The notes beneath the pieces are model-generated. The model made no database searches. It worked only from the letters and a program-made list of their open reading frames with translations, and was not told the origin of the DNA. A stretch of 64,000 bases of DNA, from contig OY725500.1 in the NCBI GenBank assembly GCA_963281255.1, positions 3,901,184-3,965,183 of the forward strand, read 5' to 3'. Below are positions 1 to 64,000 of this stretch, one piece after another. The stretch comes from Aphrocallistes beatrix (taxonomy: Eukaryota > Porifera > Hexactinellida > Sceptrulophora > Aphrocallistidae). Every line of letters begins with the position of its first letter. The first letter of the stretch is position 1. Position numbers and translations under genes: made by a program.

Positions 1-1
1 C

Positions 2-62
2 GGTTTCAACCTGACCACTTTTTAGTCTCAGCCGGACCACTTCACACCTGGTGACTACGGCC
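2..62 (+). repeat. Dispersed repeat, left copy of an inverted pair
   Basis: Begins GGTTTCAACCTGACCACTT and, after about 20 extra bases, continues GACCACTTCACACCTGGTGA. The same words occur reverse-complemented at 6001-6036. The extra bases carry a second GGACCACTT, so this copy may hold a small duplication. The element class is unknown. Confidence 0.55.
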
Positions 63-644
63 TTGTATAGTTAGAAACAATAGGTGACCTGGGCATAACA
101 AGTACATTCCGAGAGCAAGGAAACAATAACATAAATAAATCGTGCACAGTATGTTTTTAATAAAAAACAAATCGATATATACGTATACCTATACAAGGGC
201 AGTGGAAGCAGTTAGAATGTGATCAGGCCTGATCGTTTCCGTCGTCCCTGTAGTACATATCGTGTATACCGTATGTACGTCAATGAAAGCTACAATAGGA
301 ATTTGTTTCTTAATTTACACGGTAAATGTTGAGGAAAGATGTTTCTTCTACTCAATTCTACTTGATAAGCCCAAATGAAGGCAGTTATTTTTATTTTGCA
401 AATGCAAATGAATAGTTTTTGAAGTGGTAAATGTTGTTTAAGAGTTAGCTAATTAGCAGAATTTATAGTCTCCAATGATAGAAATTAATCATTTTATTTC
501 GATTATAAAGAATGTAAGACATTCTTTATATAATAATGAAGTATTCTAAGCATGACCAATGAAAAAATGAATGCTTTTGAGTGAAAAGTCGCATGGGAAT
601 ATACGTATAAACTAGTGTAATGTTAGTTTTTAAATTTCGTGGTT
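63..644. other. Gene-free AT-rich leader
   Basis: I see no coding potential here. An in-frame TAG at 624 closes the frame ahead of the ATG at 645, so this stretch is probably the promoter and 5' UTR of the next gene. I see no convincing TATA box. Confidence 0.4.
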
Positions 645-2996
645 ATGATCTTTTCAAATTTACAGTTAATTTTATTCGCATTATGCTGTGTTGGAATTCT
701 CAGTGTGATTCTACCATTACCTAGATGTACTTCAGTATTTCCTGAACACCTTCATGAGGGAGATCAGCTGTTCAGAAAATATTTTAATCAATTGAATGAG
801 AAAGTTCAAGCAAATTCAAACATTACTGAAAAGTCAGAGTACTACCCTCAACTAGTGTTGGTTATCGGTCAGGTGCTAAGAGACAACTTGATGGTAGAAT
901 GGATTTATCCTTACGAAAATTCGTCCAGAACGTTTAGACTTAGAGTAGGTGTTTCTAATTTGGTTAATGGACGAGACTCGATGAGCAGTTATTCCACTAT
1001 TCAGGATATCGATACAGAGACAGGATATACATACATTGAATTGCCAAATACAATCTGTCAGTATGATTATATCGTATTTCAAACTTGTACCAATTTTTCA
1101 AACAATGGATCTGGATATTCAGAAGATAAAGAAAGATGTGATAAGCCGCAAATCATCATAACAGCGGCAACTAGATTGAGAGAAGAAGAACCAATGATTC
1201 TTAACACATCTGTCACTGGGAATGAAATTCTTTTGGATGTGAATTCAGAAGTCAAAATAGAAGAAAATGAAAAAGTAATCCTTGAATGCATTGTAAGTGA
1301 TCTAAGTAGTGATACGAATCGAGTGGCTTATAGTCTAGAAGAAAGGGTTTTGGAAATTGAAGCTACAAAATATCGATTGAAAGCACATGGACTACGATTT
1401 GCGTCCACTTATCTGTGCGTAATCCAAATTCATTCACCCGAGTTCTACCGATTGTATTCAAAAGATATTTTGAGCTTCAAAACTAAAAGAAAAAATGAAA
1501 ATGAGAATGCAGTGAAAAAAGAAAGTAAGGAAAGAATAAAATTTAGGAGATCCATGTCCGCTGTAGATGAAGCTATGATGAAGAAAATAGAATGGCTCAG
1601 GGAGCAACCTTGGTTTATGAAAAGAGATCAGGGTACTAAAAGAGTAAGCTTTCGAACAGTTGCCAGTCGTAGAATATCATCCTTACCAGAATCAATGAAA
1701 GAAAATATGAAAAATAACATCAAGGAATACAAAAAAAGGAAAGACAATGAAAAATTAGAGAAGTTAATGACTGAAATAGTACAAAATAATAGAAGAAGGA
1801 AATGCAAATTAGATGCGTTAGATCACCTTATGAAACAGGTTCTAGACAGAACGCAACTTCCAACAGTCAGCAAGGAGCAACCAACGATAAAGAAGGAACA
1901 ACCAACACTAAAGAAGGAACAACCAACACTAAAGAAGGAACAACCAACAATGAAGAAAGAACAACCAACAATAAAGAAGGAACAACCAACAATAAAGAAG
2001 GAGCAACCAACACTAAAGAAGGAGCAACCAACGATAAAGAAGGAGCAACCAACACTAAAGAAGGAGCAACCAACGATAAAGAAGGAGCAACCAACACTAA
2101 AGAAGGAGCAACCAACGATAAAGAAGGAGCAACCAACAATAAAGAAGGAGCAACCAACAATAAAGAAGGAGCAACCAACAATGAAGAAAGAACAACCAAC
2201 AATAAAGAAGGAACAACCAACAATAAAGAAGGAGCAACCAACACTAAAGAAGGAGCAACCAACGGTAAAGAAGGAACAACCAACAATAAAGAAAGAACAA
2301 CTAACAGTAGAGAAAGAGCAACCAACTGTTAAGAAGGAGCAACCAACAATAAAGAAGGAGCAACCAACACTAAAGAAGGAGCAACCAACGATAAAGAAGG
2401 AGCAACCAACAATAAAGAAGGAGCAACCAACGATAAAGAAGGAGCAACCAACGATAAAGAAGGAACAACCAACACTAAAGAAGGAGCAACCAACAATGAA
2501 GAAAGAACAACCAACAATAAAGAAGGAACAGCCAACAATAAAGACGGAACAACCAACACTAAAGAAGGAACAACCAACACTAAAGAAGGAACAACCAACA
2601 CTAAAGAAGGAACAACCAACACTAAAGAAGGAACAACCAACACTAAAGAAGGAGCAACCAGCACTAAAGAAGGAACAACCAACACTAAAGAAGGAGCAAC
2701 CAACACTAAAGAAAGAACAACCAACAATAAAGAAGGAGCAACCAACACTAAAGAAAGAACAACCAACAGTAAAGAAGGAACAACCAACACTAAAGAAGGA
2801 GCAACCAACTGTTAAGAAGGAACCAACTGTTGAAAAGCAACAACCTCAAGTCGAAGTAGTGTCATGTAAAAATAAAGGGGAAGTCAACAGATATCGAAAT
2901 TTTATTGAAAATTTTAAGACAAAGAAGCATCTCAACGTGATATTTAGCGGGAATTTCAAGTATGGAAATAAACATATTCCAATATGTACTATTTAG
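645..2996 (+). CDS. Secreted protein with Ig/FN3-like head and EQPTxKK heptad repeat tail
   Basis: A single-exon frame of 783 residues from the ATG at 645; the GTG six bases upstream is not a likely start in a eukaryote. Residues 1-30 form a hydrophobic signal peptide. Residues 65-290 are cysteine-containing and beta-rich, with several NxS/T sites and a VILEC...YLCVI pattern like an Ig or fibronectin III fold; this is weak resemblance, not a firm call. Residues 290-400 are Lys/Glu-rich and probably helical. About residues 411-725 are 45 copies of the heptapeptide EQPT-[I/L/M/V]-KK. A short ordered tail with one Cys follows. The repeats are strongly basic and proline-bearing, so they suggest an extended, disordered extracellular or matrix polymer. 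Function is unknown. The nucleotide repeat probably changes in length between individuals. Confidence 0.7.
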   Translation: MIFSNLQLILFALCCVGILSVILPLPRCTSVFPEHLHEGDQLFRKYFNQLNEKVQANSNITEKSEYYPQLVLVIGQVLRDNLMVEWIYPYENSSRTFRLRVGVSNLVNGRDSMSSYSTIQDIDTETGYTYIELPNTICQYDYIVFQTCTNFSNNGSGYSEDKERCDKPQIIITAATRLREEEPMILNTSVTGNEILLDVNSEVKIEENEKVILECIVSDLSSDTNRVAYSLEERVLEIEATKYRLKAHGLRFASTYLCVIQIHSPEFYRLYSKDILSFKTKRKNENENAVKKESKERIKFRRSMSAVDEAMMKKIEWLREQPWFMKRDQGTKRVSFRTVASRRISSLPESMKENMKNNIKEYKKRKDNEKLEKLMTEIVQNNRRRKCKLDALDHLMKQVLDRTQLPTVSKEQPTIKKEQPTLKKEQPTLKKEQPTMKKEQPTIKKEQPTIKKEQPTLKKEQPTIKKEQPTLKKEQPTIKKEQPTLKKEQPTIKKEQPTIKKEQPTIKKEQPTMKKEQPTIKKEQPTIKKEQPTLKKEQPTVKKEQPTIKKEQLTVEKEQPTVKKEQPTIKKEQPTLKKEQPTIKKEQPTIKKEQPTIKKEQPTIKKEQPTLKKEQPTMKKEQPTIKKEQPTIKTEQPTLKKEQPTLKKEQPTLKKEQPTLKKEQPTLKKEQPALKKEQPTLKKEQPTLKKEQPTIKKEQPTLKKEQPTVKKEQPTLKKEQPTVKKEPTVEKQQPQVEVVSCKNKGEVNRYRNFIENFKTKKHLNVIFSGNFKYGNKHIPICTI
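1863..2835 (+). repeat. 21-bp coding minisatellite, about 45 copies
   Basis: Tandem 21-bp unit GARCAACCAACANTAAAGAAG. Variation is concentrated in the codon that reads I, L, M or V and in the GAA/GAG Glu codon. One unit reads QLTV and one QPAL. Three or more of the six frames stay open through the array, which is a by-product of the unit being 7 codons long. Confidence 0.95.
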
Positions 2997-3256
2997 ATCA
3001 CTTAAATCAGTTTTAGCCAGACAGTATTCTTTATTTAACTTGGATTTCTGGCTTGAAATATTATTATTTAGCCAATAATTAAATTCTGTGATTTATTATC
3101 TGATTATCATACATTGAAATAACGAAATGAAGACAATTTGGGATATTATACTGCAGTATCAAATAATCTAACTGAGAATATCAAAGTTTAATGTAGAAAC
3201 TATTTTTTTAGGTTGAATAGATGCGAAATATCGTTAAAAGATGTGGCAATATTCGT
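2997..3256. other. 3' flank, nothing recognised
   Basis: AT-rich sequence with no coding signal between the stop of the heptad-repeat gene and the MITE at 3257. Confidence 0.4.
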
Positions 3257-3423
3257 CAGGGCCGGCGGAACTGGTCCGGCTGGTCCGGCTTTGGCCGGAC
3301 CAATTTTATGCAATTATGGCTTATTTCATATGCAAATTTGCTTTTGGCCGGACCAACTTCCACTTTGGCCGGACCAACTTCCGCTTTGGCCGGACCAATA
3401 AAAAGTTGCTTCCGCCGGGCCTG
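3257..3423. mobile_element. GC-rich MITE with CAGGGCCGGCGGAA ends and 5-bp TSD
   Basis: The ends are CAGGGCCGGCGGAA and TTCCGCCGGGCCTG, an inverted repeat with one mismatch. Direct repeats TTCGT (3252-3256 and 3424-3428) flank it exactly. Inside are direct and inverted copies of TTTGGCCGGACCAA with a 21-bp period near 3350-3410. CAGGG ends are typical of hAT-like elements, and a 5-bp target duplication would fit the hAT5 type. No transposase is encoded. Confidence 0.75.
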
Positions 3424-3659
3424 TTCGTGGCATGAGGAAAGTAGAAAAAAAGATAGCGGTACTTATTATTGTAATTGAGACAAGGATAGTGGGTATTATT
3501 GATAAAGAATTGCTTTATATGTACGATAGTGGACCAAGTACATGTTATGTAGCAGTAATTATATAGTTCTGAAAGAATAGGCCACCACCTAACATTATGA
3601 AAATTGAGTAATTATATATATATACTACTGAGTATACCTGGTTAAGATCTAAGAACGAA

Positions 3660-5719
3660 ATGGTAGATGCTCCACGAACAATTAATTTGATCTACATTCT
3701 GAAAGAAGTTGGGCAGGATGGAATTGCTTTTTTCGGATTCGGGCTAATCATCGGAATAGGACTCATTCAATCCCTCTTAATGCTGCCAATAAACCTCAGA
3801 CTCACTGCTCAACTGATAATGCAAGTATTCAAATATCGTTACATCGTAAAATATCATGCGGAAGGTTTAGACAAGACAGTTCTTTCGGCATATTTCGAAC
3901 ATTTCAAGGCAATATTATGCATCTTGGTTTTCTTGCTAATCTTCAACACCTTCAACGTAGCACGGTCGATTTATTTTCTAGAATCCCTTGGCCCGGAAGA
4001 ATTGAGCCATGAATACAGAGTGTTCACCATCATTGGAACGTTCACCAACATATCAGGAAGGTGCATTATTTTAGGTGGACTTGTCATGCTATACCAAATT
4101 TACTGTTATTTCAAAGAAGAAAAATTCAGGTTTTATTTTATCATTATTACTTATATCATCACGTCTGTGATATATTTCATTATTTACTCAAACTTAATTG
4201 AAACTCAGCTCGCGAAAATAGACCTGTTAATCAATAATGCAATTCCAGTGAAATTTAAATATTCAAAAGTTGTGCAATATGTGCTGAGAGAAAGGTTAAT
4301 ACTTGGTTCCTTAGAATTGATCGTTTATATTATTTTTCCAACCAGTCTGATTTTCGCATTTATCCGCAAGATCCAACGTTACGTCAATGCAAAGCTTGAA
4401 GAATTCCGGTTAAGTGGATACGCAGAACATATCGAATATGAAATTTACGCAAACAAACTCAGAGCTGGTAAGATATTGAAGATGGCAAGCTGGGGTACAT
4501 TTATACTCGGGGTACTTTATTTAACAAGTGGAACTTTAAAATCCTTCATTTATTTCATCTTCCAATCAGTCATTAATCCTAACATAAGTAGTGAAAGCAC
4601 TAAAATTATTGTCCAAATAATGATCATCGCTGGTGAACTTTTCTCACTGCTCCCAAGCATTATTTATTCAATTTTCTTAGTGAGTTTATATGGTTGTATT
4701 TCCGAAACAGGACTAAAGTTAAATACTCCGGCTACCACACCAGGGATATCCTTCTCTCAGAATTAACTCGTGACGAAAGCCAAGAAAACAAGCAAAAAGA
4801 ACTGCATGATACTTTCTACAAGCCAAAAAATAAAATAATCTTAATCTCCTACGCTATTCTCATACCATTAATTGGGTGTACATTAAGCGCAACGATCTCT
4901 CCCATATTATCCATAAAAAGGAGTGAAGAGATGCAGTTGAAACCTGGAGATTATTACCAACTCGAAGGAAGTCAATTACAGACAAGCTTGGATTCTTGTT
5001 CAGGAGACTTAACTTTATCAACTACATACGACACAAAAGAGCTTCTATCTAGTAAATATAGTGCATTTTATCGCGAAATTAATACAGCAAATTGTTCTGA
5101 GAGAATTTTTGCTTATAAAGTAACTCTCCCACTGCGAAATATCACAGAAACTACAATTTATACTACAACGCCACCCACGCCAGAAAAAACATTTGGTCTC
5201 TTGTGGTTAACCCAGAATTCAACAGCTTACGGAGTCAATGGAAGATTTCTCAGAATGTTTTCAGAATATCCTTGCTATTTATACCAATTCGATACAGTTC
5301 AACCGTTACTTGATAAGAAGATCCCAATATGCGGTCTCGTTCAAACAACCATCCCTGATTTCCCCATCTTTGACTGCAAAGGCGAAAATTGCACTGTTCT
5401 CAGAGCAGGAATGTATCGATTCGGTACTAATAAAATGGAATTTCGTGTCGACAAAATAATTCCCAAAACCGTTACTAAAGGTGTACCAATCGCAGATATA
5501 AGAAATGAGTCGATAAAAAATTATAATTTTTTATCTTATCAATCTCCAGGAAAGTTAGAATTTAGTCTACACGCTCCAGTTCGAAGTGAGAGAGTCTGTC
5601 CAATTAGATTCACATGTAAACACTCCCATATATGGGAGGCCTTTCTGATCCTTATCGGAGTTTTTGTTGTATCAAGTGCCATGCTAAGTATTGGTGTATT
5701 CTGTATTCATAAAATTTAA
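3660..5719 (+). CDS. Unrecognised polytopic membrane protein, two exons
   Basis: The ATG at 3660 opens a frame rich in membrane segments that stops at 4766. An overlapping frame from 4694 continues to 5719 but lacks an ATG near its start. Removing an intron at 4693-4760 (phase 1, acceptor TCCTTCTCTCAG) joins them into about 663 residues. The donor GTTGTA is weak, so a one-base disruption or two genes remains possible. About seven hydrophobic helices precede the junction (roughly residues 19-43, 75-98, 118-147, 158-180, 215-240, 270-295, 310-344), an eighth follows near residue 370, then an extracellular-looking stretch with many Cys and NxS/T sites and a last helix near the C terminus. I recognise no family. 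Orphan receptor, channel or scramblase-like roles cannot be separated from sequence alone. Confidence 0.6.
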
Positions 5720-6065
5720 CAACCAGTTTTAAAGAACTTTTATATGTCTTTTTAGCAACATTCCCCCTCTATTGTAACACAGGGTTTGAGGGACTTGGCG
5801 GGGTAGAGGGTGAGGGGGACAGGAGATTCCCCAAAAATACTCTAAAATTGGCATTGACAATCTGTTGATAGAGTAGGGTCTGTATCAACTATCAAGCTTT
5901 AGGGTATGTAGTAAGCCCAACCTATCGCTATGGGAGAATGGAAGATGAATATTTGCATCCAAGGATACTTGTAGGAACGAATTAATACTCTAAGCAAGAC
6001 CACAGCCACCAGGTTTGAAGTGGTCAGGTTGAAACCAGTATTACCGTACGCTTTCTGAGATAAAA
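5720..6065. other. 3' flank with inverted copy of the end repeat
   Basis: No gene seen. Holds G-rich non-coding sequence near 5770-5830 and, at 6001-6036, the reverse complement of the repeat at 2-62 (GGTTTCAACCTGACCACTT read on the minus strand). The two copies bracket the first two genes of the window. Confidence 0.45.
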
Positions 6066-6221
6066 TGAGACTATATTTTGATCAGAAAATATCTAGAATT
6101 TTGATAAGAAAACCAATGTAGAATTTTGGTCAGGAATGTGGAATTTGTATTAATTAGCATTGAAATTCCACTTTTCTTATCAAAATTCTGCATATTTTCT
6201 GATCAAAATATACAATCTCGA
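6066..6221. mobile_element. Palindromic MITE, TTTTGATCAGAAA family
   Basis: Left end GAGACTATATTTTGATCAG and right end CTGATCAAAATATACAATCTC are inverted repeats, and most of the element pairs with itself (for example GAATTTTGATAAG with CTTATCAAAATTC). A second copy lies at 30718-30902. No coding capacity. Confidence 0.7.
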
Positions 6222-6688
6222 TAAAATCAGTTAATTAAAAGTGGTCCTGTTGGACACCTGGACAACCGCACTGGTGGCTCCGGCCATGCTAAGTGATTAA
6301 AAATGTAATTAGTTACACAATGCCAAAGCGTTTGAAAATGTAAAATGAGATTACATCAAATAATGTAAGTATTTACAATTCTGATAAAACCAGCATTGCA
6401 CACGCAGAAATATAATATTTTATCATTTTTGTAATAGGCCAACCACTCTATATCATTTCTCATCTGTAATCTACTATCAAAAGAGCGGAGAAATAAAAGA
6501 AATGAGAATTTATTACAAGTGATGATATGTTCTAACAGATGGACATTTACCTATTGTCTAATAGTCTACTATGACATATTTTTATAAGTTAAAACCCTAT
6601 ATAAATATGACTGTGTATGCTTTCGAGCTTTGAAATAAATAAATCACTTTTTTTACTTTTAAATAATCAAACAGTTGCATTTGTTAGA
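6222..6688. other. 5' region of the RhoGAP gene
   Basis: AT-rich, with no separate gene. A TATA-like CTATATAAATATG lies at 6597-6609. An ATG at 6617 is in frame with the ATG at 6689 but would add 24 residues that look like translated UTR. Confidence 0.35.
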
Positions 6689-9600
6689 ATGAGTACTCAA
6701 ACAGAAACAGAACAAGAGTTCAATCTAGCCCGAGATGTGATATACACCAAAGTAGATCTGAAGAATAAATCCACCAGGAGGAAAAACCTAGAGAGAAGAG
6801 AATCGGACAAGATCGACTACCTGATACCAGCCATCTCGGAGGCTTCAGCTGAACTTAGAAATTCTGATTCAAACTTGTATGCGTCACTAGATTCAACTTT
6901 GCCTTCTCATCATACCACTTTGTATGCTTCAGTGGGCGATATTAATTCAAATATTAATGACCAAGCAGATACACCTGTACAACAAGTTAGTTCGTTATAA
7001 TTTTTAATTTTTAATTGGTTTCTATCATTCGTGGTTAGAATTAGTTGGATCTTGAGAATTTGATTCGTTGGCTTTTTCGAATAATTTAAAAGTCAATTAT
7101 TCGAGGATATTATTAATCTTTCTCAAACTTCTTATTCTGATTAATCTCGATAGGCATAGCAATTTCAGATTCCTTAAATACCTTTTACCTTTTCATATTA
7201 ATCATTATAAATCGTTTAAAAAACGTGTAAATAATACTTACCTTCAAATTCGTTTATACATTCGAATTATTAATATTCATATACAGTTTTCAGTTGATTT
7301 GTATCTTGTTTTTAACTTTCAATGGATGAATGTTCATTAGATATCTTGACACCTCTTAATGGGCATATGTATGTGGTCAAGTGATGATGACTTATTCCTA
7401 TGTTGCCCAAAAACGTTTCCTCAAAAAGTTCACAATTTTTCACACCTCTGAGAGGCTCGAGTAGGTGTTAAAAGTGGCTTAACTGAAAATGAGAAGAGAT
7501 AGAGATTAGGTTACTTGAGACGAAACGTTTATTTGGCATCACAACACATTTCTATATAAATATTTTCATGATCAGACGATAATGACTCATCAATGATAGC
7601 ATAATGTATAAAACATATCTTAAAGATACCTCAGGTTGCTTTCACCTTTATCATGCAGTCGCCATCCAGACATTCACATTCCTTAAATACCTTCTTATAT
7701 TGACCATTATAAATCGTTTAAAAAATAAATTGCAATTAATAAATAACACTTACTTCAAATTCTATATTCAATATTCACATCCAGTTTTCAGTTTGATTTG
7801 TATCTTGTTTTTGTATGGAAATACTACTAATATTGAAAAATTATCTTCTTTTATACAATTTTTTTGCTTTAGACTAAAATGAATTTATTTCGCAACAACA
7901 CCGGACCTATTAAGAAAATCCGCGCACCCCCTCCAGCAATCCCTCCCCCCTATCGCATCCGAGAGGAGATTGAAGAAAAACCGCAAGCAGCCTCAGATAA
8001 TATCGCGATGCGTCGCACAAAGTCGACAGGGTCTGCTTCTATGTGTAGAGCAAATATAACCAACGAGAAGAGCAGAGAAGATGAAGTGGTCGTGAAAGGA
8101 AACAAATGCTTGAAGACGTTGATTCAAAATTTAAGAAACAAAGAGAGTGAGTTCGGAATTTTAGTTCTTGTATAGGCAGTAGTGGCTCCAGAGATTTTTA
8201 TTTAGAGGGCCAACTTAAATTCGACTGTCCTAGAATGACGTAGAAGACCAGCGTTAATGTAGGGGTGTAGCCAGGATTTTGGATGAGGGATTGAGCGAGC
8301 AAATAAGGGGATTTGCTTGTCCCCCATAAATTTTCAAATCTTAGATGCTTAAATGTTGATCTACAGCTATTCTAACCGTCTATGGAGCAATAATTTTGAT
8401 CTAATTCATCTTATTATTCATTCACTTTGATGCATACAAATCAAGACAAAGTAGAAAGCAACTTTATAACTTTATTTGTGGGGGCCATGAGCCTCCTATC
8501 CTCCCCCTTGGAGCCGCTACTATATATAGGATATCAAATAGAAATCAGAAATCTGTTCTAATAACCACACAATGCATGTGTTGAAATCTGAACATTGAAG
8601 ACAGGGTCGACTCTGCTTAATAGGGTCACATCGGTCAGAGGACATTTGCCCTGATTAAGCAGAGAAATCTATTAACCGAAAATATTTTGCATTAGCTTCT
8701 ATGTGTGAGAGCTATTCTGGTACTGCCAAAAGTGGCCCGATTAAGCGGTTGACCCGATTAAACAGTGACCCTATTAAGCAGAGTCGACTGTATTAATTAC
8801 TGAGAAAGTTCGCATTATCTGACAACACTTTGAAGGGCACGACTACATTTATCGAAACTTGAACTTGACAACAAACTCTCTAACCCCAGTACACACTGGA
8901 TACATTGTTTTCATAAATATAGGATTCATTATATCAAATGTCACAAACGTCACTATCAAAGTATTTATCAACCGATGATGACACATATACAGTCGACTCC
9001 GCTTAATAGGGTCACATCGGTCAGAGGACATTTTGGCCCGATTAAGCGGAGAACCCTATTAACCGAACATATTTTTTATTAGTTTCTATGTATAAGAGCT
9101 ATTCCGTTCCTGCCAAAAGTGACCCGATTAAGCGGAGTCGACTGTATTTCGGTTTATATGCGCTTATGATCAGATATATTTGCTCTTGTAGCTCCAAAGC
9201 CTGGTACAGTCCCGACGCAGGCGTTACGACCTCAGAAACAAGACCCAAAGACTCCGCTGATGCCAGTTTCCATCCTATCCTCTAAACCTCAAACCTTCGC
9301 TGTCGAAAATCGCTCACACTCGAATGACTCACTACTCACTGCATCTGATTCTTCCCTTTCTCCGACTACCTCATTCACTCCGCTCTCCTCGACTAATAAA
9401 CAGCTCAAAAGCGCCCCATCGACTCCGATAAAACCCGTGTTTAACAATCGTAATCATTCAATGCCCTCACTCACAAAGAAGATCGTACCCTCACCCCAGA
9501 AACAGCTCCTCCAGTCCCCTACTACCTCCCCCATCAACAAGAAACACCCACTACGCCTTCCACCACCTCCTCCGTCCCAAGCACTCACATTGCCTCGCAA

Positions 9601-12600
9601 TGCAGGCAAGTCAGAAATAGCTATTGACACCATGGATTGTATTAGTAGCAGTAAAATGAAAAAATCAACATCCATTGGCGATTACACAGTACTCACTCCT
9701 TTATCACCAGAAGAAGAAGTTGGAAAGAAGGAGATGAGAGAGGATACTCCTACTCCTCCCTACTCCAACTCCAATCCCAGTTCTCCCACCCCTCCACTAC
9801 AAGTCGATACTGCGTATACTGTTCTAAATTTAGAAGATATCGAGCAGATTAACGATACGGGAAAATCTGAAACTAATAACTCGCAACTGTCTTCTATTTC
9901 TTTAAATAAACCAACACTCGATTTCCAAAGGACTTCCTCACTACCACGAGAGTTGGACTCGGATCAAAATACGCCCAAAATGAAAGCGGCTCCTCCAAAA
10001 AAACCTCCCCGTAGACCTCAGAAATTTCTCTCCCCTACCCACTCAGATTCTGATTATTCCATTCTAAGCTCTTGCGATTCAGGCCTCGAATCAATGGCAG
10101 AATCACACGCAGTGACGTCACCAAGAGAAGATAGCACAAGTCGTCCTAAACTCACAGCCAACAGCAAGATGCTGACTCTTCCAGGTCACGGGGTACGTGC
10201 ACCCCCACCCCCTCCTTCAGCCTACAGGAACAGGGCTCATTCTCACAACATCGCCAATGAACTCAGTACTCTCTTGAAGCCTGGAGAAGAGGTTCAGGAG
10301 ACGCCTGTTGATAAGCAAAAACCCCATGGTAAGTTCTCCACTAATCACTTCTCCCATTCCTGAATGGTGTTGAGGCTAAAACTTTAATTTATTTTTCTGT
10401 TTTGGTCTGGCCTGCCAGTTTTGTAAAAAATCTTACTGCTAGTACTGTTTCATTGTTTCCATTATCCATTGTCCATTGTCGGACTGAAAGGTTCAGCTAT
10501 ACTCTTTGTTGGGGGTTAATGGCATGGTAATCTGATTCTTATTTGGTAATTTTCTTCATTTTAATTGTTCAATATTTACATTTCTAGTTTCGCATGCTCA
10601 TGAGGGAGGTGTACTCAATAAAGTATTCCAGATGAGCAAAAAGTTTCGTTCCAAAGATCACTCGGACCATCCAAACAGAGAAGTCTCCAAGCCTATCCCT
10701 GGTAAGTTTCTCATTTAATATTTTATATGAGTGCTATAGGGGTCCGAATAAATACCCCCCCTTTCCCCCGCTTATTAATTTATGAATTTTATTCCTACCC
10801 CCCCCCCCCCCCGTTTTTTAATTTTCATAAATTGCTACGTACAGTATTACTATGTAATACGTACAGTAATTAATTTATCTCCAAACTCCCAGTATAATAA
10901 AATCCAATTCAAACCCCCCCCCCCCCCCGTTTATTCGGATCCCTAGAGTAAACTCCTTAAACGTTAGCCGGTATTTCAGTTGAATCTTCCTTATATTTTA
11001 ATTTGTGTCTTAATTTTTTGCTTTCTACAAAAATAAAAATAAAAGAACATAAAAAATATTCGCCCAAGGATAGAATATGTAGATAATTCACATGTAATAC
11101 TATATATATATGTGGGGCATTAGGATCGATCGATCACGATCCCGATCCTATTTTGATGATTGAATGAGGATCGGCGATCTTTTTTTTTATGATCGGATAG
11201 AAGATCGCGACTTTTTTAATCCGATCATTCAGACCATTTTTGGCGATTTGTATTGTCTTCTCTCCATCATCTTATCTAATTCTATTTTTCTATACCAATT
11301 TGAGTCTTCTATCAGAAAGGAATATTGCATACTCTGATAGCTGAGCTTGATAGGAATTAGGAATTTTAGTTGATAATAGTTAGACACGTCTCAACCTGTA
11401 GCATATGAATCTCATAGTCTCTTTTATGTAGAATATTTGTAAAGTAGTAATTTAATCAGGAAGGAAATATATCCCAGGTGGTGGTTTTTTTGTCGCTATG
11501 ACTCTGAAAACATTGTTTTATTCGTAGTAGTAACTCAATTATAAAATAATCGGGGGTTTTGTGTCGTTTTTGTGTCGCCTAGACTAGTAAACTAATTGGA
11601 CGAAAAAACTACTTCAACTGTGCAAGTAATTATTGAGTACAGCGTCAATATATATGCGTATTTAATTGAATTGACAGCTTGCATATTTTTACATTAATTT
11701 TATTGCATTGAAATGCATATTCATGTCCATTAGCATATAACATATTTGTCCCTTTCAAGATTAGTCATCTCCATTTTATAATTAGAAGTTGTCTACTAGA
11801 CATACATATGGAAGATATTGTAATCATTTCAATCTGAGAATTAACAGTTTGGAAGTTCAAATTGTCATCAAGTTCTATCCATCTGATTTTGTTTCGTCAT
11901 ATGCTGCATCTTAAGATTCTGCAAATGTACTGAGTAGGTGAAAATGCAATGAAATAGTAGTCAGGGTTTTGTACTACTGTATTTTAATTTTTGGCCACTG
12001 TAATTTTAACGCAATAAACGATACGTACGTACGTACATGAGGCAATTGCTCAATGGCGATCTTTTAAACTGAGTCCTGGAAATATGTTTCAGCTCCTCCC
12101 GCGTCAATATTTAGCTACCGCATATATTCTCATTAATGTCATTATTGCGATCAGTATCTGATTTATTTCAGTGCAGGAATTTATGACTATTGATTGAGTT
12201 TGAATTCTTCAATCAATTCTGACAACAAGCAGAAAAAATCCTAGCGTTTTAATATATAAGATGACAATGTGAAATGTATTACCAGATTTTTTCTGAAAAT
12301 TTATAATCATAATTTTATTAGCTATATAAGAGAATATCTCGCTCGAAATATGATAAAATCTGTTTTTTTCACAGTCATTAGTCCATTAGTTTGAACCTAA
12401 ATTTTCTTATTAATAGTATCATACGCATGTGAAGGTAGCTTGTGTTCTGCTCATGGTTCCACTAACTAACTCCTGAACTTAAATTCGGAGAGATTCTGCC
12501 TGATCCTGAACAATTTTTCCGAAATGATTTTTCAGTTCGTTTTGCTTACTCTATATTTTATTCGAAAACGAATCATCATCACATTTGTTCTATGATTCTT

Positions 12601-14290
12601 ACTTAAGAAACTATTTGACATTTTTACTAATTCTCCATACACATACAGTATAAAATTCTTAGTAAGTACTCGGCTTAAGACACACACTGAATACCTTTTC
12701 TCCTGATAACGGATTTTCTCTCCGTTCTCTTGCATTTATTCGATTAATATGTACAGTCTACTCCGCTTAATAGGGTCACATCGGTCAGAGGACATTTTGC
12801 CCGGATTAAGCGGAGAACCATATTAGCCGAAAATATTTTGTATTAGCTTCTATGTGTGAGAGCTATTCTGGTCCAGGGAAAAGCGACCCGATTAAACAGT
12901 GACCCTATTAAGCGGAGTCGACTGTATTTAATCCCGCCTAGAAGTACAGTCGACTCCGCTTAATAGGGTCACTATGTAATCGGGTCAACCGCTTAATCGG
13001 GCCGCTTTTGGCAGGACCAGAATAGTTCTCACACATAGAAGCTAATACAAAATATTTTCGGTTAATAGGGTTCTCCGCTTAATCAGGGCAAAATGTCCTC
13101 TGACCGATGTGACCCTATTAAGCGGAGTCGACTGTATATTTAATTCGAGTTGATATTTGGCAAGAAGTGATTACGTATACGATCTATGGTTTACCACTAA
13201 TCTTTAATTTTAATAAAAGCCAAAATTCCAATTTGTATTATGCAATTAGTTCTTAGAATAGAGTTTATTACATATTTGCATTGAGTTACTTTCAACAATT
13301 AACTCAATCAAGCTTTCTATCGAGTATAAATAGTGGGTCGAGCTATACTAAATTAACTAAAAAAAACACTTCAAGAATACAAAATGAAACTTACAAGAGC
13401 AATTAGATCCACTATCATCTCCAGGAAATCAATTTCAAAACCATCCAAGTTCCAAAAAAGTCATACAGGTCTTTAACATATCTAATTATTATTATTATTG
13501 AGTTATGACTCTTTTTTTACTAAATCTTATTTTTTAGTTCCTCAGAGCAATGATAAAGTAATCGGTTTAAATCCAATTCTCGTGTCTGAGTGTGTTGCAT
13601 ATCTGAGACAGCCTAAATCGTTGAGAGAGGAGGGGATTTTCAGAGTACCGGGAGATCTCAATCAGATCAACTATTTCATCAGACAATACGATTATTGTAA
13701 GTATCCATACAACTAATGTTAACCACGTCATTATCTCCAAAGTTTTTATCTGTCTTACTCCTCTAGCAATTAAAGCTGATATCGAAGATGAACTAGACCC
13801 CAACACGATAGCCAGTGTATTGAAGAATCACATTAGAGACAAGGGAGGGTTTGTGTCTAAAAAAGAGGCAGCAGACTTGTTCACTGCTACAAGGCAAAAG
13901 AATGTGAGTTCTTTGTTAGTTGATTGTCTGCTCTAGATATTTCCGCAGGAGAATGTTTGAAGTTTATTTCTGTTTCATCTTAGATTGAAGAAATTTCAAA
14001 CATAGTCGTGACACTTCCGAAAGAATATCAGAAAATGATGAAGGAAGTGTGCTTCTTATTCAAAGAGGTGAGGTTTTTTTACTTTTAGACTTTAGAATAA
14101 ATTAACTTGAAATGTTATTTATCTTATTCCTTTTCTTCAGGTAACACATCACGATAAAGAGAACAAGATGAGTGCTGGTACAATTGCTACGTCATGTGGA
14201 CTCAGTATTTTCCCAATACTAAATGCTGGAAATGCCAATTTAATGCTTAAATGCATGATCGACAATGCAGAAGAAATATTTCCAGAATAA
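6689..14290 (+). CDS. Proline-rich RhoGAP protein, 8 exons
   Basis: Exons by splice consensus and phase: 6689-6985, 7873-8146, 9192-10328, 10588-10701, 13538-13696, 13767-13903, 13984-14067, 14141-14290; 783 residues in total. The first 600 residues are low-complexity: polyproline SH3/EVH1-type motifs (RAPPPAIPPPY, RLPPPPPSQ, KKPPRRPQK, RAPPPPPSAY) and tyrosine motifs YTVL and YSIL. Residues 610-783 form a RhoGAP domain with the arginine finger R643 in EGIFRVPG, so the family role is to speed GTP hydrolysis on Rho/Rac/Cdc42 at the cytoskeleton. The normally conserved Asn of the NLA motif is Thr (SAGTIATSCG) and the following GP is GL, so activity may be weak or specialised. I cannot assign an orthologue. 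An ATG at 6617 would add 24 residues. The introns are packed with short transposons. Confidence 0.85.
8177..8522. mobile_element. hAT-like non-autonomous element in RhoGAP intron 2
   Basis: Left end CAGTAGTGGCTCCAG and right end TTGGAGCCGCTACTA are inverted repeats. The 8-bp flanks TGTATAGG and TATATAGG match at 7 of 8 positions, the target-site size of hAT elements. No ORF. Confidence 0.65.
8602..8790 (+). mobile_element. pogo/Tigger-like MITE copy 1
   Basis: About 189 bp with ends related to CAGTCGACTCCGCTTAATAG. Its left end has drifted (CAGGGTCGACTC) and the TA flank is lost on that side. Same family as 8990-9144, 12754-12924 and 12947-13134. Confidence 0.8.
8990..9144 (+). mobile_element. 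pogo/Tigger-like MITE copy 2, internal deletion
   Basis: Perfect ends CAGTCGACTCCGCTTAAT and ATTAAGCGGAGTCGACTG, flanked by TA on both sides. It lacks about 35 bp near the right end found in the other copies. It ends about 45 bp before the exon 3 acceptor of the RhoGAP gene. Confidence 0.85.
10734..10950. mobile_element. MITE with TAGGGGTCCGAATAAA ends and poly-C tracts
   Basis: The ends CTATAGGGGTCCGAATAAA and TTTATTCGGATCCCTAGAG are inverted repeats with two mismatches. The body carries C runs of 15 or more just inside the ends. A shorter relative sits at 42803-42888. It lies in RhoGAP intron 4. Confidence 0.7.
12754..12924 (+). mobile_element. pogo/Tigger-like MITE copy 3
   Basis: TA-flanked, left end CAGTCTACTCCGCTTAATAG and right end ATTAAGCGGAGTCGACTG. 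It is followed after 22 bp by an inverted copy at 12947-13134. Confidence 0.85.
12947..13134 (-). mobile_element. pogo/Tigger-like MITE copy 4, inverted
   Basis: TA-flanked full-length copy in reverse orientation to the copy at 12754. The two make a large inverted repeat of about 170-bp arms in RhoGAP intron 4. Confidence 0.85.
13325..13332 (+). promoter_or_regulatory. TATA box of a putative internal RhoGAP promoter
   Basis: TATAAATA lies 52 bp upstream of an ATG (13384) that opens a short exon spliced in phase to the RhoGAP domain exon. The position suits a core promoter driving a short isoform. Confidence 0.4.
13384..13468 (+). CDS. Putative alternative first exon of the RhoGAP gene
   Basis: ATG at 13384 opens 28 basic codons (MKLTRAIRSTIISRK...) and ends in phase 1 at CATACAG|GTCTTT. 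The next acceptor (exon at 13538) is also phase 1 and continues VPQSNDK into the RhoGAP domain. This would yield a protein of about 205 residues that is essentially the GAP domain with a basic leader, lacking the 600-residue proline-rich region. It rests on a reading-frame match and a nearby TATA box; transcripts are needed to confirm it. Confidence 0.4.
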
Positions 14291-14775
14291 ATTTGATATT
14301 TGGTACCCGTAAACACATACTATTGAGCTCCAAACAAGATCTTTTAATTTCTGTCCTTACCTCAGTTATATTTCAATGTTATTTCTTTTTTTGGTGGAAA
14401 TTTTGGTTAGATTTGTATTGTAAATAATTATATTTGTCAGCTATTTAATCTGATTTTTTTTTTTTTCTTTTGGATATTTGAGTATGGGTTGCTAACGTAC
14501 GTGAATAGAAATGAGATATGATCATATTCTAACTAATTTTGTTAGTATTAATGTTTGTTGAATATGAAGGATTTCCACTTTGCATATTAATAAGAATTTA
14601 GTTTATTTCCAGATACCAATTTAACTTCATCAACAAAATATTCAAAAATTTTCTAGTAGTTGCACGCTATTTTTATTGGATCTCTGGGCATATGTCAAAT
14701 TAAAGGGCTTTTTTAACTTAATCCTTTATGTGAAGAAATGCTCAATCAATTTTTTTAAACACGCACATTGACACC

Positions 14776-15010
14776 TTAGTTGACTAATTCATTGAAAGAT
14801 GATAAAGAATTATGAATTTTCAATTAATGAATTATTCAAAATCTCAAACATTAGTGCAGATTCTATGCCAAAAAGTGGTTAAAAGGTTGCTCATGTTATA
14901 TACCTCTAACATTGCTCAGTCACGTCCCTAAGCGAAATCAAATATTTCTTTCATTATTTTAGTTTAAAATTTTGAGTAATTCATTGATAATTCATGAATT
15001 AGTCAACTTA
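14776..15010. repeat. Inverted-repeat (MITE-like) element
   Basis: Left end TTAGTTGACTAATTCAT pairs with right end ATGAATTAGTCAACTTA, and the inner sequences AATTCATTGA and TCAATTAATGAATT are also related. No coding capacity; class unknown. Confidence 0.5.
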
Positions 15011-17375
15011 GAGACACCATATACATAAATTTCATTGGGGATACACAAGACATTCCAAGAGCTGATAGCATTTAAGATTTTTGTTGGTTTTACAGTTGGC
15101 ATTCGCTGCTTCGAACCCTCAGGGAGATAAAATGTATCCGAAATAACGAATCGAATGCCCCCAATTAATGTATAATTATCAATCAGATCATCTTTCACAA
15201 GAATTTTATTCTGCTGACAGCAGTTTTATGCTGTGATGCTGTAGGCTGAAAACATTGTACCTACAGATACCACAACAAACATACAAACAGAACATGTTAC
15301 AAGAAATTCTCTTTGTAAGAGTATTTGCTTACTCAAAATAGTTCTAAAATATTCGAGTTAAATGGCTGTATTTTTTCAGGCGAAACAGAAATGTTTGAGG
15401 AAGCGAACAGTGTTTCTGTACAAATCCTAATATTAAGACAAAGAGAGATGAAAATTCGTTCGAGATCGCGGGAATCAACTTTATTCTACTTTTGTAATTA
15501 TCTCATTGAAGTGATAATAAAGTGAAATCTCTGAGACTAAAACTGAGCCAACACGGCGGAAAGCGGTGTTGGTGCCGACGAGTAAAGATGGAGAATTCAC
15601 TTTTGTGTTTTTGTTCGTGGAATATTCGTTGTTTTGTGCTTGTTAATTCGAAATCTGGATAAAAATAACGATTGCGAGATTGCGTCTCCTAGACCAATTG
15701 CACCAATTAATTGTGTGTTTCTCATTGATTCCAAGCAAAAATTTAATTTGAGACACAAATGAATGTTACAGCTCAGTATTTTGTAGAAATTTACGCTATA
15801 ACAAACAAGTGATCTTGATGACTTTTAACTTCTCAAATACAGCTAATTTGTTGACATAACTTTATTAGCAACTATACAGTCATTTACAAAACCACAACAT
15901 AATATACTTACAGTACAAATTGTATCCGAAAATGTAATTAGATCGAAATAGTACAATTATATTAGAGTAAGTAGTTTTTAGGTCTACATATATACTATCA
16001 CGGTCGTATATCCTATGAAATTAACATAATTTGACATCACTATACTTGGTACATAATTCAATGTGTTAAAGATTCGAACTTATACAAGGCTACACACACT
16101 TGTGTTGGGTTTAATAATACCTAATTATAACTTGTACTGACAGGATTGAGCGAATCAAGTGAATTATTATGTTAGTTCTACATATAATACTGACGCTTTA
16201 CGTATATTACCTAAATGATTTGAATATGACTACTCTTTTTCATTTTTGAAATAGTGATTATTCTCTTTGATAGCAAATACAACGATTATTTTGTACTTTT
16301 CTCTATGACTAAATACACTTTTGATCTAAATGATGTTGATGCGTGTGGTCTTCTAAATTTAGTATCTGCTGATTATTGCATTTTTTGCGGAATGTGGTCT
16401 TTTATTGAACTTTGTCCGACAATTTAAGAGTGAAAGGATGTTGAAATTCAATTTTGTTGAATTTATTTTAATTCGATCAAATCCCCTGATAAATCACATA
16501 CATGAACTTCCAATGGCAAATCTCCAATCTTCATGGAAAGGTGATTTTGTATTGAAAGTAGTGACTATTTCGTGATAAAGTATTGAGTTTATGTTTTCGT
16601 GAAATTAAACTTGCTACCAGCTAAATTAAAAATATTTGGTGATGTGGACATTACAAATCTATAATTAGTACTACTATAATTGGAACTTAATAATACTAAT
16701 TATTAAATCAGTGATCTCAACGGTAAGAAAAATACCTGAAATTTTTGCCGAATTGAAATTTGTTACATATTGCTATTAAATAATTCTGGTTTGATCCGAG
16801 TGTAGTAGTAAAGATTTTTTACCCCATAATAGCTGAATGATCAAAAATAGAAAATTGGAAAGGCTCCAATACTTAGTATTTTCTGCATTTGGGAAACTAA
16901 CAAAATAACATTAAACTGCGAATCTCCGAATTTAGTATGTTAAAATTCCGGGCCAAATTATCTTAAATAATTGAATTATTTACGGAAGATAACTTGAATA
17001 ACTGATTATATAATACGTTTAGGGGAAATCACTTGATAAACAGCTGTTTTTCCCCTTGAGCAATCAATTCTCCTTAAACCCTCTACTCTGGCAGTAGCAT
17101 TATCTATAAAGTGGAAAGTGGGGAGATATGGTTTAACAAATGATTGTAACCATTAATAAACCAATTTTAACTAATCCCAGAATCTATTCAGTCACATTAC
17201 GCAAAAATAATTTATCGAATTAGATTTCTTGATTGTAACTCGTTACCTATTAACAGGAATGCCCAACTTTGGGAACTTTGGTCAATTGAAGTATATCCAT
17301 GCGAGTACTTTGGATTTCTTTTTAATAATATTATATAACTTCAATGAACAATGAATTTTGCTAACTCATTTCCGG

Positions 17376-17461
17376 TTAAGTCATTTTGGGCGGGGAAGCC
17401 ATAGAAATGTTGAGTCCAAGCTATAAATAGAATGGACCCCAGGTCATTGATGGGTTTTAAA
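17376..17461 (+). repeat. TATA-hairpin repeat copy 1
   Basis: Core GCTATAAATAGAATGGACCCC preceded by GTCATTTTGGGCGGGGAAGCC. The left arm is degraded (TGAGTCCA instead of GGGGTCCA), so pairing with TGGACCCCA has one mismatch. Confidence 0.8.
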
Positions 17462-18554
17462 ATTGAATTTGGATATCTAAATATCATTGGATGTTCAATG
17501 TATTCAACGAATTTGAAGGTATACACGGTTATGTATGGACAAGTTGTAGTATTACAGCACGAGCAGAATAATTCAATTATGATCATGAACTCAATTGCGG
17601 GACTGAACTGATTCTTTTAGATTTAAATTAATTACATTCATACAACGAGGTTATCCGTCTTCAGATTCATTATGCGCTGCTATTCTTCAATTGTCATGGA
17701 GATTTATATACCATGCTTCGATGTTGAATTCATAAAAGCAAAGGTGAGTTAATGTCTAATGGATATGGAATTAGGGCAGGCCATTGTTATTAGTAATACG
17801 TATTTATATATGTACGTGTCGTATTATCAAGTTAACCATTTAATGAAATTTAGGACGTTTATACCAGCAACTCATCTCTGTACATTTGAACTAGTACTGT
17901 GCATAAGAAACACTCTCGTTTAGGCAAAAGTAATAGGTAAATTGATAACAGAGTAATTGTTATTAATTGAGTCACAATATTTATTATATATGTATATGAT
18001 ACTCAGGCTAACTAATTGCTGTCAAAATTGAGGTACAGTTTCAATCTCTAAGAAAAGCTTGCAAACTTAGAACCTTTGAACTGTCATCGTTGATTTCCTG
18101 GAACATTATTTTGATGTGAAACTTGTTCATCATTGCTATGAATACCATGTCTATGAAATTCGGGAAAACTCATCTGATATATCTGAATTCTGTTGTGCTC
18201 ATTGTTACAAGAACTGACTTTATTAGAAACACACAATAATTTGATTACGGTAGAGAGGATAATCTGCTCTATCAAATAGACTTGCTACTAAGAGAACAGT
18301 TTTATAAGTATCTATTCCCACGGAATCTTTTATAATGAAACTTCAGGAGACCTAATTATGTTCCCATAGTAGAAAGCATAAAAATAATCAATACAAATTG
18401 ACGACAATTAAAATGTTTGATATAAAACAAGAATTTTTTTGTTTACAACTTCTCAAGTAAACTTTTTGAGTGGACTATTTTGAATGTTTCGTTCAACATA
18501 CATTTTCTCTATCCTTGTAAAACAATCTTTGAATCTAGAATTTAGCTGGGCTAT

Positions 18555-21500
18555 ATGGCTGAGATAATAGAAGATAACAATTACCAATCTATCGATGACG
18601 TCATCGAAAACGAAGGCTCAGACACGACAGCATCTCTGCCCATCTTGTCTCAATCCACTTCCGTCAGTTCTCACACTGGCTTCGGGAACAACTCTCCTGG
18701 ACGTGTTAGGTCGGAGAGTTTGTTCACTCGCTCTGCCATTACTACTTCTAAGAGACCCATTTCCATCCTGGATGACGACTCAGGCGTGCAGAGAATGAGG
18801 GATATACCGCACAGAGTGGAGAATACGAGAGGCCATGCCTTTCTCGCTATAAAGTTTGCCGAGTCAGGTAACGTGACAGTACCGATCTGATAAGGTGCAT
18901 GTCTCATTTTGTGTAATTTTGCGAATGTACATGATGGAGAAATGAAATATAATTTCAATCAAAAAAGTCATTTTCATGTTCAATATTCCAAAATTTCGTC
19001 CTGTCTAAATGATCAGGTTTATTTCGATATGTTTGTTTCTGAATATCAAATGCTAATCTTGAGTGATGCTTTCATTCTAATCGAGTAAAACGAATCCCCA
19101 GTCTCAACAACCAGAATTTGCTATAATCAATGAGATAGCTTTTTATCGACTATATCGTGTCTACAATTTGACTGGATTCTTTCTATAGTGAGTGAGTTTT
19201 TCAAGAAACTGTCTGAGTTGAATGAGAGCTACTCAAAGAATCTGCATGGACTTGTGAAGCAGTTCGTAGCTAAGAACAATGACTTGAAGAGGGAAAAGTG
19301 AGTTGTAGATCATCGCTATCGTTTTAGGATGAGAACTCAAAAAATGTGGACGCGCTTACTTTAGTTCCTTTCATTATTTCCAGTGACTTAACAATTTCTG
19401 ATGTTCAAAACGGGGAAAAATGCTTTAGCATTATGTTAATATAATAATGATTAACTATTTCGTTTTCTCGTTAGGAATTTCTGCGCTGGTTCACTATTCA
19501 ACTACTGGGAGTCAATGGTGGGTGAAGTGGAACAGCAATCTCTAGCTTATCAAGACTTCTCTCAAACTCTCAGAGACAAGATCTCTCTACCTCTCAAGGC
19601 ACTAGCTGCACAGAAGAAGGATTTGCTTAAAAAAGTGTGAATTGTACAAATATATCTAAATTATTTATTTCATCAAATACAATTTCTTCTTTTATACTTG
19701 TTAGGTATTCCAAGCTCGAGAAGAGTTCACAGTTGATCTCAACAAACAAAAGGATGAAAATCAAAAGGTAGGATCGTGTGTATTTTTGAAAACTAAATAT
19801 ATTCTTCTTCTTTTAAAACTTCAAGCCTAATTTTGTGATGGTTTAAAAGGGGGTGTCTAGTATAACTGCACCATAACTCTTGTGATAAATTCCTACCTAT
19901 TAATTAAGTCATTTTGGGCGGGGAAGCCATGGAAATGTGGGGTCCAAGCTATAAATAGAATGGACCCCAGGTCATTGATGGGTTTTAAACAATCAAATAT
20001 TTCAATCCAATTGTACTAATGGAATAATGTGTTTCGTAGTTATACAAGGAATACGCGGAAAACCATTCTAAAATGGCTTCACCAAATGTTAAGCCAGCAC
20101 TAAAGGTAGGTGTAGTAGGTAAACATTCATTTTATTTATTTATTTATTTATTTATTCAACTGTCACTCTGTCCTATTCAGGAGTCTCTGACGCTTCAGTG
20201 TCAAAATTCGCACAATAACTACGTGTTACAACTGGGAGGATCTAATGCATTCAGTATGGACTACCATAAAACCCATCTTATCACATTGTTAGACGTAAGT
20301 TGGAACTGAGAAAAGATAGAATAATTTTATTTATTGATTAATAAAACACAAGAATGAGAGAAAATACTTTGAAATCGTGGGTACGTTGATATTTCCCAAA
20401 CTTTTTTAGAGCATAGAGGAGCTGCTACACACCCTGAGTACAGAGTTCAAGGCCTACCTCAGCTATTACTTATCACAGAATAATGAAGTGGTAAATTCAG
20501 CTAAAAACTAGTTGTGTAATTATCATGTAAATCTTTTTAAGTTTGAATATTTTAGTTAAAGAAGATTGTTGGAAGATTTGATGTGATAAGTGATATAATG
20601 TCGAATGTTAGCTTTTCGCGAGATATTTCGCATTTCGTCAAACTTCAGAATCCGACAAAAATCCCAGAACCAATCCGGTTTACATTTCAAGATCCAGATC
20701 AGACTCTAAATGCTGGAGAAGTGAGTAAAATTCATTTTGAGTTTTAATTTCCCACATCCAAGTTTGTTATTTCTAAAATCCCTGGTCCATACACTATATC
20801 AGCGGTTCCCAAACTGGGGTGCACGGGATAAGGATTCGTCCTTATTATTAGTCGTCCTTATTGCAATGACAAGTCGGATCAATAGAGTTTTTCAGACTTA
20901 GGTGGGTCCTGGGGTGCACAAAATAATTTTTAGGTGTCAGGGGGTGCACGAGGTAAAAGAGGTTGGGAACCACTGCACTATATAATTAAACGAATAAAAT
21001 CACACTAACACACGTTTAGAGAGTGATGTCGGATACTTTAATCTGTAACAGACAAACCCAGCAAGCTCTGAGTTACAGAAACAACGAAACACGGCAGAAG
21101 GTACCTCATTACACTTAATAATGATATGATGAACTTTTGTTTAATTTTAATTATTTACATAGAAACAAACTGCCAACAGGCAAATCCTCAATTTAACCAA
21201 AGAATACACTTCTATTAAAGACCTCTTCGAACAGTAAGTTTGTGTGTTAACACAGCTGATTAGTGATTAGACTGTTTCACAATTGCAATTATTGTGTAGA
21301 TACGCTAAATCCCCAGAGTACGGAAATAAGGACGAGATTGAGGGAGTTCTGTTGATGAAGAAGATTGAGTTAGCTGGAGCAGAGTGCAACATGTCTGTGC
21401 TGGAAGGAAAGGTTGTTCTTTTTTGTAATACAGTAGAACTCGGGATAAGACGTACTTCGGCTTAGTACGTACTCATTTCTCTGAACCAAAATTCATTTAT

Positions 21501-24500
21501 TATATAGATTCCTATGTAATATCAACTCGGTTAGTACGTACTTACGGATAGTACGTACTTTTTCCGCTTCCCGGAGGGGTACGTACCAACCGAGTTCTAC
21601 TGTATTTGATACAACTATGGAGTAACTCTGAATATGCAATCAAATTGAAATCAGTTACGTATAATGTTCAACAACCATAGGAAATGCTTTATTCAGTTAT
21701 TATCGAAAAATATTGTTTTAAAACTTCTTACCTGAAATCTATCGGAATTTTGAATGAGTTGGTATACAAATTTTTCACGTGAACAATCGCGTTTAGAAGA
21801 CTCAAGGTTGAAAGAATTCTTCCTTGAATATAGACAAACCTTTTCGAGATGGTAGATCTCCAAGCGAACAGTGACAGTACAACTCAACCTTACATTAACG
21901 ATCCAGGGAAAATTGAATCACATCACCAATTCATATCTTTCAATTATAAGAAATTCAAAAAGTGTGACTACTGTAACGAACAATTGAGTGAGTTATTTGG
22001 GGGAGGAGATGGATTTCTTAGTTGTATTTATTTTAATTTCTATTTAGGTGTGATAAAGAATGAACTGAAGTGTGAAGTTTGTTATATGCGCATACACAAG
22101 AAATGTCAAAATAACGTTTCCTACTGTAGAGGTGTTCCTATCCGCGAGAAAGATCCAAACTTGGTATTCACTATACTCATATTGTTTATTTTGGAATAAT
22201 TTTCGAAATATTTTAGTACATGTACTGTAAAAAATTTAAGAAACCTCAATTCAATTCTTATGTTCATTTTTTTTTAATAGAAAAAAGAATCCAGCAAGAC
22301 CAGCACTCCAACAAGCAAATCAATCAAAGGTATCGATCTGTTACACTATTGAATAGTGTTAGGGAATGTATTCATACTGTTCAACTACTGTCCCGTTTTT
22401 TTCCCCTTCTATTGACTCTTTTCTCGAGTGTCCCGCTTTTACATGAAATTTCTCCATTATGTCCCGCTATTTTTGACTCTATGTAAATACTTTTCTATTG
22501 CGTCCCGTCATATCCCGCGAAATTCAACGCTGCGTCCCGCTTTCATCATGACTCAGGTTGGCATGTATGTGTATTATACTTTCACATTATGTTTTTACAT
22601 GAGGAAATTTGTATACATACATGATAATCTCAAAAAACTTTTAAAACAATTCTGGTCACACAAACAACAATCGAACTGTTCAATCAGCTGGATCACTCTC
22701 CTGCTTCTTCTGCATACTTCTACACAGTGGACAAAACCAGTTCCCGTTAGGCGGCTCCTTTATCCCTACACACCCATAATGGAACCACTCGATTGGACAT
22801 TTCTGATTGTCACACCCTACCATCTCTCCGTAGGAGACCTGGTTGCAGGTACAGTAGGTAGGCTCGTTCGGATCTATGCATGGTGGGAGCCATTCTATTG
22901 TCTGGCCAGGCCTGGGTTCAATTGAGATTTCTTCCATGTTTTGTGGTACGTTTATAAGTCCCTCATGATCCATCAGTTCTAAGCTTGAGAGTGGTTTATC
23001 GTGTTCATAGGGGAATGTGACGTCGAATAGGTTTGGGACTGTTTCAAATCGCGATTGGTCACGCCTTTCGATTCCAGCTGGGCTGTTTGACTCAAGGAAT
23101 TTCCCCGCCAAATCATCTATAACAGTCAGATCGGACTCAATGTGTTTCTTTCGCTCCAATTTTTCTGTAATTCCTGGTGTCTCAATTTCTAACTCTTTTT
23201 TGAACTTCTCCAAATCTTGATCTAACTTTTTGTGATAGCGAGCGATGAGATTTTCAAGCTCTGTGGCCATTTTTACCTTCACATTCGCGATTTTTGACAC
23301 ATCTTCATAATCTTTTGATATTTTCTTACTCTCAACCATCCTTATATCATTAGTTTTTCCACTTGCTTCTGCGAAATAGCTATTCTCTCTCTTTCGGATA
23401 TTTCTCAGTGAACTCTGTACATCTTGATCCAATTCCTTTATTTTCTTCAATTTCCCTACCACCTCCTCAGGCAAGCCTTCTATTAGCTCTACGAAGTCTT
23501 GCACGAAATGCATTATCTACTTTTATGATAAAATGCTCATGAAATATACAACATTCGTACAACATAAGTTCATTTGATGGTTTTAGATAATGTTGTAGCA
23601 TAATAATATACAGGGGCAGCCATACTGAACACTTTATCAAGTATTGTCCAACTCTATATTTAAATTTGAACAATAAGGTGCTAGTTATAACAATTAGTCA
23701 TAATGAAGTGCTTTTAAACCTTGTCTAGATCAATAGAAATGTAACAATTTCTTTCTAAAATTCGATAGTCTCAGAGATAGATTCTCTACAAGTTTCAGCT
23801 TAATTAATGGTAATGTATTTTTATGCACACTTCATTCGAAAAAATTTTTTGTTTGATTTGTAAAAGGAATTAATTTGTGTCTTATGATATGAAAGTATTC
23901 TTTACGATTCATCCATCATATCTTAGAAGATAGCGATGACGATGCTTATGAACCTATCAATGAAGTGTTAGGAGATGATGACCTATATAAAGCTCCGAGT
24001 GAAGCAAAAATTCCAGTGTCTATATCTAGTTTCCAGGAAGTGGACAACGATGACAGCACACCCACCAACGCAGGACCAGATAATGGCGACAATGCGGAAC
24101 TGTTTGAACCCTTGACTATCGCTGCTCCAAGTATGAAATTTTTTTAAAAAAATTTTGATCCGTTATGTTTTTCATTTTTTTTTTCATTTTAGCAAGAACA
24201 GAATCCATGAATTTACAGCAAAATACGGTAAGATGTACAATATATTCTTCATGCGTTCAAAATATAATGTAAAATCTACAGCTATTTTATCTATATTACT
24301 GTGCTGGTTTATTTAGAAAGGAAAGATAAAGTTTTGCATTTCTCTATTTGATTATGAAGCACAAGATTCTCAAGATCTCAGTTTCAAGTATGTTACGAAA
24401 TTCATTTTAAAAAAGTCGTTTGAAAAGTTTATTTTTCCAAATTTTGCAGAAAGGGTGAAAAGATGGAATTGAAAGACTGGACTGATCGAGACTGGTGGCA

Positions 24501-25229
24501 GGTTTGTCATTCATTTTATCCGTAATTTTATAAATTCGAGGACTGATAAACATGAGCAAAAGCCGCATCATGTCCTCCTGGGGGGGAGAGGGGGAGGGAC
24601 CATGGGTACAGGGGTTTCCTTCCATTCCAGAACTAAACGGAGTTGAATATTTTTCAAATTTGTTTAGGCAACTCTGAGAGGGAAAACTGGATTCGTACCT
24701 TTTAACTATGTTCATGTGAGTTGAATAAATTACACTTTAACTGTGAAAACATTTATTATTATTCAAATAATATATATTAATCAGACGCTAGAGGACGATG
24801 AAGAGATCTATATCACTAAATATGATTTCAACCCTCAATCAGAAGAAGAGATTAAACTCAAAACTGGACAGGTAAGCTGTCACGAATCATTAGCAACCAA
24901 TTTTAATGCTAAAATTATAGTAAATTAAACACTAAAAAAACACACTAAAATGCATCAATAGAAATACATCGTGATAATTTTCAGACAGTGAAACCAAATA
25001 GAATACTATCGCTTAGCGGCCACCTGGACACAACGAATTTGGCCAGCGGATGGCCGTTGTAGACAGGTTTCACAGGATTAATATTTTAATACTCAAATTC
25101 CGATAGGTCGTGTTCGTAAACAGAAACGAGGGAGATGGTTGGTTGCATGGGACAGACGGAAGTGCTAGGGGGATATTCCCAGCTAGTTATGTAGAATTGT
25201 TTGTTCAGAAGAAACACTCTACCCAATAA
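18555..25229 (+). CDS. F-BAR / C1 / SH3 / SH3 protein (FCHSD, nervous wreck, Bzz1 type)
   Basis: Twenty-one phase-consistent exons give about 757 residues, close to the 740 of human FCHSD2: 18555-18867, 19189-19297, 19475-19634, 19705-19767, 20040-20105, 20181-20294, 20410-20490, 20556-20720, 21020-21100, 21163-21233, 21300-21411, 21834-21987, 22048-22163, 22281-22329, 23927-24130, 24193-24227, 24317-24387, 24450-24501, 24668-24715, 24785-24871, 25107-25229. Residues from about 85 carry an FCH/F-BAR signature (FFKKLSELNESYSKNLHGL) and helices. Residues 476-525 carry a C1 zinc finger (HH...CDYC...CEVC...HKKC...C). Two SH3 domains follow (ALYDY-type FDYEAQ, DWWQ; YDFNPQ, DGWLHG, PASYVEL). The family bends membranes and drives WASP/Arp2/3 actin assembly at endocytic sites. 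Fungal Bzz1 has this domain order; the animal FCHSD/Nwk proteins I know lack C1. The acidic linker is encoded by the exon at 23927. Confidence 0.9.
19904..19989 (+). repeat. TATA-hairpin repeat copy 2
   Basis: TTAAGTCATTTTGGGCGGGG, then TGGGGTCCA-AGCTATAAATAGAA-TGGACCCCA: perfect 9-bp arms with the TATA motif in the loop. In an intron of the F-BAR gene; differs from the 17376 copy at only a few positions. Confidence 0.85.
20131..20157 (+). repeat. (TTTA)n microsatellite
   Basis: About seven TTTA units just upstream of the acceptor of the exon at 20181 in the F-BAR gene. Confidence 0.85.
20800..20975. mobile_element. hAT MITE with perfect 8-bp TSD
   Basis: Ends CAGCGGTTCCCAAACT and GGTTGGGAACCACTG are inverted repeats of the common hAT type. 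The 8-bp flanks CACTATAT (20792-20799 and 20976-20983) are identical. 176 bp, no ORF, in an intron of the F-BAR gene. Confidence 0.93.
21431..21602. mobile_element. TA-flanked MITE with CAGTAGAACTCGG ends
   Basis: Ends CAGTAGAACTCGG and CCGAGTTCTACTG are perfect inverted repeats with TA on both sides, as in Tc1/mariner/pogo elements. The body repeats TAGTACGTACT several times. It begins 20 bp after a splice donor of the F-BAR gene. Confidence 0.88.
22404..22550 (+). repeat. Irregular GTCCCGCT-type repeats
   Basis: Six occurrences of GTCCCG or a close variant at irregular 20-40 bp spacing, separated by T-rich sequence, in the F-BAR intron that hosts the ING gene. Not a regular tandem array; origin unknown. 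Confidence 0.5.
22680..23513 (-). CDS. ING-family chromatin reader, intronless and nested
   Basis: 277 residues in a single exon, with ATG at 23511-23513. The N-terminal 110 residues are the ING helical region (FVELIEGLPEEV, then LDQDVQSSLRNI). A linker follows. Residues about 220-265 are a PHD finger (CTCNQVSYGEMVGCDN, CPIEWFHYGCVG, WFCPLCR) with all Cys4-His-Cys3 ligands. In the family this finger binds histone H3 trimethylated at Lys4 and the protein recruits acetyltransferase or deacetylase complexes. NQVSYGEMVGCDN is closest to the ING1/2/5 type, but I do not assign one. It lies antisense inside the intron 22330-23926 of the F-BAR gene. The absence of introns in an intron-rich neighbourhood allows a retrocopy origin, though the frame is intact. 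Confidence 0.93.
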   Translation of the reverse strand: MHFVQDFVELIEGLPEEVVGKLKKIKELDQDVQSSLRNIRKRENSYFAEASGKTNDIRMVESKKISKDYEDVSKIANVKVKMATELENLIARYHKKLDQDLEKFKKELEIETPGITEKLERKKHIESDLTVIDDLAGKFLESNSPAGIERRDQSRFETVPNLFDVTFPYEHDKPLSSLELMDHEGLINVPQNMEEISIEPRPGQTIEWLPPCIDPNEPTYCTCNQVSYGEMVGCDNQKCPIEWFHYGCVGIKEPPNGNWFCPLCRSMQKKQESDPAD

Positions 25230-26453
25230 CTCCCATATATCTCTACCAATACTCTCTTTGATTCTCCGAACTGTAAATTTTTAACTTTTTCAGTTTTGAA
25301 TTGCCTTTTTCTTGTATTTGCGCTTGTCTGGTTGAGTCCACAGTAGTAACAGTGTAGAATGAATGTACCTCGATTAGTATATATATTCAATTAACTTCAA
25401 TGTTTTCTGATATATTTATATGTTGCGATAATTCCCCTTTCTGTGCAATTTCTCTTCTCCATCAAACTCTGCTCTTTTTATTAATACAGTCACTTCCAGG
25501 CATTAAAATTTATTAAATGAATTCATATAAAATTCGCCCTGAAATTGAGATTAATATATTTACTGTTAAATGTTAAAATTTATACTTACATTGAGAATTT
25601 TACCAACAAATTTAATGCAAATTACCAACAGAACTGTCATTTTACCAACAATAGAAATTCCATTGTTGGTAAATGATAACATATGTTGGTAAAATGGCAG
25701 TCGAATATCTGTAAAATGAAGCATTCCCAGTACATTATATTGATGGCACAAACAAGTGGAGAGAAAAAAAGCGCCAAATTTTGTATGAACAAATGATCTA
25801 TAAAAACTAACATTGTGTTTTATGGTGTTTTTATGTAACGGCAGGGCCGGCAGCAACCTAAAACGAAAAATCCACAGGTCTTTGTCTAATGAGGCGACAA
25901 TTATAAACAATGCTTTCTATTTAATTCTGTCATGAGATAACTATTTAACTCCATTGAATGTGAGAAATAGTTGGCATAAGCTGATGATTTAATTAGAAAT
26001 TTAAATAGATTGGTAATTTTCGCCTGCACATGAATGGAGTGTAGAATCCTAATAAGTAGAGAAGCACCAAAGCCTGGGATATGTATCTGGTCTCTGGCTT
26101 CTTTTAATAAGTCCGTTAGCCTCGACGTACAGTCGAGACTCCATTATTGGTGGTAAACGACTTATATAGCTTTGTCTCATTCGTCGAACTTTCTTTTAAG
26201 CAATTCACACTTTATCGGAAGTGATAATTGAATCCTCACTTTATGGCGCTAAAGATTGCGGCACAAACCTATAAATAGTTCTCCGACACGACCAATATAT
26301 GTCCCAGATCTCTGAAGAATTTCTTCCAAGTCTATATATTAATTAAAAGCGAAGAATCAGCAAAATTACCCTATTTCTACTTAATAACCCAAGTTAAATT
26401 TCCACTTACTAATTAGACTTAGACATCACTTGTATACTATATACTGAGTCCAG
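25230..26453. other. Intergenic, should hold the receptor's first exon
   Basis: No exon recognised. The type I receptor downstream lacks a signal peptide, so its first exon is expected here or was missed. The sequence at 25655-25700 repeats TTACCAACAA/TTGTTGGTAA and can form small hairpins. Confidence 0.4.
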
Positions 26454-28932
26454 ATGTCAGTAACAGATACTTACCAACTTGATTGCCATGCATATATATC
26501 AGGGGAACCCAACGTTTGTACTGTGAGTTACGACCCTAAACTTGACCAGACACCCCCGAAGTGTTATGTGGTAGAAGATTTCGAGACAGAAGAAGCATTT
26601 TACGCGAGAAAACCGGATCGATTCGAACAAGGATGTGTAGGAGGTTCTACATTGAGTTCTAGCGGATTCTTTTGCAATGGAAACAGCCAGCGAATTTTAG
26701 ATTATGAGGGCATACAGTATGTTGAGTATACTTACTGTTGCGATACGGACTACTGTAATGGGAATACTTCACTTGTAATGCCAAACCGATATCCACTCTC
26801 CATCCCTCGGAATACCATTGGTCCTTCAGTTGATGATTGGTCGATTAACACAGTACAGTTGATTATACCTCTGATCATAGTCCCGATCGTTTGCATAGGC
26901 GTGTGCGTATCCTTTTTAATCGGATTCTTTGTGTCGTACAAGGGAAAGGGTAAGCAAAGAAGACGTGTGAAAGCACGACAGAATCACCATGCTTTCTTTG
27001 ATTCTCGCACTCGTGTTTCTGGGACCATTGATACAGACGTGTACAACCTGTCCACTATGACGTACGGGGATAGTACGATATCCAGTGCGAATGGTATTCC
27101 TCTGCTAGAGCAGAGAACTATCAGCAGACACATCACACTACAGCATATCCTCGGGCAGGGCAGGTATGGAACTGTGTATCAAGGTAGGTTGCCTGTTGTT
27201 AGCTAAAAAAATATTTCAACCATTTCGTTGGCATATCAATACTATTACTTTGTTCTAGGTGACTGGAGAGGGTACAAAGTTGCTGTGAAGATATTCTTTT
27301 CTCATAACGAAGACTCATGGAAGCATGAAGCAGACATTTTCAAGACTTGCATGCTACGTCACAATAACATTCTCGGATTCATAGCTGCAGATATGAAAGA
27401 TGACAATGAGTCTATTCAACTATGGCTAGTCACAGATTTCCACCAAAACGGCTCCCTTACTGAGTACTTGAGTAGGCATCAGTTGGAGCATTACGAAGCA
27501 CATCGACTTTGCACGTCTCTAGCTACAGGGCTTGCTTTCTTACATGATGACGTCAGAGCTAAGGACGCGTACAAACCTGCAATGGCCCATAGGGACCTGA
27601 AGAGTAGGAATGTGTTGGTAAAGTTGGATGGGGAGTGTTGCATTGGTGACTTAGGAATGGCGATAAGAGAGGGATATCAGGAGGATTTTAAGATGGCTGA
27701 GCCAACCCAAGGGACAAGAAGGTAATATTTCATACTTAAATATTTAAGATCCCTGGTTTACGTACGTATAGTTTCAACCGGACATACATAATTTACTGAA
27801 TGGAACGGAACGGAACCATTCCGGGAAATCTGAGTACCTAATTTACGGAACTTAACAGAACGGTTCCGGAATTTTAAATACCTATTTTACGGAATGGGAT
27901 ATTCCGTAAAATAGGCATTTAAAATTCCGAAACCGTTCCGTCAAGTTCCGTAAATTATTCCCGTTTCAACCTTACTTCTTATGTAGAAGTTTGAGAATGG
28001 AATTGTACTGCCGCGTTGCAACAAAACAAGTTATTTATTTAATTATTTTGAAAAGCAATAAGTGAGCATCATGTTCAACATCCTCGGTAGGCTCTTGAAT
28101 GATACATATCTTCCCACGGACCCAATATAATCATGATATTAACTTCCCCCGAAACGGCGCACTACGTCCGGACAAAATTAGTGTCCTGATTACATTGTGA
28201 TACAGTGAAGATCTGTATCATTCAAGAGCCTACTCTAACCGAGGTATTTTCTTCAACCTCGTTTCGTGAACCTATTGCTTTCGTCTCAAAAGAGCTAGGA
28301 TGTTGTTGGCTCACAATTTGAATCTATTTGTATAAGCTATTTATATTAAAGTTATTCTTGGTTTTATGCTTGTGGTCTGTTTAAAATTTGGTGATAGAAA
28401 CATGATATTTCACTGTTACGTCCTGGAAGTATTATAACTCAGCTTCAAATTTCTTAAAATATCTTTATTCAGAACCAATTAATTCTAACATAGCGTGAAC
28501 CTTGAGAACCTGGCTTCCTAGTTATCAGTACAAAATACGGTTATTAATCGGTGCACTCACGATAGGTACATGTCCCCCGAGGGTCTGACGGGGAACTTGG
28601 ATCTGAGACAGATCGAGTCGCTCAAACAGTCCGATGTGTACAGCATGGGGCTAGTGATATGGGAAATTGCCCTGCGTTGGAGCTCTGGCAGTAGAGAAAA
28701 GTGTGAAGAAGCGCAGCTACCTTATGAAGATAACTTTGCTACTGACCCATCATTGAGTGAGATGTACCACTTAGTAATCGAAGAAGAGAAACGACCTTTC
28801 ATTCCAGACAGATGGATGCGAAATAACACACTTTCTAAACTCGTAACCATGTTACAGGAATGTTGGTACCGAGATCCCATGGCGAGACTCACTGCACATA
28901 AAGTTAAAAATATTATATCAAGTTTCGAGTGA
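26454..28932 (+). CDS. TGF-beta superfamily type I receptor, 5' end incomplete
   Basis: Exons 26454-27183, 27259-27721 and 28566-28932 give about 519 residues. Residues 10-120 are a cysteine-rich ligand-binding fold ending CCDTDYCN, the family CCxxDxCN box. A membrane helix lies at about 133-159. A juxtamembrane GS-like region ends GIPLLEQRTISRHI and leads into a kinase (GQGRYGTVYQG, VAVKIF, HRDLKSRN, DLGMA for DFG, YMSPEGL for APE). GIPLLEQRT and the DLG motif mark it as type I: on ligand binding a type II receptor phosphorylates the GS region and the kinase then phosphorylates R-Smads. The usual TTSGSGSG is replaced by STISSANG. The ATG at 26454 directly follows a CAG acceptor-like site and an in-frame stop, and no signal peptide precedes the first Cys, so a 5' exon is probably missing. 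The ALK subclass is undecided. Confidence 0.92.
27841..27955. repeat. Long near-perfect hairpin in a receptor intron
   Basis: Arms of about 54 bp (TTTACGGAACTTAACAGAAC ... TATTTTACGGAAT and ATTCCGTAAAATAG ... CAAGTTCCGTAAA) separated by GGGAT. Flanking sequences GTTTCAACCGG (27769) and CCCGTTTCAACC (near 27960) suggest the inserted element is somewhat larger. Confidence 0.8.
28082..28244. mobile_element. MITE-like element with CCTCGGT...AGGCTCTTGAATGATAC ends
   Basis: The left sequence AGGCTCTTGAATGATACATA is the inverse of ATCTGTATCATTCAAGAGCC near the right end, and the outermost CCTCGGT/ACCGAGG also pair. In the third intron region of the receptor gene. Confidence 0.65.
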
Positions 28933-29132
28933 AATTATATTTCAGAGAACAAAATCGGATTTGTAAATATCGCTTATATTCACCAATTCACTTGTAGAGA
29001 ATGTAGATTACCCCGATCAATAATGTATACAAATTTTGACAAGTTACTGCAATTAAATGATGTTGTATTATTGTTTGGATATGTATGGCTCGGTTTTACA
29101 GGCCTGCTTGAATAGATATATAAATTTAAGTG

Positions 29133-30431
29133 TTAAAATATTTGAAGTAGATTTCTCCTTTTCTCATCGCAGACCACAATACTGCCATCTCTTGTTAGTG
29201 CGATTCCACGAGGACCATACAGCTTTCCCTCTTTGCCTTCTTCGGTCATATCTTTACCAATCCTAGCTATTAGTTCCCCTGTAGGTGAGAACACTTTCAC
29301 TTTATTATCGTAATTGTCACTAATAATGAAGTTTTGTTGTGAATCTATTGTGAAGAATAGTGCGCCCTTTATCACGCCTGCTGGTATAATCATGTCTCTG
29401 AGTAGCTTCCCATCTCTAGAGAATGACTGCAAAGGAGAAGAAGACGGTTTGTAGAATAGAATGAAGATCTCATTTTCTCGTGATTCCATAGCATATATTT
29501 GTGTGTCATGCTTGAAGTTTGTAGTGTGTAGCTGCATTTCAGAAACCTTTCCGAGGTCTTTTCTTTTGAAATACCAGACTAATGGCTGAGTGACAAGACA
29601 TCCGACTAACATACAGTTTTCCTTGTCTAATGCCAGAGCGGTTATATTCAAACCAGGCTTGAATATCGCACCTAACACACCAGTCCGCTTATTAACCTTC
29701 ACGATGAGTCCTTCTTTAGGAATGTTGCATGCTATGAAACAGTACTCGTCTATTAGGAGTATTGAGTGCGGTCTGTTCATCTTATCAACTTTAATATTGC
29801 GCTGAAAATTCCCATCTCTATTGAAAACCACGATAAGGTGATTTTTCCAATCTGCTATGTAAATATCTTCATTTTCAGAATCGATAGCTAAGCCTCTTGC
29901 TTCTCTCACCTGACCTTCTCCATCTCTTTTACTCCCCACACTCCATACAGGTACCTGTCTATCTTCATACGAGATAGAAGTGTTCTTCAACACAACGCAA
30001 CTCTTCTCAATGGCTGCTTCCAACTGAGAATCCTTCCACTCCAGCTCTAGCACCTTTCTCTCACTACGACTGATGCTACGCTCTAACTCAGACATCTCTG
30101 CAAGAAGAGGTTCCAGCATCTTAACCTTCATGTCATGAAACCGGTTACTTTTCACTTTCTCTTCAAGTTCTCCTTGCGTCTGTATCAGCTCACTTCTCTT
30201 CTTGTACAGATCGTTAGCTGACATCAGAACAGCATCCAGCTGTGATATGATATGTTCTTGTTTATCATAGAGCATACGGTGGTAAAGCTGGAAGTGATGC
30301 TCCAATTCAAGTTTAGCCGATTCCACTTGTTTTCTCAGTGACTTATTATAATTGGACAATGTCTCTAATGGAGGTAGACATTCGTCATTATCTTCCCCTG
30401 TATTCAATCCTGCACCCAATGATGCCATCAT
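29133..30431 (-). CDS. Coiled-coil / NHL beta-propeller protein, copy A
   Basis: 432 residues in a single exon; start at either of two adjacent ATGs (30431 or 30428). Residues 30-150 are a charged helical coiled coil. From about 165 to the end lies a six-bladed propeller of NHL-type repeats (GQVREARGLAIDSENEDIYIAD, VKVFSPTGELIARIG, LYGPRGIALTRDGSIVVCDE). The layout is that of TRIM2/3/32-like proteins without RING or B-box, so ligase activity is not expected; a scaffold or RNA/protein-binding role is inference. Tail to tail with the receptor gene 200 bp away. A tandem paralogue lies at 31750-33053. Confidence 0.8.
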   Translation of the reverse strand: MMASLGAGLNTGEDNDECLPPLETLSNYNKSLRKQVESAKLELEHHFQLYHRMLYDKQEHIISQLDAVLMSANDLYKKRSELIQTQGELEEKVKSNRFHDMKVKMLEPLLAEMSELERSISRSERKVLELEWKDSQLEAAIEKSCVVLKNTSISYEDRQVPVWSVGSKRDGEGQVREARGLAIDSENEDIYIADWKNHLIVVFNRDGNFQRNIKVDKMNRPHSILLIDEYCFIACNIPKEGLIVKVNKRTGVLGAIFKPGLNITALALDKENCMLVGCLVTQPLVWYFKRKDLGKVSEMQLHTTNFKHDTQIYAMESRENEIFILFYKPSSSPLQSFSRDGKLLRDMIIPAGVIKGALFFTIDSQQNFIISDNYDNKVKVFSPTGELIARIGKDMTEEGKEGKLYGPRGIALTRDGSIVVCDEKRRNLLQIF

Positions 30432-30717
30432 AATTTGTTGCTCGTACTCGTTGGTACTACTGTAGAATTGAATGGTTAATTGTTATTGGATTTGATTTAA
30501 TTTTTCTGATGCAAATTTTCTCGATTATATAATTATTACTCTTAAGATAAACTCACTGAAATGGCCTGGATGCATACTAGATAGAGTCTTCAGAAGTTTT
30601 TTGTTATATCATTCATCTGGAATTTTTTTATTTGGCGATTTTTAGCAGGATTCGCTACCGTTTAATCGCAGCAGTGCAGCGTCCATTTCTTTCTCATTAT
30701 TGTACTATAGCAAATGG

Positions 30718-30902
30718 AGACTGCATACTTTGATCAGAAATGTGGGATTTGTATTAAGGCTGGCGTGGGGGTTTTTCTATTTATAGTAAAGACCCCAAAC
30801 TTCTATGGCTTAAACCGGAAATGACGCAACAAAACCTCGCAAAGCGCGGGATCATTATTAATTAGTATTGAAATTCCACATTTCTGATCAAAATATAGTC
30901 TC
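30718..30902. mobile_element. TTTTGATCAGAAA-family MITE split by a nested insertion
   Basis: Left end GAGACTGCATACTTTGATCAG and right end CTGATCAAAATATAGTCTC match the element at 6066-6221. The empty-site order in that copy (TTGTATTAATTAGCATTG) shows where about 110 bp were inserted here, with ATTAA on both sides. Confidence 0.75.
30754..30865 (-). repeat. TATA-hairpin repeat copy 3, nested in a MITE
   Basis: Read on the minus strand: GCCATAGAAGTTTGGGGTC, TTTACTATAAATAGAAAAA, CCCCCA. It interrupts the MITE at 30718-30902 and is flanked by TTAA, which is good evidence that the repeat family has moved. Confidence 0.75.
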
Positions 30903-31749
30903 GGCAAAGTGGACGCCAAAAAAGTCAACTCACAGATTCACGATAACATTCTCAATAAATTATTATATAAATTAAAAAAATTGTTTATCAGAAATGATGA
31001 AGTCATTGTCACTTTTAATAATCTGAATTTGTATATGTAGCCATTCATCCATGCCTCCTTATAAGAGCGTCTTGGTATAAGGAACTACAAAAAAAATGAG
31101 CTTCAAATTCAACATTTAAGATTCCTCCTACCCTTGGGTTAAAATGTACACATCAACCTTCTCAATCCAGTGCAGAACGTGACCGAAGGCCGCCACAATT
31201 GTTCTCTCTGAATTCTGAGAAATTGATAATGCATGTACAAATCAACCAGGTAGTAGAAATCAAATTCCTCTAACTTCAATCGAGGTCCGAATATGGGTCC
31301 TTCAAACCCTTCGCTCCTCTCGCGTCCCACATTGCTTTCGGCTCAATGTGCAATAAATGTTGATGGCTCATTACCCTTATTAGTGTGTATAATTAACATT
31401 TATAGGAACTAGCTCGCATTTTAACTGGAAATGGGCTGTTTTAAATGTCTATTACAGTCTATGATACGACTTTTGTCTGTTGTAGAGAGATGTTCGCTCT
31501 TCAGAGAGACTTTACTATTACCTAAGTATTTGGTAAATTCATTCAGTTCCACGAGGTTTATCCGTTGTAGAGGGGTTGTCCGATTTTCGGTGTGTCCGTT
31601 TTGGGAGACTCCACTGTATGAATATATTATAGTTTAATGTAGAATCAAAGCACTCGGCGAAACTGCATATACGTAATTGTAAAATAATATTCCTATAATA
31701 CCTATTTACTGCTTATATTAGATTCGTCCAATGTTCGACAACTAAAATA

Positions 31750-33053
31750 TCAAAACTTCTGTAGTATCTTTTTCGTTTTTCCATCACATACTACAATCCT
31801 CCCACTTTTTGTTACTGCAACTCCACGAGGAGAATACAACTCTCCATCTTTCCCTTCTCCGCTCACAACCTTACCAATAACAGCTATGAGCTTCCCTGTA
31901 GGCGAGAACACCTTTACCTTATTACTGAGATTATCGCTTATTATTAAATTCCCTCGCGAATCAATTGTGAAGAATCCGACTCTAATAACCACTTCTGCTG
32001 ATATAATTTTTCTGAGTAACGCCCCATCTCTAGAGAATGACTGTAGAGGGAAAGTTGAACTGTAAAAGAGAATGAAGATTTCATCTTTTAGTGCTTCTAT
32101 TGCATAGATATAAGCAGTACTTTGTGGAGTGTTGGATGTCTGCAATTTCACACTGAAAACTTTCTTCAGTCCTTCTTGTTCAATATACCAAAGATATGCT
32201 TGATTGCATGGACAACATAATAACAGGCCTGTTTCTTTATCTAGTGTCAGAGCAGACACATTCCATCTCGGTTTGAGTGTAGCAATTTCCTTTCCTGTTC
32301 TCTTATCTAATTTTATTATAAGTCCATGTTTTGGTACATTACAAGATACAAAAAAGTTTCCACCTGCTGGTACAAGGACTGTCCAAGGTTCATTAATGTC
32401 TTTGCTACTGATATTTCTTTCAAATAAACCTTCTTTATTGAAGACTGCGATTCGATTATTTTTACTATCTGCTATGTAAATATCTTCGTTGTCTGCGTCA
32501 ATAGATAAGCCTCTTGCTTCCTTCAATTGTCCGTCTGCAGATCCTACACTCCCCGCACTCCATACAGGCACCTGTCTATCTTCATACGAGATAGAAGTGT
32601 TAGCAGCTGGAATTCGGCTCAACAGAACACAATCTTCTCGATGGCTGCTTCCAACTGAGAATCCTTCCACTCCAGCTCTAGCACCTCTCTCTCACTACGA
32701 CTGATGCTACGCTCTAACTCAGACATCTCTGCAAGAAGAGGTTCCAGCATCTTAACCTTCATGTCATGAAACCGGTTACTTTTCACTTTCTCTTCAAGTT
32801 CTCCTTGCGTCTGTATCAGCTCACTTCTCTTCTTGTACAGATCGTTAGCTGACATCAGAACAGCATCCAGCTGTGATATGATCTGTTCTTGTTTATCATA
32901 GAGCATACGGTGGTAAAGCTGGAAGTGATGCTCCAATTCAAGTTTCACTGATTTTACCTGTTCCGTTAGTGACTTGTTAGAAATTTTTAATGGAGATAGA
33001 AATTCTTCATCAACATCTATCCTTGTCTTCAGTCCTGAACCATATGATGCCAT
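31750..33053 (-). pseudogene. Coiled-coil / NHL protein, copy B, frame broken in the middle
   Basis: Two overlapping minus-strand frames: 32619-33053 (coiled coil, 144 codons, ending AAIEKIVFC-stop) and 31750-32670 (hinge plus NHL propeller, open to the stop). In copy A the same segment reads straight through (AAIEKSCVVLKNTSISYEDR). Copy B has about a dozen extra bases and a changed phase between 32597 and 32640. A 24-bp GT-AG excision would be too short for an intron. It is either a pseudogene, two short proteins, or a site of recoding; the propeller frame has no internal stops, so decay would be recent. The propeller half differs widely from copy A while the coiled coil is nearly identical. 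Confidence 0.7.
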
Positions 33054-33435
33054 TCGTGTCCTAGTGTTTTATTTTTTCGATACAATCTTTCTTATATAGT
33101 TTCGTCGAAAGCCAAATAAAAGCCTTTACTATATATACATATATCTCCTTAACAGACTTAACCTTTGCAATAGTTAACCAAGTTTAAGTGTGTTTCTCAA
33201 ATTACAAGTACAAAATACATCCAGACCCAAAACAAGAACTTTATACACAGAATATACGTTTATAACTCTAGACTAAATATCTTTTCAAAGCCACAAATAA
33301 ATTACTTAGATATGAATGATTTTTGCAGGCAAAATTTTACTTAATATTTCATATTAGCATCGTGTATTATTTTTAAATAATTGTTAATGAGTCATCTTAC
33401 TAACTTTCCTAAACCTCTTACCATATTAGAATACA
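33054..33435. other. Divergent intergenic region, NHL copy B / ACAA2
   Basis: About 380 bp, AT-rich, between two start codons pointing away from each other; presumably contains both promoters. No motif stands out. Confidence 0.4.
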
Positions 33436-36400
33436 ATGTCACTGATTCGAGGGGTATTTATAGTAGCAGCAAAGAGAACAGCATTCGGCAAGTTTGGGGG
33501 TAAACTGAAAGGCAAATCTGCCACTCAACTCGCGATAATCGCATCTAAAGCAGCAATTGAGGCTGGAGATGTGCACGCAGAACACATTGATAATGTTGTA
33601 ATGGGGAATGTTATACAGGTAAGTACATACGAAAATTTTCATACCGTATTTCTATTATGTACAGGTTCCATCGCTATTCCTACATCTTATAGTCTTCGAG
33701 TGATGCTATGTATATGGCTAGACATGTCGGACTCCATTCAGGAGCTCCTATCTCTTCCATTGCTCTTACTGTCAACAGATTGTGTGGGTCTGGATTCCAG
33801 TCTATTGTTACTGGAACAGAGGTAAGGTTATTCGGCAGATATAAAGAATGATAATTCCCTAAGGAAATTCCTTCATCACATTTCATAAGTAAGTCTGGTT
33901 TTAGGCGATCTTGCTCGGTAACAGTCACCTAGTGCTCGCAGGGGGCAGTGAGAACATGAGTACCGCTCCCCTCGCTACGTACGATGGTAGATGGGGAACT
34001 AAACTCGGAATGGAAATGAAGGTATTGATAGAAAGGTGAGGATTTAGATTAACCAGAAGATGTAATATTCATGAATGTATCTAGTTTGAAGACACACTAT
34101 GGGCAGGTCTCTCTGACACCTACTGCAACCTCCCGATGGCAATAACGGCAGAGAACTTAGCAGTGAATTATAAGATTAGCAGAGAGGATTGCGATAAGTA
34201 TGCCCTGCAAACTCAAACGAGATGGGAAGAAGGTACTGAACTACGTTTCTTGTTATAAGGAGCATTGAAACCAAGCAATTATTTAGGAGCGTATCACGCT
34301 CCTTTCGGCGTATGATTCTGAGTGAGAATCTATTCATGAGCGCAAATATTGGCAATATTTCCACCATACCATAACGATATGATGCAATTTAGGCGTATTA
34401 AAAATTAAGGGATACAAATTAGGAGCGTATCTCTGGAGAGCTGTGTAATACCTTGATTGAAACCCGTTTTATTTCCGTAATAAACGTAGTTTGTAACTGA
34501 ACTATTGAATTGTTACAGCTTGATTTTATTGTTTAGCAAATGCTGCTGGTGAATTCGAAGACGAAATTTGTCCTGTCACGGTAAAAGTTAAGAAAAGAAA
34601 GGAAGATTTTCTGGTCGACGAACATCCGAAGAAAACGTCATTGGAACAACTTGCAAAGCTAGATGTTGTTTTCAAGAAGAATGGAGTTGTAACAGCTGGG
34701 AATGCATCTGTAAGTTGTCCCCTCCCCCCCTCACCCCATCCCTCCCATATTATTCTAAATTGCATCCCACAAATATTAAAAAAATTTATCAAATTAAACG
34801 TAAGAAAAACCTATGAGATTGAAGAATATAAAATTTCTAATTACTAAGATTTAATGTGTATTCCATTGGTATTTTTTTTCTTGAAGTTTCTTCTTGCCAT
34901 ATTCTAGCCTACGTTTTAAGAGAAAGAAAGAAATCCATTTATCAACCCACCCCGGTAATAGCCCGCGTAAAGAATGCCAAACCTCGTGAGAAAAATACCC
35001 AGTCGTGTCACTAAACCTGCCCACCGCACGAATTGATTGAGACAAGAATTCTTCTGTGCTAGGTATCAGAATTTTCGACTTAGTGAATCTGCTCATCTTA
35101 GTGCATACAAGATAAGGTGTGATAGTTTGAATGATCAAACGCGATGATTTACACTCATAGTGGAGTGCATGTGTGAATTTTCGCATGAGAGCTTTACAAG
35201 CTGGATAAATGGATAGAAGTGGCATTGAAAGTGTCCCAGCACCAGACGACACATTTATTATCACACCTCTATCACGTGCCAGCATCCCAGGGAGGAGAAT
35301 ATGTGTCATTTTTAGAAAAGATTCATAATTGACCTTCAACATGCTGTGGATGTCAACAGTCGAGTTTTCAGGATCACAGAAGTACAAGGGGTATTCCGTC
35401 GCGACACCTACATTATTAACGAGCACCCCAATGTCCATATCTCCTAACTGTTGTGAGATTGAGTTGTATGTGTCTGTGTCCGCATAACTGAAGTCTATTC
35501 CAATTATTTTCGTCGCGATTTTGAATGTCTCTTCCAAATGTTTAGATTGTGTTTCGAGTTTTTCTTGCGATCTACTCATGAGTACGATATTGAATCCGAA
35601 ACTAGCTAATTTCTCCGTGTACGCTTTTCCTATCCCGTCTGTACACCCTGTGACAACAGCCCATCCTCCTGCCCCGCGGAATTTGACAGGTTTGGAGATG
35701 TAGAAGACGTAGATTGATTTTATTAGCCAGTAAGTGACTTGTGTTACAATCTTAACACAGAATATGAACCCTGTTACGAGTATAGCTCGGTACAATATAC
35801 TGAGCATGTATCGAACTATTAATATCAGGAAATAGAATTAGATGAGAAGAACTGGTGAGTTTTGATACCCCCCCCCCCGTTTCCCCATCGATAAAAAAAT
35901 GTGAACTAAATTATACATAAATAAAAAACATTCCAATCAGAACAAACAAAACCAATTAATTTATTGATGTACAGTCACAGTATGGAATCACAATCAGCTT
36001 AAGACGACTCAGTAGTATGAGGCTGCGAATTGCGTTAATGATTTGAAGGAGAGAGAGAAAGAGGGAGAAAGAGAGAGAGCTTATAAAAGTATTCTAAGAA
36101 GGGCGAAAGGCAAAATAATTAAACCCTCAAAATCTCCAAATTACACTTGTAGCAGATCGCAATCCAGTCGGGCTGTAGCATAGACCAGTGCACCTGATTG
36201 ATCTCACCGTCAGCTTGATAAGCAAGCAGGGGGTCTTCAATGGGGCGTGAGATCTGCTGGATGTCCCAGATAAGCGCTTTCTTGTCATCAGAAGCGGTGC
36301 AGATGTGGCAGGAGGAATGTGGCGCCCAGGATATCCCATTCAGCTGCGACTGGTGGTTCTGTAGCACCCCTACTGGGGTGGAAGAAGCGCGAATATCGAT

Positions 36401-39400
36401 AATATTCACTTCCGTACTATCAATTGCGATTGCACTGATATAGTTTGAGTCTTGTTTATTCCAAGCTAGCCTGAGTAGAGCCTTATGGTGTGGATCCTCG
36501 TAGAGGATAGTGGAATGTTCAAGATTTCGCAGGTCGAACAAACGGATTGACCCGTCCGCACCGCATGAAATAAACAGATCACGGCCCTTGTCCGACTTTG
36601 AGAACGCGATGTCGTAGACTTCTTTATCATGCGCGATCAGCTGTGTCTTTATGCTGCCAGTTAGCGTTGGTTTGGTTCGCCCCATTGCTTGGCCTGTTTC
36701 TATAGACCATATGGTACAAGTGGTATCAATGCTACAGGTGCCGATCAACTGGAGGTCGACTTCATTCCAGTCGAAAGAGGTTAATGGGGCACAGAACTCG
36801 GAAGCTTTATTGTTATTCAAAAGTGTCTCGAGTTTCACTTCGTTACCGTTGACGTGCCATATGCGTAGGTAATCCCCCGAAGTTGCCAGCAGGTCCGGTA
36901 GTTGTCCGGTTGAGTCAGGAATCCAGTTGATGCGGGTAGAAGGATACGGATGATCGAATTGAGATTTCATTTCAAAATCGCCAGTCTCGTTAGAGAGTGA
37001 AACTATCTGGATTTTATTACTGTATTCCTCCACGAAACTACCGATCGCAAGACGGAACCTGTGATCAGGCCGGTATGACCAGTTCATAGCGTACACCGGC
37101 CATGGCGCGGCGTATTTGTAGATTTCCTTACTTCTGACACTCGAATCAGTAGTCATCTGTTCTCAACACTTCTCTACGGAGTTACTAATCAGGTACAATA
37201 AAGCGATGCTATAAGTCTAATATTATTGGATTTCACTCGACATAATTATACTCACCACTTTTCTCAAAAGTTCTTGATAAACTATGGATGAATACAATAT
37301 TGTCTCCTTCTCATCGCCCAATGGATGCGTAAATCTGAAATCAGCATGGTTAAATATAATGTTTTAATTAGTTTTAAGATCGACCTGAAACGGTGAATAT
37401 TAATGCATCTTATCAAATATTCATTTTGGTACATAGATTTTGCATTATTAATTGCTATCTCGTTCGTTTAGGGCATTTGTGATGGAGCTGGAGCGTTGGT
37501 GCTAGCTAGCGAAGATGCACTGAAAACACACAACCTGAGACCTTTAGCCCGTGTGGTGTGTAGCGAGGTAGCAGGGGTGGAGCCTAGCATCATGGGGATC
37601 GGTCCGGCACCTGCGATCAGAGGAGTACTGAAAAAAGGCGACAAAAGGATAGAGGACATAGCTATAATCGATGTGAGTTCCTGAGACTGATTGATGAATT
37701 TTTACAGCTGATTTTCCCTATTTTCACATTTTTAAATGTTGCAAACTCGGGGAATTAAGTGTAAAATTTTACTTTGAAGAGAATAATTGCATTTGGGCAG
37801 CTAAAATAGTCACAAAATGTTCTTATTACTGCAACATTCAACTTGTTAAAAAATCCGACACTTTCAAATGTACAAATCTGAACATTTACATAAATAAAAA
37901 CTAAAAAATAACATAAATAATTCAAACCAAACGCAAATATACACTCTACATGACTTGCCCCACAGATTCAGTCATATCTTCTCCCACCAATACTTCTCTG
38001 TCTTAACACTTCGCTTTTGCTTGGCCACTTCATCAGCAATCGCTTTATTCGGCGTCAGATCCGATTCATTTAGAGGTTTATTAGAAATCGGTTCTTTGTG
38101 GTTGCAATTGATATAAAGCAATAACGCTTCGCGGTCAAATGTGTTACCATCCGGAGTGATGACTGGATTCTCGAATATCTTATGTGTGAGGGGACAAATT
38201 AAGTAATCTGGACATTTTGGTCGAATGTCTTTCGCTGTTCTAGCTGACTGGGATCTGTTCAGTTTTCTGGAAATAAGGGAAGAGGAAAATATGGGTGTCT
38301 TGTTCTCTTTATTCTTGGCGTAGAAGAGCAGTAACTCCTTTGTTTGAACTGCATGTGAGGGAATAGGTGAGACGAAGAGATTATAGATGGCATCGATAAT
38401 TTTCCGTAGTGAAATACTATTCTTGTAGCCATCAAAGAGTAGTGGATGGCAAATATTCCCTTTTTTATCAACATTACAATGACGTATCTTGCACAAGATG
38501 CGAAATTTCGGAGGAGCTAATGGGTAACGACTTGGAAAATGCATTAATAGCTCAACATTGGGGATAACCTTATGAAACTCGAATGTTATAAACCAATCTT
38601 TGAGCGAACGATTTGTTGAGTACATTTTCGCGTATGGATTTGGATTTCGCACATACTGCGTGATAACTCGCAGAATATGTACAACATCATCAGGGGTAGA
38701 AGCTGACGTGAAGTTCTGCTGTAAATTCTCTAACTGGTCATCATGATCTTGAAATTCATTGATAGCTGGACTCTCCATTTCAGATTCGTTTTTATTTTCA
38801 ATGCGAATATGATTTTCCACCAAGTCAATATACTCCACAAGTCTGGAGTTACTGAACGGATACTCATCGAAGATGTTTTGTTCATTAGTAATATGACGAT
38901 CGACCGTGTTTTCATTTATTAACATTTTGATTTTAGTTTTCTCTTCTCTACTCAGGCTAAACTGACCTCCGAAAACTACCAATGACTTCATATCGAAAGG
39001 AATAATGCAATTCTTAATATCTTTCGCTGTATTTTGGTTGGTAATGCAAACGAGACTCGATTTCGGATAGTTCGTAGAGCAAAATACAATTGCATTTGCG
39101 AGAGGATCTTCATCAACTTTTTGTTGTTTAGTGATGGAAGGTTTCATTAGAACTTGAAGTGTCGTGTCAACGGCAAGTAGTATGTCGTTATAACAGAGTG
39201 TTGGGCTAACTAGCAGTCTGTTAAATTCTTCCCCTTGTCTTTCCCTTGAGAACACATACAGTCCTAATAGATGGTTCGTTTCCTGTCGTATTAATCGATC
39301 AATGATTGTATTTATAAGGATCAATCCAGTTGAGAGTTGTGTACACCCGTATTTCTCCGTTTTCTGCTTTCCTTGTATGGAATTTATATCAGTACGCCCC

Positions 39401-42159
39401 AATTCTTGTGAGAAATCCAGCAGTAGTATCATACTACCCGTCGTGTTGCTATTCGATACTGCTTTTCCGATATTCATTGGGATGGTTGGGAAGTCGTGTG
39501 GATGGAAGGAAACGGCTTTTCCTTCTTTCGGTGAGTAGTATTTCAGGTATTTATACGCTTCTTTGGACCCCCCAGTGAACACTACAGCTCCGTTTGAATC
39601 GGTTTTGTGAGAGAGTAGCAATCCATTCTCAACTCGATACTGCATAAAGTCGAACATGAGTTCAATAGAGTTCTTATAGGGGAACGAGTCATTTTTGTCA
39701 AGGGCTATTTTGGCGTTTAATTTCTGGTTCACGCGAGGAGCACTCGACCAAAGTACCATCTCCTTCTGTTCCTCAGGAAAAGACATCGCTAGCCGTCTGA
39801 TGTTAGATTCAGGCGATTTTCTACGCGATCGGGATGGGAGATATAAGTTATCGTATTGCTCAGTAATCTTGTCTCCTGGATTAGAAGATTTTTCTATGAA
39901 TGCACATAATTGAGAGAAAAGAGGGAGTTTATCCGGAATCGAGTGCTTATTATCAACAGCGAAGGAAAGGATCATAGAAATTCCTTCTAGGATTGCGATT
40001 TTGTGCGGCAACGATATAGAATTTCCCGTCGCTAGCAGATACATAGCATATACCATTGGAGCTGAGCAAGTGTTTTTTCTTAAACTACCAAGAAATTGTA
40101 GTAGCTCATCTTTGCTTTTTCCCGATAGCTCGCGTGAGAAGTACATTAGTTCCGAGTTGAATGTATGCAGAACGTTATACTCAGGGTGTTGTAAACCGCA
40201 AGGACGTGCTAAACCACTGGCGAATGCGTCTAACGAAGTGGGCGTCCAGTATTCTTCAGATAACTCGAAGATTAACTCGATTCTATTCTCTTGGATAGCT
40301 TTCACGCTTACGCCTTTATCCTCTTCAAGTCGGCTGGGGGATCTATAGTTGATAGGCCGCTGATAGAGGCTAATACAAAAAGGAGGTAGTTTGATGTGTA
40401 GAGCGAGTGCCCGTTTAATCTCTGAACCTAGTACAGTATCATCATCAAAGGATAAAGCTTCAATACCTAGTACCAAGTCATCATTGATACTTTGTACTAT
40501 TATCATATGCTTTGTGGTGGGATTTGTGCTTTCAACTGGAGCTGTGGGCGGAGGGAGAATCGCCTTAGGGATGGCGTATACTAATTCTTCATTACGCAAT
40601 AACCATAATTTTATCGGGCCTAGGAAATAGGCTGGGTTGGTGACTAGAGGATAGCCAGTTTCAGAATAGAGTTCTATGCTCTCGCATTCATATTCAATGC
40701 TTGGTTTCACAATGTTATACATCTGCGTGATGACGTCATAATAGGGCGTGTTCTGTTCTACCTGGAAAGATTCTGTGCGGTTGAATTGAATGTGAGAAGA
40801 TGACAAGAGTCGGTATCGAATGCGAATGAAGACAGGCTCATTGCTAGTGGGGCGATTCATTTTGATCTCCTACATTAAAATATATTATAATTGACTTTTA
40901 AAACTTAATTAAGGCGCATTAAATAACGTTAATACATGATTAATCTATTCAGAACATCATAGTACCTGTATTGCATTTGGTGCCATCTTTCCAAAGCGTT
41001 TCATCTCCTCTATTGTAAGGCCTAACACCACCAGTTGGCCTTCATTGGAAAGGTAGTACTCGAAATCTTCCAACCTTTTAACTAGAGGGGTAGTGGCATT
41101 GTTTATGAATTGCTCTTTGTGCCGTTCTAAATCTAGTTTCTGTAGAAACTGTTCTACCTCTTCGGTCATTTTCTTGAGAACTTAACTAAATTACTTCTCG
41201 TCTCACGTTTATTATATATGCATACACCTTATTCCTGGTCAATACAACTCACACAACGATTCCTTTAAATGTTGGGACTAATCTCCTTTTAAGTCAGGCA
41301 TAAATTACCTCAGATACGCCTCCTCAGCAATTGTAATTCAATTGAGATAAATGAATTAGTTTATGCTTGACTATCAGTTTATCTGAACTAGACATAGAGC
41401 ATGTCATGATGTCTTAATCATACGTTTGTACTGGTATTATTCCCCTCTCCACGTGCTGTTATTAGTGATGTACTTCCAATTATCAAGTCACTAGATCGAC
41501 TCAGTACTTTTTTTAAAAATTAGCATTTTTTTGTATATCTAGTCTAAACACCCACTATGTTTTTTAAAAAATGTGTCTGTATAATCTTGTCTCATACATC
41601 AACTAAATAATTTAAAAAATCTAACGATTTGTGACCTAAAAAAGACATTTTTATCGACTTGTCAAAATGTCGATAAAAGTTAGGTCAGGTCAGGTCAAGT
41701 CAGTTATTTTTGCAATCAGATTATTCAAGATCATCTCAGCCCACGTCATTATCAAGTATAATACTACATAGCTCTATATCATGTTATTTTAATTAATAAG
41801 GTCAGGTCGAGAACCTAAGCCTGGAGTTCAGTTATCCATGGTTCTAGTTCTCAATGGGCACTAACTCGTATTAAAATACATTTCTAGTCTCACACAATGA
41901 ACAAGTTCAATTCTAGATAAACGAAGCGTTCGCTGCTCAATACTTGGCGGTGTTGAAGGAGCTCGGTCTGCCTGAAGACAAGCCGAACAAGTGTGGAGGA
42001 GCCATCGCTTTAGGACACCCGCTAGCTGCTTCCGGAAGTAGAATCATGACGCATCTCGTTCACCAGCTGATACGGAAAAAGGAGAAATACGCAATCGGCA
42101 GTGCATGCATTGGCGGTGGACAAGGCATAGCAATATTAATTGAAAACGTTAACATCTGA
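33436..42159 (+). CDS. ACAA2: 3-ketoacyl-CoA thiolase, mitochondrial type
   Basis: Seven phase-consistent exons (33436-33618, 33693-33821, 33905-34021, 34085-34232, 34537-34709, 37472-37672, 41917-42159) give 397 residues, the same length as human ACAA2. The start [20 protein letters not shown] matches the uncleaved N-terminal targeting region of that enzyme. All catalytic residues are present: C92 in [11 protein letters not shown]351 in [11 protein letters not shown]381 in SACIGGGQG, and NEAFA. The enzyme performs the last step of mitochondrial fatty acid beta-oxidation, splitting 3-ketoacyl-CoA with CoA. The fifth and sixth introns are 2.8 and 4.2 kb, far larger than the others, because they hold three complete minus-strand genes. 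Confidence 0.96.
34851..35807 (-). CDS. Very-long-chain 3-oxoacyl-CoA reductase, HSD17B12/HSD17B3-like
   Basis: 318 residues, intronless, nested antisense in ACAA2 intron 5. A hydrophobic N-terminal anchor (about residues 5-40) precedes a short-chain dehydrogenase fold: cofactor loop TGCTDGIG (near 54), NNVG (near 130; Val in place of the usual Ala), catalytic Ser in INVSSGAG, and Y-x3-K as YPACK. The C-terminal part ([10 protein letters not shown] and the later [12 protein letters not shown]) matches the HSD17B12/HSD17B3 subgroup. In the ER, HSD17B12 reduces 3-ketoacyl-CoA during fatty acid elongation; some relatives act on steroids. A terminal di-lysine ER signal is not evident (ending QWNTH). 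Confidence 0.88.
   Translation of the reverse strand: MLSILYRAILVTGFIFCVKIVTQVTYWLIKSIYVFYISKPVKFRGAGGWAVVTGCTDGIGKAYTEKLASFGFNIVLMSRSQEKLETQSKHLEETFKIATKIIGIDFSYADTDTYNSISQQLGDMDIGVLVNNVGVATEYPLYFCDPENSTVDIHSMLKVNYESFLKMTHILLPGMLARDRGVIINVSSGAGTLSMPLLSIYPACKALMRKFTHALHYECKSSRLIIQTITPYLVCTKMSRFTKSKILIPSTEEFLSQSIRAVGRFSDTTGYFSHEVWHSLRGLLPGWVDKWISFFLLKRRLEYGKKKLQEKKYQWNTH
36119..37156 (-). CDS. DCAF7: DDB1- and CUL4-associated factor 7 (WDR68/HAN11)
   Basis: 345 residues, intronless, nested antisense in ACAA2 intron 5. It is a WD40 propeller matching the strongly conserved DCAF7 family over its whole length (human protein 342 residues): start [18 protein letters not shown], then [70 protein letters not shown] and [15 protein letters not shown]. 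The protein scaffolds DYRK1A/HIPK2 kinases and MAP3K1, and can serve CUL4-DDB1 ubiquitin ligases. Start codon at 37154-37156. Confidence 0.97.
   Translation of the reverse strand: MTTDSSVRSKEIYKYAAPWPVYAMNWSYRPDHRFRLAIGSFVEEYSNKIQIVSLSNETGDFEMKSQFDHPYPSTRINWIPDSTGQLPDLLATSGDYLRIWHVNGNEVKLETLLNNNKASEFCAPLTSFDWNEVDLQLIGTCSIDTTCTIWSIETGQAMGRTKPTLTGSIKTQLIAHDKEVYDIAFSKSDKGRDLFISCGADGSIRLFDLRNLEHSTILYEDPHHKALLRLAWNKQDSNYISAIAIDSTEVNIIDIRASSTPVGVLQNHQSQLNGISWAPHSSCHICTASDDKKALIWDIQQISRPIEDPLLAYQADGEINQVHWSMLQPDWIAICYKCNLEILRV
37972..41169 (-). CDS. SAM / UBL-like / vWA-like / UBC (E2) / U-box fusion protein
   Basis: Exon 1 is 40966-41169; intron 40870-40965 (GTACTA...ATGTAG, phase 0) joins it in frame to exon 2, 37972-40869; 1033 residues. 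Residues 1-68 resemble a SAM domain ([31 protein letters not shown]). About residues 75-260 hold two ubiquitin-like segments (weak). A vWA-like segment with LDFSQELG follows near residue 553. About 795-920 is an E2 fold with [12 protein letters not shown] and [11 protein letters not shown]; the Cys of GNIC (residue 875) sits at the catalytic position and the Asn of the usual HPN is kept. Residues 954-1019 are a U-box ([31 protein letters not shown]). E2 charges and transfers ubiquitin and the U-box is an E3, so one chain may do both. Nested antisense in ACAA2 intron 6. If exon 1 is separate, the second ATG (40860) gives 962 residues. Confidence 0.85.
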
Positions 42160-42283
42160 TAGTGTTCTATTGTAGATTCGTTTTAGGTTCAGAAATTTTA
42201 AATTTAGATTCAAGATACGAATATTCGAGTAAAGTTGAATATTAATAGTAATCAATCTTTTTTTGCACAATATAGCCTAAGTA

Positions 42284-42736
42284 TTAATCAAAACTAAAGG
42301 AAAGTTTCTTATCCTTAGTCTTAATGGTCTGCAGCTTGCATACGATATGCTCCAGTAGTTCCTCACGATTGGAGAATACTGATGTTACTTTGGCATCGGA
42401 CTCTTCATGCTCTCTCCTTGCTGCCTGGTTACAAATATTCTCTACCGCCGATCTGTATGTCTGAAAAACTTCTAATCGTTCTTCCTGTTGTTTCTCTACC
42501 TGTTGTAATTTTAGTAAAGGTTCAATCGAGACAGCTGTTTCATCTTTTAGTGTTTTCATAATTTTTTCGCTGAAACTTTTATCATAAACTTCTTCGTCTT
42601 TCATTAAATTTTTATTCATCTGGTCAACACTTATGGTAAGCTGTGCGTAGGCCGACTCTAGCCTACCTTGAGACGTGTATTCTGAAGTACTGGAGCTATT
42701 GAAGGAATCCATGGGACTGGCATTGGGCTCCGCCAT
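42284..42736 (-). CDS. Small coiled-coil protein, unrecognised
   Basis: 150 residues in a single exon, ATG at 42734-42736. A Ser-rich N terminus (about 25 residues) is followed by charged helices with heptad character (LESAYAQLTISVDQMNKNL, LLKLQQVEKQQEERLEVFQ). Tail to tail with ACAA2, stops 125 bp apart. The size and helices recall small subunits of multiprotein complexes (kinetochore, BLOC-1, Mediator), but no signature lets me choose. No signal peptide or membrane segment. Confidence 0.6.
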   Translation of the reverse strand: MAEPNASPMDSFNSSSTSEYTSQGRLESAYAQLTISVDQMNKNLMKDEEVYDKSFSEKIMKTLKDETAVSIEPLLKLQQVEKQQEERLEVFQTYRSAVENICNQAARREHEESDAKVTSVFSNREELLEHIVCKLQTIKTKDKKLSFSFD

Positions 42737-42802
42737 CTGATTCGAATTTTTACTAGTAAAAGCAGGTAAAATATTTATATCATGTTTTAACGCTAGACAT
42801 GT

Positions 42803-42888
42803 ACTCTAGGGGTCCGAATAAACGGGGTGGTGGAAAATTCTCAATAATTAATAAGCGGGGGGGGCCGTTTATTCGGACCCCTAGAGTA
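42803..42888. mobile_element. Short MITE, CTCTAGGGGTCCGAATAAAC ends
   Basis: CTCTAGGGGTCCGAATAAAC and GTTTATTCGGACCCCTAGAG are essentially perfect inverted repeats (the inner G counts differ) around a 30-bp AT-rich centre. Relative of 10734-10950. Flanked by GTA.../...TAC, itself palindromic. Confidence 0.75.
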
Positions 42889-43590
42889 CGTAGTATATAC
42901 ATCCTGTACAGAAACGAATTTTAAATTCTCAAACGTCAAAGGTAAAATATATAATAATAAAATGTCCAGATTTATGGCGAAAATTCAGAGGCATAGTTAA
43001 GGTGTGATGCTTGAATGAGACAACCCAACACACCGATGCACCACCAAAAGTCTATAGCTGGTTACGCTACTGGGTACATTCAAAGAACTAATAAACTACA
43101 TTATCTTATATAACAATTTCTGTCTCTATGTGTGCTTTGTAGCCCAAAATTTCCAACATTGCATCTTGGTGCACCTGTATACATGTTTGGATTTCAATTT
43201 TATATTCGTATGGAGTCATTTTTCATTAATTGTAGGTAGCATCTGGCTAATTTAAAAAAGATTACATTGTTGTGTCGAGTTCAAATATTGTTATTTGATT
43301 AAATTGGTGTAGCATTTTTGTGTGATTAGGAGTGTATAGTTGAATGTAAAATATTTTCTAAGTCATTCTTATTAAGTACTAGGTTTATTTCCTCCTAAAT
43401 GGGGGGCGTTTTGAATAGTTGTGCGATGGTTTAAGTAAAAGATAATGTTACATTTAGACCACTAGATTCGCTGTATATTAGGATATAGGAACTATGTGTA
43501 TGTATTAGCACTGTAATGGCAAAAAATATCAGAAAAGAGACATTCGCTCACGAAAAAATTAAGAAAGGCACTGGAAATCGCCTAAACAGT

Positions 43591-43646
43591 TTCTGAAAAT
43601 TTAAAGAAATAAAAGTGGACACTTTTATTTCTTTAAATTTTCAGAA
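43591..43646. repeat. Perfect 56-bp palindrome
   Basis: Arms TTCTGAAAATTTAAAGAAAT+AAAAGTG (27 bp) and their exact reverse complement, separated only by GA. Could extrude as a cruciform; no element ends or target duplication identified. Confidence 0.9.
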
Positions 43647-45456
43647 CTTTTAAATTAGATATATTTCTCGTAACTTGGCGCAATAGAAGAACTCTATTGG
43701 TATCTTAGTCCTTATAAGACCAGGTAATTTGGTGGTCAAAAATTAATACAAAGTTCATCATTTATCTCGTGAAAACATAGAAACTAGTCATTATAATTGG
43801 TGGAAATTCATACTCATTTACTTGTGAGTTGCTGTTGTTTCAATTTATTCAGAATGTATGAAAGATAACCAAATTCTGTCGAAGTCTTAGCAGAAGTGTA
43901 ATAATTGGTTTATAAAGAAAGGATCGAAAGATCGCGTGTAACTCATATAAGTCACAACTACAAGGTTATCTTGATTCCTAACAAATAGATTTGAACTCAG
44001 CAGTGGTGTGCTAGGATTCACCAGAAGGCCATTTTGTCGGTTTTAACATGTAACATTGTGATATAGCAAAGTTAATTTATTCAGCAGTGAACTCAACCGA
44101 ATTCTCACTAACTCATAGTATTGTATATATAATCGGTTGAAAGTGTTGTGTGTTATTTATGGGAACATTGTACAAACAAGCTTTATTAAACAATGATGTA
44201 ATATTAATTACTTTAAATTCTTCCTATTCAAAACAATAGTCAAAAAGGCAAGAGTGATTTAATGGATTCCTATCTTTTGGAGTCAGATAGATGGAGTGGC
44301 CGGGTTTAAGAAACCGAGAAAATGATTTTCTCTATCCGCAAGTCAATCTACATAATCCGGTAGTATAAGAAATTGTTAACTAGACCTAGCCCCCAGGATG
44401 TATGTACACTCTCTTTCATCAGTGATCTTATCCCTGGTGGGTAAACTTAATGCTCTCCCTTTTAGAAAAAGATTGAAAAACTAATCTTGGAGGAGTTTCA
44501 AATTCCAGAGGAATCTGATCCTTGAAAAGAGAGTTGAGTAGGAAGTTGAATCACTCCAACCTTTAAGGTTGAGTCAACGTAAAGTGACATAATATCAAAT
44601 ATACATACAAATATATTTACATCAAACTTCCTTGTTGACGCCTCCCGGTAATTCTCTGAGTCATATAGAGTGATTTAACAAACACTTTGAGGACACTATT
44701 ACAATAGCAGGTAATGTTCTGCTATTCCTGCCCACTAATTCATTATCCTGTTATCTAAGGAATGTGCTTAGGAAACTGTGAGTTCATGATTTCAGCATAA
44801 TAAGTGACCGGTCAGAATGTGGATCTAACATCCTACCTCTAGTTCTCGAATAGTCAGGTATGATAATAAGTTCAAAATGAAGCTAATTTTAGTTAAAAAA
44901 TTACCTCATTAGCGAGTGACAACATAAGTAATTACCGAACACTCTAACGGTGTAAAACCTTACAGTTTTAACAAATGATCGATCTGTAACATTCCTACCC
45001 TGAGGTGTTATAGCCAATATCAAAAGTGTATGGAATATCTCAACGCCTACTGCATACGTGTATTTCAATGGCAGTGAATAATGTTTTGGTGAGTTTTGAT
45101 ATATATGTTAATATTGAACGAGATGTGACTAATTGAAACTATATTTTCGATCTACTTGTTCCACACATCCATTGTATGTATGCATTGTATTGCTAACACA
45201 ACGCCATTGTTCATTAGAGAAGATTCCGACGAATGTTTTAAAAAATGTCCTTGAAAGCATTTATAAACTATGTTTGATATTTTTTACATAAACTGAATAA
45301 ATGTATGATATGTGTTTTACTTTATTTTTTAGTTATGAAGAGTCAGTTATAAAATGTTCATGCTTATATTAATTCAGATGCAATGCAAACAGCTTTTAAA
45401 ACAGAATAAAAAGAATTGCCAAATCAATATATACGCAACCGATTATAAATAAAAAT

Positions 45457-45612
45457 ATGTATAAAACTGTGGTGATCATTCTATTGCTTGCTAAGATTGA
45501 GAAGAAACGGATTGAAGGTTTCGATGGAGTAACTGTAGCTGCTAAGAGAGTTGACTTTCACCAAATGCGCGTGGTTTGTTTGCAAGTGATGGAGGCCCAC
45601 GTAAAAGTGTGA
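45457..45612 (+). CDS. Possible small ORF with hydrophobic N terminus
   Basis: 51 codons from ATG 45457: a hydrophobic start (MYKTVVIILLLA) followed by a charged region (AKIEKKRIEGFDGV) and a stop at 45610-45612. Amino acid composition looks protein-like in a generally AT-rich interval, but length is near chance and there is no homologue I recognise. Could be a short secreted peptide, a terminal exon or noise. Confidence 0.2.
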   Translation: MYKTVVIILLLAKIEKKRIEGFDGVTVAAKRVDFHQMRVVCLQVMEAHVKV

Positions 45613-45633
45613 GAATGGCAGCTGTGATAGAGC

Positions 45634-45828
45634 CTATCTGTAATTCACACAATCATGGTGAATACTTGACTGTGAGATCCAGTCGTCGAATTCATTTTGC
45701 GATTCGTGAATATCTCTGAACATTTTTTTGCCAGATTTCGTTTTCACAACAGTTTTTGACAATTCGTCGAATTCATTCATCCTCCCATTGAAATCGTGTG
45801 AATATGAATCTCTTGTTCTGTAATCCAT
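45634..45828 (-). CDS. Possible small ORF, 64 residues
   Basis: From ATG 45826-45828: MDYRTRDSYSHDFNGRMNEF onward, hydrophilic, many Asp/Ser, ending HHDCVNYR. Biased composition and lack of AT-rich codon noise are mild support. No recognised family. Confidence 0.25.
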   Translation of the reverse strand: MDYRTRDSYSHDFNGRMNEFDELSKTVVKTKSGKKMFRDIHESQNEFDDWISQSSIHHDCVNYR

Positions 45829-46923
45829 TATATTGAATAATTGAGAAATTGAATAGAATTGTATTAGTTTTAGTTTGATTGTTTTGTTTGTCTGTAATCT
45901 CAACGAGTCTTTTATTATAAAGTAAGCTGATTCCGCTCTATTTATACTTTCTGGAGTGAACTATTATACTAAGACTTTCTATATGAAACGATTTCAGTTC
46001 CAAGATTAATATTATACTAATCTGTTAACAATGATTTGCTCTGGATGGTAACATTGATTCAGCATTTTTAAGATTAAACTAATTTAATTGCAATGGAGCA
46101 AGATCGACAGAAATTACCTGTTTTAAATGGAATTTAGCAACACCTCTTTTCGTATGCTTATAAATAAATGTCTTATGTGTGTGAATAAATTACATAACAT
46201 ATGTAATATATATGAAAGCAAAAATTTCTTAAATTTTTGGAGTTGTGTTAAATCATGCAATCAAATTCTAATTTTAGTTAATATTTAATAATTATTTTTA
46301 GTCTTGAATGTAAGCTAATTAGACAATTACCCTTCAAATTTATTTACACTTAATTATTTTCAAAATGTTTACCAAAACAAGGATGTTTTTTAGGTAATAA
46401 GCTTTTACTAAAAAAATAAAATGCTTAACTCGAGTAGACAGATATTAAGCTCGGAGTTAAGCTCTGAGCAAACTCGAGCTTATTTCAATGTATAGTAATC
46501 ATAACCACATCCAGTCTATACCATAAATTAAAAAGTGACCAAATTAACGAAGCAGATATTAAGGCAGAAGACAATAGATTTATCTTATCTCTGTACAATA
46601 CATGCTGCAATTATAAACTAATCATGAACTTCTCATGCCTAAATACGTTCTGATACTAAGACTCGCTGTAGCATTTCATCATTGCTTTTGCAAGTAATAA
46701 GTTTGCTTATGCGGAACTATATATATAAATGCTGAAATAGCTAATTTTAAATACTATATACAAAACTACGGATTAGAGATGGAATCGGGTCGAGTTCATC
46801 TTGGATACAAGGAGAACAACCTTGTGAGAAAGAATATATTTATTATATATGGTGTTGAAAAAAAAAAAAATCATAAATATGGGTAAAAATAAATAAAATA
46901 AATGTTAGTTATAAATGTTCAAA
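45829..46923. other. Intergenic, nothing recognised
   Basis: AT-rich; it presumably contains the 3' UTR of the vinculin-like gene at its right end. I see no exon or clear repeat. Confidence 0.4.
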
Positions 46924-49900
46924 TTAAGCGAATGATTCATTCTTGACATTTCTATAGCGATGTTTCGGGCTGGTTTCCAACTGAATGATGGATTCCTTTT
47001 CTGGGTAAACTCTAAGTCCCAGTGGGCTCCGTTTCGCATCTCTTATTTCCTTCACTCGTTCGTAATACACTTTATGTTTCCATTTGTTCGCCATTTGAAT
47101 AGTACGTATCGTTTCTGGGTCATCAGACGGCTTTAGGCCCTTCACACAAGTCGCTTCGGCAGCTCGAATCGTCTTCGACACAGCATTCATCAGATTCTCT
47201 GCATTCTTGACTAGCATTATATCTGCTGATCTGTCATTTGGCATACTCGCTTTAACGTCAGCGAGTATCCTCAATTGGTTACTGAATGTTGGGATCATAT
47301 CAGCGTAGTAACATAGATTGGAACGCATTCTTTTGTCAGCAGATTGCCCGGCTAGTAATGACGCTAGCTCGACAACTTCTTGTGCGCTTACGGCTATATT
47401 TTTGGCAATGTTTATCATCTCTACCTTCGATTCGACGTTACCTAAAGAAGCTTACACATTAATACATCGATCTGAATCGTCAAATTCTTGCCTTTTAATT
47501 AAACCCTTAAATTACCTGGGGTCATTTCTATTTATAGCAAATACCCCACACTTCTAAGGTTTCCCGCCTAAAATGAGTTAGCAAAAATCTAGCGCCATTT
47601 AAGAGATAAATAGTCAATAATAAGGAGATTTTATTCTATGTTTAAGCTTTAGTTGCATCGTATAGAGTGTTTTAGATGCGTTATTTGTTAGTAAATTCTA
47701 AGAAAGCTCTTTGGTAACCAAGTTTAAAAGTATCGACAGATTTATCAGAAAAAATATGATATAATTAGAATATATTTATAATTATCTCCAAAATACCGCC
47801 ATCCACTAGCCCACACTAAAATTGTAACATTCCAAATCATTTGATCAAGTTGACGAAGTATTTTGCCGAAAATTGATTTATTTTTGCTAAAATTAATTGG
47901 ATAATTTGCCATCCTTTTTACTAGAACATTATACTATACTTCTAATCATATTTAAACTAGCATAGACAAATTGCAGTAAGCAACAACAACAACTTTAAAT
48001 TATTCAAAAATTGGTTAATTATTACTAATTAAAAATATTAAATGTCTAGAACTATCCATCGATGTTCATGTGTGGTGGGAATATTTTATTAGTAAACATT
48101 ATAATTAGAATTTTCTTAATTAACTATACTACATACCTCTCGCCTTTGCCAACTCTGACATTTTGAGCATCAACTGCGTCAGTTCCTTGGCTATATCCAC
48201 GAATGGGTTCCCTATATCCATGTACGTCTCCGTTTCTCTGTGCAACCGTCTGGCCACGGAAGCCAATGATCCACCGCTGTACCCTCCTCTAGTAGGTGAG
48301 GTGGTCAGCAGTGAATCGCGAAATTCCACACCGGTCTCTTCAAAAGTTGGTTTACTTCGAGGTTCATCTGTGTGCGGAGGAAACCTGTCAACCTCACTTG
48401 ATGCACTGATCAATTGTGATGGAGCTTCGTTTTTAACTTTATAAGAGGGGACTTTTTCCGTGTGTGATATGTAACCGATGTTTTCAGGCGATAGCATAGT
48501 GAATGGGCTTGTAGTGTCCTCAGAATTAAATTCCTCTCTCACAGACTCAATCTGAGTCGAACTCGCGAAAGATTGCATAGGGGTGGGAACATGTGTGGAT
48601 AGGTCAGGAAGGGGATACGACTCATCGGGTGGAATGAGTCCTTCTGGGATTCCGTGTAGTAACATTTCTTGTACCATGCTTGAGATTTGTGAAATTTGTT
48701 CGTTATTTTCTAAAGCATCCATCGAGTAGATCGTTTTCAACAGAAGTGAAGTCCATTGCCGACGTCTGTGTTGGAATATGTGACTATTTTCCTGATCGGA
48801 ATTCTCTGAAAAAGAAACTGCTGAGTCGATTAGGTGTGAAGTTGCGTTTTTTAACGCGTTCAGTGAAGCTTTGATGGGGCGTATTAGCGAAGTGGAACCG
48901 AGTTGGACTGGTTCATTAACCAGCTCGATCAGTGAACACATTTGTGTCAGTTTCCACGAGAGATTCCCGGAAATATTTTCCAGCTGTTCTTTCAACTCCT
49001 CTCGACTGACAGATGTTTCAGCTAGATTCACAGCTAATGCAACACCACCCAATTGGTCAATAGGCCCAGAAACCTGAAGGGTGAGCTCGTCCACAAGACA
49101 GATCATAATCGCGGCTTTTATCCCCCAATGTCTAAGTTGCACCTCCAAATCTTCGCGTAGATGAAGCTGATTCGGGTTCAGTTCAATTCCTTCTATAATG
49201 CTCGTGACCTTAATTAAGACACGTTCCATATCTCTAGCGGACCCTTTCACCAACCTCAACGTGTGCTGGTCGGTACAACCGCTAATTGCCGCATTTCCAA
49301 TCTCTTTCAACTCAGCAGTGAAGTATTTCAGATCGGCTACAGCCGCATGTAAGGTGGCGTGAGAAGCTGACTCCTCGATCGAGGCGAGTAGGAAGTGGGC
49401 GGGATGGCTGACGTCAGCGCTCAACTGATCGGCACAACTTAGCAAACCATTGACCTTTGCACTCCATTCCATGCACATGACAGCTATCTGCTCTTGACAG
49501 AGGAGATCATCCTTACGGACTGGGAGTTCTCGAGAACATTCTAGAATCAGAGGGGTTAATTGTCCGATCTCTTCACAGAGGCCTTGGATTTTCTGTTTAG
49601 TTTGTGCGCGTTCTAATTCTCTCGCGTCCCTCGCTTCCCCCCCTTTGTTCAGGAGAAACAAGCTTTCTAAACTAACTTCTCCTAACTCAGAAACGGACAG
49701 ACTCAACGCATGCAATCGCTCTAGCTCGCGATCGAAACGGTGTCTCTTCCCTTGCATTACCAATTCAAGGAGGGAGTGGCCTAGATGGGACCATGGGGTC
49801 AAAAACTTCTCCAATGGTTCAAGCATACCAGCCAACTTTCCGATCCATTCCTTCGCAATACAAACTAGTCCCTCTATATCTTCCTCGGACAACACGGCCT

Positions 49901-52900
49901 GGCTTTGCTCGGATAATATTTGTGCCTCTTCGATCACTTGCGGCGTTAACGTAGTGACCTGCTGGCTCGCTTGTCTCAACAAACGGGCTTCAGGTAGTCC
50001 CATGTATTTCCAGGATTCCACCGTTTCATCGCATAAACTCACTAATTTCAGTGTGCGAGCTGTCAATGATGTGCACTGGGCTTCCAATTGCCGGGGTTGG
50101 GAGAGTGCGAGGTATTTCACGAGACCGACTATTGGCAGTGCGAATAGATAGTAAGGGTGCGAGGTTTCGAGTACTAGGGGGATGTCTGGTGTGGTTTGGG
50201 ACCAACCTTCTCGAACCTCGACCGGGGCACGACTGTCTGAAAACTTAGTTTTTACTTCAGCCCCTACTTCGGTCGATTTTCTAGCTAGAACATCGAGCGG
50301 TGTTTCTTGATAATGTTGAATTGTTTCCCGAGACAGAGTTTGATTTTCTTCATGTGTGAACTTCCAAGCTGGTCTCTCTTTACGTCGACTACCTGAAAAT
50401 AGACAAATGAAAATAGACAAATGGGACACAAATATGAAAAGAATTGAGTAGAGCTGCTCTCATTTATTCCCACGACTCTAACATAAATCAGAAAATGATC
50501 TACCAAAATTGGGAATATTTTAGAATATCTATCAGGAATGGGGTGATCGAGATATCAGCTATCAAGCTACACTATAGACATACAATGATTATCTAACAAC
50601 TGGTTATTGCCCATTTCTGTGGTATACTAAACGAATACGTGGAGTGCACAGTACATCTGTAAACATGATGATTATTATTTTTGGAAATTAATGTAAATTA
50701 TGTTGGAATAATGATGGTGAATGGTGTGGAGCCTGCACTACACTATCTTCAGCCCACTGACGCAATAGATATATACACTGGAATGTAAAGCTAGTACAGT
50801 ATCTAAAATAACGTAAGATTAACACCCGGTGTGGGTGCTGCATGCATTAGCATTGCTATGGGAATATTCAGAAAAAAATTTTATTGGTTAATTTCACGAC
50901 AATGCAACTTTTAAAAGCTTCATGTCTAAAATCTTACCAGGCGATATGTCTGAGTAATCCCTGTTCGAGAAGGCAGCGAGTCCTAGAGGTGTTTGTAATG
51001 TGTCACCCTCTGTTTGCGTGTGGATTGGAGACGAGTTTATGAGGGCAGAATCGCGAGTTTGCTTTGGTGGACTATGTGATTTGCTAAGCGGGTGGGTTGC
51101 CAACATGTGATTCTTTTTCTTACCCCCAGTTGGACTTTGTGAGGTCCAGCTAGCATCAGTCCACTCCAGTGCCTCATCCTTGTGAATAGTGGACCTCCCT
51201 CTGCCCTGTACCAACTGCCGTACCTCTTTAATACACTGACAAATTTCGCGGCATGAATTGGCCACCTGTATTTGAGAATACTCATTGATCATGTCAGTGC
51301 TAGCCTGTGCCACGGAGACATCCAGACGAGTGAGGACTCTCTCTAACCGCTGCGCCTGGTTGGACAGAGCTCTACAGAACAGCTCATCATCTCTGTTCAG
51401 CTGCTCCGTACGGCAGATATCCAACACTCGAGTGCAGTGCGCCTTAATGTTAAATCATTCGGTAAAATTAAGGTGAATTATTTAAAAATATTTTGGGTCC
51501 TTTGGACCAAACTTAGGATTTTAAATGTTTTATTGATTGTGATAAATTCCAATGCAATATAATGTAACATTCAATAAACTTATTTACAATTATTTATTAC
51601 TTAGGAGTAATTGGCAAAAGATTTTAAACATTTTAATGCAAAATTACATTTTTAATTCGAAGAATTCTCCTCATTCTTGAAAAACTTCGGGTTATCATCA
51701 AATATTTTTCTTGTATTCTAAGAAGATTATTGAGAAATATAAGGTTCTTGTGTGTAGAATTACTTTATTCAAAGAGTTCTATGAATTTTTCTTGGAATTT
51801 GACAATACAAACTATTTTACTTTTAATTTTGCAAATTATGCAATAAAATTTTAATATGAAACTCTCAAAAGGGAAAATGCGTTCATATTTTCTAGTCAAA
51901 ATAATCCCAAATTTAGACAGGCATATAACAAGTCTAGTAAATGGAAGTATCAACATGGAGTCATGGACATATACACAGTGTAATACGAATATCGCGAATA
52001 AACGTCTTGTCTATATCTCATATGAAAATGACCAGCATTATCTACTGTATTATCAAAGTTACGGAGTATGTAATGGAAATGCATAATTATTTATTTGCCT
52101 TTATTTGCCCAATCCCTAGATTTTATTCTACGTATTCGATATAGTAAATTGCCTCAGAACGATGTCAGCTAATTTTGAGGCAAAACAGATACTCTCAACA
52201 TATTCTTGCGTAGCAATTAAAAATAAATAATTTAATAACCTCGTGAGAACGATGCTTTCACTATGTCCACGTGAAACAATTACAAATTTTGATGATATTT
52301 CTCTACCTCATTGTAACTTTTTTATCGTTTTTGTTGAGGGTTCATCACAGACCTTCAATTACGTTAAAACCTATCTCAATTATAACAGAGGATATGAACT
52401 AAATGACTTTACGTGATGGCGTCCTGACCAGGCAATACGTAGAGATATAGCAAGGTTATATTTCTGTTGACGTACACTTATGGTTTGAGGTGTAAAATAA
52501 ACTTGAGAGGATCATTAGATCATTACCAGCATAATATATTCATTCCATTATAATTGTCTCCTAATATTACATGTGACTGTACTTTCATCTAGACAAAACA
52601 TGTGGAGTAGACCTAACTTAATATCATAGAATCGATCAATGTAGAGAAACACTTAGCTTTACAAAATATTCGGGAGCTGAATATTACTTGCTCTACATAA
52701 TTAGGGCTAGCTATAGGTTTGGATTGAATTGAATTAGAAAGTTTTAAATCATTTTATGAATTTCGTAGGGTTTTTGTTAGACTCAATTGTCAAATTTTTA
52801 GACTGAAATAATTCAAGAATACTGTCCTAATCAGGGTTGAATTTGTACTCGCGAACTTTCCTGAAAGAATGTATTATAACAGATGAAAAGCCTAGATATG

Positions 52901-55900
52901 TTTTCTAATAGAAAAACCACTCACCTTAACGGCTACGACCGATGAATTCAGCAGCACTGTGTCTTGCTGCTTGAAAGCATCTCTGCACTGTGTAACGTAG
53001 AAATATATGTTATCCTCACACACAACAACAAACTCTTTCAAATCCATCACATCGTCTACAGCCTGTGTGAGGTTCTTAACGCGATTCTGCCATTCCTGCA
53101 CTAAGATGCTGAGGTGCTCTTTCTTTGCAGGGTCTTGTGTACGATACGCAGCTTCTGCGGCTTTTATCACCTTAGGTGTGAGTCTCTCTACCTCTTCGGT
53201 TATGTATCTAATTCTACTTGTTTCTCGCTCTTCTGCGCTTTTGGACGCTGCATTACTCACACGAGTCACCTTGGTTGCGTGGTCGCGAAACGATGCGATC
53301 TTTTGGTTGAGAACACTCTCACTATCCTCATTAGCCGCTTCCACCAGCTCGCCAACTGAGGTGTCTGTGTTTGTGAAAGTCCTCACAGTTTCTTCTAACA
53401 CAGCTCTCCGGACTAACTGGTCCAGATCGTCGACGCACTTGTATAGCATTTCTGCACTTCCTAATATGGTGTTTTGCGGGGAAAATGAAACCATTTAGGT
53501 CAAACTACTTAATGGACCTTACTTTCCAATCTCTGTTGGAGAGAATCGTCGTTAGGATTCTGCCTGATATTGCGGAGGATGGAAGAGAACATGGAATGTT
53601 CAGCTCGCAATCTATCACACCCCATCAAGATATCCTCACGCCTTCTATCTTTCATCCCCATTGCCACAGAGGTACTGTCTCTCGCGATTCTCTCGATGTC
53701 ACGGCTGAACAGATATTCGTCTACTTCTTCGCCTCCTAATTGATTGTAACACTACTTCAACCCTCAGCAATCTTTTTTTCATTTGAAATGTATTGATTCT
53801 TTTATTCAATCAAATATCAAATTACTAAAGTGGTTTCCCAAAGGTGGATTTTATTGTATATTTAGTCCAACATGCACCTCTCATTATTGTGCAAAAAGAT
53901 GAATTAAATAACAAGACTCTGTCAGCAACTACAGTAATATCTTATCTCCTAATTCTCGTGAATAATCTTGGCAATTGCAATCGCAGTAGGGCGGTTGTAC
54001 GATCAAAATCGGCCTCTAATTAACATTTAATTGATCCAATTAAGTACTTGTAAAACGCCCAATTTAATTAGTCTACATGTTGACAATTGAACTTACACAG
54101 CCTCAGTTCAACATCAAAAGGAAAAAACTTTTTAAAATTTGTGCTTATAATTTCTACTTACCATAGGAATATTTGAATATTATCGATTTCAAAGTGATTC
54201 TCTTATACACAGAGATTAAGAAATCTGATTTTTTAAAATTTAACCCTAATTTGACGTGGGGTCAAAGGTATAAATAGAAATGACCCCACTTTCATTTTCA
54301 ATTTCAATTCACTTTCAATTAACTTTCACTTTCAATTCAACATTCCTCGTCAAGTTGGGGTTAAGTATGAGACTATGAGTTGTTAAATGTCAAAACCTCA
54401 ATTTACAAATATTGAGGGGGTTTTATTTTGTGGGTAAACGGAAGTTTCGTCGCTGATATTTTTGAATGGAATTACAAACTGCTGGGAAACATTAATTTGT
54501 TCTAAAGCTGAATAGAATTGATAGGAAAGTGAGAGTGGGCATTTTGGAGAGTATTTTGTATAAGAGCAAAGAGAAAGTGGGCATTTTGAGTTTGAAATAA
54601 TATCAAATGGCATGCGAGAGTGGTATTTTTATTTCGTGAAGGAGTAGGTTATTGTCATTTATTATTTGTTAGAATGAATGGGAGAATGAAAGTGAGGATT
54701 TAATAATTTCATTCAAAGAAATATCAGCGACGAAACTTCCGCCATTCTATTTTGTGTAGTTTGTTAGAAATCCTAGCCTTTAAGGTTACGAACTGAAGTA
54801 TTAATTATAATTCGCTTCTTGGATTTGTAGTGTAAAGAATTTAATTATGAAGGAATTCCGAAAAACATTATAATTTTTGTAGAAAAAGTCTGCGTTATCC
54901 AAAGGTTGACAGAGACATTCTGAAGATAAAGGGATACAGTATTACCATCCTTAAAACTTCCAAGTTTATAAACGAAAGTTAATAAATTTGATTGAAATTA
55001 AAACTATTTTTAATTTGATTTTGTTTAAACGAAGCGCTTATTTAGTGGGTTACGATGTCTACATACCAGCCACTTCCTGTAGACTTCTCTTTACTGCCTC
55101 CACAGAGTCCATCAGCACGTGAGGAGCACCGCTAGATCTTGGACTCAGGCAGCTACTCTCTGAAGCAGCTACTGATCCCGATTCTTCAAAACTCTTGAGG
55201 GCATTCGGGTCTACTGCTTCAACGAAATTCTCCAGACACCTTTTAACCTAATTAATATTGCGAATCGTATTTGAGAAATTCTTCAATGGCATGAAAATAA
55301 TTCTGACTTGTTAAAGACTTTTTTAATAATTTATATATATGAGAGAGAGGTCAAAGCCTATGATTGGAGAACAGATTGGATTTAGATCGGACAGACCTGT
55401 GTCTTAAGAGGGGGATAGTATTTCCAGAAGAATGCATCCTTCTAGGCATTTAATATTTTTTAGATTACACCATCACTACATTACAGATTCCAAAGAGCTG
55501 TTGATTAAATTATACAGATGGTGCCCACTATCTAATTAATAGTAATCTGTCAAACGGAAACATCCTAAAGGTTAACTCGATTCCTAGATTCCCAGAAGTA
55601 TTCACATTAGTTTAACATGTGCTTGAACTAACTGTCTAAATCATTTACCAACTACTTAAAGAAACTCGAAAGAAATGAGCTGTCTCGGAGCGAAATTTTT
55701 GCAGGGGGTAGTAATAGTCTGGTACTGACAAATCTAAATGAAATGCAACGAAACGCTACATTTTTGAGTTATTGTAAAAACATGTGTCGGTAAAGGAAAT
55801 AGTGGGAATAATTAAATAATTCAGCGATGGATACTTCAATATGTAGCGTTTGAATGAGGAGGTTGAGAGTTATGATATCGCTACCATGTCATATGTATGC

Positions 55901-57304
55901 AAGTATTTTTATCGAAAAATTTGAGAGCTTTTTGATGGTGATTTTTTTAAATATTTGAATTTAATTAAAGCCTAGGCCTTAATTACATTTTAACACTTCT
56001 ACTTTTATTTTTCAGTCAAAATGGCATTATTTCTAATAATTGATCAAATTAAATTTGCCCATTTCCACCCAAGGTATTTTATCATACTTTTTAACGCCAT
56101 TTGATAGTAACTGTGGAACATGCTGATACCGAATTCTTAAATAGAAATGTACCCAATACTCTGTCTAACCTGCTCGACAGCGTAGTCCCTCGATTGCACT
56201 GCACTCTCTTTCTCAGGATTCCTAACATACATCTGCATGGCCTGAGAAAAGGCAGGAATTCTCTGCTTCAGCTCTTCCACACATCCATTCAACTTATCTC
56301 TGAGTACAATGTCCGTCGTGTCCTGTTTCCTTCCCTCCACCAATTCTAACAGTAGCACCACTGCTTCTGTGAACCCTTTGAAACAGACCAAGAGTCCCCG
56401 CATAGACCTGACTCCAGCTACTAGCCCGAGCCGATCCAGAGAGGAGTAGGCCGACCTGATTAACTTTCGTTTCTCGCCCGTGTCTAGTGCACTAAGCAAG
56501 CATATGCTTCCGTCTAACAGCCCCCGCGAACTGGCTAGATTATTCAAACACGAAATAATCGTGGAAATTAAAGACTGGTTGATGACTCCTTTAAATAGTT
56601 ACTCTTACCAATAAGTTTATCACAGTTCCTATGGAACGTTTCCTGATCACTTTCCCTCTCGCTAGCATTGATACTCTGGATAGCGTCGTTAATATCATTG
56701 GCAGCTCCTATCAGTTTATCTCTGCCGGTATTGACGGAATCTCTCAGGCTACCTCCTTCATCAGGTACCGTCGTGTCAGGACGCTCATTACTCAGAGTGA
56801 ACGTCTCAATCTGTGGAGTTTTTAACTGACAATGTTATGTAGTGTATTTACTACGGCCGTAACAATATACGTACTTGTATCAGAAATGCATTTTGATATG
56901 AAGGCAGGCCTTTGGTTAATTCAATTTGGTTCTAATACTCAAACAATTTAATTAATGAAACATAATCCAACGAATTAAGAGTGATTCGGCCTTATTCGTT
57001 ATGAACATTCTAAAGTACAGTTTTATTACAGTACAATTGGTAAAATATCATCTCTATAATTATTTTTAATAAAAAGACTATTCACCTCGTTGGCTAATCT
57101 TTCAGAAGCTTCTAGCAGAGTGACGGCCTGCCGAGAAAGATCAGGAAAGGAAGCTCTCAATGAGTCTTGCTCTCTCATCCCCGCCTTCTCCACCAGCACC
57201 ACCAACTGTGCCACTTGGGCAGCAAGTGGGGACAACAGAATCTCCAGCTGTCTATGCTGCAGACCGCTGAGACTCTTCAGCAGTAGTCCCTCTGACAGAG
57301 GCAT
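46924..57304 (-). CDS. Vinculin-family protein, enlarged, 9 exons
   Basis: Exons in coding order: 57304-57086, 56810-56609, 56534-56170, 55247-55067, 53735-53523, 53460-52925, 51442-50938, 50392-48137, 47441-46924; phases agree throughout and give about 1664 residues, against about 1066 for vinculin. The N terminus (LEILLSPLAAQVAQLVVLVE ... FPDLSRQAVTLLEASERL) matches the vinculin D1 helix bundle. The C terminus matches the vinculin tail: ARRLHRETETYMDIGNPF, then SADKRMRSNLCYYADMIP, QLRILADVKASM and LVKNAENLMNAVSKTIRAAE. A Pro/Ser-rich strap precedes the tail, encoded inside the 2256-bp exon. Vinculin links talin or alpha-catenin to actin at adhesions, and its tail binds F-actin and PIP2. About 500 residues of additional helical bundles and a low-complexity linker (exon 50938-51442) are unusual. 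It could be a lineage-specific vinculin or a vinculin/alpha-catenin relative. Confidence 0.88.
47501..47580 (-). repeat. TATA-hairpin repeat copy 4
   Basis: Minus strand: ACTCATTTTAGGCGGGAAAC, then TGGGGTATTTGCTATAAATAGAAATGACCCCA in two pieces: arms TGGGGT and ACCCCA around the TATA loop. In the last vinculin intron. Confidence 0.75.
54252..54289 (+). repeat. TATA-hairpin repeat copy 5, core only
   Basis: Arms GTGGGGTCA and TGACCCCAC pair perfectly around AAGGTATAAATAGAAA. Relative to copy 2 (TGGGGTCCA/TGGACCCCA) both arms changed together, so pairing is kept. In a vinculin intron. Confidence 0.7.
54433..54747. mobile_element. Mutator-like MITE with perfect 9-bp TSD
   Basis: Inverted ends share CGGAAGTTTCGTCGCTGATA (left from 54439; right, inverted, to 54742) with GGTAAA and GAATGG outermost. 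TATTTTGTG flanks both sides (54424-54432 and 54748-54756), the 9-bp duplication typical of MULEs. 315 bp, non-coding, in a vinculin intron. Confidence 0.78.
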
Positions 57305-58016
57305 CAGTGTACGTGAGTGCTAGGGTTTGTTGGTACAGGGCTGGGGTTGGTTTACCGATTTTAGGGCTCGGTTATTTTGGTTTCCTCCAGGGCGGTTAAC
57401 CGGTTAATCAATGTCAATATTAATTTGTACAAATATGGATTTTTGACAAGCCTTTAACCTGATATTTAAAAATTTGATAATTTTCAGTGGTCTCGAAATA
57501 TACGATGGTTATAAAATAGAAATTATATCGTATTTTCAATTTTTTAGAAGTAATATTCATGAATTTCTGTCGAAAAACAAAGAAATTAGTGTAAATATTC
57601 AGAAAATAAAGCAGATCGGCAAACCTATCTAAGATTTTCTTAACCGTAAAGATTGACGGTGGTTAACCGGTTAACCGAATCCAGCCTTGAATTGGTAGAA
57701 GCAGGTCTTCATAAGGTTCTCAAAATTCAGAACTCACATTTAGTAGAATTTGTTCACAGCTTTGTGTTGAATTAAGTTTTTGATTGAGCTTAAGACCAAT
57801 CGGTTGAAATCATTAAACATAGGTTTTCACACATTTTTTTTAATTTTAATATAAATGTCTACTACAGTTAAGTTATGATGCACGTAATTGATTCTTTGAA
57901 AATAATCAAAACGTTAAATCAACGAAACAAACAATTTGCTTACAATACTAGTTGAATCAATAAATAATGCAGGGTGTAACAGCTATACATACAAATGTGA
58001 CAGGTGGCAATAGTGG
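57305..58016. other. Region between vinculin start and CHFR stop
   Basis: Almost half is the hAT-like element at 57336-57689, which begins 31 bp upstream of the vinculin ATG. Unless an upstream non-coding exon exists, the promoter of the vinculin gene overlaps this insertion. The remaining part is AT-rich 3' flank of CHFR. Confidence 0.45.
57336..57689. mobile_element. hAT-like element just upstream of the vinculin start
   Basis: Ends CAGGGCTGGGGTTGGTTTA and TAACCGAATCCAGCCTTG are inverted repeats; sub-terminal GGTTAACCGGTTAA occurs at both ends. Flanks TGTTGGTA and AATTGGTA agree at 6 of 8 bases, compatible with an aged 8-bp target duplication. Confidence 0.6.
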
Positions 58017-59762
58017 TTAGGTGAACCGTGTCTGATCGCAAGCATGATTAAAGTTAGTCGCGTGGAGAGGTTTATGAAATTGAGTTTTACAAGCACTCCC
58101 GTAGTAACAGTCGGAACGATTGGCAATATTATCTGGCATATCTTCCTTTGGGATATCTTTTCGGTAGAGAAAAGCTAAATCTTTGAAATTTTTCAGCGCG
58201 CAGGCATAGCAAATTCTTGTTTTGCCAGAGATAAGAGTAGATCGACTATCTGTGCATTTGTATTCGCCTTTATCAAGTTTTTCTAAACACTGCGCTAACA
58301 TTTCTCTAACACCTATTTTTTTCTTCGCCAAGTAAATATTCAAGACATTTGATTCAGTCGAACTATTAATCACAATTGTAGCCATGACAGCTGGTTCGAA
58401 TGCGAAGTTTTTGAACTCATTCAAGCAGCCTTTACAACTCATCCCCCAACAACCCCAGTACATATGGCAGTACGCGTTCTTACACACATCACAATGCTGT
58501 GGAGGAACCGTAGTATCCGTGCATGTACTTCTATCCGGCATAGGCTGACAGCAACATGTGCAGATGAGATGAGCTGGCGAGGCGAAGGGACACACGTATG
58601 GAGATGGAGTGACCACTGCAATTGTAGTGGTTATCGGGGGGAGACCTAGGAACCCAGGGCACTGTCTGCACTTGGTGAATATCCCCGGAATTGGGAATAG
58701 CGCAGTAGAAAAGGGAGTGACGGTGGTGAGGGTAGGGAAGTAGGTGGGTACCGGGATGTATTCATCATCGGAGGGACTGTAGTACTCCTCATCTTCAGTG
58801 TAGAGACCTCCAAGCGCGCGCTTTTTAGGCGGGTATAGTAATTCATCTGTGATTTTATTTTTCTTGTCAAGTTCCGCTAAGTCGTCAGGATTTCGCCGCT
58901 TTTCAGGATTGGACTTCAGATAGGTTTCAATGAGATTGTTCACAAGGTGATTTTTCGCGATCCTATCCACCACAGCTCGACAAGCGGGACAATCTCGCGA
59001 AATATCCATCCATTCAGAGTAACAGCCGGCACAATAGCTGTGCATACAAGGCTGTAAACTCACAGCCATATGCATTATCTCCTGACATACACCGCATAAT
59101 AATTGCTCTTCGAACGACTCAGATTTGTGAAGTGAAGGTAGTTCCTTATACCCAGCCTTCTTGAGTACTTCAATCTGCTTCGAACTAATACTTTCCGACT
59201 TTTTCCCTCCCGTATCCGTAATAGCGGAGAGTGTGGTTTCTTCCTCAAAGTGTACCGGTTTCTCCTTCACTATGCAATCATCATCATCATCCTTAACAGC
59301 AAGATCTTCCTTCGGTAATTTCGGCTCTTCATCACTCTCGACTAGGCTGATTTTTTCCTCGGAAATAGAACTAGTCTCTTCGATCAGGTTCTTATCGTAC
59401 ACGGGCAGTAGAATTAGACGCAGATGGAGATTGAGTTCGTGCGAGGAATCTTTCAACACGAGTGTGATTTTATCTCCATCGTGAATATCTACCTGGTTAT
59501 TTTTCCCAATGCGGACTCCGTTCAAGAGAATTCCATTTGCGCTCACGTCCGTTAATTGAGCTGAATTTGTTTCTGTGTTATAACTGAATCGAGCGTGGAC
59601 CCCGCTTAGATATGGATTGTCTGTTAGGAAATGATCACAAGTGGACTTACGACCAATGGTAAACTCCGTTCTGTTGAGAAAGATGTCATCTGTTTTTGTG
59701 TCATTTTTGAAAACTTCTAATTTGCCCCAACCACAATATTCAACTGCTGATACAGAAGCCAT
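58017..59762 (-). CDS. CHFR: E3 ubiquitin ligase CHFR (FHA-RING-PBZ)
   Basis: 581 residues from the ATG at 59760-59762; an upstream TTG in frame is not a likely start. Residues 10-105 are an FHA phosphopeptide-binding domain (FTIGRKSTCDHFL, YLSGVHARF, NGILLNGVRIGK). An acidic linker with CK2-like sites follows. Residues about 221-262 are a RING finger (CGVCQEIMHMAVSLQPCMHS, CPACR). A Cys-rich region (about 365-470) follows, and at the C terminus (about 548-572) a PBZ poly(ADP-ribose)-binding finger (CYYGSACKTQFHKPLHATNF, then H). This order is diagnostic for CHFR, a mitotic-stress checkpoint ligase recruited through poly(ADP-ribose). Human CHFR is 664 residues. Intronless here. Confidence 0.95.
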   Translation of the reverse strand: MASVSAVEYCGWGKLEVFKNDTKTDDIFLNRTEFTIGRKSTCDHFLTDNPYLSGVHARFSYNTETNSAQLTDVSANGILLNGVRIGKNNQVDIHDGDKITLVLKDSSHELNLHLRLILLPVYDKNLIEETSSISEEKISLVESDEEPKLPKEDLAVKDDDDDCIVKEKPVHFEEETTLSAITDTGGKKSESISSKQIEVLKKAGYKELPSLHKSESFEEQLLCGVCQEIMHMAVSLQPCMHSYCAGCYSEWMDISRDCPACRAVVDRIAKNHLVNNLIETYLKSNPEKRRNPDDLAELDKKNKITDELLYPPKKRALGGLYTEDEEYYSPSDDEYIPVPTYFPTLTTVTPFSTALFPIPGIFTKCRQCPGFLGLPPITTTIAVVTPSPYVCPFASPAHLICTCCCQPMPDRSTCTDTTVPPQHCDVCKNAYCHMYWGCWGMSCKGCLNEFKNFAFEPAVMATIVINSSTESNVLNIYLAKKKIGVREMLAQCLEKLDKGEYKCTDSRSTLISGKTRICYACALKNFKDLAFLYRKDIPKEDMPDNIANRSDCYYGSACKTQFHKPLHATNFNHACDQTRFT

Positions 59763-60858
59763 ATACAGAGAAAGTTCTCCCAAATAATCCGATAATTGCT
59801 AATTAAATATGTATACAAATTCCAATATGGTTTAACATTGTGGGCACTAGATTTTGAAAATTGTCCTTGTATACATTTTTTTTGTAATTTTAATTGCATA
59901 TTTATGTATCTCCAGTAAAATTACCATGCAGTTTTATTAGCTTTCTTGATCAAAATTTATCATATGGAATTTTATTTAATATCGCCAACATCTACTAAGA
60001 TTTAACATTACTTTCCATGGCTGATCTAATCACTTTTCTAAGTAGATTTATTATCGAAATTCTTAAAAATGAAAAGTAATCCCCTGTTCCATTCTAAGAG
60101 GCTGTCAAATCATAAACAACTTGTCAAACTTGATAGGACATCTGACAAATTTAAATTAGACAAAAAACTACTACCAACAAAGTGTTCGTACTTGTGCGCG
60201 ATTTCAATTAGCATAACTTCCTATTTCCCCTTTTGATTAGCTCAAGTCATCAAAGTGATTTATCTGGGATTTATAAGGGATCTTATGAATCGATATAGCT
60301 TCGTCAAGTAATTTTAAACGGTTAGGTTAGATATAAATCGGTTTTAGGTAGTGAATCCTGACGTTATTATTTATGTTAAAATTAACCCAAATTGAAACCC
60401 TTATTAATGTCATGATCTCGACAAATCAATGAAATAATTGCTTCGATTCTTTCAGCAGTCTTATCTATAGGTTATGACAGGGAAACTTTCTACTTTTTCA
60501 AAATCTTTTATCCAGAAAAAACAAAGATATACGTGTGTATGATAGATGTCTAGGCTAAATATTGAGCAATAAACCACAGAAATACATCGGAAGAAACTGA
60601 ACATAATTTGTGAAAAAAAGCTTGTCTATAACAAAGGACTGAAAGGAGTTATTCGAAATCAATCCACCCACTCACAATATTATATAATTTAGCTACCCCA
60701 CATCTAGAATTGGTAGACTCTAGAAGCAAAATATAATTACTTGAAAGCTATTTCAAAGAACTCGTTGCACAATTAGTATTGTATAATCAGAATGAGAAAT
60801 CTTTTTATATATGTTATCTATCGATTAATTTATTCTTTAAGATAGCTAGCTTTTTCTT
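59763..60858. other. Divergent intergenic region, CHFR / beta-galactosidase
   Basis: About 1.1 kb, AT-rich, between start codons facing apart, so it should contain both promoters. No exon or transposon ends recognised. Confidence 0.4.
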
Positions 60859-62793
60859 ATGAAGAGGAAACTTGTCAAGATCGCACGAAAGAACCAAGCA
60901 TCGCTACTACTCGGTCTGATAATATTGGCTCTTTTGTTCTATCTCTATTCTAGATGGGTAACCAAGAGTACACCAACCCTCCAACTGAAGGAACGTGAAT
61001 TCTGGATAAACGGGAAACCGTTACGCATTCTCTCTGGTTCCATTCACTATTTCCGTGTCCCGCCCAATTATTGGGGAGACCGACTAAGAAAAGCTAAGGC
61101 CATGGGACTAAACACGGTCATGGCATATGTACCCTGGAACATACATGAACCCTCTCCTGGAAGGTTCAATTTCAAAGAGATCTACGATGTAACGAAGTTT
61201 ATCTTAGAGGCACAGGAGGTGGGCCTCTACGTGATTGTCCGTCCTGGACCTTATATCTGCGCGGAGTGGGATTGGGGAGGGTTACCTAGCTGGCTGTTGA
61301 AGGATAAAAACATGCGAGTCCGCTCCACCTATGCACCTTTCTTAGCAGCTGTTGATAGGTATTTCGATAAGCTCTTGCCAATGCTAGCTCAACTGCAAGC
61401 AAACCGAGGCGGTCCAATTATAGCATTCCAAGTTGAGAATGAGTATGGCTCATACGGGAACGATATTGAGTACATGAAGCATATCTACAAGGGTTTCCGA
61501 AAGAGAGGAATCACTGAATTACTGACCACGAGCGATAACGACGAGGGACTTTGGACTACCCCACCACCAAACACAGATGTATTAACCACGATCAATGGCG
61601 CGCGTTTGAGTGAAGATTTCATTGCCTCATACACAGATAAATTGAATCCTGAGTATCCGTTGATGGTATCTGAATTCTGGGTTGGATGGTATACAATGTG
61701 GGGTGAAAAGCGATCTACAAGAGATGGCCAAGAAATGACCAATATGTTAAAGACCCTTTTAGAAGCAGGGTTTTCTGTTAACTTCTACATGTTCCATGGC
61801 GGTACTAATTTCGGCTTTACAAATGGAGCCTTACATTCCGAGCATTATACCTCAGACATTACGAGTTACGACTATGATGCACCGTTAACAGAGAACGGAG
61901 ACATAACTGAAAAATACAGACTTTTCAGAAATATTTTAAGCGCTTATCAATTTGGTCGCACCATTCCTGATGAACCTAAGAACATTCCAACTGCATCATA
62001 TGGTGACGCATCAATGCATCTCTATCTGCCAATCTTGGAAACAATAATCTATCTACCAAACCCAGCAAAAACAGATCAGCTTATCTCAATGGAAGAAATT
62101 CCCATAAACCGAAAGGGTGGCCAGCGATTCGGTTATGTTCTCTATCGAACGAGGACGAAAAGTGATTCGAAAATGCTCACTGTCGAAAACTGCTTTGAGA
62201 ACCAAACAGGAGTGATAATGGTGAACAACAAACACCTGGTTGATCTGAAGAATTACAATAAACTAAGCGTGGGTCTCCCAGATATCGAGGGGGAAGCTGA
62301 ATACGTTATAGACATCTTGTACGAGGGTTTGGGTAGGGTGAATTACGGCGATCGACTGGACTACCAACGGCAAAGGTTGATTGGACCTGTGAAGCTGGAT
62401 GGTGAGACTGTCACGGGATGGAGAACGTATGCGATCGAATTTCTTCCTAATTACCTCTCGACTGCGGAAGCTGGGGGCATTTGGAAACGAATGCCGTCGA
62501 AAGAACGCATGCCAATGTTGGTGAAAGGAACTTTCGAGATTCAAGGCATTCCCAAAGATACATTTGCAGATATGTCCAAATGGGGCAAAGGAGTCTTGTT
62601 CATAAATCAAGTTAATTTGGGGAGGTACTGGAAAATTGGACCCCAACAAACCCTCTACGTGCCAGCCAATGTACTGAGGACTGGCATCAACAAAATAATG
62701 GTATTCGAGACAGATATGCCGCCCATCGGATTGAAAAGTCTCGCATTCATTAGTTTTCTAAATAAGCCCTACTACAACTTGATTAGTGCTTAG
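60859..62793 (+). CDS. GH35 beta-galactosidase, GLB1-like, signal-anchored
   Basis: 644 residues in a single exon from ATG 60859. A basic start and hydrophobic segment (residues 17-33) look like a type II signal anchor, not a cleaved signal, as in some GLB1L2/3 proteins. A glycoside hydrolase family 35 barrel follows: FWINGKPLRILSGSIHYFR, YVPWNIHEPSPG, VRPGPYICAEWDWGGLPSWL, acid/base Glu195 in VENEYG and nucleophile Glu272 in SEFWVGWY. MFHGGTNFGFTNG and the beta-rich C-terminal jelly rolls (LFINQVNLGRYWKIGPQQTL) complete the fold. It removes terminal beta-galactose from glycoconjugates in the secretory or lysosomal compartment. The lack of a lysosomal-type cleavable signal and the anchor suggest a Golgi or cell-surface site (inference). 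Confidence 0.95.
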   Translation: MKRKLVKIARKNQASLLLGLIILALLFYLYSRWVTKSTPTLQLKEREFWINGKPLRILSGSIHYFRVPPNYWGDRLRKAKAMGLNTVMAYVPWNIHEPSPGRFNFKEIYDVTKFILEAQEVGLYVIVRPGPYICAEWDWGGLPSWLLKDKNMRVRSTYAPFLAAVDRYFDKLLPMLAQLQANRGGPIIAFQVENEYGSYGNDIEYMKHIYKGFRKRGITELLTTSDNDEGLWTTPPPNTDVLTTINGARLSEDFIASYTDKLNPEYPLMVSEFWVGWYTMWGEKRSTRDGQEMTNMLKTLLEAGFSVNFYMFHGGTNFGFTNGALHSEHYTSDITSYDYDAPLTENGDITEKYRLFRNILSAYQFGRTIPDEPKNIPTASYGDASMHLYLPILETIIYLPNPAKTDQLISMEEIPINRKGGQRFGYVLYRTRTKSDSKMLTVENCFENQTGVIMVNNKHLVDLKNYNKLSVGLPDIEGEAEYVIDILYEGLGRVNYGDRLDYQRQRLIGPVKLDGETVTGWRTYAIEFLPNYLSTAEAGGIWKRMPSKERMPMLVKGTFEIQGIPKDTFADMSKWGKGVLFINQVNLGRYWKIGPQQTLYVPANVLRTGINKIMVFETDMPPIGLKSLAFISFLNKPYYNLISA

Positions 62794-63445
62794 TATATTA
62801 TTTTATCAAATAAATACGGATTATCTCGGTTAAGTGCTAGAATTAATTTGGTTTACAGATGGAATTATAAGGTGCTTATGCCCATATTAAGGTATACGAA
62901 TATATCGCGATCTGGTGATCGTTAACATACTACTAATGTCACCTTTTTTTATCTAATCACCACTGCACTATACTTACAGCGACTTCCTATACTGAAAGTT
63001 TATCTCATTTATCAGAACAAATTCATTTGAAAGGAAGTGCGATTTGAGAATCCATAATAACTAAACATCTATAGTTACCTACAAATTAGGAAACGTTATT
63101 AGAATGAGAATACCATGTGTGACAATACATTTCTGAATCCGAACGAATATTGATACTTAAAATCTAATTGGTAAGTTGTTTAAATATAGATAGAAGTATG
63201 CAATCAGAAAACTTAGAGAAGCAATGCTACTGCTTCTTCATCAGTACGAATACATGATACGGTGCACCCTCTCCTACCAATATTAAGTCTTCAATATGAC
63301 TGGAATCAGTGCGGTATTCCACTAAACTGAATTTGTATCGTAATATAGATATCATGCTGGAAAAGAATTTGCATATACAAAAGAATTGTTCTCAGAAGAA
63401 TCTAGGGTATTTAACCAAACTATTTAGAGTCTATTAATGGGAAAT
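62794..63445. other. Tail-to-tail intergenic region
   Basis: 3' flanks of the beta-galactosidase and ATE1 genes. AT-rich, no gene or repeat recognised. Confidence 0.4.
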
Positions 63446-64000
63446 CTAAAAGATAGCCACGGCTTTCTTGGAGAAGTCGGGTCCCACGAGCTCGCAATAC
63501 TTTCGCACCTTTTCCAAAGTATTCTTTTTCTTCCTCGAAGGTAAATTCTTGAACTCCACTACATTGCCTCCATCAAATATGAGGCAATTGTCAACTCCAA
63601 CAGGCATAGGGTTTTGATCGGGTGCGAGATTTTGATAGACTCCTGTTTTAAGTTTCTCCAAACAATCCTTATAAGGTACCCACTCATGGGTATAAGGACA
63701 ATTGATGTCGGAGGGGTGATACTCGCCTTTATAGCTCATTTTTTGTATCGTGTAAATGAAGAAGCCCATGCAGTACCACTTCTTGATACCGCTTTGTACA
63801 CGGAGATTATGAGTCAATTCTATTTCAGACAGGGCAGAGTAGACACCAGGAGATAGAAACATGAAATTCGGATCGTAATAAGTGTAAACTGAAGATACAT
63901 AGTTTGGTAGTACATCCAGTACTCCCACCATGAAGAGTTTGCCGTCAATAAAATACTGCAGGTGATAACAGCCGTATTTAATATCATTTTTTTCTTCGTG
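63446..64000 (-). CDS. ATE1: Arginyl-tRNA--protein transferase, C-terminal part
   Basis: The frame is open from the window edge (HEEKNDIKYGCYHLQYFIDG) to the stop at 63446-63448, 184 codons; the ATG at 63931 is internal. It matches the C-terminal domain of ATE1: DGKLFMVGVLDVLPNYVSSV, YYDPNFMFLSPGVYSALSEI, YYMGFYIH-like WYCMGFFIYTI, KMSYKGEYHPSDINCP and a family-typical Trp-Val-Pro segment. ATE1 transfers Arg from Arg-tRNA to N-terminal Asp, Glu or oxidised Cys, creating N-degrons. The N-terminal zinc/heme-binding half and upstream exons lie beyond the window. An upstream splice acceptor inside the last 69 bp cannot be excluded. Confidence 0.93.
   Translation of the reverse strand, partial: HEEKNDIKYGCYHLQYFIDGKLFMVGVLDVLPNYVSSVYTYYDPNFMFLSPGVYSALSEIELTHNLRVQSGIKKWYCMGFFIYTIQKMSYKGEYHPSDINCPYTHEWVPYKDCLEKLKTGVYQNLAPDQNPMPVGVDNCLIFDGGNVVEFKNLPSRKKKNTLEKVRKYCELVGPDFSKKAVAIF

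Follow-up and report, generated by a model that had tools for sequence, protein, structure and literature searches.

Does a single polypeptide of the glass sponge Aphrocallistes beatrix join a ubiquitin-conjugating (E2) core to a U-box, and could such a chain act as both E2 and E3? The question is raised by a gene in a 64,000-nucleotide stretch of genomic DNA, hereafter the window, which lies on the contig numbered C14 below. A preliminary description made from the sequence had proposed SAM, ubiquitin-like (UBL), vWA-like, E2 and U-box parts in one protein, a combination that it believed undescribed. We analyzed the gene together with its paralogues in the same genome.

Structure of the window gene

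The features of the gene, with the evidence for each, are as follows (positions are those of the window; all lie on the minus strand).

37972..41169, minus strand: whole gene (exon 1, intron and exon 2)
41169..40966, minus strand: exon 1, SAM-like, residues 1-68 (translation; top three Pfam matches are SAM models, all under cut-off)
40965..40870, minus strand: predicted phase-0 intron, 96 bp, GT..AG (splice signals in the sequence)
40869..37972, minus strand: exon 2, 965 codons plus stop (open frame; 962 codons from the ATG at 40860)
40558..40833, minus strand: region UBL1, residues 81-172 (conserved in the 14-row alignment; beta-grasp by appearance only)
40246..40509, minus strand: ubiquitin-like region UBL2, residues 189-276 (aligned with the Pfam ubiquitin stretch of the C1 and C11 paralogues)
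39871..40161, minus strand: conserved block, residues 305-401 (helical by appearance; alignment)
38878..39450, minus strand: degenerate vWA, residues 542-732 (profile-profile match to the other branch; metal motifs altered to DFSQE and TNQ)
38317..38697, minus strand: E2 (UBC) domain, residues 793-919 (Pfam UQ_con; gap-free with UBE2N from query position 50)
38449..38451, minus strand: codon of Cys875 (aligns with the catalytic Cys of canonical E2s)
38008..38211, minus strand: U-box, residues 955-1022 (Pfam U-box; resembles the U-boxes of LubX, CHIP and others)

The 962-codon frame with an E2 core and a C-terminal U-box lies where the preliminary description had placed it, with coordinates, reading frame and motifs all in agreement. 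The G+C content of the stretch is 40%, at which a 965-codon open frame carrying these motifs is not a product of chance. Joined to the SAM-like exon across the intron, the long frame gives a spliced product of 1033 residues.

The proposed link to an upstream SAM exon through a phase-0 intron holds in part: the predicted splice sites fit and the frame starts of paralogues agree with them, but the SAM exon of the window itself stays under the Pfam cut-offs. Among 14 long exon-2 frames of paralogues on contigs C7 and C2, 13 start immediately downstream of a TAG, and in the remaining frame a CAG occurs at 15 bases from the start; three SAM exons on C7 run in phase 0 into GTAAGT or GTGAGT. The TAG at the frame starts favours the predicted acceptor and intron, and it is suggestive rather than proof because TAG also terminates frames by definition. 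A retrocopy origin of the gene was rejected, since the predicted intron sits at the place and in the phase suggested for the paralogues.

E2 and U-box domains of the window copy

A Pfam scan of the 1033-residue protein returned a UQ_con match of 54.5 bits (cut-off 27; E 1.2e-14; residues 841-919, profile positions 48-127 of 140) and a U-box match of 50.0 bits (cut-off 21.4; E 3.4e-13; residues 955-1017), and nothing else in the scan passed its cut-off. Both scores are far over threshold, which bears out the UBC and U-box assignments made earlier. UQ_con scores in five paralogues were 94.9-125 bits. The top matches of the window E2 were a 'ubiquitin carrier protein' and UBE2N, with Cys on Cys, and the E2 of the C11 paralogue matched UBE2D1 best, aligned end to end. 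LubX was rejected as a special relative: it was the top-scoring U-box among solved structures, but the match was confined to the U-box region.

Residue 875, the cysteine previously assigned to the catalytic place, stands over the canonical E2 cysteine in the alignment. In a 14-row alignment taken from 21 frames of at least 500 codons, the window active site retains its His, Asn and Cys (HCN...GNIC). HCN replaces HPN in the window, C1, C2, C11 and some C7 copies, and the nearest paralogues of the window copy have HPN.

The same alignment shows where the window E2 departs from its relatives. Four residues are missing between strands 1 and 2 relative to the paralogues, an Ile occupies a position that is Phe in all 13 other rows, and KNS stands against SPS or SPN in the five nearest rows. 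This last difference is a weak point because the other branch of the family, with TSD, SSD, TKG and APG, also lacks SPx. We take the altered positions to be those that contact RING/U-box E3s in canonical E2s. Against the five nearest rows, 48-53 of 125-127 E2 residues are identical; in the U-box, 34-40 of 68 residues are identical to the four nearest paralogues having a U-box in the alignment. An excerpt of PMC10971424 gives the canonical E2 motif as histidine, proline/cysteine, asparagine.

The E2-U-box family across the genome

The genome searched comprises 100.5 Mb in 28 contigs. Scans of it for signalling genes gave five TGF-beta matches and, in a scan whose controls were silent too, no Wnt match, a pattern that would fit a glass sponge. 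Protein searches located paralogous frames on C7 (223-391 kb), C2 (two), C1 and C11, besides the window on C14. Counting the window, the family has 23 E2 loci, of which 18 form a cluster on C7, and in 20 of the 23 a U-box match lies 79-134 bp behind the E2 match. The three family E2s without a U-box match behind them are C7:345990, C7:311045 and the broken C7:376201.

Genome-wide there are 28 U-box matches. They were paired against a subset of the UQ_con matches, 44 out of 99, that covers every family locus and some further ones. Twenty-one U-boxes follow a UQ_con match of like strand, 20 of them at a distance of 79-134 bp; the remaining one is an additional U-box, 866 bp past an E2 that is included in the count already. 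The UQ_con matches left out of the pairing are mainly the group at C1 11.67-11.95 Mb and fragments, none of them, by eye, near an unpaired U-box. Seven U-boxes are unpaired, and the three of these proteins that were scanned comprise one of UBE4/Ufd2 type and two of RING/TRAF type. With 21 of the 28 matches behind a family E2, the family greatly enlarges the U-box complement of this genome.

Two paralogues run in a single frame: C1:7376262-7379693 (1144 codons) and C11:323524-327009 (1162 codons). The C1 protein passes Pfam cut-offs for SAM_TNK (3e-8), ubiquitin (4.5e-8), VWA_2 (2.9e-9), VWA, UQ_con (1.3e-30) and U-box (4.6e-18), the U-box match having a second stretch. The C11 protein passes them for UQ_con, U-box (two stretches), ubiquitin and a mid-protein zf-Nse (residues 403-446), with SAM_TNK and the vWA models under cut-off. 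In both C1 and C11 a U-box-like segment separates the helical block from the vWA; by alignment the window copy does not have it. The E2 plus U-box anatomy of the family is near certain, and the case for the remaining order of SAM, ubiquitin and vWA domains, as carried by C1, is strong. The claim that all five parts share one polypeptide thus stands for the E2 and U-box in the window and for the full order in paralogues; in the window itself the SAM is sub-threshold, and ubiquitin and vWA are without a profile match.

The catalytic cysteine is retained at 20 of the 23 family sites, the window's among them (19 of the 22 others). It is replaced by Tyr at C7:283824 and C7:389818, the latter behind a stop, and by Gly at C7:354756, and these three copies are, by their sequence, candidate pseudo-E2s. 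Stops or frame breaks interrupt several of the C7 copies.

Pattern searches with the C1 paralogue gave 25 matches in a viral contig collection and nine in a prokaryotic genome contig collection, and the pattern of one C7 paralogue gave six in the viral collection; none was confirmed, in collections that are viral and prokaryotic and hence a poor guide to other eukaryotes. The exon-2 protein of the window was too variable for a scan of this kind.

Several further observations were made at these loci. One family copy (L063:197-3637; C7:342996-346436) has a long GEEIPRE-type repeat insertion and a frame without a U-box. A 1152-codon frame encoding a NACHT protein (C7:402530-405985; L042:2530-5985) adjoins the C7 cluster, and the 10 kb on the other side of the cluster hold no frame of 200 codons. 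A second UBC cluster occupies C1:11.67-11.95 Mb (G000; L043, L044), with no U-box match inside; in two 10-kb stretches of it, one frame has a pair of UBC stretches, and frames of TRAF zinc-finger and IBR type are found nearby.

The SAM exon

The best Pfam match of the window SAM exon, SAM_2, scored 18.6 against a cut-off of 20.5, and the exon stays under every Pfam cut-off. Four of seven SAM peptides on C7 pass a Pfam SAM cut-off, as does the C1 SAM; the C11 SAM stays under. A profile built from the window, C1 and C11 SAM segments brought four C7 peptides within the HMMER inclusion threshold, two of which precede one and the same family copy. With the C1 SAM as sole query, six C7 peptides and C11 were recovered; the window exon was recovered neither by the C1 SAM alone nor by the C11 SAM alone, and as sole query it placed only itself within the inclusion threshold. 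Around the C2 copies the search detected no SAM, the top C2 peptide having E 5.2.

The middle region

The window copy has no vWA or ubiquitin profile match at E up to 1, so that its UBL and vWA assignments rest on the paralogues. The stretch aligned with UBL2 matches Pfam ubiquitin in C1 (E as given above) and in C11 (8.2e-10). UBL1 has no Pfam match, and the idea that it is a second copy of UBL2 was rejected, profile comparison giving a probability of 1.4%.

For the vWA, the window copy and five C7 rows were combined into a window-subfamily profile, which matched one of the other branch (six rows: C1, two C2 and three C7, with C11 excluded for its insertion) at a probability of 90.7% and E 1.3e-6. 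Searched against solved structures, the other-branch profile gave six matches at E <= 0.01, four of which were Rpn10/PSMD4 (2.1e-4 to 1.1e-3). The window-subfamily profile had no PDB match below E 0.078; its six rows, at E 0.078-0.35, are not significant; BABAM1 accounts for five of them and CLCA for the sixth, presumably all vWA proteins. The MIDAS motif (DxSxS and a later Asp) reads DVSWS or DISGS and TDG in C1 and C11; the window has DFSQE and TNQ in its place, and by these residues its vWA metal site is degenerate.

Evolution of the family

A midpoint-rooted tree of 20 rows joins the window copy to eight C7 rows (100/100). Its own end branch (1.62) is longer than any other in the tree, which makes its placement unsure. 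Its closest relative is about 31-32% identical.

Twelve paralogue pairs, chosen from 105 possible among 15 frames, overlapping and with the window copy in none, all gave an E2 dN/dS of 0.11-0.36, as values without a significance test. Synonymous divergence differs strongly among the domains of one pair: in the C2 pair, dS was 0.13 for UBL, 1.08 for vWA, 0.19 for E2 and 1.15 for the U-box. This unevenness suggests patchwise gene conversion. In two pair-domains dN exceeded dS, a U-box (0.092 vs 0.025; 64 codons) and a middle region (0.058 vs 0.023; 69 codons), and these cases carry little weight because the sites are too few.

Comparison with known systems

BIRC6 is an E2/E3 hybrid, and Rpn10/PSMD4 and BABAM1 are vWA proteins of the ubiquitin system. 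To our knowledge, natural E2/E3 hybrids are few and none has a U-box; we likewise know of no U-box, SAM or vWA in UBE2O and BIRC6, and of no E2 or U-box in Rpn10/PSMD4 and BABAM1. The family resembles UBE2O and BIRC6 in carrying an E2 domain inside a large multidomain chain, although a Pfam scan of six family proteins found no BIR match. It differs from UBE2D and UBE2N in that its E2 is fused within a thousand-residue protein. Rpn10 was found by the other-branch vWA profile, and BABAM1 weakly, not significantly, by that of the window subfamily.

In the excerpts of the literature used here, UBE2O and BIRC6 are named as multidomain E2s (PMC11354881), UBE2O is termed a hybrid E2/E3 (PMC12635394) and engineered E2-E3 fusions are mentioned (PMC5738348). 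The excerpt of PMC3087547, a catalogue of animal U-box genes, reports a VWA plus U-box gene of Monosiga (Mb_UBOXa, XM_001744651.1) and some protists, ancient and absent from animals, as well as genes with SAM and U-box but without WD40 in the sponges Oscarella and Leucetta. Compared by description only, Mb_UBOXa shares VWA and U-box in one protein with the family, but its description there mentions no E2, SAM or UBL. WDSUB1 and the sponge genes share SAM and U-box, and no E2 or vWA is mentioned for them in that excerpt. No WD40 match was found in the window protein or five paralogues, which sets them apart from WDSUB1. PARP proteins that include a UBC or U-box domain (excerpt of PMC2964712) were set aside as separate proteins carrying a PARP domain. 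No natural protein with both E2 and U-box is described in the available portions of PMC3087547, PMC4327156, PMC11354881, PMC10971424, PMC2964712, PMC5738348, PMC8169666 and PMC3482391, and the novelty attributed to a U-box E2/E3 hybrid is, to that extent, uncontradicted.

Possible modes of action

The sequences establish the E2 and U-box, the one-frame domain order in paralogues, the low dN/dS of paralogue E2s and the retention of the cysteine. Read from them, the most likely interpretation, which we hold at somewhat better than even confidence, is a one-chain E2-E3 ubiquitin enzyme whose family expanded in this lineage and whose E2 and E3 parts would act in cis or with the help of oligomerization. 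An E1 would load ubiquitin onto the E2 cysteine, and a U-box would then activate the charged E2. That U-box could belong to the same chain, acting in cis across the short linker, or to an adjacent subunit tethered by SAM, through which the chains would oligomerize. The vWA and ubiquitin-like parts may recruit a substrate or a ubiquitin-bearing partner. The window copy has the same chain in a diverged form, and may for that reason be weaker or specialized. With its many variants of an E2-linker-U-box chain, the family would offer a direct test of how an E2 is activated by the E3 fused to it, the copies without the cysteine serving as natural controls.

The long end branch, the degenerate vWA metal site and the altered E2 leave the activity of the window copy in doubt. 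Possibly, though we put this below even, it is a catalytically weak or dead paralogue retained as a scaffold or regulator of active members: in addition to the branch and the metal site, the four-residue E2 gap and the changed Phe position point this way, as does the outright loss of the cysteine in other copies. Yet Cys875 and the His and Asn of HxN are retained, the 965-codon frame is unbroken and the U-box shares 34-40 of 68 residues with the four nearest paralogues that have one in the alignment.

It is rather unlikely that the E2 and U-box do not act on each other, the U-box recruiting separate E2s while the E2 serves other E3s or just binds ubiquitin. U-boxes usually bind free E2s, and the window E2 is changed at the presumed E3-contact positions; the preservation of the short-spaced pairing at 20 of 23 E2 loci argues against this reading.

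On the family as a whole, a speculative and doubtful extension is that clustered duplication and patchwise gene conversion might yield one-chain E2-U-box enzymes with varied vWA/UBL recruitment around a more homogeneous E2 core, a set that could serve in cytosolic defence as a rapidly evolving repertoire; the idea derives from a single NACHT gene, the clustering of the expanded copies and their unequal divergence.

That the window gene is a pseudogene is very improbable: several C7 copies are broken and the window copy is strongly diverged, but its 965-codon frame is clean, its motifs are conserved and its splice sites are plausible. Separate genes for SAM, E2 and U-box, which the sub-threshold SAM exon behind its intron might suggest, are scarcely credible, given that C1, and C11 with weaker scores, run continuously from SAM to U-box in one frame and that E2 and U-box share one exon in the window.

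Genomic surroundings

The window gene lies on the minus strand downstream of exons matching Thiolase_N and between two plus-strand frames that, by their motifs, we take to be thiolase-like. From this arrangement, it is probably nested in an intron of a thiolase-like gene (33454-42159, plus strand). An earlier intron of that gene seems to hold two more minus-strand frames, presumably HSD17B12-like and DCAF7-like. Elsewhere in the window, a plus-strand frame of 789 codons (627-2993) carries long KEGATN-type repeats.
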